Part shown: positions 1 through 64,000 of the stretch, in pieces
How positions within the stretch are numbered: position 1 is the stretch's first letter
Layout of the letters: each line of letters starts with the position of its first letter
Source of the DNA: Odontesthes bonariensis
Taxonomy: Eukaryota > Chordata > Actinopteri > Atheriniformes > Atherinopsidae
Assembly (NCBI RefSeq): GCF_027942865.1
Contig: NC_134509.1
Coordinates: 13,852,017-13,916,016 of the forward strand
Reading direction: 5' to 3'
DNA: 64,000 nt
Made by a program: the position numbers and the translations under genes
The notes under the pieces: model-generated
Seen by the model: the letters and a program-made list of their open reading frames with translations, nothing else
What the model was told of the DNA's origin: nothing
Databases searched by the model: none

Positions 1-196
1 GAAAATGTTGTAAATTATGAATATAGAGCCCCAATTGCAGTTTAAAGCTGTCAAATATACTTGAGAATTCACAGTACAGTCCTTTTGCTAATTTTTCTTT
101 GTTTTCCAGCTTTTTCTTCAAGATGTATTAGCAGTCATCCAACAGTCCAGAACAATTAAATACAACTATGCACTTTTTTTTTGTTTGTTCTCGTAG

Positions 197-211
197 GTGC
201 GAGGTCTCCAG
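197..211 (+). CDS. sh3gl2: Endophilin-A microexon 1 (15 nt)
   Basis: A 15-nt segment, GTGCGAGGTCTCCAG, lies between a T-rich acceptor ending TCGTAG and a consensus donor GTGAGC. In the phase required by the SH3 exon downstream it reads (x)GT-GCG-AGG-TCT-CCA-G, giving Ala-Arg-Ser-Pro, with the last G starting the next codon. It shares its last ten bases with three other candidate microexons at 361, 734 and 3454. Its length is a multiple of three, so inclusion or skipping keeps the frame. It would lie in the flexible linker between the BAR domain (upstream of this window) and the SH3 domain. Splice sites and phase are seen in the sequence; exon status is inferred. Confidence 0.6.
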
Positions 212-360
212 GTGAGCTAGGTCAAACTTGCTACCCCATCAGTGTACTCATCAGTTCGCTTTTTTCAATGACATCCTTTCATTTACACTGAAAACTACCC
301 CCCCCATCTCTCCATCTCTCCTTGCCTCCCTCGTGTTGTTTTCCACCTCCCCGTTTTCAG

Positions 361-372
361 CAAGGTCTCCAG
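361..372 (+). CDS. sh3gl2: Endophilin-A microexon 2 (12 nt)
   Basis: The 12-nt CAAGGTCTCCAG follows a long pyrimidine-rich tract ending TTTTCAG and is followed by GTGAGA. It reads (G)CA-AGG-TCT-CCA-G, so after another microexon it adds Ala-Arg-Ser-Pro to the linker. It is identical to the microexon at 3454-3465, and both splice sites are strong. It lies 149 bp downstream of microexon 1. The family is likely to be spliced as alternative cassettes. Confidence 0.65.
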
Positions 373-733
373 GTGAGACAAGAATGATTTTATAAAAATA
401 AATGTTCCAGACAAACATCAGAAAATCAAATGCCGTTCACTTGTTTTACAAAGACGATCTGATCAACAGTTACGATCGAAAGCTCACCAGCGGACGAGCA
501 TTTGCTCTTTCTGTTTTGCTCTCCTGTCGGTCTTTTGATCTGCCTTATTTCCCGTTTCTTTGTCTGTCCACTTCTCTTTCCATTTGGTATCCATCTTGAC
601 TTTCTTCTCACATTATTCATTACCGACCTTGTCATTGCTGCGCCCATGTCCATCCCTTCATAGTCTCTCCATCTGAAACTATGATTACTAAAATTCTTGT
701 TTCACCCCTGTTTTTCTCCTTTCCTCTTTGCAG

Positions 734-745
734 CAAGATCTCCAG
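734..745 (+). CDS. sh3gl2: Endophilin-A microexon 3 (12 nt)
   Basis: The 12-nt CAAGATCTCCAG follows TTCCTCTTTGCAG and precedes GTGAGC. It differs from the copies at 361 and 3454 by one synonymous base (AGA for AGG), so the encoded Arg-Ser-Pro is unchanged. The acceptor has a TGC immediately before the AG, which resembles the UGC context preferred by the neural microexon factor SRRM4; the other copies lack it. In-phase, frame-neutral cassette; exon status inferred from splice signals and repetition. Confidence 0.62.
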
Positions 746-1330
746 GTGAGCAAGAGTGACTGGGGAAGAGATGCCAAATCTCTCTATCACTCTTCAATTT
801 TTTCCTTCTTTGAACTTTTAAATGTGTGTTTCTTTGTCTGCATTCTTTACGTCTGCAGTCCAGTCCTGTCTCTAACCTGCGTTTTCTCTTTTGTCCATTT
901 TTGTTTAACTGTTAAAGGAATAATTTGACATTTTGTTCAGAGTTAAATGAGAGGATCCTTTTATATGTAGGACACCAGCGTTTTTCTTTGCTCCTTCTTT
1001 TAGCAAAGGGCAACAATACCTTTGGACAACAATACTTTTGTGGGGCTGTCTGACAACCGCTCAGAGCTGAAAGTCTGTCCTAATAAAAGGAAGAATTGTT
1101 GTTTTTACATAAAGATGAGATTCCAGGTTTTTTTTTTTTTTTTAGTGCAGTGTTGTCTTGTGATTGTCATCCAGAAAGGGCCTTTATACACCAAGCTGAC
1201 GATCGGCTGTCAGGCGCATGGGTGAACGCATCTCTCCTGTCTATTCAATGTCTAAATCACCATCAGCTTTGCCGGTTTCTGTCAACTTTTTCTTTTTTTC
1301 CCCCGATTTAATGTGTTGAATCGACATCAG

Positions 1331-1338
1331 GTCTGTCG
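1331..1338 (+). pseudogene. Possible decayed copy of the endophilin microexon
   Basis: The segment CAGGTCTGTCGGTGAGC resembles the repeated microexon plus donor (AAGGTCTCCAGGTGAGC). The only AG usable as an acceptor leaves 8 nt (GTCTGTCG), which would shift the frame. A pyrimidine tract lies about 30 bases upstream. This looks like a dead or dying duplicate, but chance similarity cannot be excluded for so short a match. Confidence 0.25.
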
Positions 1339-2107
1339 GTGAGCACTCTGACTGTTGGTTCACCTTACTAAATTTGAATTTTTTTATGCATTAAACTTAA
1401 AAGATTCATAAAGCATGAATTCACATAACAATCCCGATCATGTGCTACTTAGAATGGTAACACAGCTTTTTGTGTCCAGACGCATTAAAACGCGCCTTCG
1501 CTAGAACCATGTTGCATACTAAAAAACATCTAACAATTAGCTAAGTTTATACAAATCTTGCTTTCTTTATGGTTTTTTATTTGCACCCCTCTGCTCTGCA
1601 AAGTTATGTCCTCTTGAGCAGATGAAGATTGTACATCTTAGCAAGCAGTTGGATGTTGCCTTTGCAACGTGTTCAAGTGCAATTGTGTATTTTCTGCCCA
1701 GCGACAGCAGAAGAGTCTTCATCGCCACTGAATCTTGATGTCAGTTTGGTGCAGAAAACACCTACTTGTACACACAGGTGCACAAGTAATTGGATGATGA
1801 CAAGGTTTTCTCAATTTTAGCTCATTACTCTACCACAATTCATTTGAATAGAAGCATTCAAGAATATTCAACTTCAGTCGTTTTTGCTTTAATTCAGGTG
1901 GTTTAATGAAAATGTTTCTCTGCCCACTTTGGAATCGTTCTCTCATAGGCTCAAAAGTAACTATTGACTAATAAGCAGTTTTATGACCAAGTGTGACTTG
2001 TTTCATTGTTTCATGACAAATTGATGAGGTATAAAGGCCTGGAAATGATTCTGGTTGTTGAACTTACATTTTGTTGCTCTTCACTGGAACTCTCCATGTT
2101 CCATGCA

Positions 2108-2345
2108 GAGGTGACAGTACAAGTGAGGGAAGTTATCAATGGCATGAAACAAACAATTCACTCATCAGAGAGATTGTCGCAGCTTTAGGAGTGGCAACAT
2201 CAAAGATCTGGTACATTCATAAAAAAGAAGAGTAAGCAATCTGGCCATCTTAGAAGCAATAAAAGACCTGGAAGATAACAAAAGTAGAGAATCCCAATAA
2301 TCCTTTCTTTTGAAAGAAGAACCTCTTTCACCTGCATCATCAAGC
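2108..2345 (+). pseudogene. Relic of a Tc1/mariner-type transposase N-terminus
   Basis: Translation shows EVTVQVREVINGMKQ in one frame, then, after a frameshift, IREIVAALGVATSKIWYI, a recognisable helix-turn-helix of fish Tc1-like transposases. Further on, NKRPGR corresponds to the basic GRPR-like linker. In-frame stops and frame changes break the rest, and I see no DDE catalytic region, so this is a dead fragment of the DNA-binding part. It sits in an intron of the endophilin gene on the sense strand. Confidence 0.6.
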
Positions 2346-2929
2346 CATTAGATCGACTTTTGTATTGTAGATGTAATACAGAGGGTTTACCTTAAGGCAC
2401 AAGTACAGAAATTCCAATTTGTAATGCAAAAAAAATATGCCCGGTCCTGGAACAAGTTTCTTTAAACAGATGAGCTCGATGTAAATGAGTGCCAGATAAA
2501 AGCATGTACATGATGAAAGCATAACATAGCATAACAAGGTCCCCTGAAATGAGTGACCTCCTCCTTCAGGGAAGTCCACATTACAATTTTTAGAACAAAT
2601 GTGATGAATAAGAGACGCATCATAAGAAGAGAACAACATTTTAACAAGCTCTGAAGGCACCAAGAACTTAAGAAGTAGATGTTGTGTATTACTTGCAGCT
2701 ATATATATATAACAGAATGAATTCTGAATTGTAATGAGCTATACTTTCTACACAGATTCAGCCAAATGCTGTAAGCCTGATAAGATAGTGTTTTACAGTA
2801 CAGATGGATAATGACCTAGAGTAAAAACATACAGTGAAACAAACCCTAAGAGCGTCTTAATGCTAAGAAATGATTAAGTCACAAGATCTCCACCTGGCCA
2901 ATCATGCTTTTCACTTCGTGATGACAAAA

Positions 2930-3115
2930 CTGAAGGCACAAACCCTCATACAAGCACGAGCTGCAGTAAAGGTTCAACAAAGCTTCTTAAGAAGAAAAAA
3001 AACATGCTTTGTGAGATGCAGACTTCAGGTAGTTATTGACTGCAAAGGATTTACATCCAAGATTAAAAAAGAAATATTGCTTATTAAAATGTTAAACCTA
3101 CTGAATTAAAGCTGA
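2930..3115 (+). mobile_element. Possible 3' remnant of the same dispersed repeat
   Basis: The stretch around TTATTGACTGCAAAGGATTT and the later ATTAAAGCTGAAAGAC resembles the 3' part of high-copy fish repeats that I recall, possibly the tail of the Tc1-like element upstream. No inverted ends were found. The assignment is from memory and weak. Confidence 0.3.
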
Positions 3116-3453
3116 AAGACTACCTTTGCATGGCACAAGGGGCAGCGATAGGCTGATTCCACACTCAGCAAACCAACTTCAACTTAAAGAACGCTTCAAT
3201 GCTGCACCTCTACCTTTTAATATTCACAGAATTTTGATGATATTTTTTGTGTAATCCTATCAACTGGCAGAGATAGAGAATAATGTTACACAAAAGGAAT
3301 CAAACTGTTGCTTATCCTCTCATCTAACTCGAATTTGAAAATACAAGTACAGTCCCCAAAATATTCGACATCTCTTTTAAACTCTTTCTGTTCTCTAACG
3401 GTCATGTTTTGTCTCTCTTTTGCTCTGTTCCATCTTCTCTTTCCCCCTTACAG

Positions 3454-3465
3454 CAAGGTCTCCAG
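3454..3465 (+). CDS. sh3gl2: Endophilin-A microexon 4 (12 nt)
   Basis: CAAGGTCTCCAG lies between a strong acceptor (CCCCCTTACAG) and donor GTAAGC. It is identical to the microexon at 361-372. A 103-bp intron separates it from the SH3 exon. Joined to that exon, its final G completes GCC, giving Arg-Ser-Pro-Ala-Pro-Leu-Asp-Gln ahead of the SH3 domain. The phase match with the terminal exon supports a real exon. Confidence 0.7.
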
Positions 3466-3568
3466 GTAAGCCTTTAATGTGATTATTATAATCTATATGC
3501 AGCATCTGATCTCCTCCTCAAGTCTCTTCTAAGTATACTCTTCTGTCTTTATCTCCTCAACTCTCCAG

Positions 3569-3765
3569 CCCCCTTGGACCAGCCCTGCTGCCGCGCACTG
3601 TACGATTTTGACCCTGAGAATGAAGGTGAGCTAGGTTTCAAGGAAGGCGATATCATCACCCTCACCAATAAGATTGATGACAACTGGTACGAGGGGATGC
3701 TGCACGGCAACTCAGGCTTTTTTCCCATCAACTACGTGGATATCCTGGTGCCGTTGCCCCACTAA
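3569..3765 (+). CDS. sh3gl2: Endophilin-A terminal exon, SH3 domain (partial gene)
   Basis: This last coding exon starts after an acceptor (CTCTCCAG) and ends at TAA. It encodes 64 residues, nearly all one SH3 domain: the ALYDF motif, the acidic RT loop (ENEGELGF), the WYEG tryptophan motif and the GFFPINYV segment. The ending LPH and the segment EGDIITLTN fit SH3GL2 (endophilin A1) better than SH3GL1 or SH3GL3, whose endings I recall as LPQ. In this family the SH3 domain recruits synaptojanin and dynamin during synaptic vesicle endocytosis, while an N-terminal BAR domain bends membrane. The BAR exons lie upstream of the window, so the gene is partial here. Paralogue choice is by recollection; endophilin-A identity is firm. 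Confidence 0.9.
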
Positions 3766-6075
3766 GACGTCAAGACTCCCAGCTGTGTCTGCAACACATC
3801 CTGGCCCTCCAGTTCCTGTATTCCCTCTAACATTTTCCCAAACACTCCTACTAACCACCTTCACTCCTCTTTAAAGGAGTTAAAACAGCAACAACACACT
3901 AAAAAATGATGTGAGCAAGATTGATGATGATAAAGGGCGAGTATACACCAAATGAGGAAAAATCTGCATTGATAAAATTGCTTCCCCCTACCCCAATGGG
4001 TACCTTCAGGCTTCCGTAGTCCTTTTAGACATTCCTGTCCTGCTTTTGTCTTGGTTTAAGTTAGCTGTCAGTCCGTCATGAGTTTATCAGAGCAGCAAAT
4101 TCACACTTTCTCATTCTTTGTATTTTGTAGAAATCTCTACAGTAGATAGAAGCTTTTTTTCTCATGTACAACAAAAGAGAAAAAACTGGTCCATGTGATC
4201 CATGTTTGTTAGAGACAGTAGGTCAAGCATGTATTCAGGCATTCTAACATTTTTGTTATGGAAATATGTTGAATTGAGTAGTTTTGTTTTTAGATATTCC
4301 TCTTTTTGATGTTGTCTCTTGACATATTCGGGCAGTTGCTAAGGAAACCGCGTCTCTGTCCTGCCCTAAAGGTTCTGTCCAGAGGAGTGTGGACTAAAGT
4401 TATGGACAGCTTTGTCAAGCCGACAACCAGTGTTAACTCTAGTATGTTTACGTTTTTACACAACAACATGTGTAAATGATTAATCATGTTTAAGATTTAG
4501 ATACCAAAGTCAGGTCGGTGTCAGAAAATCTGCTCGATGCAACAGGGTGAAGCTTGCTTGTCTTCAGTTCTTTGGTACTTCAGTTGACAGGGGGCAAAAC
4601 TCCCCTCTAAAATATGTGATGTTACATATCTGAGCCAGTTCAGTGATGACATGGTGTGCAAAACCACAAGTTGTGAAGTTTAACCTGTTCTAATTGATGT
4701 AATAAAACTATGGTGCATAAGTTTTAGTCCTCCGACGTGTACTTTACAAGGAACATTAAACACGGTCGATGTATTTCGACACAGTAACTTGAAGGACTGT
4801 CCCAGGGGGCGACAGTTTGTTGTGCGGCTGTGGGTGTAACTCTGTTTGCTGCATCCCTGCTGGTCCTGTTTATATTCTGTAGTTTAGTTGTAGATGATGC
4901 TAGATGTGAACACTTTGATGAGGACAAAGAAGTGCCCAAATGGCAGAGTGGATTGAGAGATAGTTCTTGTCTCGGTGCAATTTTATTTATTTTTTTTTTT
5001 CTAAATCATTTGAAATGATGCAACTTACACTTAAAACCCATTTTTTTTGTTGTTATACAGACAAAAAGGTCTGTTTTCCCCTCTATCACATATCAGACCT
5101 CAGAAAACACTCATACGGGATGTTCACTTACTCTAACATGCAATGCGCAGCCTTGTGTGGGATTGTATTGTGGTCTTATTGAGCATCTAAAACTCGAATC
5201 CGCCGTGACTATATGTTTTAGTCAGTTTGGCGGCTCAGTGCGCACATAATCCCCCATGTTTTGTTTTGTTTTCTCTCTGCAGTGTCGTTGGTGTATTAAA
5301 CTTTCTGCGAGGCAGTTTTCACAGCAGCAATACTGTTTGTTTCCACACATGTTGTAGTGATGTGCGTGTATTTTCGGGGAAGGGGTGCATATTTGGGTTT
5401 ATATACTTCTCACATTGTGCACAGGGACAGGGTTACAGAGGACCTCTGTAGCTGAGGTATTCAAGATGTACTGTCTCTGGCAATGTTCAACAATAAATCA
5501 AACATTAAAGGACCAATTCATAACATTCAGAAGAGCTATAATAAGCGATCAGCTGATGATATATTAAGTGTTACTTTTTCTTCAAAGGGAAGCACAACGT
5601 TTAACAGACAGTATACTTTGTTGGCTGGAGAGGAGTAGTGACACAGTTTGAAGAGGTCATGTATTTATTTATTTTTTAAGGCGAATCAAATCCTTCTTTC
5701 TCTCTTTCACTTTTTTTTTTAAAAAATCGTGTGTATCTTTGCCCTCAATGAGGACTGTACAGCTTTTTGTGTTTTGTTTTCACCTTGTGTGTATAGTCGC
5801 GCATCTACAGTAACGTATCTTATTTTTGTAACCGTGACAAAAGTATACACATACAGTATAGGTGTATATATGCAGTATATTACCCAGAAGTGATGTTACA
5901 GGAGGGATTCTCTGTGCTGCACATGATTGTCTTTGGAATGTTTTTGTGTTTTTGTTTCATTTCTGTTTTGTTTTATTCTTGCACTGGATTCTACAAATGT
6001 ACGCTTGATGTAAAAAAAAAAAAAAAAAAGTGTAGTCAGTGTAATTTATTCAAATAAATTCCAACAAACTATTAT
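3766..6075 (+). other. sh3gl2: sh3gl2 3' UTR
   Basis: No coding exon follows the SH3 stop codon. A long AT-rich segment runs to a poly(A) signal at 6053. It contains T- and A-rich tracts and alternative AATAAA hexamers at 4701 and 5492. A 2.3 kb 3' UTR is plausible for a neuronal endophilin mRNA. The exact cleavage site is not visible. Confidence 0.6.
6053..6058 (+). terminator. Distal poly(A) signal of sh3gl2
   Basis: AATAAA in CAAATAAATT, followed by ordinary intergenic sequence. Earlier hexamers at 4701-4706 and 5492-5497 could give shorter transcripts. Confidence 0.5.
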
Positions 6076-9000
6076 ATCCTGATGGCTTTACTTTCACATG
6101 CACCTCTGGAGCCTTACAGGTTCTCACAGTTGCATCAAACCTTTGCTTGATGTGAAACAATTTCAAACCAACTCGTTTTCAATGCACTGGGAAGACACAG
6201 TAGGGATCAGTGCATTATTAATTTCTACGGTGGATTCTTTCATGTTGTTAAAAAAAAACAAGAAAGTTCAGTTTGGGAAATCCCATTCTTACGCATCATG
6301 GGGCGTCTCAATAATCCTGTTGTATCATCAGTGAAATCAGAAATCCTGCTTTAAACATCGTCATGGCTTGAAAGGATGTTAAACACGATGTATGCTTGTG
6401 TGAGATGGGAAGTACAATGCAACGTTTTACAATCTGCACAAACAAAGAATAACAGAGGAGCTGTTGTGAACACTATGTATCAGCACAGTAAGTAAATTTG
6501 CTTTAGCTTCCCTTAAGTAGAAATACGACAAGTATTTCCATTTTTTATAACATTTGCGAGTGTTGCAAAGCACTGATTTTATCATTATTATTACTTTGTT
6601 GAAAAAAAAAATTGGTTCTTTCACATGCAGAACACAGATGCAACAAACCCAACAAACTATCCATCAGTGGGTAAAATAGCCGCGCTCACAAACATCAAAG
6701 AGCCACTCAATCACTAATAATACTGATATTGTAAAAGGAATTTAAACCTGATGGTCCATTTTGCTGTCTCAATACTTTAAGCACATATTGTTAATCATAT
6801 ATTTGTACTTTCTCTTACGTTATTGTCTTATGACTTATGACTTTTGATTTAAGATTAAGATATTAAGAATACTTCCACCATCACTGTGTCGGAAATTAAG
6901 CCGATGACAAACATGCAGTGATAGTATGTCTTTGCATTAAAAAAGAAAAGACACAACCTGAAGTTAAACACAAAGTGGATGGCGTGTGTTGTTTAAGGGT
7001 TGGGTGAAAAAAAAAAAGGATTTACATCACAAGAACTTACAATTCTTATCTTCAATCCTGAAACAAAGTCTTCATTTTTATAATTCAGTGATAAGTTCTA
7101 TGTAACATTAAGAACTTATTGTAAAATTGAAATTGAAGCAAAACTGCTGGGAGGGAGTTTACAATCTGATAAGAAGAAGTTACAACTGTATGACAGTTAA
7201 CATCAGTGAAGCATTTTGGTCCCCACCCATTATCTCTCATCACTATCTGGCTGCACCCTCCCTTTGTGCAACGGGTTCAACCCCTACTGTGTCTTCAAAG
7301 ACACATCAACACACAAACGCACGCACGAGGTGTAGCAATGGTCCAATAGAAGCCACATCTTTAGATTAGCATTAGACCATGTCACCTCCCGAGTCACAGG
7401 CCTTGATCACAGCAAACATGGACAGTTATGTGAAATGAGTCTACAAACATGTATGCAAACAATTAGTTTACAGTACCTGGCAATGTGATATGTGTACAGG
7501 TGGATACCGTGAAAACAGGGCGTCTCCTTTTAGAAGTGTTTGTGAAAACTTGAGAGCAACTGGATTTCTTAAACTCTCCCCCACTCTGTTGCACTCATGT
7601 AGTTTACCATCTAGTTTTGATTAACTTCAGCTGCTTAGCAGGGAGCTCTCCAGTGTTAAAGATCAGAACAGCTTTTTAGGAACATTTCAAACCTGATTTG
7701 TTTTATTTCAAACTTAATTTTATTTGGGGGTTTTTTTAACAAACAACAAGAATTTAGGATGAACACCAAAGGTTAAGAGAGGCCACACTGCACAATAAAT
7801 GTGACTTTACCCACAATGCAATCATCATGTCATCATTTCAGTCAGAGAATCTTGTGTGTGTGATGCAAATTGCAACTAATGTAGCCTTGAGCAGAGATTT
7901 GGAGTTAGCTGCAAAGGTATGGAAACCCTCCTTCTGTCTTTCTCTCCACATCAACAGAAATGTATCATTTTCAGCGTCAAGTGAAAATCCTCTGGGGCAG
8001 TTTATCAGACTCTGGCTGCTCTGCATGATCTGCAAACCATGAAAGCATTATCAAAATTGTTACCATATAATTGTTTGTCTGAACTGACATTTTAATCCGA
8101 CCATCTTTCTCTGTGAAAAAAGAAAAACACGTTTAGCACTGTTTCTCTGAATAGTCTGTCAGGAAGGTGCATTTAAAAAAAAAAGCAGCCACTGAATCAG
8201 AGCCACAACACCGGTGGTCACACTTGACTACTGTCACACGCACACTCACTGTGTCCAGGTAATGTATGTAATCACACTTTCTGACACACATACAAACACT
8301 GTGGGTCTGAGGAGGATGACGGCGAAGAAAAGGGGAGAGAAAAGAAAAGCAATAGAGTAAAAAGCATTCCTAAGATCCTCTTTCCCAGTGGGTGGCCTGC
8401 TTGGATGCTGCAGCACTATCTTTCAAAAATCCTCTACAGCCATCATGTCTCCCCATGCCCCGCTGTGCTGCAGACCCCCTACTCACTGATGATCACATTG
8501 TGCTGAAGCTCCTGATGAACCATGATCACTTTGCAAAGCAGTTTTGAAAAAGAAAAAATAAATAAAAGTAGCTGAGCCTGCTGTTTTCAATCGGGGGCAG
8601 GCATTTTGAGCAGACGTTTGAAAAAGGCTTTCATTTTAAAATCTAGTTGGACTGGTCCGTCTGCATGAGTAGAATTCAATAATACATTTACTTTGGGTGT
8701 AAAGGGAAGCAATGCTGCGCACCAAGTCAGAAACCCGGCTGGCCAGCCGTGGCAGGCTTAAATCAGCAGTGGAGGCAGCCACTCTGTCATATCTGACAGA
8801 TGAATCATGCGCAGCTCTGAATGCATGAATGCCAGGCTGCATCTCTGTACTGGTAAAACCCCAAACCGCAGCAGACCACAAAGCACCCACACCAGTCACA
8901 GGCATGTTCCACATACTCACCAAGGCAGAGGGAACAATAAGCATCAAACTCTGGTTCCACCCACAAACTGTTAAGACTGGTTATACTGCCTACTGTTGCA

Positions 9001-9509
9001 TATCAACATCTATCTATACATCTATCTATCTAGCTAAGCTTTCATGTTGTCTCTGTAAAAGCGACAAAAAGTGCCATATTATACTTTTTTGTACTTTCTT
9101 CTTTAAAGTTTTAACTCAAATTTGAACAACTTTGAAAGATAACAATAACAACATAGATCAAAAGTAAAAAGTGAAAGTATTCTTCATAAAACACTTAATC
9201 GAAGTAACAAAGCTCAAAATCTTGAGCCCAATTGCAGATAAATCATGAACAATATAAAAGCTCTGGTTCTCCAGAGTTACATTTTAGAATTAAAAGCAGC
9301 TTATTTTAACAAGAAGCCCTCATGTGTGAAAGAAATGACAGTTTGTACAATTAGACACATTAATGTGCTGAAGTAAAACATGCACTCTGAATAGGTATGC
9401 ATTGTTTGATGAAGTAAAGTGTAAACTGTACCAACATGCATTTTCTATCTATGCATCAAGCATATGTTGTCAAACAATGTAAAGAGGGTAAAGCGAATGT
9501 TTGAATTCT
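6076..9509. other. Intergenic DNA, no gene seen
   Basis: Short open frames only, with no recognisable domain. Complex, less AT-rich blocks at about 8400-8530 and 8640-8940 could be conserved non-coding elements; the second contains a TGACAG palindrome listed separately. Confidence 0.5.
8783..8800. promoter_or_regulatory. Palindromic TGACAG (MEIS/TGIF-like) site
   Basis: TCTGTCA and TGACAGA form perfect 7-bp inverted arms around TATC. TGACAG is the core bound by TALE homeodomain proteins (MEIS, PREP, TGIF). TGAATCATGCG follows directly and contains a loose PBX/POU-like element. It lies in a complex block of the desert about 19 kb upstream of foxe1. Function is inference. Confidence 0.3.
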
Positions 9510-10832
9510 TTAACCCTCTATGGTACGCATTATGATCCCAATTGCAAAAAAAATGTTTGTATGGTTTTTCTAGCTTAAAATGGACTCTTATAACAAAATC
9601 AACAAAGTTTTTAAAAAATAATAATTTTATTAAAGTTTTATAAATTTGTTGCCTCAAGGCAACACTGTACCATCGTGGAACAAAAAACAATATTTCATCT
9701 AATAACATATAAGATACATCAAATCTCCTAAAAACACTTTCCAATTCAACAAAACACTTAAACAAAGATATTTTTGTGGTGCCTGACATAAAATTAATTT
9801 AATTCTTCCTTAGAAATCATTTACAAATATGAGCCGTTGCCCTCAGGCAACATTCTACCATTACGGAACAGTAAGATATGTGTTGATCAAAACTGGCAGA
9901 AACTAATTGGTTAAGCCATGTTTAACATTACAAAACTTTTAATTGTATCATGTACAATGTTCTACACATTAAAAACTGATTAGTACACATATATATATAT
10001 ATATATTTATCCTACTCTGAACCAATCTACTATGCTACCTCCATCCCCATGCTGGCCTTCCTGAGGACTGTCTACTCCTGAAGTCTCCTCATCCTCACCT
10101 CATCCTCACTCTCTCCCTGCAGGGATTCCACCACCACCTCTTCCTCAGCATCACTATTTATCTCACCATTCTCATCCTCACTGTCATCTGGTGGCATAGC
10201 AACCCGTGCCTTGTATGTCTTTGCCTTCCCATAAAAGACATTCGGGTTCATTCCCTGTATTAAAACATTTATTTTAAGTGAATCAAATATTACACAAATG
10301 CATTTTGAATTAATATATACATGGGTTATTTAATATAATTAATTTAAATCATCTTTCATCTTTCATTCTTTCTTACATATTTCATGCACTTTTTACTTGA
10401 ACCATCATGGCCACCAGAGTCAAAAATTATTCCGTAACGGTACAGTGTTGCCTCAGGGCAACATACACTTTTTTGTTATTTACTAAATAATGTATGTTTA
10501 TAGTTTTCCTAAAATTATTGAAAATACTTCTCTACACACCAGTGAATGAAGTTCAGATTTTTTGGAGGGGATTTAAATGACGAAAAATGGTGAAAAACAC
10601 ACTTTCAGAGGGAGGAAATGTGGTGATGTGAAACGTGGCCGCATGGGCTGTAAGAGGATCCAAAATCTCTTCCTGTAGAGCATGTGATCACCAATCTGCA
10701 CTTTCATTGGTTTCTCAAGGGTTAGGAGATTCTTAAGGTGGTATAGACCACCCCCAAAAATGCTTCCTTTTTTTCTTACAAGGTCAAAAAGTCCATGTTG
10801 CCTCAAGGCAACACGGTACCATAGAGGGTTAA
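9510..10832. mobile_element. Non-autonomous piggyBac-type DNA transposon, complete ends
   Basis: The element runs from CCCTCTATGGTAC (9514-9526) to its exact inverse complement GTACCATAGAGGG (10816-10828) and is flanked on both sides by TTAA (9510-9513, 10829-10832), the piggyBac target site. Its length is about 1315 bp, too short for the usual transposase of about 550-600 codons, and no DDD catalytic region is visible. Inside are four copies of a motif beginning TTGCCTCAAGGCAAC followed by a TIR-like GTACCRT stretch (near 9649, 9837, 10433 inverted, and 10796), probably sub-terminal transposase-binding repeats. A short acidic reading frame on the minus strand (10072-10251) looks like a transposase N-terminus. 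Intact ends and perfect TSDs suggest fairly recent insertion. Confidence 0.8.
10072..10251 (-). pseudogene. Acidic N-terminal relic of a PGBD-type transposase
   Basis: A 59-codon frame starts at ATG (complement of 10249-10251). It reads MNPNVFYGKAK..., then an acidic tract (PDDSEDENGE, SDAEEEVVVE) and a stop at 10072-10074. PiggyBac-derived proteins often start with an acidic, low-complexity stretch before the catalytic domain, so this is probably what remains of the parent transposase after internal deletion. No catalytic residues are present. The assignment depends on the surrounding TTAA/TIR structure. Confidence 0.4.
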
Positions 10833-11762
10833 AAAGGAAAGATAAGTATTTAGACAAGCATGCAGCAATAATAATGGTGTCTTGTAATAACAATTTGTCT
10901 TTCTACAACACAAATGCAAACACACACTCTTCTTTCTGGCTTTCCATAAGTGTTTCCAAATAAATTTATGAAATGTATTTACTCAAGTACATGAGATATT
11001 TGTACAGTATTACTTTACTTCTCCACTGCAACTGCAAGATAAATGTTCTTCCATCTCACTCCGCTGCATTGCATACTAATATAATATTTATGTAGCACTA
11101 ACACAGTAACACAGTAAAATGCCACAAAGGACATAAAGCCGTCAGTAATAATCATTTTGCAGAATATACCAGCATCATTTTTTAATTTTAATAATTCATC
11201 TTTTGTTATTTTGTGCATATTTATCTGATCATGATGCTATATTTTGCATATAACATTTCTGATAAAGACTTTCACTTTTAATTAAGTATTTTTACAGTCA
11301 GGTACTGTCAGTATTACTTCTCCTTTGACTTATTTCTTCTCATCTGTCATCTTAAGAATAAATAGATGAGTAAACACCACACACAGGCCAGTGAGGACAG
11401 AGACAGAAGAAAAGAAAAGTTAAAATTGAGAGGGCTCACAACAACGCACAGACTACTCACACAGTGTGAGGAGCAGCTGTTGGTGGGAGTGCGCCATTGT
11501 GTGTCACTACATGTTTTCCTCTGGCATTCAAACATAGTTTCTCTATTCAGCAGGGAAGCCCAGCTCTCAACACCAGTCTGAGGCAACTAATACCCCTGTC
11601 TGTCAGAGCTACTCAAAGAGCAAGTGATTGGAGATGACAAATGAGGCAGTAAGACAGGTCAGGCAGCTATATGGCTGCAGCAGGAGCACGGACAGAAAAA
11701 GGACGGGAGGCGGGCACTAAAAGAAGCTTGTAAGTGCTAACAGCAAGGAAGCACTAATTGTA

Positions 11763-11773
11763 TGTGTGTGCGT

Positions 11774-11845
<72 letters not shown>

Positions 11846-11846
11846 T
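11763..11846. repeat. (TG)n microsatellite
   Basis: A dinucleotide run interrupted near its start (CGTGGG), with more than 60 bp of pure TG. Read on the minus strand it gives a meaningless Thr-His frame. Confidence 0.95.
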
Positions 11847-13733
11847 CTGTCATATTTGCTAATCATACTGTTAAGGTCTCTCTGGGTCTGATTCCACACT
11901 TGTGAGGAGTTTGTTTCTGGTTCAGGATTCACCTCCAGCTCTGTCCCCTCATTTAGGCTTACAAGAGAAAATCTTCAATTTCAAATCCAAAAAGAGGAAA
12001 CTTTACAAGATTGTTCCAAACTCACCCGACTGTGCGTCAAGTGTTAGGCCTCAACACTCTATGAATGTTAAATTACCTGTTCTGGTAGTTTAATTCAACT
12101 TGAGTTTAGAAAAGCTAATGAGCGTCAGTGGCAGAAAATGTCATCTTGAATCATCAAGCTACGCTACAAATTATTCTGAAAGAAAAGTCAGATTTCCCCA
12201 GATGTGAATCAAATCAAATACAGAGAAGCTGGGCAACTAAAAACAAAATTACCATGCAGAATTCAGAGAAAGCTGCAAATCATTTTCTGCTAATTCACTC
12301 ATGGTCCCTATTTACATGCCAAACCTGAAGTCAAATATAAAATTCCTTCAATCAGTTTGCATCAACCTGCTCTGCCAGCCTAATCCTGTGCATCCACCTG
12401 CTCTATATGGTCAAACTTAGTTTGTATTGATGCCAAGTTTTTTTGTGTTTGTTTTTTTTGGTCTCTCATTTCCAGAATATTTCTAAATAAAAACTCATTG
12501 AGAGAGCTCTCAGATGATGGCAGGAAGTTAAACTCAATACCTAATCAAATATCTTTCATAACAATCTTCACCTCATGCCATTTGATGATGAAAACAAAAA
12601 CTATTAATGGCCTTCTTTCCTTTCTTGGACACATCTATTATTTTTGCTGCTTCATAATGTTACATCTCCCCTTTTTATGACTCATTCTTTATCTTTCACT
12701 CTGGGTAGGAGGATGATTATGGAAATTAACACATTAACCCAATTCTGAAGCCACACAAAGACCATTTTGTTGCTTGTTTCAGCGCCCAGTAGAAGAATTC
12801 TTTTTGCATTTCCTCAAAATAGATTCTTATGCATCTGTGTCAAATTTGATTTGTACAATAAAGTGTTTCTGAATGATAAGTTCACTTCCTTCGTTTTTGG
12901 CAGCATCATTTTCACTTTTGTTCACTTGTGATTGAGGAACGTCATTATCAACTTTCCATTCAGGCCAGCTTTGGTTGAAATTCAGAAATACATTTGGCCT
13001 GCAAATAAATGATTCACCTTCTTGTAAATTCAATACGGAGTGCAAATAAACAACTTAGGGTGGACTGAAGCCAGGCTGGTCCAAGGCATTATTTAGGTTA
13101 GCTCATATCCCTGAAGCAAGGCTTTACCTCACACTTTAGAGGCTTTATCGACTCCAATGGAAGAAGACAAAGAAAAGGAGGAGGAAAAAAGAAAGAAAGA
13201 AGTTAGAAACACCATATTGTTATGCAGCTTTGTTGCTTGGGGATCTCAATTATGTTACACACATGAACTCAGAATAGGGTCAGAAAGTTGTGCTTATAAT
13301 ATGATGAGTATGATTGTGCTGTTCTCAAAAAAAGTATTTTATTCTGCAGACAGAATGGTTAGTTGTTATGGGTAAATTCAGTAATAAAAATGCGTTCATA
13401 AGAATTTTAAAAGAACTGGGTTTTGAGCCAGAGTTTTTTTTCGGCTGGACTGAGCACATAAACTTCACTGTAGCTTATTCCTGGTTATAAATTATCAGGG
13501 TGGTTTAGCTTGTAAAAGATTTTGTGTGAGCCAGCAGAGAAGCAGAGAGAAGGGCTTCCATGACAAATGGTGCCAGGTTAAGGGCCAGCCGCACAGCATG
13601 CAAAACAGTACAATGGAACAGCATTTGGTGTGCAAATCCATCAGCCCATTCAAATGCTGTCCCAAACAAAAAGCTGATACACAAACAAATCAATAAAGCT
13701 GAGGGGGGACAAATCAGGACAACTGGGGTGGGC

Positions 13734-13752
13734 GGGGGGGGGGGGGGGGGGG
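13734..13752 (+). repeat. Poly-G tract (19 G)
   Basis: An uninterrupted run of 19 G, preceded by GGGGTGGGC. Potential G-quadruplex and likely assembly or length-polymorphism site. Confidence 0.9.
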
Positions 13753-16700
13753 TTCATCAGCTCAAATCTACAAGAGGGGAACAGGCTCAAAGCTGATCCC
13801 ATCAAAAGAAAAGCTTGAGATTTAAAATCAGATCACACACAAGACACATGGTTATGCCACAGATAGTGTGACATTAAAGAGTGTTCGGATTTCCCCGCTC
13901 GGTGTGAAGGAGCAAGTGAGGCGGTGGAACCTGTCTGTTTCTGGATCTATTCTCCCTCTTTAATCCCAGAGACAGGCACGCCCAGCGCTCTGCCATTGTG
14001 CAGCTGAAACCTCTCTATGCATGACGGAGTGTGGTCGTTCAAGTTTACAGGCCCGTGAGCACAGGCTCAATCTCATACACACACACACAAAGAAACAGAA
14101 ATATGTGCTTGTAAGCATGCAAACTCAATACCATGCACACAGAGAATTAAAACCTTGTTCCATTTGTAATTTCTGCATTTATAGCCTTATTTCCAAATGC
14201 CTACAGTTGCATCCAGGTGTTGGACCGTGTCTGTGTCTGTCTCCGGCTGGCTTGGTTTTATGTCTTTATCAAGACATTTTTAAGTATAACAAAGAGTCAA
14301 CTTTATGTTTTTGCAGGTCCTCCTGACGATCCTGTGCATGCAGCCGCAGTTTGCTTTCTTGTCTCTCCACAGACGCAGCGGCCGGTTACCGGTTTTTGGC
14401 TGCTGGTGTCTATCTTTTCTGTTTATCTTTCAAGCTCTCTCCTTTCCTCTCCCTTCACTCCTCCCCTTTCTTTAATTTCTCCTTTCAAGCATTATTATGC
14501 AAAAACAAAACAATGGTGCTGCAAACTATGATGAGAACACTGACACTGTGGGCTTTGGCTTTGTTGATGCCTGTGTCTCTGAGTACAGAAAAAAAAACAA
14601 AAAAACAGTGAACTTTTATTCTGAAAGAATCCAGATCAACTTGTCAAGTGGCAGAGCTTAATCCTACTGACATGCTCCGATAATTGGCTAGGCTAAACCA
14701 GGCTAAACTCTTAACTTTTCGACTTCGATAATGGAATCATACCCAGCACATTTTCAGTTTCTGTCTCCTGCTTCAGATTGACATTCAACAGCTGTTGTGG
14801 TTTTTTTTCATTTTCTCACAAACTATGATTTGTTCTTATGATTTGGATTTTCCTTTTCAGTCATCAAAACAGCTGATATTTGTAAAGAGAGCTGCTTCAA
14901 CTGACATGTAAGGAATGGGAGCATTCAGATAATTAGACACCAATTGCTTTTTTTTCCATGGTGTTTGCCAGATATACAAATATGAGGAGCATTGTGGTTT
15001 CAGATTAGATTTTAAAGTGTGCCTTTAGCCATATCCATCTTCTTGTTTTTTTTCCGTGACTGGATAATAACAGACACTAAATATTATGTTAATATAAAGC
15101 TAATATATAACGGCACAAAAAGGCGAAGAACCCCTGACAGTAACCTGTGAAAGCTAAACAAAAAAAAAGCGAAGTGTCATTAGTACAGACTTCCACCTGC
15201 ACCCACACGGAGAGAAATCCAGATGAGTAGGTTTCTGATGAAGGAGATTATCATAGTTGTTTAACAGTATCTCTCAGTCTCATTCAAGAGCTTGTAATGT
15301 TTCCTCAGCAGCTGACCCACCTTTAACCTGTGTTTGGCTGTCTTTGCCAAGCACACAAGCCCAGAACACCTCATGACAAAACCACAAAGGCCACCTTCAT
15401 GCTTCCAGCAAAGTGTCAGGAAGATAAATTCACTATTATGTCATGAATGGGTCCAATTTAAAAAACAATTCTGCTTCAGGGTGGCTATGATATAAATTTG
15501 ATACATTTACAAATGTGAGGGGTTATACCGAGACAGCATTCTTTTCCTGGTAATGGCAGTAATTATGCTGGTAGATGATCTTCAGAAGATTCTGTCCACA
15601 AAGAGAAAGACATGCTGTGTTTGAGCACCTGATTGCTTGCACACAAGATGTGGCTTGTATTGGCTTTTTGCCTTAAGAACAGATAATCCATGTATGTCAG
15701 TGATTGAGGAGGTACAAATCCTTCGGTAACAGACACACAGGTGGCACTGGAAACAGCATACCAGTCTAGATTTCTCTCTCTGTCTAACTTGGCCAGTTAC
15801 CATGCAAGGCTGAGTCAGAAGGACAACACCCCCAACCCCCCCACCCCCTCCCTGCACAACACAGCCAGAGGTATGCATGAGACTCACAATATCCTCTCTC
15901 CACTTCCTGCACACACACAAGTGGACTGCTCTGCACCACATACTGTTTGAGTGGCCATGCTCAAGCCCCTCAGTCAAGTCATGCTTGAAGCTGTATGAGC
16001 ACTGCAGATGTATGTGTCCTGTCTCTCAAGTAGAAAAGAGTATCCTTATTCCAACACAAGCCACACAATGCAATCTAAAACAAAAGAAAAAACAGCCAAC
16101 CAATGACTTTTAATGCCAGATGGACATGTCATTTGACAACATTAAAGGAAAACTCTGCCGAGCGTAAAATTATACCACCCTATACAAACTTTAACTGATA
16201 ATTAAACCTAACAAACACTGGCTGAGAGCAATATGCTAACAGTGGGGAATCAAAGGGTTGAAAGATGATGGTGGAGAAAATAAATTAGGAAATACGCTCA
16301 CTGTATTTGCTTTCTAACTGAAATTTGGGACAAATCTACTTTCATGTTTGCACAGTAAATGTTTAGCAGGAGAGGTCAGTTGAGTTAGCATAGCATGAAA
16401 ACAAAACAAAAAAAGGGTGAATGGTGCATCTGATGCTGCCTAGTAACGGCAAAGTCCACTTAACTTAACCAAAAACCAACTTTTACCAAGTGGAAATAAG
16501 GATCACGCTACCCATTTACTGTCCTACTTCCATTCATGATCAGATGGGATGCAAGCTTAATTTAAAGTTACCAAAAATATGCAATGCATTTTTGTCCACT
16601 TGTCCAATACATTGCAGTGTCACAATCCATCTTTGTACAATGTGAGAAGATAACATGTCCTTAGCCGCTGTTCTGTGATGACCAGTGTCAATGTGACGTG

Positions 16701-19329
16701 ATGGAAATGGTGAAAGCTCAAAATGTGAGAGCCATAACATTTAGATTTTTGTAACTTTTGAACCATGTATCCTCTAACACCTGACCTAGTACAGTAATGC
16801 CTTACTCTAACCCTAACCATTATGGTGAGAGCGCAGTAGAAAAGTAATGAATTGGAAGTTAGAGAGAAGTAAAAAAGAACAATAACTATTTAAAACATTG
16901 TGCAGACGAGTCTGAAACCAGAAATGTTTTGCACAAAAGTGTTCAGTGTCACAAAGGCCCACAGTTTAGTGCTTCCCACGATCCCCTCCTTCCTCCTTGT
17001 AAGAACGTCATCGTGTTTTGAACAGGTAAGGAGAAGAAGGATGTTGATGTTAAGACAGATCTAAATTTAAGGTTATGCAACGTTTTGTGTCATGGACCAA
17101 TGTAGCTATTTCATGCTCCATCATAAGATTGGGTTGTATTTGGTCATAAATATTGAATATCCTCTAGTGGCCGTAGTTCATACTGGACATTCATACTGCT
17201 CAGACCTTCTGTTCCTGGTTTGTCTATTTCAAAGGTGGCAGAGTTAATCAATTGCTCCATCCACACTGTGAGTGAATTGCTCCCATAGGAGCACCCACCT
17301 TTATTTTTGCTCTTCAGCATTTCTATTTAAAAGTCATGATAAAATCGGTTTGATTTTGGTTGTCATGCCAATTAGTCATTTTATGACGAGATCGACGGTA
17401 TGATTTATGCCACTGTATGTTCTGACCACAATGCGGCAGACTATTAGCTGACGCTGTTTAATAGAAAAGATAATAAGTAAAAAGAAAATATATTGAGTGT
17501 AACTGACATGTATGGACCAACATAGTCAGCAAAAAAGTGAACTCAGAAATCTGATTTGATTTCGAGATTACCGTTCCTAAAAAAAATGGTTTTGAATTAA
17601 TTTACACAAAAATCAATCATCTTTTCATGTAACAAAAAAGAGGTTCAACATCATATAATGACAAACATGCATTCTCAGAGCCACAGCCTTTTCCACAAGT
17701 GCTTCATCTGCCAAGCTTAAAAAGACATGTCAGGTATTTGATAGCTGAGAAAACAAAGCTCTGTGCTCAAGGATATCAGTGGAAGCTGGATGAATACCTG
17801 TATCTTCCTGCTTAGGAATCAGAGGATTTAGTTGGCGGTGAAAGCTTGTCAGCAATAGTACACAAAAGCCTTGTTGTGCACCACTGAATGCGCAAAGTTA
17901 AGATATGACACTAAGAGAATGAACTGCCCATAATGTAGCTCCAGATGTGGCAGGGTGCTTCACTCACAAAGACAAGAAAGACATGAGAAGCCATGTAATG
18001 AGTCAAGTTCATTCAATGTCAAGTCATCCAATCCTTCCATCTGAAGGATTTTGAACAGCTAAGCATTTGATGCTGAATGTTTCAATGTATTCTATCCAAT
18101 TACTTTTCACTTTCTTGTAGAGAAATAGTTATTCCATGTGGCCGTAATATAGTATCAGATTATGGAAGTTATTTAGTCCAGGTCTTACGAGAGGAATACC
18201 AAGCATGCGGTTATGTATTTTAGTTTATTTATTTCAAAATCAGAAGCTGATTACTTTGTTAACGTAAGATAAATAAGCTTGTTACCTGGAGAATGCTGAT
18301 TAATGTGTTGTGTTATCTCAAGAAAAAACAAAATATTAGCTGCTTATCTTCAGATTATTTATATAATCAAATTTAATTTAAGCTTTTAATCAAATCCATA
18401 ACTGAAATCTAAAGCAAGACATATGTAACTATATTTGCTGCAGTTTCTCCAGGGAAAGTATAAGCTGTTGACCAGCCTGCTTCTTTGTCCCAGGCAGCAG
18501 CTGCTTAGACAAAGCCAGTTATTTAATGCAACTACACAAATGTCAGGTAATTCCTGTTTGCTTTCTGATACTTTCATATTATATTGTTATCAGTTAACAG
18601 TTGTTACTGTTGTCAAGTTTCCAAGTGGCAATAAATCTCTGAGATCTGATTAGAATAAGGGATTACAAAAACAACACCATCTTATCTCAAGATGAGGTTA
18701 CGTCTCGATCTTGAGCTAACGATATTAAAGCATAATTTCAAGAAAGCCCGAAATTTAAGAATTGCAAATATATCTAAGGAATGAAAGATGTTATGACACC
18801 ATTTAAATGTCCATTTGCCATACTTTTCACTTCACTTTATTATCACTGAAATCATATTCAGTTTTTATATTCAGTTGGTAGGTGTATGTGCTGTTGACTT
18901 TTTCTATCCTTGTGTGATACCTCCATCCACAAACTGCTAAATTAGGAAAACCTGTGAAATCTTATCTTATTTCATACAAATAAAAAGGAGAGAAAGAATT
19001 TCGTTCCTGGAATTACGTTGCTAGGTAGTTTTCGTTCCTGGAAGTTTAGAGTGACAAGGTGTAGGGTTGGTGTTTTCGTTACAGAACACGGATACAGATG
19101 TCCTGTTTAAGGTTGATTTGGCTGTGGTCTGCAATAATAATAGCCAGTAACCATCAGTAAAGCAAACACCATACATGATACACAAACATAATAAGATAAC
19201 TAAGGTTACAAAGGACTGTATTCAGTTTAGGTAGGTAGACCGTGCGGTTGTCTGCATGAGGTCCTTCCAAGTGTAGAATTGGCTGACATCAATAAGTTGA
19301 GAACAGGTGTCGACAGTCACATGGCCGCA

Positions 19330-19960
19330 GAAGGGGGATTTCTTCAGCTCGCTATCATCTGTCTCTGGATAGGATGATGGGCTGGTCAGCCAATGATCCT
19401 CTGCTTAAAGTAGGAAATCAGGGCCTCTGTGCCAATGATGTGGTCGGGACAGCTCTGTTCGCAGGGTTGTTCACACTATCCACGTACCTCCAGTTGTTCC
19501 CCTCTGTAAGACTCTGGATCTCTGCCACAAGTGTATCCACGAGATCTTATAGTGACGAGATTCCGACCCGATCCAGTGTAGAACTGTAGTGGAGTCGTAC
19601 CAGATAGTGATCTTCCTGATGGGTAAGGTGAGTTCAGTGGGAATGACGCTGGCTAGTTGAGGTACTCTTTTCAATACCTTGGGCAGTATTCCACAACCCC
19701 ATCACGATAGCTTGGCGGCATCTTGCTCAGTAGTCGGTCAACATGAGATCCACATCGTAGTTCGTAGCCGTTCTGTCCCTCTAGGGTCCTAAGCATGCCT
19801 ACCAGTAATTAGATGGATAAGGCAAATGCATCAAAGGCTTCAGAGTCACCATACTTGAGGGCTGGAGTGTTTAGGATGGCACCCAGTTCCCTTTGGACGA
19901 GGTGACAAGGTTGACCTTACTTGTCCTGTAGAGTACAACAACAGATCTGAAAATGGCATT
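19330..19960 (-). pseudogene. Degenerate Pao/BEL LTR-retrotransposon fragment
   Basis: On the minus strand, 19471-19674 contains ITIWYDSTTVLHWIGSES, the RNase H region typical of Pao/BEL polyproteins. In a shifted frame, a segment corresponding to a WRYVDS..NPAN motif follows. Upstream on the same strand (about 19680-19960), frames broken by stops resemble a gag-like domain (for example SKMPPSYRDGVVEY), so gag and RNase H lie next to each other with protease and most of the reverse transcriptase missing. Several frameshifts and stops make it inactive. Downstream sequence (about 18990-19330) may be part of an untranslated region or LTR, and TTTCGTTCCTGGAA occurs twice there, but no LTR pair was found. 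Confidence 0.6.
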
Positions 19961-22599
19961 TTGTTGAAACCTTGATTTCTGAAAAACGTTCATGACTTCA
20001 TTGCAAATTACCTTGAGGGTTATGTTGCTGAATACTAATTTTCCAGTGAAATATTAGCAGTTTGTGAGGCTTAGAAAGAGGAGCAACAATGACTCAATCA
20101 AGCTCAAACTGACAAACTTCATAAATTCATATGTTATCACTTTGGATATGTCAAATGAAGAAATCTAGATGTAACTGATTAAATACTTTAAAGATAGCTT
20201 TAGGATTTTCTTTAGGAGACTCTTTATGCAAATTTCACTTGAACTAGGACAGGTAGATATCTTAGAATGAAATGAGCCATTTTATTGGTAGAATTAACCT
20301 GATGAGGCTGAAATTCCTGACTATCACAGTAATCTTTTTACTTAATTCACGTGTACATGTACAACGGCAAATTTGTGTTGCTTTCATACAACAAGTAGAT
20401 GATATCACTGTTGATTGTACACAAGACATAAAGCTACAGCTAGCAGCCAGATGGCTTAATTTAGCTTAAGGACTGGGGGAAAAAAAAACAGAAATCACAG
20501 GTTTACCAGAAGTTAATGCACTGAACTATTTATTTAAGTAATTATTGATTAAATACTGAAATAAACTTTAACATAACAAGTCATGAGATTTAAATCTGCT
20601 AGAGAGTATAATTTGTCCCGAGTGACAGAGCCAGGCTTGCTGTTTCCAGTCTTTGAGCTAAGTTAAAAATTGGCTGCTGGTAGTAAACACACATGAAAAC
20701 AATATCATTGATCTCGTGCAACTCCAAATGAAAGCAAATGTGAAATGGTTTAGCTTCAATAAAAAAGAAAATTACATTTGAAAAAAAAAGAAAAAAAATC
20801 CTGTTATTCAAATTACATCACTCGTTGGCTGAGTTGCGTGCCACAGCGTGCCCACACACAGAAAGACCTGTACCACTGGAAACAAGACAGCAAGAGCTTT
20901 ACTTCATGGGAAATACTTTGCCAAAGCCACAAGAGCTGTGTGTAGCAATAACATAGGTCCTCTGACTCCCTCTTTTATTTCTCTCTGTAGCTCAGTCATA
21001 CAGCAGACACAGGCAGACAGAAATGAATCCGTGTTAATGAAGTAGAACAAAATAAGGATAGTGCTGGACTTCTACAGTCATCCTAACGTGCAATTCTATT
21101 GTGCAACTCGAGTTCCTTTCAGGTGCAGGCATGGGTAAAAATGCTCATGTGTGGCTTGCCGGGCTCTGTGCAGGCTGAGACATCTATGAGGTGTTGACAC
21201 ATGGATTCTAACAGAGCGCCAACTGATACAGATGTACTGACATTTGCAACGAGGCATAACGTTAATTGTGAGCTCAGCAGGAGTGAGATACTACTGGTAA
21301 CAGGCGAGGATGAGTCTGATCTTGTGAGTCATGTAAAAGAAATCCGTCCAAAAACTGAATAGCCCACAAAATGTCATGAAAACAGTGAAACATTGGTGAT
21401 CTTCAAATAAGTAAACAGATTATTTATATGAAAACTAAAAATAATGTGGTGGTTTATTATCTTGTTTCAGATACTTTTTTTTCTTCGATCTTTTCCACAG
21501 CATTAGACTGCTCATCTTGCAACATCAATAAATGTTGATTTTCCAGTGGTATTTCATTTTAGCTGACGAGAGCCAGTTGGACGGTCATTGAGTGACTACA
21601 GGACTTCATACAACTCCAACATTGCGGTTCAAAAGTATTCAGAATTTTTAAATTGTGTGTGAGACTATAGCAAAAAGCAAAGTGAATATTATAACATGTT
21701 CATTTGAGTCCTCTGTAGTGGCATGTTGTCTGACATTAGAAAGATTACAGCAAATAAGAGTGGAATTAGAGTAAGAATGGTATGTTAATTTTACCCCAGG
21801 TAAAATGGAACAACTAATTTTGAAACTAAGGGCGCACAGCTTAATCACCTGTTTGAGTGGCATTTGTTAAAAACAACAGCACACAGCTACTCTAGGAAGT
21901 TCCACTGCCATTTCTTTAAACAATAAAGTATTTCTACCTATTCTTGGCTTTGTTACGTCTTCAGTCAGAACTAGGTCTAAGGTAAAGGATAAGGTTGAGA
22001 ACTTGGAGTTTAATGAATGATGAAATAAGATTTGATATCATACTGAAAATAATTCTGTCACTGGACCTTTGTTGCTTCTGAAGGCTATTGAAGAGGCTTT
22101 GTCACTTCTGCAGACTTACTGCACTTTGAAGTCCACACAGACCAACTTGCTGTGCTTGTTAACATGAGGTTGAACGACATCTAAAATAAGGTGCAACTTT
22201 AAATGAAGAAATGAAAGCAAAGTAACATCGGGATCTTTTGGACTGTAAAGTTGACTTAATGTCACACAGCCTGGTCAAAAAAAAAGGAAAGAGGAGAAGC
22301 TCAAATGTGGAAATTGAAACCCCGAGCAGTCTTCACTAGCGAGTATTCAGGTGTAAGTGTTGTACCTGAAATATGAATAAAGTAAATAAAACATGTGAGA
22401 GAAGTCTTTCGTTTCTGACCTTTGTTCAAGTTTGGATTCTTGTAGTTTGTGAATTTTGCTCCTCGAAACAGTTTCTTTTACATTGTAAACAAATTAATGT
22501 CACTTACGTTTATTTCTCCGCTGCCATGCATTGTCAAAAACGGTTGTTTTCTCATTAGATTTTTGTCCATGAGTATATACACTTAACCAAATAAATTAA

Positions 22600-22720
22600 A
22601 TGGTTCACATTTATATGGCACCTATTTAACCTTAAGTAGGCTCTACAAAGCAATTTACATATGCTTGACATTCACCCGTTTACACAGACACTCATTCAGT
22701 GCTTCTTATTATATGTGCAC
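22600..22720. repeat. Dispersed fish repeat fragment, family not named
   Basis: The run CACATTTATATGGCACCT, then CTCTACAAAGCAATTTACA, then CATTCACCCGTTTACACAGACACTCA resembles a repeat that I recall as common in fish genomes. Boundaries and family are uncertain. Confidence 0.35.
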
Positions 22721-23376
22721 TCTGTATAGATTATGCAGCACTTTTTCTCTACACTCAGAGTAAATATCAGAGGTCATGTGGGATTAAGTGTCATGTGGGA
22801 TAAAGTGCCATAATGAGTTACCTTATCAGTTAGTTCAACGGTTCACTAGTTCACAACAAAATTACACTAACTTTAAAGACACTTCAAAGTTGGTCATGTG
22901 GTGCTCCAGAGAACTCACTGAGATTTAAGACACTGAAAAGTCTGAATGCAACAAGTAATGCTTCCCATGTTTACAGGAGACCTATGGATTTTAATTAATT
23001 GAAAATAAAATGATAGCATAAACTGATAAAAAAGAACCACGAGTCCAAAATTTCCAATTTTACAATTTCATAATTTCCACTTAACATTGTACTGTGTGGT
23101 TTCATAACTGAAATTGACTTTTTATTATGTTGCACATTCCATATTTCATGTGTAACAACTGTGTATTCTTCTGTGTATCCACATGTCTATGAGAGCCACA
23201 CCGAGCACACAGTGATTTAACGGCAGACGCCCCAGGAAGTGCCCTGCTTCAGTTATGTAAACTGGTCCAGGTTTGAAGCAACTCAACCGTCAGAACTTTG
23301 CATGCCCACCAAGCCCCTGCAGCTGCTAATGCAAACAAGTGGCCTTCTCTTTCTCAACAGTGGCATGAATCTTATT

Positions 23377-23401
23377 CACACACACACACACACACACACA
23401 A
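23377..23401. repeat. (CA)12 microsatellite
   Basis: A short, uninterrupted CA run. Confidence 0.9.
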
Positions 23402-24175
23402 AACGGTAGACTGTAAAGTCAAGCAAAAATGATAAACTTCATCTCAAAGGGAAATTAAATCTATTTACAGTAAATAAAATGGCATGGTGCTGAAAATGGT
23501 GCCATTCAGTGAATATTGCACACGTTTAAGGATATATTCAACATGTTTTGTAGTAACTCAGATCGTTTTATTCCAAACAGTTTAGATTCCACTTAGACAT
23601 GGATGATAATAATCATCATCCATTATTATCAGTATTATTAATATTGTTAAAAACACATCGACAAATGCACAACAAACAGGTAAAAAGAAATACTTTACTG
23701 TTTTTTTTTTAATTATTTTATTTAATTTATATCACTATATAAATTGTTTTCAAGGTTGGTCTTGTTTATAAGCGAAACATCTGATGCAAGAAGTTGTTAC
23801 AGGGCCACTGATTTTTAGGAACAATCATGAGATCTTGTTGTTTTCTAACACATTGTTAGCGAGATGAGATGTTGCCAAGCATTGAATATTCGATTTTAAA
23901 AAAAGATTTAAAAAATTCTGATCCACACGAAATACAGATTTTGAGGTGGAAAAGTCCAGAATATCACAAAACATTTGTTTTATTCTAGGTATCAAAAGGT
24001 TTCCAACACACCTTTAACGTGTATTCTCTGTTAACTATACCTGCTGTTAAAATTTCCATTATGTATTGTTTTCTTCAACATTGCTGAGTGTCAGTTTCCA
24101 TCTTGTATGAGTACAAAGGCCGACTACCACCTGTAGAGCTGCAGCCACTGAATGGTTAAAGTTAAGTGTTCAAAT

Positions 24176-24430
24176 TCAAATGTCTAATTTGTTTGTCTTT
24201 GTTTTGAGAGAGCCGTTTCTCGCTGGCACAGCCAGAAATATTGGCAAGACACAAAGTGAAGAGCTCTTCATTTGCCTTGCCTGCATCCCTGCTCCCCCGT
24301 TCAGCTGTCTTAGCCTCCAGCCATCATTTGCGTCTTTACACCGCCCATTGATGGACAGGCAGGGGCCTCTCACAGCTGCAACAATGCATAACTCCAGGGT
24401 CCTCAGCCCTGGAGATTCCAAGGTACACTC
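24176..24430. promoter_or_regulatory. Candidate conserved non-coding element
   Basis: A 250-bp block of balanced base composition inside an AT-rich desert, about 3.3 kb upstream of foxe1. It contains a CTGGC-ACA-GCCAG palindrome and the stretch CGTCTTTACACCGCCCATTG. Open frames exist on both strands (124 and 81 codons) but neither has splice sites or protein-like features. Conservation cannot be tested here. Confidence 0.25.
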
Positions 24431-25470
24431 AGTGATGCTAAACCCAAGTACTCTTCAAGGAGGCTTAGAGATTCTGTTTGCAGCTCAGGCTGCAGTACAT
24501 CAGACCGATGCACAAACTTGGACATGTATAAAAGAAACTGCAGTCAGGAAATAATCAGATGCCATTTTCAAATTTAAAAAAAAAACGGTTTGAATAGTTT
24601 TTACTCAACAGAGAACTTTCCATTGGCAAGAATCCATTGGCACTGATATATAAATAATATCAGAAACTGAATAACATCCGTATCTTAATCATGTTCACGT
24701 AATTAAATATTGACAGTGGTGTCAGTTTCAAGACACCTACTGTATCTGATCCACCAGCACAAACAAAAATGAAGCGTTCAAGAGCAAACATTTGATGGTG
24801 AATGTTGAACAAGAGCCAAATCAAGATAAATGAGCAAACGGTGACAACTGTTGGCTGAACAACAAAAGATACCCAAGAACTTACTCACCTGTAATTACTC
24901 ATTACCATCAAGTTTAAGAAGCTGTTTTAATCTAAATATACAATATACAGATATACATATCTGGAATCCCCTCCTTGGACTTGTGTGTCTCAGCCAAAAC
25001 GGCCCAGAAAACTCTATGTTCAAGTTTGTCAAGACTTATATTGTGTTGATAAAGGTCCCTAATTCAATATCTAACCACATGTGAATTGTGGTCCGTTCTT
25101 CACCTCTGCTCCTGACTTTAGGCATTGAAAAAAAAAAGCTTTTAGGTTTTACAATGAAGCTGACCTTTGACGTATTGAATATGAAATGAGTAAGCTGTAG
25201 CTGATAGGGTAGCGTGGTCATCTTTCAGGGGGAAAATTACTCGCTTGATCCCCAAATTTCCCCACTTGAATGAAACCGTCTGCTGAATGAGCGTAATGTG
25301 GTGTAATTGAAGTGTAATCATTTCTTCCGGTTGTACATTTGTGTGAAACCTTGTCATTATCAGCTTGAATGATGGCCAAAACCATGTTTTGTGTGATCCC
25401 AGTGACCTTTGACCCTTGACCACTAAAATCCAGTCAGTTCACTCGTGAGACCAAATGAATGTTTGTACCA

Positions 25471-25594
25471 TTTATTCATTCATTTTCCATAGCCACTTTA
25501 ATCCTTTTCAGGGTGGCAGAGAGAGCTGCATCTGATCTCAGCTAACATCAGCTAAGATACACCCTGGAGAGGTCACCAGTCCGTGACAGGGCTG
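25471..25594. mobile_element. Fragment of a non-LTR retrotransposon 3' end
   Basis: The segment from TTTATTCATTCATTTTCCAT through CCTTTTCAGGGTGGCAGAG to ACACCCTGGAGAGGTCACCA matches in outline the 3' end of a very abundant fish LINE that I recall. It is diverged, with no coding part and no visible target-site duplication. Confidence 0.5.
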
Positions 25595-26381
25595 TTTTTT
25601 TTAAATCCTCTCAAATTGTTTAGGAGGATAAAAAGGACGGATGGACAACCTGAAAATATTGTGTCTTCAGCCACAGCTGTTGCTGTCACAGAGGCATAAG
25701 ATCTTAAGAAAATGTCACTGAAGAAAAACCCACTGACAATTTCAACCGTTTCCAGTTGTTTGTGTTATCAGATTTCACCTTTAAGACATTTAAACCAGCA
25801 AATCTTCTGCAGTTTTATTTGATAAATGACTTTATGATTTAAAAAAAGTACAAACTTTCTCCTCTACTGTTTCATTTAAATTTACACATGCATCTTGCTC
25901 ACAGTGACAGTCAAATCCAGTGTGATTTTGTGTGTAATTGCCTCAGTTTTAAGTAAGAACACAAGCGGAAACTTATACTACTATACTAGGCAGCTAAAGA
26001 AAAAGAAAAAAAAAGAGAAAAAAAATTGTCATTGTGAACTACGATGACAAATAAATGCTGGTATTTAAACTGAATGAGTTGAAAAGTGTACGGTAAAATC
26101 CTCCTACTGAGTAAAACTGTGGCCATCTTATACTCTAATTGCTATTTGTGTAGCTTTAATGACATCTTTATTTTTCTTAACCCTTTATTTGCAAAGTACA
26201 CAAAGTGCAACTGACTTGTACTAACATCAAACAAAGTTTGCACTTCCTCATGTTAACCTCGAAAAGCTCGACATCTCATCACATATAACACCCACCCCAT
26301 CATGTCACAGGGTGCTGCAGTGCCAGTCCAGGACAGCCACATCCGCAACCCTCCCTACAGGACTAAACTTTTCATCAGGTT

Positions 26382-26397
26382 GTTTGTCTAAACAAAC
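26382..26397. promoter_or_regulatory. Inverted pair of forkhead-type sites
   Basis: GTTTGT-CTAA-ACAAAC is a perfect palindrome made of two forkhead half-motifs (RYAAAYA class). It lies about 1.1 kb upstream of the likely foxe1 first exon. Forkhead factors bind such motifs, so autoregulation is possible. Chance occurrence in AT-rich DNA is also possible. Confidence 0.3.
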
Positions 26398-27479
26398 CAA
26401 CTCTGTGTCAGTGCCTTGGCTCTGACATATGCCTGCAGCGTGAACCCAGCCTCGTGTTGAGCTGTGGAAGTATGCTGCTGCTGCTGCGTTTTACACTGTT
26501 TGGTTAAGAGATTAGGGTGGTGAACCTAAGCCCGGTGGAGTCCCGGGACATCATACCACCAGAGCTGCTTAGAGTATCAGCACCATCCCTGATGACAGTG
26601 AAATCTTTAAAGTCAGCGTAAAAGCATTCAGCTGGGACTGTCTAAGAATGTACCGCCAACTTGTTTGGAGAACGAAGCATTTTAAATACAAGCAATTTGA
26701 AGAGACAATTTCTATGCGAGGAGTTGGTTATTCTCCCCATTCGGGTTGCTTCCAGGCTTCATGATGATGGCCTATATTTTGCATGCTGAAATCACAGGAG
26801 GGCTTTTGTCTGGAAAACATTTACATCTCTTAACACAGCTGGCTTGTCCAACCACTGGCACAAAACAAACAAGGAAGTAAGATAGAAAAACAACTCATAG
26901 GTTAAGTTACCACTAAAGAGGTGTTTTAGTGTTTAACATCAAAACAACATGGACCATTTTAGACATTTTAAAATAAACTGAGGTCGGCCTCGAAGGAAAA
27001 TTTGAATACAAAGAGGAAACATAATTTGTTTTGACAGTTTTGAAACTAAATTTAAAAGAAAAGAAAACTGCTTAAAATAATTCTAATAGAAAAAAAAAAG
27101 TTAACTATTGCTGGGATTAAAAAGCTCAATCATTAACATTTCTATAAATAGTTCAACCAGCACATACTCTTTGCATTTCAGGACATCAGGCATGCATTAC
27201 ACACACATGTAAAAAATATCATAAATTACCGTAGAACAGAATTCCCACACAAAGCATTCAGCCACTGACAGACATGAACAATAGACCCTGATAAAGCTGA
27301 GGTATGTTGAAAGCATGTGATGTGGGGGGTGTGGCTGTCACACTGCTCTGGAGGTAATAGACTCTTCAGGTAATACAGAGTGACTCATTCTTTCTCACAC
27401 CTTAAACAGCACAAATGGTGCTCTCACAGCTTAACTCTTCCACTTAAGCTGACAACGAACCACAAGAAAAACGAAAGAA

Positions 27480-27737
27480 GACTTCTCTGAAGAGAAAATT
27501 ACTTCTGCTGCATTTTGAGGACGATTTGCTGGATTTGGACTCAGAGAAAGTGAGTTGTTAAAAACAAAGTGGGCTTTCTGGCAAAATTTCATGTTGGGCA
27601 GCTGCTTTTGTTTTGATTCTCACACTCAAGGATATTATTTTTTCTTCACGCATAAGGAACTTTGGAACGGCAAAGTCTGTGTGTAAACTGACCTAATTTG
27701 TCTTTAAAGCAACTTTTTTTTTTCCCCCAGACTGCCG
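27480..27737 (+). other. foxe1: foxe1 5' UTR with a probable intron (27550-27730)
   Basis: A donor, GAGAAA|GTGAGTTG, lies at 27550, and a strong acceptor, a T run then CCCCCAG, ends at 27730, eight bases before the start codon. This predicts a non-coding first exon ending at 27549 and a 181-bp intron. I recall mammalian FOXE1 as a single-exon gene. The transcription start is not defined; no TATA box is obvious. Confidence 0.5.
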
Positions 27738-28838
27738 ATGACAATGCCAGTAGTCAAAGTGGAGAAAGAGTCTCCAGCAGACACCAAATTGCCTTCCTCC
27801 AGTCCTCCACCACAGACAGAGGAGCAGCCCAGAGGTCGCAGGAGGAAGAGACCCCTACAGCGGGGGAAACCACCATACAGCTACATTGCACTCATTTCCA
27901 TGGCTATTGCCAACTCTCCTGATCGCAAACTCACACTGGGGGGCATCTACAAATTCATCACAGAGCGCTTCCCCTTCTACAGAGACAATTCAAAGAAGTG
28001 GCAAAACTCCATTCGTCATAACCTGACACTCAATGATTGCTTTATCAAGATTCCTCGAGAGCCGGGACGACCTGGGAAGGGCAACTATTGGGCATTGGAC
28101 CCCAACGCAGAGGACATGTTTGAGAGTGGCAGCTTTTTGAGGCGCAGGAAGAGGTTTAAGCGCTGTGACTTGAGCACCTATGCCGCTTACGTGCATGAGA
28201 CGCCAGTTTTCTCCCCTGTTCAGATTACCAGATCAGCTGCATACACCAATTCAGTCTACTCCAACATGACAGTCAGCCCTACCTACGGACAGCAGCTGCC
28301 CTCTGCCTATTATCCCTCCTCGTCCCCTCCCGGGTTCGGACATGGTCAGACTCGGATGTTCAGCATCAATAACATCATAGGACACCAAACCACTGCAGGC
28401 ATGCTGGCAGGTCAAGGGACAGAGATGATGCAGCAGCCCAGCCGAGGCTTCAGTTCCGAGGGGCTTCTTAATGGATCTGGCCCCTGCAGCCTGGGAGGCC
28501 CGGGTTTCCAGAGTCAGCCGTGCGGGGGAGCCGTGCCACCTCGCTCCTCCACACATCCAGGGTTCACCTACTCAGGACCAAACAGCCATCCACACAACCA
28601 TGCCCACCAGGGCTCATATGGACAGGCTCACGCTCAGGGCTATGCAGCAACTGGCCGGATGCACGCCTCAGCTCACGGGTCTGCAGAAACAGTGGACCAT
28701 TACGGAAGGGTCTCCCCAGTGCAGCTGGGCTCTTTCTCCCAGTATAACAGTGCAGCAGGTCCTGTTGCAAACACCGGGGCATACCTGAGACACCCAACAT
28801 ACCCCGGGAACATGGACCGGTTCGTGTCTGCGATATAA
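27738..28838 (+). CDS. foxe1: Forkhead box protein E1
   Basis: A 366-residue protein in one coding exon. The forkhead (winged-helix) DNA-binding domain spans about residues 43-142, with [10 protein letters not shown] at its start, recognition helix [11 protein letters not shown] at 90-100, and the basic wing RRRKRFKR at the end. The flank [17 protein letters not shown] and the terminal DRFVSA motif identify the FOXE1 class, a transcription factor needed in vertebrates for thyroid, palate and craniofacial cartilage development. The rest is a Ser/Gly/His/Pro-rich tail, with no alanine tract such as the one in human FOXE1. Two ATGs (27738 and 27744) are in frame; the first gives MTMPVVKVE and the second may be used instead. 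It is the nearest gene to the large upstream desert and converges with spag5 downstream. Confidence 0.95.
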
Positions 28839-29311
28839 GCTACTGAAACTGTCAATCCAAGCCTCTCAACCATCTTTTTTTCAGAAGAATAGAGACTTGA
28901 GAGGACATCGAGTGAGCCAGACATTTCTGCGCACAAACATGACTTTCTATGTTCGTGACATGTAAGGACAAGAGTGAACAGACCTCTCTTGAGACACAAA
29001 TGTGATTTTAATTCATTGATCCTGAAGCCCACCTTCAGCACTGATAGAAACCTACTGTTATAATATAAATTTGGAATTTGGTGCATGGTTGCCAGTTGTT
29101 TTTGCTTCTTTTTTCTTAAGGTCTTGAATGTCAGCTTAAACTTGACAAAATGGTTATTAATGTTCATATAAATTATTGTGCTTCTTGGTCGCAAGTGGAA
29201 TGTGTAAAGAATATCAGTTTTTGTGTATCTGCATGTATTCTATTGCCAAATGGAAAAAAAAAAATGCGTTTTGCTTTGTAAAAAACAGATATGGCACTTT
29301 TGCTCTTTGAG

Positions 29312-29317
29312 AATAAA
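29312..29317 (+). terminator. foxe1 poly(A) signal
   Basis: AATAAA within GAGAATAAAATATT, about 470 bp after the stop codon. The UTR between them is AT-rich and holds no other gene. Confidence 0.6.
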
Positions 29318-30753
29318 ATATTTTGATTACTGATGAATCACTGCAAATATATTTGTGAAAAAAAAACATTCCAAACCAAGAATTTACTTTAGTATATCAA
29401 TGACTTTGGTTTGCAACCAGATGTCATTCAAAGGCAACAAATAATCCTAATATTATAACGTAAACAAGTGCTTTCAGACCCAGGAATTAAGCCAGCGGGG
29501 GAAAGAAAAGTTTTCTTTTCTTTTCTCATGTGCTTGTGCTGAGTTCTGCAGCGTTTCGGCTCAGCTGACTTAAAGTGCTGTCTGGAGCCACAGTATTAGG
29601 AGTCACCGTGACCGGTTTCAATTATCACGTCAGTCTCGCCGCACACACTTGAATCCACTAATCAAGAAAATGAATTGACCTGTAACTTGATACTTCATCC
29701 CAAGAAGTTAAAACAACAAAAGCTTAGAAACCCTTTCCACAGTCTGCATATCTGACAAGACGAGACTCATGAGGAAACGGTGCTGGTCGAGACGCTTGAT
29801 TTATTTATTTATTTTTTGACTATTTTAAAAGCTTTGGCAACAAATTACGTTAACTATATTTCCTTTGCTCAAAAGATTTAGACCTTTTCTCTTAAAAAAA
29901 AAAAATGTAAATAAAAAAAAAAAAACGTTACGCAAAGACAACAGCTCATGATATAGAGTGATTTAATACTGGCTTATTGACACGCTTCATTTAATCAATG
30001 ACAAAACTACACATGCGATATCTGCAAAGAAAACAGCTTGTTGGCTTTACAAAGGTACATAGCAACCAAATTTACTTTGGAGATTAAGATGTGAAAGTTT
30101 GAACAGAAGGGAAGTTTGCTCGTTTAAGGGCTTCCCAACCTGAGTACATATTTACATTTACACACCTCTTCAAACGTTCGTTGGATTGAAGGAAAACTTT
30201 ATTTTTCATGTTTGATTGATAAAGATAAATAACACAGAGCAGCTTCAGTGCTCCCTTTCAGGTCCGTGCACCATCACTCCACGAAAAAAAAAAGACATTT
30301 CATTATTGGTAATTTGATGATGGTGTTCATTTGAGTTGAAATCTGGTACATGCAAATGTATGAAAATGTGCATCATTTTCATACGGCTCCATGGACATGG
30401 TCATCCTGAAAGAGACCTCCCGATTCAGGATAGAAATGTTTCAGCTCGGGATAAAGTGGTGACTCGGAACAGCTTTGAATCCATTTGAAGAGCCCTTTTC
30501 TCTCTAAGTGGACTCAAACAATGTCAGCAAAGCAAGGCATTGTTTGATTCCCAATCTCCCATTGTTAGAAGTAAAGGGTTCAGGTTTTTCCCTTAAAGTC
30601 GTCACCCGACTGTATGTTGTTGTGTCTACGCGGTCCACTTGTTGATATGAAGACTGATGGATGCTAATTGAAAACAATCACGTAACCCCCCCACTATCCC
30701 GGTTACAAAAATGCAGCAGAATATGGGACAAAGAACATCTAAGACTTAACAAT
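29318..30753. other. Intergenic DNA between convergent foxe1 and spag5
   Basis: No coding feature seen. A-rich tracts lie at 29896-29925 and a TTTATTTATTTATT tract at about 29800. TTTATT near 30198 could be a distal poly(A) signal for spag5 on the minus strand. Confidence 0.5.
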
Positions 30754-30759
30754 TTTAAT
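30754..30759 (-). terminator. Possible spag5 poly(A) signal (ATTAAA)
   Basis: TTTAAT on the plus strand reads ATTAAA on the minus strand, about 90 bp after the spag5 stop codon. It is the common variant hexamer. A canonical AATAAA lies further on, near 30198. Confidence 0.35.
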
Positions 30760-30847
30760 CATACGAGGATAAGAACACTTACAGTCATGACGACCTAAAA
30801 CACATCAGACAGAAATAAACAAAACACTGCGGACAATCATCAACACG

Positions 30848-33800
30848 TCAGCCGATGTATTCAGCCAGCTGCTGGAGCTGTTCACAGTGCTTCACAACCT
30901 CGGGCAGAGCCAGCAGAGTCTGTACGATGAAAAGGAAAAGAAGTCAATAATCCAAACACATTACCGACAGAAGATGAAAAGAGAGTTAAAAGGAGGAAAA
31001 GGAATCTAAATATCTCTCACCTCTCTGACTTTATTGATCATGTGGTTTAAAATCTGAAGCTCGTTCTCACTCTTCTGTTGGTTTGTCTGATGGATGATTT
31101 GCTGTAAGAGACGATAAACCATCAAGAACAACCTGGATTAGTGGACCGTCTCAAAATAACCGAATTGGGACCCTCAAATGTTTTACCTTTCTATTTTTAA
31201 TTTTTTTTAAGACAATAAAGAAAGGTGTTGGCATCTAGTCAGGAATACGATATGATTTGTGCTTACGTGTCTCTTAGCCCGTTCAAGGAGTTTAACTCTG
31301 GCCTGCTCCGCTTCCTGAAGACTTGACTTTAATCTCTCCACCTGGGGATCAAATCCAAGATATAAGGGACGACAACGTTTAAAAGGTGCCAAATGTTCCT
31401 CGAGACCAGACTGAAAATTACGAGATGCAGGAAAGGATTGGTTATTAACCAACGATCGCATAATGAATACGGTTACCTCTTTCAGTAACTGGATCTTCTC
31501 TTCCATGTTAGCCGACTGACCGCCATCTTTCCGCAACTCCTCCCAAAGGAACTGAGACTCAACTTTCGACTCCTGAAGAGCGCGGCGAAGCTCAGCCACA
31601 TCCTTTTTCAATTCCTGGGGGGAAATTTTAAAAAGAAAATTAACATTAATACAAACATTTGAAGAAAGGCCTCTCCCGGAAGAGTTTTTTTTTTTTAAAC
31701 GGTTATTCGCATCTGTTGCCTTACACTGTTGCCAGTCTTGTGTTTATTTAGAATTTCCTGCGTCTCTTGAACATCTGCCATCAACTGAGTCAACGTTTTC
31801 TCATCCTGTGGGGAAGAAAAAAAAAAAGAAGAACATTAACGACAGTCAGCAGTCCTCTGTACCGGCTTTAACTTGGTTGGGCATCACACAGATGTGGTCA
31901 GGACTGAGGAGGCCTCACCTGAGTGTTCTGCAGCAGAGCCCGATTTCCTCTTTTAACCACATTATTCAGACGGCTGAGTTGATGCTTCAGCTCAGACACC
32001 TCAGCCTGATGTCGGTTGCTCGCGGCCTGTTGCTCCACCTGCAGGCCACAGCTTGAAAAGCACACGACAAGTTTTTAAAAAGGGAAAAAAAAAAATGCAT
32101 GATGTGCATTGTTTTTTAATTTTGTAAAGAAATACGTTTACAAATTTTCTATACAAATACGTTTCTTAGGCCATAAAAATGATATTTTACTCGAACGTTA
32201 AAAGGAATACAGTGACAATTCGAGGAGATATACTTCATTATTTCTAAAGCATCCGTTTTATTAGATTTCTTAATCTTTACCGATAACCTATAAAAAGGTC
32301 AGGAGTCAAAACGAATAAAAAGATAAAGCACAGACCGTTTAATTCATCCTTATTACATTTAGGCTACGTTCAGACTGCGTGTTGAGGGTGACCCAAATCA
32401 GATTGTTTTTTTCTTCTCTCACATGTGACTCAGATCTGATGTTCTCACAACAGTGAGAGCAGCACAGGTCATATGGAATGTGGTCACAAATCGGACACAG
32501 ATTGCATTTTTTGCAATGCAACCTCAGTCCATACATTCAAATCGGAATTCATGCGTCACTCTCGATCAACATTTGTCCCAATTCTGCACAGACGAAGTCA
32601 CCACACATGACGGACGAGAGCACAGACGTTAACTAGTGGAGGACCAGCGAGGTGCCGGTCTTTATAAGCATATAAGCATTTGGGGGAGGATAATTCCTGT
32701 ATCTAGTGATGCCGTTTCTGGCTCATGCGCATCATGACGACGTTGTTTTTTTGCACATGCGCGTTGGTTCAGTATGGTGAGCCGTTCACACTGAAATCTG
32801 ATATTGGCCACGTTAAAAAGAGTAATGTTAACAAATCAAATTCTTAATATATATATATATATATATTTTTTTTTATTATTTTTATTTTTTTTTTATTTTT
32901 TATTTTTTTTTTTTTAAATCAGATCCGAGTAGTAAATCCAACTTCAGTAAGTTTCCTGCTGAACAAAATGTCAGTCCCGTATACTAATCTTAACATCACA
33001 AACCAAAAAGAAACAACAGTTAGTTCTGATTGTGTTGGAAAGATCTTGGTATCTCATTACTGAACAAGTAAGTTGATCTTTTTAAAGTTGCTGGACAAAA
33101 ACGATCTATGAAATTTTAATCAATCTAAGCAGATAACTGTAACCTTAAACACGTCAGTGAATATTTAAAGAATGACCTCCCACCCCCACCATACACACCA
33201 ACACTCACATGGAGCTGTGCAGCTCCTGCAGCTGAGCGTCTTTGCGCTGCTGTACCGTCTTCAGCGTGCTGATGAGCTCTGTGACAGTGCTGCCCAGGCC
33301 AGAGAGCAGCTCTGTCACACTGCTCTGCTCTTCTTCCTCTTCTTTAACCACGACTGTGTCCATATTCTGTTTTGGAGTGAGGGCTGAGATGCGGGTGAAG
33401 GCGCTCGTCTCACTGAACAAAGTTTCTCTCTGTGGCTCCGATGCATCTGAAAGGGGAAAAAAAAAACGTACAATTTCACTTGTTCACCGATTTTACTATC
33501 ATCCTTGCACCATGCACCAATTTGCACTTTCTACTTTTAGCCTTAACCTATTTTTTGTCTATTTTTGTACTTTTTGCACTTAAGAGAAGCGAGGTGTAAC
33601 CGGAGTCAAATTCCTCGTGTGTGTCCACATACCTGGCAATAAAAAGCGATTACCTTATGAAATTTTGTTAGATTTTTTTCCTATGCAGTTGCACGCTGTT
33701 CAATTCTAAAGCTCCTTGTCCCCAGATGCTAGCAGAGCAGATCAATAACCGTCTCAAAATCACTCTGAAGTTATAGTGATTTAAAAATGGTGGAAGATAC

Positions 33801-36800
33801 TAGCAGAGGACCATAGGTCATAAGACTGAAAACGAATACTGTGATACTTATCATGGGCTTTTTATTTTTATTTTCAAAAGGCACTCAGTGATGCTAGTTT
33901 TCACCAGTCCAAAAAATAAAAAATAAAAAAAATACACGCAAATGGAAAAGTACATAATTAGATCAGCTCTCACCCTCTGCAGAAATACATGTTTGGAGGG
34001 TTAAACTGAAGCTTATTTTATATTAATAAGGCATCAAAACCGATGGATACATTTTTACCTATTCAGGCCTGTAGGGGTTTACCAAGCATCACTTTTTCTA
34101 TTCAAAGTTGCTAGTTGTGTTTAGAAATGCAGAAACTGTCAGAGTTGGTGCTTTTATGAGCATATAAACTAATATGTTTAGTTTTTCTGTGAAGAGAACT
34201 GACAAATGAGGCGAGAGTAAGTACCTGATCCAGTAGGCGTGTCCGTTTTTTCGTCTTCCTTCTCCTCGGCAGTTAACGCCATCTTGATGCCGTCGACAAA
34301 GGAGCTGGAGGGCTGGTGACCCTCCACATTGTGGAATAGTTGAGACTCTTTATCCTTTTGTGGGTCTTGTTTCTGGAGGGAGAGACATGTCTACCAATAT
34401 TGAAAGTGCTTTCAGCGGTACATGGTATACTGCATCCGTATTATAATAATAATACATTTTATTTTTTTTAAAGCGCCGTTCTCAACACTCAAGGACACTT
34501 TACAACACATTAAAAACGCACTAAATAAAATAACACAGATATAAAACAGATGATATAAACCATGATGAGGTTTGAAACCAGAGATTGAACATTTAAGCCT
34601 TTCTAATAAATGAATGATATGTGCTCCAAAAGCCTGTTTTCACTCATGGACAAAGACTATTAAACACGTGTATTAAATAGAGCTGATGCATTTCCACATG
34701 AAATACTGCAAAAAGTTTGCTATGGAACACACATTCTTGTTTTTAAATCACTTACGATGGCAGAGAAGGCTCCTACATATCCATAATGACTGTTTTTTAG
34801 CTTTGAAACCATTACTCTTTGCGTGCTGCTCCATCTACATTATGTAAACATGAGTGCATGCTACAGTCTGTCAAACAACGTAGTAAACACTGCTCAAGAT
34901 TTCCTGTAGCAAGTTGTGCTACAATACTCTACGTTACCTGGACGTCGAGAGCAGCTTGTAGCTCATTGGCCAGTCCTCGCAGAGTATGATGCAGCAAAGT
35001 GATTTCAGTGACCGCCTGAGCCATCTTCTCTTTGAGCTCCAGCTGCGTTGCGTCGGCTGTGGATCTTGTGGTTTCCAGTTCTTCACGCAAATTCTTGTTC
35101 TCAAGCCTGCAACACACACACATTCGCCATCATTCAGCGTGTTAAAACAACCTCTGCATAATTTGTGGTAAGATCAGTACATTTATTTAAATGTTTGTTT
35201 TTGTTTTGTTTTTTAAAAGACACAAATTAAACACTCTATATTAACTCTAAATTAAACAACAAAGAAATCAGAGCTCCAGAGTGAACTAAAAACATCAACT
35301 AAAAATCAATCACTAAATGAGGGATTTGGAGAATCTATGGAGTCTGGAGTCTATGAAGAGTGAACTTTAACCACTCAACTCGCTACAAGGATAGGGGCAG
35401 TAAGCATATAGGAACTGCCATTATTACCCAAAATCACACTCAAATCTGCCCACAGCTGTCTGAACAGAGATGTTCCGAACTGTTGTGTTTTGGCATCAAA
35501 CAGTTTGTCAAGACGGATCATCTCGACTCATCTACAAAACTGCATGAGACACAATCTGCCTCGACCAGCGAGATTTTTGCTGTTGGCCCCAAAACTGCTA
35601 GTTGAAACAGTGAGTTCTACTTATGGAAATAATTAAGATACAGGATTGATCATCCTTTGCATCACATTGGAAAGTGCAAATCGATTTTGATACATGACAA
35701 GAGAAGAAAAGAAATATACCGTGGAAATACTGTGATAGACACATAAATAAGAATATCAAATTAGGCAAAGGCTAAAAAAGAAAGAAGACAGGAGTGCGGT
35801 TAACTTAAACTTACTGAAGTTTACAAACTTCCCCATTCAGGTCTTCACACTGGATGTTTCTCTCCCTAAGCCCCTGCAGGTTTATACTCAGCTTACGCTC
35901 GCTCTCAGTCACCTGCTCCCTCGCCAACTCATTCTCCATCTGCAGAAACTAAGGCACACAAAGGGAACGGGTTAAACTCAGAAATTCTCAGTTTAATCAA
36001 CATCACATGCTGTCATGATGAATAAGTCTAACATTTCAGATCAACAGTCGGACAAATTGCAGTAGATGTGCTCTTCAGAGTTAACTATTTTAGGGGGATT
36101 AAGAAAGAAAATGGAAGTGAAATAAAAAAGACTTAAAGCTCCCTGCACCCTGAGGAAGGATTACACTCAGCGTTTTTCTCCATATACACTTTTCTTTGGG
36201 AAACTGCTCAGATACATTAACGGCTCTGTGAGTACATCTGACACACAGTAAAAAAAAAAAAAAATTGTCTAACTATTAGAAGGTTTGATGTGTAAGATGA
36301 GGTGATATCTAGTGGCGGAAATTGTAATCTACTAAATGTCTTCCCACCTCACCCCAAACTACACACTTAACATGAAGGACGCGCTTCCAAAGCCAATGTT
36401 TGCTTTGTCTTTTCCAGGTTAACGTAGTTAATAAGCAGTGCATTATGGGAAAGAGAAAAGGAGGCTGACATGATGTCTTTGGGGCTAAACTGCTCATTCA
36501 AAGGTCATAAAAACACAACAGTTCTCCTTTTCATATGATCGTACTCTACCGATTACACAGTTACAAATATATTGCATTTCTTCCAACAGATTACCCTCAG
36601 TGTTACACTGCAGTACTTTAAATTGGAAAAATCTTATCTCAATGTGGGGCAGTGCATAGACTCCGTCTAGGCTTCTGTCTCAAATAAACATATCAATAGC
36701 CGCTTTCGGACAGAGCCGTTCTAAGAGCGGTGCTCCTCGAATTGCATTTTGATAACTGCCCTTCCCCAGCGGAACTGTTTCAGTTTGCATTCGCACATGA

Positions 36801-39800
36801 GTCGGGACTGATGCGGCGCAGCCGTCTGCGTCAGTGACGTGTTACTTTAGCGCCACACTCAACAACAAAACAAAACAAAACCCGCGAAAAGGAAGGAGAG
36901 AAGAAAAATGGTCATGGTCTGTATGATGGTGATATTAATCATGGACGATCACATCGGGCGTCTAAAATCGAGGCTGGAAGAGCTCACAGAAAGAGGCAGG
37001 ACATGAAGGATTGAGCGCAGGCGATACTTCTTTGTTTCATGAAGAAAGGAGAGCAGAGCGCCGCAGACAAAGGAGACAACGTGTAAGTTTAACTTATTAA
37101 ACACGCGCAGGTTGTGCCGTGACAGCATGACATGGGGCGTAGCTACCGACCACCAAACACCTCCGTCAGATGTGTTCCTATAGAACCCTGAACAGACCCA
37201 GCCTCGGAGAAGGAGCTAAGATGGTTATAGGAACTGAGGACGATGGTCCCGAGTTCCTGTATGTCCGAATGCGGGAGAAAACGGCCCCGTGGATTAAAAG
37301 GTTATAAGAACTGCCAAAGGTTCCTACAGTCCGAATGCGGCTAATATCAGCCCATTCTGTGCATATCGAGTCCTAAAACCTCCAGTTACAATCATAGCTG
37401 CAACCAGCTCATGTCAATAATGATCAAAGCAGTCTACCAGGGAAAGCGCAAATCAATGCATAGCAACAAAATAGCAGGTCTGCTGATAATCAGGAGATGA
37501 GTGACTCAGATGCAGCTTGTTTCTTGTTATAAAACAGGACGTAAACCTGAGCCTGAGTACCTGTTCAGGTTTCAATGCACAAATCAATGCACTCTTTGGT
37601 TCAGAGTTCTCCGTGAGAATCAGGTAGCATATAAGCGAGGAGAAGAAGGTAAAGCCTCACGTGTAGCCAAATGATAATAAGGAAAACGTTTTGGACTAAC
37701 TAAACAGCCAGCTGTATCAGCAGCCTACGTACCACCCCCTGATGTCTGTAGACAGCTGTTTTTAACCGTTATATACCTGCCTTCCTTTGCCCTCGAATAC
37801 AATGCAGGTGAAAATGAAACAAAACTTTTTTTTTTTTAAAGAAACAAAACAAGAGCTGCAAAATGTTTTGGTACAAAAGCCCTGAGTCCTGCTTAAAGAC
37901 TGAAAGCCTTCTAAAGATTTCTTCCAGTCAATTAAGAATAACGTGGTTTGACAGACGTTCTGACAGCTCCGTCCGGTGTGAGCACCATAAGAACAGCAAC
38001 CATCAGCCATGTCAAGCACAACAGTTAAGACTTGTTTTTTATTGTTGTTTTTTTAAGTAAAATGTGATCCAAGCTCAGTAAATCACTCCGAGACTCATAA
38101 ATACATATCCAACACTGTGTCCATGCCTTTTTAGGGGCTTCATTACCAATTTACATCCATGATAAATATCTGGTGTAATATCATTAATACCAAAACAGCT
38201 TGTGCCTGACACAAAGAGATAGTAAAACTGCTCCTTAGAATATACAAAAGATTAATTTGCACTCAGCCTTTAAGAGCAATAAGAATTATTCACAAGAGAA
38301 AGTAATGGGGCACAATAGACTTTCAAAAAAGAAAGAAAAAAAATCCAAAAGCCACCATAAAATTGACCAATATACATCACAAGCTAACCTCGTTCATTTC
38401 CCGCACGCCGCCGAGTTGTGCACAAGCATCCTGGAGTTGTTGGATCTGGAGCCTCTGAGACTGCGAGAGGTTCTGCAGCTGGCTGAGCTGCTCCTCGCTC
38501 TGAGCTAGAGTCTGACTCAACTCACACGCACGCTGCTCTGACTCACCCAGAGATGCCTCCAGCCTGGATAAAATCAAATACAGCAAAAGTAGTTGGTGGA
38601 CCTACTGGAATATTTGTAAAGATGTTGCAAGGAGCCTAATACAACAAAACTCCCCGTCAACTCTATTCATCTGGCATCATAAACAGTTTAAACGCTCCCA
38701 AAAAACACATTTCCTTATACACGCTCCGATTTTACAAAACTGGACCGTGCTTGCTTTGTACTTAAATGCCAATATTGACACCGCTTACTGATTTGCTCTC
38801 TCGTTGGCTTGCTGGATGTCTTTCCATGACTGCTGCAGCCTGGAAAAGAAACCGTTTTAAGAACATGTTACGCCGCAGAGCATTTATGCGTCTGGGATTT
38901 TATGAACACGTAAACTGTGGAGCAGCATTTGTTGATTCAATTCTGAATCGTATTTATTCCATCAATAAACCCTCCCGGCGTGGCGGTCGTACTTTGTGTT
39001 CTCAGCAGCCAGGGCCTGCTCCAAGAAAGTGTAGGAAGCCAAGGTGGAGGAAACGGTGGAGGACAACTCTGTCGCCTTCATCTCTAGCTGACGCGCTGCC
39101 TCTTCTTTCTCCGTTAGCTTCTGTCGCAGAACACCCATCTCTGAAATGTAACGAGAACTGTTTAGAAATGCTTATCTTCGGGCTGATGATGATTTTTTTT
39201 TTAAGAAAGAGTAAATAAAATAACCAAAGAACACTCAAAATATTAATTTATTTACCTGATGTCAGAATCATCACCTGCAGATTTAAATCACCAATCTGCT
39301 GTCTGGCAGTTTGGAGATTCGAATGAGTTTCGTTCAACTCTTCTTCAATCTGTGGAGTAGCACGCTTGTTGGAAGGGTAATAATTCGACTATTTATGAGA
39401 CAAGTAGAAAAGAGGCGCAGGGAACGCTGGTCCAACTGAAATTAGAAGCAACTGACCTGCTCTCGCTCTTCAATGGCTCGGTCTCTTTCAGAAATATGTT
39501 CATCTCTCTCTCTTAAAGCAGTAGCTGCCTTCTCATTTAGCGTCAGGAGCATGGGAGCAGCTCTCTTCAAAAGGCCTCTGACGGCGCAGAGCTGTGAGAA
39601 GGTGGCCACACAAAAGCAACAGCATTATGAACCTGTTTACATTTAAGACCGAGCTATGAATACTGTCCACATTCAAAGGTGTGCTGCTTCGGAAACAAGT
39701 TTATAGGTATAGCGACATGCCTCGGGTGTGTACATAGTCTACAGTTAAAACACTAAACATACTTCATTCATCAAACTGTAGTGGTCATTCATGGTTTGGG

Positions 39801-42800
39801 ACAAAAGCTCAGAGGCTGAACCCAGTGTTTCATCGCAGGCCTCGTTTAATCCAACCTGCATTGGGAGAGAAAATGAGATACTGAGATAGATAAATGACTG
39901 TACCGCAGAGTCGTTAAACTTTGCCTGATCTGTGTACCTGCTCTGGGTAGGTTTGGTTTAGAGCAGTCAGGAGTTCTTGCTGAGAGCCCACGCATTTCTC
40001 CAGCGTTGAAATTTCTGCAGCACAGTGCGTCCTCAGTTGTTCCATCGCACTGAAAGCCTGTGAACAGACGACACGACACACAGATAATACTCCTGGAATG
40101 GGAAATGCTTCAAAAATATCACATGTAGCACAATAAAAATAATACACCATAATAGCACAAAAACTGAAAAAAAAAATTGTGCTTACAGCCTCCTTAGCTG
40201 TCAAGGCCTCTTCCATTTGATTCCTCATGTCATTTCTTTGGTGAAGAACTTCTTTTACCTTCTGCTTCATTTTTGTCTGCGTCTCCTTTGATTTCTCAAG
40301 AAGAGACTTCATGTGTCCATACTAAAACCACAGAAGAATGCATAATAACTTACTTACTAAAAAAGTGTTGCCTGAGGTCGTCAGATATGGAAGACATGTT
40401 TACATACGTGTGAAACAAGGCTTTGATGGTCCTCTTTGACAGCGTCACCCATCGCTCTCATGTTAGAGAGAGCAGCATCTGTGTCACTACTCAAAGATTC
40501 CTGTTGGGATACGCGCACTTCGCTTTTATTAAAGAACACAATCGTGCTTCTAAATTTAAAGAATTGAAAAAAAAAAAAAAACTTTCTTCATATACTGATA
40601 TATATAAAGATAGAAATCTTAAGATAGAAATCTTTAAACATAATTTTGCCAAATTTAAGCAACATAAACCAGGGGTCATGGGACCGCTGATGTCTCACCA
40701 AAGTCGCCCTCATGTCTTGCATGCACTGCATCAGGTTCTTCAGAGAACTTCCATCATGCTCCAACTCGCTAATCCTGCTCAGAGCCTCCATATACAGGTC
40801 TCTGTACATTGTGGTCTATGGAAAACACAACAAATAACTACTTAAAAATGATGGCACCTACTGTATGAAAAATAAAATCAATGGAACTCTATGAGGCATT
40901 ACCACAGGGTAACATGACATTTTATTACTACATGTTACAGCATCACTGTGGGCAATATGTGCTCATACCTGACTGAGTTCAGTGTGATCTGTCTGCACTA
41001 GTTTCTCTCGGAGGTCTGAAGGAGCAGGGCCTGCAGACGCACATCCTTGAGCCCTGGCTGAAGCCAGCTGTTGCACCAGGGCTTCAACCATGATCATGCT
41101 GGACCTCAGCCTCTGCTCCAGCTCCGTTCTGGGAAGATGCTCTAAAATGCCTGGAGGTAAACTGAGGCCACATTGAAAGAAAGGAAGAATAGTGAGAGGC
41201 AGCTTAAAGCCAAATCATTGAAGTAAATACATTTTTAGAAAGAAAAACACTCACTTCCACAGGAGGGGGTCAGTCACAGTGCAGGAATCAACAACAGAGA
41301 ATTCCCTCTTCCTCTCAAAAACACCAGATGTATTGAGGCTGTGGTCTATCAGTTTCACAGGACTGGTGCCCACACAAACACTGTGGGATTCTACAGGAGT
41401 AGCTCTCTGTGATGGGGCCATGGAGGCAGCAGGAGGGAGAGCAGAGGCAGGGAAAACAGAAGCGCCCATTTTTCCAGACACCAATATGAGGTAATCTAAC
41501 ATCTGCTGAAGTTGCTGCTGAAGTTGACCCTCGGGAATCAATGGGTTATCCATATCAGGCTTTTCAACCTCAGGCACTTCACAGAGCTTCTTCCCCGAAT
41601 CGTCATCCTGTTTTGTGACAGAGTTAAGCAGTGCTGTGGAGTTGAACAGAGGACGGGGCATGGGGCTTTCAAGGTGCTGCGCCCACAACCCGACAGGGTC
41701 ATTGTTAACGGGAGCCACCAAGCTTCTGTCAGCCTCGAGAACAGAATCATAAGCAAAGAACTGGTCTTGAATCAAACCCCCATGACCCTTAAATAAAGAC
41801 AGAGAGGCTCTCTTGACAACAGGACTGAGGATTCTCAACTGCAAGGCTGAGGCAACTGCGGGACACTCTGCCAGGAATTTTAAAACATCTTGGTGGTCCT
41901 CTGCAGGAAGCCTTTCTGAAGATGAACCAAGAGCACTGTCTTTTGCCTTGCTGGATTCAGGGGGTCCACTTGAGGGAAACGCTTGCGATACATAATCGCC
42001 CTGATGTTGCTGCACTCCGATGTGCATAGAACTCTCTGTTGAAGCAACAAGATGGCTGCAGTTGGGCACATCAGCAGTACAGGCCACCCCAGGCAATGCA
42101 CTGTCTTCAGGACATATTGTATTCTCTGGTATTACATGCATATGACACTTTGGAGTTTCCTCTTCCAAAATCTTTAAAGACACGTTAGACGGGGAAGATG
42201 CACATTTAACTGGGAGCTCAGCATCAGCCACAACCTCCCCATTCTCCAAGTGGTCGTCGGGTTGTTCATAGTCGCCTTGAATACAATCCTGTGTAAATGA
42301 AGTAGAAACATTTTCAACCAGGGTTTGACAGTTTACACCCTGGTCCTGAGATGGAGGAGAGGTCATCTCTGACACCTGGGTATCGTCTGTTTTTTCAGCC
42401 TCACCTCCAGCTGTAATGACAGAGCGGGATGCCACATGCTCCGCTTCGAGACAATTAGGTACTATCATGCTTTTCTGCTCAACTCCTACAGCTTCAGTGC
42501 AGCACGGCAATGGATTCTGGGTCATGGAAAGGTTGCAGGTTGGTGAGGAATCATTTTTAATGTTACAGTATGGATGATCTATACGATCATTAGAGTTTTG
42601 CAAATCATGGTCTTCAGCTAAAACGCTTGGATCCATACTGTAATTGAATGACTCACTGGTGGAAACAGTGTGATGAAATGGTAAAGGGACAGTCTCATCT
42701 GCAAGTTTGGAGCCTCCTGAAATTTCAATCTCACCTCCGGTGCAGTTTAATGACTTAAAGGTTACATCACTCAGTCCATTAGCTGGCATTTCAGACCCAT

Positions 42801-43835
42801 TTTCAACCCCATTTGGGGATCCAAAAAAGGTGCCGTTGACAGGAACGATCCCATTTTGATGATCAGCATTTTGCATTTGACACAGCTGGGCATGGTCATC
42901 AGAGCAGTCAGTTAAATTTGTACTGTTGTCTTGTGACAGATCATGAAGGTCTGCCATGGGCAGAAGAATAGTCTCATCTTGCATTCTTGTGGCATCTGAA
43001 ACTTCCACCTCTCCTCCATCACAGACAAAAGATCTCAAAGTAACTTGTTTCTCTTCACTGCAGTCGGAGAGAAGAACCTGTGTGGTTTCTTTATCATCCA
43101 CCTGACCAAAAGAGAGTGCAGGGTTAGGCATTTCACAGAGACTTGGCGCACGGATGTCAACAGAATAGGGCTCTTTGACGTCAGGATTGTGATAGGGATG
43201 CTCTACGTGATCACAGCCCGACTGCTCCATCACACTGTGAGAGATGACGGTATCTTCTGTTCCACTGTTACATGAAGCTGCGTCTTCTGGAAGAATAATC
43301 CTCTCTTCTGCACACATTGACAATTCTGAAATCTCCACCTCGCCACCAGCACAAATAAAGGATTTAAATGTTACATCTCCAAGCCCACAAGCCATCTGGG
43401 TAGTATCAGTAGGGGGAGGACTGGTTTGTATCACTTTGGAAAATGAAGGAGAATGCACAGGGGGCTCTGGGTCACAGAAAGGAATGTCAACCTGAGAGAA
43501 ATAAACGAGAGACAAGTAAGAAAAAGCCACAAAAAAAAGCTGAAAAGAAGGAGAATGTCTAAATGTTCCTAAAAACTCACCATTGTCATTTTCACAGCAT
43601 CGGTATCAAACTGTGGTTTTGACTTGAGTCTTGATGATTGAGTTGACAGGTGCTGAATCTCATTGCCCAGGCTTCTGAGAGGAGTGCGCTCTCCATATCT
43701 GCTGTGGGGCTAATATGAGCAAAGTTTAATTAATCATGGTTATTTGATGCTCACCAATAAGTTGACTGTGTTCGTGATAGAATACAAAAGTCTTACCAGG
43801 CTTTCCCCACTGGAACTTGACTTCCTGGAAGACAT
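30848..43835 (-). CDS. spag5: Sperm-associated antigen 5 (astrin), 24 coding exons
   Basis: Spindle and kinetochore coiled-coil protein that stabilises microtubule attachment and sister-chromatid cohesion in mitosis. Exons, joined in phase: 43797-43835, 43581-43709, 41255-43491, 40969-41161, 40699-40815, 40408-40500, 40187-40321, 39938-40057, 39763-39855, 39457-39591, 39256-39349, 38993-39140, 38789-38839, 38389-38563, 35815-35948, 34938-35106, 34225-34372, 33209-33446, 31919-32051, 31725-31805, 31477-31614, 31267-31341, 31021-31101, 30848-30919; about 1675 aa. Human SPAG5, as I recall it, is about 1190 aa and shares the N-terminal RTPLR motif, the SAFTR motif and the ending TLL-PEVV--C--LQ. 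Exon 3 (2237 nt) encodes an acidic, disordered region with four repeats and most of the extra length; later exons are heptad-rich coiled coil. At exon 4 the acceptor at 41161, not the one 11 bp downstream, keeps the frame. Start: first ATG leading into the RTPLR exon. Confidence 0.9.
32353..32945. repeat. Dispersed non-autonomous DNA-transposon-like repeat in spag5 intron
   Basis: The segment opens with GGCTACGTTCAGACTG and contains several ATCTGAT/AATCAGAT blocks. It resembles fish repeats with ends of the type GGCTGCGTTCAGACTG. A related GCCGTTCACACTGAA lies near 32783, and an AT/T-rich expansion (32846-32918) interrupts its 3' part. No clean inverted ends or target duplication could be fixed. 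Confidence 0.4.
34440..34560. repeat. Dispersed repeat fragment in spag5 intron
   Basis: ATTTTATTTTTTTTAAAGCG, then CTCAAGGACACTTTACAA, resembles a short repeat that I recall from many fish introns. Family not identified and no boundaries seen. Confidence 0.3.
36698..37342. mobile_element. Harbinger-like MITE in spag5 intron 14
   Basis: Inverted ends AGCCGCTTTCGGAC (left) and GTCCGAATGCGGCT (right) differ at one position and are flanked by AAT on both sides (36695-36697, 37343-37345), a 3-bp duplication as expected for PIF/Harbinger elements. The 645-bp interior includes a short broken reading frame on the plus strand (near 36909-37000) starting MVMVCMMVILIMDDHIG, and arginine-rich codons beyond it, perhaps a relic of the parental ORF. 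No catalytic domain is present. It sits in the 2.4-kb intron between exons 38389-38563 and 35815-35948. Confidence 0.6.
42349..43377 (-). repeat. spag5: Four degenerate ~30-residue repeats in spag5 exon 3
   Basis: Units lie at 43288-43377, 42958-43047, 42679-42768 and 42349-42438 (protein residues about 95, 205, 298 and 408 onward). Shared pattern: VTFKSFxCxGGEVEIS, about ten variable residues, then an E-T/R-I-x-L-P ending. The fourth copy is the most diverged (VASRSVITAGGEAEK). Spacing is 93-110 residues. I do not recall this repeat in human astrin. Function unknown; each unit may be a short linear binding motif. Confidence 0.75.
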
Positions 43836-43861
43836 TACTCTGGAGTTCTCAGACACTTCAT
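43835..43861 (-). other. uORF ending on the spag5 start codon
   Basis: An 8-codon upstream frame (MKCLRTPE) in the exon that holds the spag5 start ends in TAATG: its TAA stop shares one base with the main ATG at 43833-43835. Such overlap allows termination-reinitiation and could set spag5 translation. Confidence 0.45.
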
Positions 43862-44768
43862 GTACGACTGTGAAGAGGAGGACAGGTTATCAGACCTAAT
43901 TTTGCTTTTTGATGCAACTAATCTGCTGGGCAGTAAAGTGCTCGGGCATCTGACTGTAAAATGGGTTCACACCAATTCTGAGATATCCAAATAAAAATGT
44001 AACCCCATTTTGCTTGCATTAACCTTTCTTCCTGCTCACACTGTCCTACAAAATACTTTGTACTTAAGTTCTGTCATAAGACATGGAGGAATGAAATCAT
44101 CAGCGCTCCTCCTGTAAAATCACGAGGCTTCAGAAGCCACAGTTCAGTTTTTCTTTGCTGAGCTCTTAGAGAAGGAATAGCAACAAAGAGAAAACGACTA
44201 GCTTTGAAAGGGAGCCTTTCAGCTACACTGTCACATTAGCTTAACTGTTGATTTTTAATTTGACTAAAAAAAATATATATATTTTAAATTTGTTTGTTTC
44301 CCCAACACTTCCTTCCGAACAAATTGGTTCAAACCCAGTGTCAGAAAACTATTTATTTGTTCAAAGAGGAATTTACTATGTGAAAACAAGCTTGAAAATG
44401 TGAATTCGTCATTTAAGCCAGTATTTTAAAAATAACAGTCAACGTCAACAAGCTAGCTTCCTGATGAATCATACCTCCCGATACTAGTTTTCGGGAACTG
44501 GGAGATGACTAGAATTAACTTTCAGACGCGTATGTACAAAAATGTATTAAACACCATAATAAAAAGGCACTTTATTTAACACACAACATGTTGCTTAGAA
44601 TTACAAAAGTGACGTAGAAAGCAACTAATCAGTCAAGAGAGCATTACACAGACGTTAGCTGAGGCAACTTACGTTAGTCCAAGTTAGTCTGTGAACCTCT
44701 TACAAAGGCAACTTACGAACACTTACTTGTCGGAAACAGACAGTTAAACATAATAAAAAATACATTAC

Positions 44769-44870
44769 CTTCCAAATGTAACCACTCAACCTCGAATAAA
44801 GACGAATAATTAGTAAACAAGTGTTTTACTAGGCTGCCATCAACCGCGTTTCATTCAAAAACACAAGTGT
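44769..44870 (-). other. spag5: Probable non-coding first exon and promoter edge of spag5
   Basis: A donor, GGAAG|GTAATG on the minus strand (exon edge at 44769), is preceded by a leader containing a minimal uORF, ATGGCAGCCTAG. An inverted CCAAT box (ATTGG) lies at about 44880. Splicing to the acceptor at 43867 would create the spag5 leader. The transcription start is inferred. The intron between (43868-44768) contains no other exon that I can support. Confidence 0.45.
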
Positions 44871-45422
44871 CAGCGGCGCTATTGGTCCATTTCTCTTCTT
44901 CTGTTAAGAAACCCACTGGGTGAACAGGTCCTTACCTACAACTCATTGCTGCCCTCAACAGGACTATAATGTCACTACAGCAGTGTATGTGTGTGTGTGT
45001 GTATGTACGTATATATATATGTACATATTATCTAATCTACATCAATACATATTCTCTACATTTGATTAAACAGAGCTAAAAACTATGTATTTTTGCTTTA
45101 CTTATCTTGCTCTTAACAAGTAAAGGGTATACAGAAAACTATCACATTTTAAAATTCCCCCCAAAGTGTCTCTTCAGCAAAGCACACAGGGTAGGTAATT
45201 TTGTCCTAAAGGTTGTGGGGCTTTTTCAAATCTGATTATTGATGATTCTCTCCGAGGGCGTTTTTAAGGCCATGCTTTAAAAGGTTGATAGCTTGTAAAA
45301 AATTTGTACCAGAATCATAAATAGGAAGTGATATTTCTAAGATACATCATTTACACACCATCTTAGCTTTCTATCTTAAGTGCATACAACAAAAAAGGGG
45401 GAGAAAAAAAGTTTTGAAATGT
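44871..45422. other. Short spacer between spag5 promoter and trmo 3' end
   Basis: Both genes run on the minus strand with only about 0.55 kb between them. A TG/TA-rich microsatellite lies at 44988-45020. Nothing else is recognisable. Confidence 0.5.
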
Positions 45423-45428
45423 TTTATT
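45423..45428 (-). terminator. trmo poly(A) signal
   Basis: TTTATT on the plus strand reads AATAAA on the minus strand, about 130 bp after the trmo stop codon. Confidence 0.6.
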
Positions 45429-45556
45429 TGATTAATCTAATGTCCAAATACAAGTTTGTCCACACAGAAATTGCATAAAAATATTAAGGCGAGGAACATT
45501 TGACAGAATCTCTTTGTGACACTCTCCAGTCCCAAAGCCTTCACTGAAACGTGTTC

Positions 45557-47298
45557 TCACACTGAGGCAAAGTGGCGCTCAACAGGTCGGACCTGCAGTA
45601 CTTCAGCGAAACCTTGTCCAAACCAGCAGGTGATGTCAGCCGTGTCGAGGGTGAAGAAGAAGAGTCTGTCTCTGCAGCGACTCCTCCTGTACACTGACCT
45701 GGGGTCTGCCGACAGCACGCCCTTGATGGCAGCTGCAGCCTCCTCTGGACTACGCAGAAACTTAAAGCCGGGTCTGTCACTTTCAGAGGGTCCTGTGTGA
45801 GAGAAACTGTTTTGGGTTTTTTTCTCTGCTCTGTTATGGATGACTGCTCTCCAGTTAATCTCAATCACAACGGCACCCTCTTGTGGCGAGAAATACATGA
45901 GCCTCGGCTCTGCTAACTGTGGGTCTTACCTGACAGGTGTGAGGGAAGGAATTCTGCCAGCTGCTTCTCAGCATGCGGAGTGAAGCGCACATCCAAACTG
46001 GCAACAGGAGGCTCTCTAATCCAGCCAGCAATGGTTGTGTAGGCCTCTTCTCCATAGCAGGGGTGGTCCACGTTGAGCGCTGATGGATTAGGTTTTGCAG
46101 AATCGGAAACTCGGGACTTGCTCTCACAACCATGTTGTGACGTGTCCTCCTGGGTCACAAAGGTCTCTACCTCTACCAGAAAATTGCGAAGATCTTTTGA
46201 CTGAAGAAACTGTTCACTGATGCCAGTTTCAGATTTATCTTCTGAGGCGAGAATCCCCACATCATCCTCCATTCTTTTTATGTTAAACTGAGCGTCTGTG
46301 TCTGAGTCTTCATTAAGGTTTAGGATGCTCGTCTCCTTGTTGAGCGACATGATCGTTCCATTCTGTTGGTCTGTGTCTGAGTCCTGCTGGAGTAAGTCCA
46401 GATTAATCCTGGTGTCAGGGGAGTCATACTGAGGAATGTAGGGTTTGATGTCCAGGACAGGCGTGCCAGCGATCATATCAATGTCCAACAGATGTACTGT
46501 GTCACCTAGAAAATAAAGAAATAGACTTGTGTCTTTCAAAACATATTTATCTTATTCTCCAATTAATATCACATCTGATAGTAGAACATTTAGACTGACG
46601 GATGGTTAAAGGTGTTAGAAATTTGACCATCAAAAGCCCCATGTAGATGGGACTAACATTACAGGAGGGCGTTGAGCATTAAAAAATTGTGGGATGCAAC
46701 AGATGAGCAACAAAATGGTGAGGGTTGCGTCAGGAAGGGCATCCGGCGTAAAAAATGTGCCAAATCAATGATGCGAGATCAACTCACTGTGGGAAACCCC
46801 TGATAAAGGGAGAGGCTGAAAGAAGAAGAAGAACAGATGAGCAACGGGTCTGCAGGAGCAGTCAACAGACAATGGCACAACCTATGTGTGGCTGCCATGT
46901 TATCCCCTCATTGGATAAGCTTTTTGCTCTCTTCACAGATTAAAAGGGGCCTTGGTTCTTCTTCATAAGACATGAGGTTTGCAGGGGGGGGGCAAGTTTT
47001 TTGGGGAGTCTCTTAAAATTTTGCCAGGCATTTCTAGCCAGAGAGCAGTGAAAACTTGAGAGAAATTGAAAGAGAGAAAAACCCTATTTTGTTGCTCATT
47101 TCATACATAATTCGCGATATGAAATGTGAAGAAAAAACAGAATAGTGTCAAAATATTGTAACCCCTTAAAAAAAAAAAAAAAAAAAATCTGCAAATTATC
47201 ATTTAGAGGAAGCTTTTCTCTTTTTAAGAGGAACCAAGCCTCCTTTGGTGTGTAATGTTAAAATTGGTGAAAGGCTGCTGTGCTCTGCTAATTATGTA

Positions 47299-47334
<36 letters not shown>

Positions 47335-48221
47335 GTGTTTACAAAGTGTCTGAGAGGAATCCAAAAAAAATGCCCCCCTCAGTTCACAGGTTGTATGCAT
47401 GACTTGCTGTCTGGTAATTACAAGCTCACATGTTCCATTTAAAGGCAGTGAATGACACATCCTCAAGTTACATCATTTCTTACGAAAGAAATAGCCTGAG
47501 TAACGTTATCTAATGTTATGTTGCTCACTAAACAAGTCAACTAACTACACAGCTACCGTAGCTAGCGTTATGTGGCAGACAGCAATGGGGCATCTCAGTG
47601 GTGTTACTCATAGTCAGAACATCCATACTACGAGTGTGTTAAAGGTCCCCTTAATGTTTATAACATTAGCACACACATTAATTTGGAGGCTAGTAGGAGT
47701 CACTGGTCAGACTTTGTAGGAAGCCAGCTCTCTTTGGCATTAATGAGTTGCGCAGCAGCTAATGGAAGAAAGAAATCATGCTGTGTGGCAGTGAAAATGC
47801 TGTGTTACCAAGTACAATTACACTTAATGATATAAAATCTTTCTTTGGATTTGAAAATTGTTGGAAACATTAACACAATCACACAGGCTGCAAAACGTTG
47901 CTGTTCCATATCAAACCTTTTAATGAAGCTCACCTTCAATTTTGTCCAGCTTTGCGAGCGTCAGGCCCAAGGCGTTTGGTCGGTGTGGACTGCGTGTCGA
48001 GTACACACCGGCTCTCTGACCGTTCAGTCGAGGAGGCTTCACTTTGGCTTTGTAGCTCAGGTGCCCATTTTTGTGAAAGAGAAAAATGATCCTGGGAAGA
48101 TTCGAAAAAGGAGAAAGAAGGTGACAAGAAATAAACAGTTGATACACAGTGGTGGTAAAATGAAACAAATGTTTGATTGAAGCTTCACAAAAAAAAATTA
48201 CGATTTTTCAAATTCTGTTTT

Positions 48222-48279
<58 letters not shown>

Positions 48280-50016
48280 TACATAAAGGGAAAAGGTGAA
48301 AATGCAACGGACCAACGACTATGTGTAACCTACCAGACATGAGAGTACTGCTCCAGGCCCTCCAGAGCATGCTCGGGGTTGTTAAAGACGCTCTGCCGGA
48401 GTCGCAGTTGTGCCCGCGACGGGCCACAAACCGTGGGCTGCCTAGGTGTCCCATTCTTCATGGAAAAACAGGAACTAATGTAACCAATCGGCACCGTCTG
48501 GATGTTTCCTGTAATATAGTACAATTAATAAAACTGTTTTGAATTCCAACTCGTTAACACAGATGGATCTTTTCCGTTACAAATTTAACAGCCCTGCTCT
48601 TAACCCATACTTAATGGATGGATTACAACCACACAAGATGAGTTTTCAGCTTCACACCATGTTCACAGATATTTCTCCAAATTCTCTCTCTCTCTTTTTT
48701 TTTTTTAGATTTTTAGCTATATTATGCAACATAGACGATGAAATCCCTCTTACCCATCTTTCTGTGACATGTGCAACCAGAACTTTTAATGGAAAACATC
48801 AACCTCAGTTTCAGCATGTCACACATTTGCTTTCTGCTCTTTTTTTAAACTAAACATTGGTTTGGTGGTGTGTGCTTTCCGCTCAGCTGTAAGGGGAGAT
48901 GTGGGGCAGTGTTTCAGGAACAGTGGCAGGTTAAGACAGCTTGGCAGAGAGCTGTAACTTGTTGGGAATCAGCCTCTCTGTCTTTATCTGCAGTAGAGTG
49001 CTGAGGCGCCCGGAGGGCACGTCGCGCCAACAGAGCTGGACAGAGCTGCCAACATCGTTTACACGTCTACTTCCGAGCTCTTGTGAAAACGAGAAGGGAA
49101 AAAGTCCTTTCCAATTTTGCAGCGGAGACTTTGTAATGGACTTTGTGTTTGAATCTGCTGTGTGGGGCTGGAAAACAACCCCAACGCAGCCAATTCCTGC
49201 TTCTATTGGGTCTAAATGACTGAAAAAAAAAATCACTGCACTCTGTATTTACCAACGCTACTGTTCAGACTTTCTGTGTCAATTGAACACAACCCTTTAA
49301 TTCTACATGTGTATTCAATTTCATTCTACACATGTAGAATGAAATTTTACATGTGTAGAATGTACACATGTACATTGTAGGTAACTGTGTTTAATTCCAA
49401 ATTCTTATCAGCATGCTTTTCAATTTGTCACATTTGGAACAAAACAAAACTCTATTAATTTAAGAATTCATAGAGTACACAATTTACGTTCATACACAAT
49501 TTGCTTGTGTAAATTGTCAACCAGCCACAGGTGCATCATATTTCGTTCAATATGTTTACATAAACTCCACTTTCATGTCAATAAGGTCTGATGCAATCTT
49601 GCAGTATTTAATATATATTTTTTTAAATCCTCTACTTTGTACCTTTGAGTAAATATGTTATAAAGACTTTTAATAGGGACCTTGCTCTAATCCAGCCCGT
49701 GGTGATGGTGAACACGGTGACGGTGTTAGTTCCTTTTTATCTTCAGAGGAGCCAATCCTTGACACAGCGGCCTGAACAGAAGTCAGATGTTTGCGATGAG
49801 CTCTGACAGCGCTGTCCAGCATCTGCCTGTTGAACGGGGCGGGAAGAAAACAATTATAATGTGTGAGCACAAACTGTTATACAAGTTATTTGAGACTTTT
49901 GTGTCTGCAATCAGGTTGTAAACATACCTCAGGTTCTTGATTTCTTTTCGCATCACAGAAACCTGCTGGTTCAGTTTATTGATGTACTCGCCGCAGCAGT
50001 CACACGGAGGACTCAT
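45557..50016 (-). CDS. trmo: tRNA (adenine(37)-N6)-methyltransferase TrmO, six exons
   Basis: SAM-dependent enzyme of the TsaA/TrmO (UPF0066) family that N6-methylates t6A37, next to the anticodon of certain tRNAs. Exons: 49928-50016, 49681-49826, 48334-48508, 47934-48091, 45930-46505, 45557-45792, all in phase; 459 aa against about 440 in human. The catalytic core runs from about residue 83 (VPIGYISSCF) with FNNPEHALEGLEQYSHVW, HKNGHLS, the family signature STRSPHRPNALGLTLAKL (168-185) and GTPVLDIKPYIP. An acidic variable linker follows, then the conserved C-terminal segment VLSADPRSVYRR...RLFFFT...ITCWF. The first two exons add a Cys-rich, coiled-coil-like N-terminus (CDCCGEYINKLNQQ). Start: the ATG before SPPCDCC, the only Met ahead of the donor with a plausible context. 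Runs head-to-tail with spag5. Confidence 0.93.
46698..46845 (+). mobile_element. Short retroposon insertion with perfect 14-bp target duplication
   Basis: AACAGATGAGCAAC occurs at 46698-46711 and again at 46832-46845. Between them are 120 bp that include GTTGCGTCAGGAAGGGCATC, then AAAAATGTGCCAAATCAATG, and end in a GAA-type tail (AGAAGAAGAAG). This is the 3' end of a common fish LINE or a SINE that shares it. The perfect TSD shows 5'-truncated target-primed insertion. It lies in trmo intron 4, antisense to the gene. Confidence 0.8.
47168..47187. repeat. Poly-A tract (20 A)
   Basis: An uninterrupted A run in trmo intron 4. No retroposon body could be fixed upstream. Confidence 0.85.
47299..47334. 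repeat. (ATT)12 microsatellite
   Basis: A trinucleotide run in trmo intron 4, read as poly-Ile or poly-Asn in shadow frames. Confidence 0.95.
48222..48284. repeat. (AT)n microsatellite
   Basis: A TA run with a few AC interruptions, in trmo intron 3 just downstream of exon 3. Confidence 0.95.
49317..49346. repeat. 30-bp near-perfect palindrome in trmo intron 2
   Basis: AATTTCATTCTACA and TGTAGAATGAAATT are exact inverse complements (14-bp arms) around CA. Partial copies (TTCTACATGTGTA at about 49301 and TACATGTGTAGAATG at about 49348) flank it. It could form a hairpin or cruciform. Confidence 0.8.
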
Positions 50017-50039
50017 CTTCCCGATTTAAGTCAGATTTC

Positions 50040-51654
50040 AGTAATTTGGCGTTGAGCGGCAGCTCTTTTTAATTTTAAGTCACTGTCTGCAGACACGAAC
50101 AACACACTGCGGAAGAAGCATGTGGGAGTTTTCTAAATGCGGAAGCAAATTTTCGTTTATATTGTTGGCCAACCAGGAGTGTTTCACGCGTAAAACCAAC
50201 CACCCACAGCTCGTCTGTGACATTAAAACGCTCTCTCAGTTTATCATATTAAGCATATTAGGATTTGCTTTACATTACACATGAATAACACATCCATGCT
50301 GTAAAATTAATCGTTAGATATTTTTTATTAGAACTATACGCTAATGTATTTACCGCCAGTAGGGGGCAGCAGAGATGCATTACACTTTTATTTAGACACT
50401 GTAGAACAAGTGTACTTGTAGTGTGTTTACTTTAGTTACTGATCAATAGTATTTGCATTTACTTTAAATTTAGCACACATACAGATGTATATATAATTTC
50501 AGAACCATTCTGAATACTTAAAATTAAATCATCATTATCCAATTTAAGATAAAGGAAAAAATTAACCAGCAATGAAATCAACCCTTGACACAGCAGCATT
50601 CATAAAAAGGTTAAAAGATTGGTACAAAAAAATTAATAATCAACATCCTAATCCATGCATAACTTTTTCTTTTTCATGTTATGGTAGAACATCCTTGATA
50701 ATACCGCACACTTTCACTAAAGTAACATTGCATTTTAATGCCGGGTTTTCAATTGTAATTTAATATTATTACATGAGACGCAGTTGAAGAAAACAGTTGA
50801 TGGTAAGGCTCCTTTTTAATCAAGCATCATTCACTTGACCGATTATTGCAGCTCTAATCTCAGTATGTGTGTTTTCCACAACTACAAGCAAGTTAGGTCT
50901 TTGATTTCGTGAGCTTAAAGAAAAAGGTCTCATCTTAAATCATATGAATATCCTGCTCTTGTACACTAATAGGAAATAAACTTTGTAACAATGATACTGA
51001 CCAGAGCAGAAGAAGGTTTGGTGGTATAATATACACACTGATAAGTGTCAAATAAGGGGAATTAATCCTTCTAATTATGGCTAATTTTCTCTTGTGAAGT
51101 TGGCGATAAATTCTGTAGGGAATGTTTTTTTACAAAAAGAACCAAGTTCTGTTCTGTCCTGTAAACTTTGACTTCAGTTAGCATTTTCTTGCAATTAAAA
51201 ATGTAAATTAGGCCTAGATCCCCCAACTTGCGTGATTAACGTGACTTTCTGTGGGTTCAGTCTTCAGTGGAGAGCAGACTGATCATGTGAGATATTCATC
51301 ATTTAATGACCCCAAACTTTAGAAGGAAGGAATCAGACAATAGCCTTCAAATAGTGGAGGACTTCCACAGCATTTGTAAGACGTTGATACCTGAATAAGA
51401 CTAATTTTCCATAAGATATCTTGTATTTTCTAGCTTTTGTTCATCTGAAATTGTTTTATAGTTATGCTTAAATTGTTTTCTTGCTTACTCAGATACCATT
51501 CAATGTCATTCAGCAGACTTGAACTTTGGAAACTTTAACAAAAACTGTCAGTATTGGGCCAATCTACCATTACTGTATAAACACATATTGACACTTCTTG
51601 CTGTTGATTACACAGATAATTAACAAACACAGTGTTATGATACAAGCAGGGAAT
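50040..51654. other. Intergenic DNA between trmo promoter and hemgn 3' end
   Basis: The trmo promoter should lie at about 50040-50130. Beyond it the DNA is AT-rich with no coding signature. The one notable site is a full CTCF-type motif at 50356. Confidence 0.5.
50356..50369 (+). promoter_or_regulatory. CTCF-type core motif
   Basis: CCAGTAGGGGGCAG matches the CTCF core CCASYAGRKGGCRS at every position. It lies between the trmo promoter and the 3' end of hemgn and could mark a boundary between a housekeeping and an erythroid gene. Binding is inferred. Confidence 0.5.
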
Positions 51655-51660
51655 TTTATT
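51655..51660 (-). terminator. Possible hemgn poly(A) signal
   Basis: TTTATT on the plus strand reads AATAAA on the minus strand, about 390 bp after the hemgn stop codon. Another possible hexamer lies nearer the gene, so the true site is uncertain. Confidence 0.4.
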
Positions 51661-52051
51661 TGATTTGATCTTGATTTGATCTTCAAAAAATTGTCATCAA
51701 AGAAAATACACAGTTACAAATACACAGTCAATAGTGATTCATACTTTTCTTTTAAATAAAGCAAGCATAATCTGCTGTCTATGAGATGCAAAGTAGAAAA
51801 AAAAAGAAAAGCAATTAATGAACTTTGCAGTGAAGCACAACCCAAAATAAATAAGCACAGAAGTTTGGTGTGAATTCAAACACTTATTCGAACAAGCGAT
51901 GCCTCGGCTCAACATGTTTGCTCGCCTCAATCATCAGACTGTAGGCTAACCAAAATAATACTCAGGTACGAAGTGCGAGCGAGAAGGAAGTGTCTGGCTT
52001 TGTATGTTCTGAACTGAGCATCTGAGCAGTCGAGTTTAGATAAAACAACAA

Positions 52052-53872
52052 TTAATTTCCCGGAAGATATTCCTGTGGCAGAGGAGGAGAGGACAAGGTT
52101 GGAATGGAATACATTTTGGTTTGCTCGGGTGCGTTGATCGAAAGAGTTTCATTTAAACCTAAAAAAGACAGATGAACATTCAAAAGGTTGGAAAGGGTTA
52201 TTTTTGCAAAAGATCACAAGAAACTCCTCTATGTTGCAAAAGAATTGGGGTTATTTTTGTATTTCCACAACATTCATACCTTCATCAACTCTTCTTTGAG
52301 ATGGAGAGATGTCTTCTTCCTCATCTGGGCCCAAGTCCTCGATGAGGAACTGATCAAGGGCGTCTCTGCCTTGTGACTCGGTGTAGAGGGTCTTCACCTG
52401 GGGTGGAGCCGAGGGAGGAGCAAGAGCCACAGCTGGAGCAGAGTCTTGGGACAGAGCTGGTGCTGAAACAGCATCAGGAGCTTGTGCTGGTGCTGGTGCT
52501 GGTGCTGGAGCTGGAGCTGGAGCTGGAGCAGGAGCTGGAGCTGGAGCTGGAGCAAAATCTTGGGACAGAGCTGGTTCTGAAACAGCATCAGGAGCTTGTG
52601 CTGGAGCTGGAGCTGAATCTTGGAACAGAACCGGAGATGTGCCTAGAGTTGAGTTTACTGGAGCAGGACGGATCAGAGGAGGGCCAAAGACTAAGTTTTG
52701 GACAGATTCAAACACTGGTGCAGGAGCAGGTGCAACAAGGAAAGAAGCTGGCTGTGATTCCACGGCCAGTACCGAGGTCAGAGAGCCCGGTATTTGATCA
52801 GAGATGAATGCAGCTGGTTCAGGTGCCACCACTACAGCAGGACCCTCCTGAGTCACAGCTGGCTCCTCCTGAATGACCGATAACTGTGGCTCAGGCTCAG
52901 TCTTCTTTGGCCTCCCTCTCTTCTTTGTGCCACTCTTGTCCCCAGCTCTTGACCTTTTTCTTTGGATCTCCACCCTGAAAGAGCATGACACTGTTGTAAT
53001 TAAGCTTGACAACAGTGGACATTGACACAGCTCTGTGTGATGCTTTTGCTAAGCTAATAGTGCAAAGTCCTTTGCTGAGATCTGGGGTGTCAACAGACTG
53101 ACCAGAGCAACCTTTGGTTTCCTATTGCTCCATATTCAATATAAACCAGAGGAGTGATAAGCAGTCAGGGAGCTGATAGTGTTTTTACCGTGTACTGTAA
53201 CGTATGCTGGTACAATGCAGGCTGTAAAGTGTTCACGGGTGAGGTTAAAACTTCCACTCCACTCTTGACTGCATGAGCGCAAATATTTACTGTATCATAT
53301 CACTGTACTAACACTGACAGTGTTTTTCTACAAATTTACCCCCAAACCCACTGGTTAGTTTCCTTCTCTTCTGCCTCAGCTTTTCTCTTTCTGAGAAGGT
53401 TCCTGTCTCGCAGTCGCCGACGGATCCCTCCTGCAAGCAGAAACCATGTTTATATGCTGCAGGGTAAAATCAAAGAGACATGGAGCTGCATTTGTTACCC
53501 ACACACACACAAAAAGCTTGCTTTATCATTTTTTCCGCCCCTCTAGCTGCACACTTACATCTATAAAAGACATATTGTCACACTTGGTTTCTATGTACAG
53601 TTACACAGACAGAGTGAATTCATCAGGGATTGTATTTGTAATACTGCTCAGATGTTGATCAAAAGTCTCTCTGTGCCTGAACTGACAAAAAAAAAAAAGA
53701 TACAACGCTGCATAGTAGTAAAAAAAAACGTCCACGTCAATTTTATTTCAAAAGAGCAGAGGAATCTATAAGAGTTACCTTCCTCCTCATCCTGGTTTTT
53801 GAACTCCGACTCTTGGTTTTTCTCTGGTTGCGACGTCTCCTCCATTCTGAGCCCTGCTTTGAATGAATTCAT
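52052..53872 (-). CDS. hemgn: Hemogen (EDAG), four exons
   Basis: Nuclear regulator of erythroid and haematopoietic differentiation. Exons: 53779-53872, 53340-53430, 52280-52974, 52052-52158, joined in phase; 328 aa. Exon 2 gives LRDRNLLRKRKAEAEEKETNQW, cut here to its core LLRKRKAE...EKETNQW, which matches the one strongly conserved block of mammalian hemogen (LLRKRKAEVHEKETSQW). A basic region follows (residues 63-86) with KKRGRPKK, a nuclear localisation signal that also has the AT-hook core RGRP. Then come a Pro/Ala-rich repeat region (about 188-245), an acidic stretch (EDLGPDEEEDIS, near residue 275) and a short tail ending LPQEYLPGN. Two in-frame ATGs in exon 1 (residues 1 and 10) could start the protein; a TTCAG just before the first leaves room for a 5' UTR intron. 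Divergent from anp32b. Confidence 0.85.
52425..52598 (-). repeat. hemgn: Duplicated Ala-Pro module in hemgn exon 3
   Basis: A 20-residue unit (QAPDAVSxPALSQDxAPAxA) occurs at 52539-52598 and 52425-52484, separated by and overlapping a 23-residue Ala-Pro run (52485-52553) encoded by a (GGAGCT/GGTGCT)n hexamer tract on the plus strand. The tract should vary in length between alleles and species. The long plus-strand open frame here is its shadow. Confidence 0.8.
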
Positions 53873-53945
53873 CTGAAGGCGCGCAAATACAGCAAAGAAG
53901 ACAGAACAGCTTCTGACTGTTGTCTCTTCCCACCCCCTAGAAGAA

Positions 53946-54003
53946 TTATCTGGTTAACCATTACCATAGTGCTGGGAGAGTTCTTGCAGCGTTGGCCTTA
54001 TCA
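53946..54003 (-). promoter_or_regulatory. Two GATA motifs just upstream of hemgn
   Basis: On the minus strand, AGATAA (53946-53951) and TGATAAG (53997-54003) fit WGATAR and lie 75-130 bp upstream of the first hemgn ATG. I recall mammalian hemogen as a GATA1 target, so a conserved erythroid promoter is plausible. Confidence 0.4.
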
Positions 54004-54939
54004 TATTTGTAAAGCTGGAGGAGTTGGCACAGTACTGTCAGAGGAAAAGAGAGAGAGAAAAAAAGAAAGGACACTCGAGCAAGTTGTGCGTTGGGGGAGG
54101 GGGTGTGCAGTGTATGAGAGGGAAGAAATGCATGGTAATGAATGACAGAAGATCATGTAGGCAATGTAGACTGCATGAAAGACAGCAGCTGATCATAACC
54201 CAATACAACCTTTAGCTTGGCAATGGCAGACTGAATTTGGAATACAATTCAAGATTTTAACCGCTTAATGAAAGGTAGGGTAGGCTTTTTTTTTAATGTT
54301 TTGTATATTGTTCGAATCAAAGCTACGGTCCAAAACGCTTACATGTGGCTTTCCATATACATAGTCATTATGATAATTAGTAAAAACACGCAAGAGGTGT
54401 CTTTTGAGGTAAACTAAAAAAAACTTTGTGTTGCAAAGCGAGAACTCGCGTCTTCTAATTGGAGCGGAGACATACCCGTCTTATCTCTCAGATGGAGCGC
54501 CGCTCAGTTGGGGAGTATTCTCAATCTTCTCACAGCACATTGAGTCGTGGTGTGTGTGTACGTACGTGTGTGTGTGTTTGAGCCACTTAGAAAAAAAAGC
54601 TACCCAGCAGAGTAAATAACACTCAACTGTCAATTGACTCCAGCACTGTAGTGGAAATGCTGAGGGGTTCCTTTAAATTCCCAAACTTCTGTGTCCAGGA
54701 GGTGGTCGCTCGTGGTCTCCACCAAAACGAACAGCGCGTTTCTGTGAATGAGAATTTGAGAGTGCAAAGAGGCTGCGCTGGCATATATAAATGTACATAA
54801 ACCGTATTTTAATGAGCAATACTGTCCAATTTTTGTTCAAATTAAAAAAAAAAGAAGAAGAAGTTTTAAATCATTTGAAAACTGCAATCATCCTGTGTCA
54901 TGTTGACGTGCAGCTGGTCAAAAGATCAGTTACACACTA

Positions 54940-54950
54940 CAGCTGATAAG
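54940..54950 (+). promoter_or_regulatory. E-box overlapping a GATA motif
   Basis: CAGCTGATAAG joins an E-box (CAGCTG) and TGATAAG about 1.07 kb upstream of hemgn. TAL1-GATA1 complexes usually use a spaced E-box and GATA, so this overlapping form is only suggestive. Confidence 0.25.
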
Positions 54951-56155
54951 CACACAGACACACTGACTGGACTCTTTTCTGGTATGCTCAATTGCCTTGT
55001 ATCGTAGTATTACCATTACAGCTAAAAGCAGAGAGGGCTGTCAGTCACACACAACCCCAACAGCTGAGGAATGTCTGGGCAGATATACCAAATATGCAGT
55101 CTTTGATATGACAACGCCATCTTCAGGCCAAACACGGGGTATTAAGATGGCACGCTGTATTTCCAACCTTTAAAGGAGACCACGGCTTAACAAGCATCCA
55201 ATTGAGCCATGCTCACTTTTACTTTAATCCGAGGGGAAAACTTGAACGACCTGGCTCGGTGATACTCAAGTGGTCTTGTACTTTCAGGGCTCGGATGTCT
55301 CAGGAAGTAAAGGGGTGGGGTTCCAGGGGGTGCCCTACCCTCCATGTGCGTACACACAATGCTCTCTTTACTGCAAACCAAATACACCCCCCTCCTTTCT
55401 AGTGATGTGTCCTAACGGAGAAAAAAAAGGAAAGAAAGAAAGACAGAAAGAAAGAAATCAGGCATTTCAATTCCAAATATACATCACGGAGTTTATTGGT
55501 CAAAACGTACACAAGGAGCACAAATTTGCCAGAAGAGGCTGATTTTCAACAGGTTTGAGTCATACACAGAACACGCTTTCTTTATTGCGTTACATGTTTG
55601 CTCCACTTACACAACTAGCATAAGCCAAATTCAATTAAAAAACCACACCGAACCAAGGTTGGACTGGTTCATGAAGTCGGACATAAACAAAGTTCCACTA
55701 TATATGACCTACTTTTATCGACGTCTAATTAGTTGGACGCTATTTTCAGCGACGGTGTTGCTGTATATCTTCAACGCATCTTAGTTGGGTAAATCTGTTT
55801 GGTTTTTTTTAAAGCCAAAAGTCTCACGTATACACACACACGAAAAAATAAATTACAGTTATTTCTTTTCAGTAATAAATTGCACCATAACACCGTTTCG
55901 GGGCAGCGTCATGTTTTCTGACTGCAATGCCCTTTCAGAGTCGATGGGCGTTTCTGGACGTAGATGGCGCTGTTGAGCATACATTTTGTTTCAGTCCCGT
56001 TTCCCTCCATGGTTTCCCCTCTCTCCGACTAACTTAGCGTTTGGCTCAGTTCATTATACAGTCCTATATTCTCCCTCCATAAGGGCATCTCTGCCTTTGG
56101 ACTGAAGCTCCCACGAAAAACCCAAGAGAGAAAAGTTTAACTTTCACAGGGGAGG

Positions 56156-63491
<7,336 letters not shown>

Positions 63492-63972
63492 AAGCTAAAC
63501 TGAAAACGAGAGCCTACCGAGTTACCACCTTTTTTGCCCCCACAAACCCGAACGTCCACCCTCCAACAACTCGCACCGCCTTTGTAATCCACGTCTACCC
63601 CCCCCCCCAGCTCTGCGCTCTTTTTATGGGGCAAGACTGTACCGGATGGGTGGGCCGAGTGGAGCTGCCCCCCCACCCCCACCCCCTCCTCTCCCCATGG
63701 AACTGAGAGCCACCCAACAACCTCCAGCTCACCCCTCCCATTGTCCCCGAGGTTCTCAGGCAGCCCGCCATTCAGCATTCCACAATTTCACTGTCGATCC
63801 CTCTTTATGTATTCCCGTGTGAGGACTTTGGGACTGGTATCTAGTTTTGGGTCTGTGCTTTTAATATTTCGTTGGATGAATTTTCTTCTTTTTTTTTCTG
63901 TTGTTGTCGTTGTTGGGTTTATTATTTCCCCCCTTTTTTTCTTTCATTTTTTTTCTGTTCCTTATTTTTCCC

Positions 63973-63978
63973 AATAAA
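63973..63978 (+). terminator. anp32b poly(A) signal
   Basis: AATAAA in CCCAATAAAATTATTG, about 480 bp after the stop codon, at the end of a C- and then T-rich 3' UTR. Confidence 0.7.
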
Positions 63979-64000
63979 ATTATTGCTATAGCAGCTGTGC

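Follow-up and report, generated by a model that had tools for sequence, protein, structure and literature searches.

An endophilin-A1-type gene with candidate microexons

The window analysed here, a stretch of 64,000 nucleotides from Odontesthes bonariensis, opens inside a gene whose 3′ part holds four very short candidate exons (u1-u4) followed by a terminal exon encoding an SH3 domain (Table 1). The first-pass annotation of this DNA had placed an endophilin SH3 domain after an array of microexons, and this was borne out: the best PDB match of the terminal-exon SH3 domain was endophilin-A1 (3.3e-38), Pfam SH3 families matched it too, and N-BAR exons lay upstream in the gene. Specifically, BAR exons were located directly upstream of the array on the same strand, with Pfam BAR matches at the same place. 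We rebuilt the gene on the source contig (C4) together with 100 kb of upstream sequence, by similarity to a mammalian endophilin-A1, and set its exon borders from similarity and splice signals. The rebuilt gene comprised eight exons, then the four microexons, then the terminal SH3 exon; the encoded protein had 346 residues when the array was skipped and 363 when every microexon was included. The best protein matches (best 120 of 1133) carried the name sh3gl2a, and the closest protein among the matches listed, over the first 275 residues, came from the atherinopsid Leuresthes tenuis (97.5%). Judged from these matches, the host of the array is an endophilin-A1 gene of the sh3gl2a type. As a side observation, the donor of exon 2 (C4:13846075/13846076) was apparently GC (AAG/GCATGT), while the paralog on contig C24 has GT at this point (AAG/GTGATC).

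Table 1. Features of the array and of the remaining window. Positions are those of the window unless a contig is named.
Feature	Position	Strand	Remarks
Linker exon	C4:13851485-13851600	+	phase 1 at its 3′ end
Intron before u1, 3′ part	1..196	+	linker exon itself outside the window
Candidate microexon u1	197..211	+	15 nt, phase 1-1; G-A-R-S-P with flanking split codons
Intron u1-u2	212..360	+	149 nt
Candidate microexon u2	361..372	+	12 nt, encodes A-R-S-P
Intron u2-u3	373..733	+	361 nt
Candidate microexon u3	734..745	+	12 nt, A-R-S-P, synonymous AGA codon
Intron u3-u4	746..3453	+	2708 nt
Candidate microexon u4	3454..3465	+	12 nt, encodes A-R-S-P
Last intron	3466..3568	+	103 nt
Terminal exon, coding part	3569..3765	+	split codon and PLDQ, SH3 domain, stop TAA
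Forkhead frame	27708..28838	+	single open frame
TrmO_N frames	45916..48207	-	two open frames

Anatomy and splice sites of the array

The four segments were present exactly where they had been described, each with an acceptor AG after a pyrimidine-rich tract and a donor of its own (GTGAG in u1, u2 and u3, GTAAG in u4). When splice sites were scored with splice-site tables against the GT/AG sites in the 29 kb of gene upstream, the array donors outscored at least 99.8% of those sites and the array acceptors at least 96.8%. With lengths of 12-15 nt and both splice sites present, u1-u4 were well below the limit of 27-30 nt that is applied to microexons. The preceding linker exon, the last base of which lies 417 bases before the first base of the window, ends with ...NHNGGMHGARSP (...NGGMHGARSP). 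The common phase that had been proposed for the units and the SH3 exon was recovered, in that the terminal exon continues the phase in which the linker exon ends, and the further claim that any combination would keep the frame held as well: all 16 inclusion patterns of u1-u4 were open in the rebuilt gene and gave eight distinct proteins of 346-363 aa.

A UGC element near the acceptor is a mark of neuronal microexons regulated by Srrm3/4. In all four units a TGC occurred within 60 nt upstream of the acceptor, but this was also true of four of the eight other acceptors of the gene, and Srrm3/4-type control of the array is therefore unsupported. Likewise, CT-rich stretches preceded u2-u4, but also the terminal exon. 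The UGC and GCATG motifs near the array were set aside as uninformative.

That the segments are chance 12-mers or parts of a repeat element in an intron, and not exons, is a reading to which we assign practically no probability. The unit is short and the u3-u4 intron appears partly transposon-like by eye, both of which would fit it; against it stand the shuffle controls and the copy number of the region. The pattern AGRTCTCCAGGTRAG had four matches in the 64-kb window at up to two mismatches, where shuffles gave a mean of 0.41 and none of 100 reached four, and a longer pattern that included the acceptor again had four (up to three mismatches; shuffle mean 0.02). An exact 15-mer of unit and donor occurred seven times in the 945-Mb genome, four of these in the array, with eight occurrences for the reversed-pattern control; just before the three other matches, a pyrimidine-rich acceptor was absent by eye. 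Two of these three, on C27 and C20, could be the 3′ ends of ordinary exons of other genes. A scan of the 106-kb gene region for microexons (strict acceptor and donor, 9-30 nt, phase-compatible) returned six candidates, five of them open, and the array accounted for four of the open ones. Chance 12-mers were thus ruled out by the shuffles and the whole-genome count, and a repeat-element origin of u1-u3 by the first 1000 bases of the window, which are single copy in the genome. Moreover, the same peptide units were found in the gene models of other fishes.

Origin of the units and paralogous loci

A fifth copy of the unit forms the tail of the preceding linker exon, just outside the window. This tail and u1 encode the same five residues, G-A-R-S-P, with GTGAGA next to the tail and GTGAGC next to u1, and the two are identical at 17 of 21 bases. 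At a threshold of at least 15/18 matching bases to u2 plus its donor, both strands of the 106-kb gene region yielded u1-u4, the tail of the linker exon and nothing else, with no match elsewhere in the window or in 110 kb from four paralogous loci. The five units differed at synonymous positions only (Ala GCT/GCG/GCA; Arg CGC/AGG/AGA). Beyond the splice sites, the similarity of the flanks did not clearly exceed that of shuffled sequence (0.06 was the lowest fraction across 16 pair tests), and they could not be aligned, such that the similarity among the copies was confined to exon and donor. Dating of the duplications by shared flanks gave nothing clear and hence no clock estimate.

By the criterion used for tandem duplicated exons, the copies appear homologous among themselves and with a source exon. 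The microexons would then have arisen when the linker-exon tail and the 5′ splice site adjoining it were copied in short duplications, and on the simplest reading these duplications are old, with the peptide and splice sites retained and the remainder diverged. We consider it very probable that u1-u4 are duplicated microexons whose inclusion is optional.

The closest paralog, on C24, encodes an SH3 domain that is 89% identical, and its linker exon (C24:5455831-5455961), which ends with ...HSAKSPGRSP, contains the unit twice (AKSP-GRSP). Two units of a similar type, AKSPARSP or TKSPARSP, also occur in three proteins named sh3gl2b, and because of this we infer that the C24 paralog is of the sh3gl2b type. 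One duplicate thus seems to hold the repeat inside an exon and the other in separate small exons. Neither the strict scan nor 15/18 matching detected an array in the paralogs on C24, C20, C19 and C12, for which 20-30 kb from each locus (30 kb for C24) and 110 kb together were searched; the strict scan yielded three open candidates there, none of which coded for an RSP peptide. Related proteins of Pseudoliparis and Lampris show further repeats of the doubled-unit type. Separately, C12:39975387-39975572 belongs to a divergent endophilin-A-like gene, with an SH3 domain that is 61% identical over 62 residues and strongly changed BAR exons.

Unit number in proteins of other fishes

Three protein searches (best 120 each of 1133, 1562 and 1503 matches) gave 172 distinct proteins together; the linker was recognised in 166 and could be parsed into whole units in 134. 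These 134 listed proteins, a mix of sh3gl2a, sh3gl2b and related copies, had one unit in 80 cases, two in 38, three in 10, four in 4 and five in 2. The other 32 of the 166 linkers were unparsed, because the sequence continued past a unit donor, the terminal acceptor was altered or the repeats were of another kind. Several annotated isoforms (P0011, P0015, P0021, P0107 and others) had a terminal exon that was extended upstream or a read-through after a unit donor (GE...), which suggests either additional alternative splice sites near the array or noise in the annotation. All isoforms from other species are pipeline gene models, in which units were assigned to exons from the protein alone.

Among the matches listed there were 78 parsed extra units, with Arg or Lys at residue 2 in 77 and Ser or Thr at residue 3 in 78, a count that is valid for the parsed set only; the parse itself required Pro at position 4, and units that break the pattern, such as GRAP in a protein of Esox, are found among the unparsed linkers. 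Five-residue units came first in 16 of 16 cases in the proteins listed. The full isoform of the rebuilt gene has counterparts in X3 of Nothobranchius furzeri and X2 of Eleginops maclovinus, both of 363 aa and with extra units of 5+4+4+4 residues.

To follow isoforms within species, we used a set of 55 of the best 120 proteins, from 48 species, hand-picked for unambiguous names and clean linkers; among the entries left out were several from N. furzeri that had odd linkers or a single unit. Seven species in this set had two isoforms, and the unit number differed in all seven pairs. In Etheostoma cragini, X5 had four units versus three in X12. Outside the set, linkers were equal across the entries of one species in Pygocentrus, Colossoma and Megalops, all of which lack an extra unit, and one linker was likewise common to some entries of N. 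furzeri.

The nearest listed relative, the Leuresthes tenuis protein (cluster of 73 sequences), had two units, not five. Outside the percomorphs, four units were present in Esox lucius X1, three in Gadus morhua X3 and two in Aplochiton taeniatus. A single unit was found in the listed A1-type proteins, apart from a few unreadable ones, of species that we take to be otophysans (sh3gl2a), clupeids, elopomorphs and polypterids. Readable sh3gl2a linkers of cyprinids had one unit, and zebrafish might therefore lack the array. Scleropages and the mormyrids Paramormyrops and Brienomyrus had two units in the proteins listed, while two salmonid proteins, one of them named endophilin A2, had one unit each. 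The first-pass annotation had named an absence of the units from close relatives as evidence that would tell against a tandem microexon family; this was not what we observed, as listed teleost sh3gl2a proteins had 1-5 units, and the anatomy together with the varying unit number in the gene models of other teleosts supports that reading.

Linker properties and a possible tuning role

In a 2025 review, endophilin-A linkers are reported to be 37-58 residues long, to bear modification sites and to influence function yet to be poorly characterised; swapped linkers altered endocytic function, and for every human endophilin-A more than one splice variant is described, several in each case (PMC12457278). 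By the borders set here, the linker of the rebuilt protein comprised 41-58 residues, depending on the units. Each unit lengthens it and adds a charge of +1 and one Ser-Pro site. Additionally, a 12-nt unit completes an S-P-x-R site, because the preceding Ser-Pro is then followed by A-R, so that there is one full site per 12-nt unit included (0 to 3) and none from u1. S-P-x-R is a CDK-type consensus, used here as a lead only. The repeats formed no PxxP motif (SH3 ligand). For the N. furzeri protein P0003, structure prediction gave a model of low confidence overall (mean pLDDT 62), in which linker residues 250-302 had pLDDT below 50.

Since all units share one phase, the number of units could vary in frame from one (linker exon alone) to five, and splicing would set this number while the reading frame is kept. 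Each unit would have a graded effect on linker length, charge and Ser-Pro sites, and inclusion may be regulated, phosphorylation may occur, and the reach or autoinhibition of the SH3 domain may be affected. Most likely, the array is a splice-tuned linker to which units add length, charge and Ser-Pro sites; whether this tuning serves a function we judge to be an even call.

The microexons could instead be real and (nearly) constitutive, with the unit number fixed per gene and isoforms with fewer units representing annotation or splicing noise. The very strong donors and good acceptors, equal to or above those of the constitutive exons of the gene, are what such a state would predict, but the isoform pairs of unequal unit number in seven hand-picked species and the range of 1-5 units in listed models render it quite improbable. 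Somewhat unlikely, in our estimate, is that the microexons are used and functionally neutral, as short in-frame duplications of an exon tail that are tolerated in a disordered linker, a reading that shares the anatomy of optional duplicated microexons with the preferred one. It agrees with a linker modelled at very low confidence, as expected for disorder, with the differences in unit number among species, and with the 32 unparsed linkers, which suggest loose splicing or annotation. It sits poorly with a peptide that was kept here through synonymous changes only while the flanks diverged, and with the near-invariant Arg/Lys and Ser/Thr positions of the parsed extra units in other fishes (77 and 78 of 78, respectively), although constraint on splice signals alone may explain part of this conservation.

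The splice-tuned linker could be extended to a phospho-rheostat, a proposal that we rate as unlikely in its entirety. Neurons of euteleosts would choose among 1-5 Arg-Ser-Pro units and gain one S-P-x-R site beside the SH3 domain per 12-nt unit; graded phosphorylation would flip the linker from basic to acidic and tune the availability of the SH3 domain in synaptic endocytosis, and the sh3gl2b-type paralog would keep a fixed two-unit version.

Comparison with known systems

Vertebrate neuronal microexons are mostly single cassettes, whereas the endophilin array presents one unit four times. In other respects the two are alike, as those microexons (Srrm3/4; PMC12626424, PMC12626420) are up to about 30 nt long, in-frame and optional, and belong to nervous-system genes; sh3gl/endophilin did not appear in the main text of these two zebrafish microexon papers. 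As the first-pass annotation had supposed, no earlier description of the array was found in the open PMC literature, taken as main papers apart from supplements, where a splicing table could list the exons; the isoforms already exist as NCBI/UniProt gene models. The novelty is in the combination only, an additive tandem array of microexons, as microexons and tandem exons are each well known.

Schistosome micro-exon genes (MEGs) are parasite genes built largely of short symmetrical exons. Their runs of such exons resemble the array, with no relation between the two shown. In tandem duplicated exon substitution events, the exons are reportedly longer than the endophilin units. These events also involve adjacent exon copies in alternative use, but in the excerpted text they are mutually exclusive (PMC9741552), whereas the endophilin copies are additive in the gene models of other fishes. 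There, several units occur within one protein, and not one copy per transcript. Within the endophilin family, Endophilin-B1 (Bif-1/SH3GLB1) also has microexons (PMC5891588; EndoB in PMC8797185), but it is another gene, in which they lie within the N-BAR domain and, in the excerpted text, are not described as a repeat (PMC5891588). RPS24 has three consecutive microexons of 3, 18 and 22 nt that are variously combined; unlike the endophilin units, they are unequal in size, one is not a multiple of three, and the excerpted text does not present them as copies of each other (PMC11162997).

If the copying reading is right, a microexon may be born as a copy of an exon tail and its donor site, and the newborn microexon would then have multiplied into an additive, frame-safe array. 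In the proteins listed, repeated units occur in many spiny-rayed fishes as well as in cod and pike. The array is located in a core gene of synaptic endocytosis and offers a natural series of linkers that differ stepwise by one identical unit.

Additional features of the window

Elsewhere in the window, a single open frame matched the forkhead domain (Pfam, 4.5e-38) and is presumably FoxE-like, and two open frames on the reverse strand matched TrmO_N (tRNA-methyltransferase O). Finally, a putative Tc1/mariner-like remnant was noted by eye at positions 2050-3150, within the u3-u4 intron.
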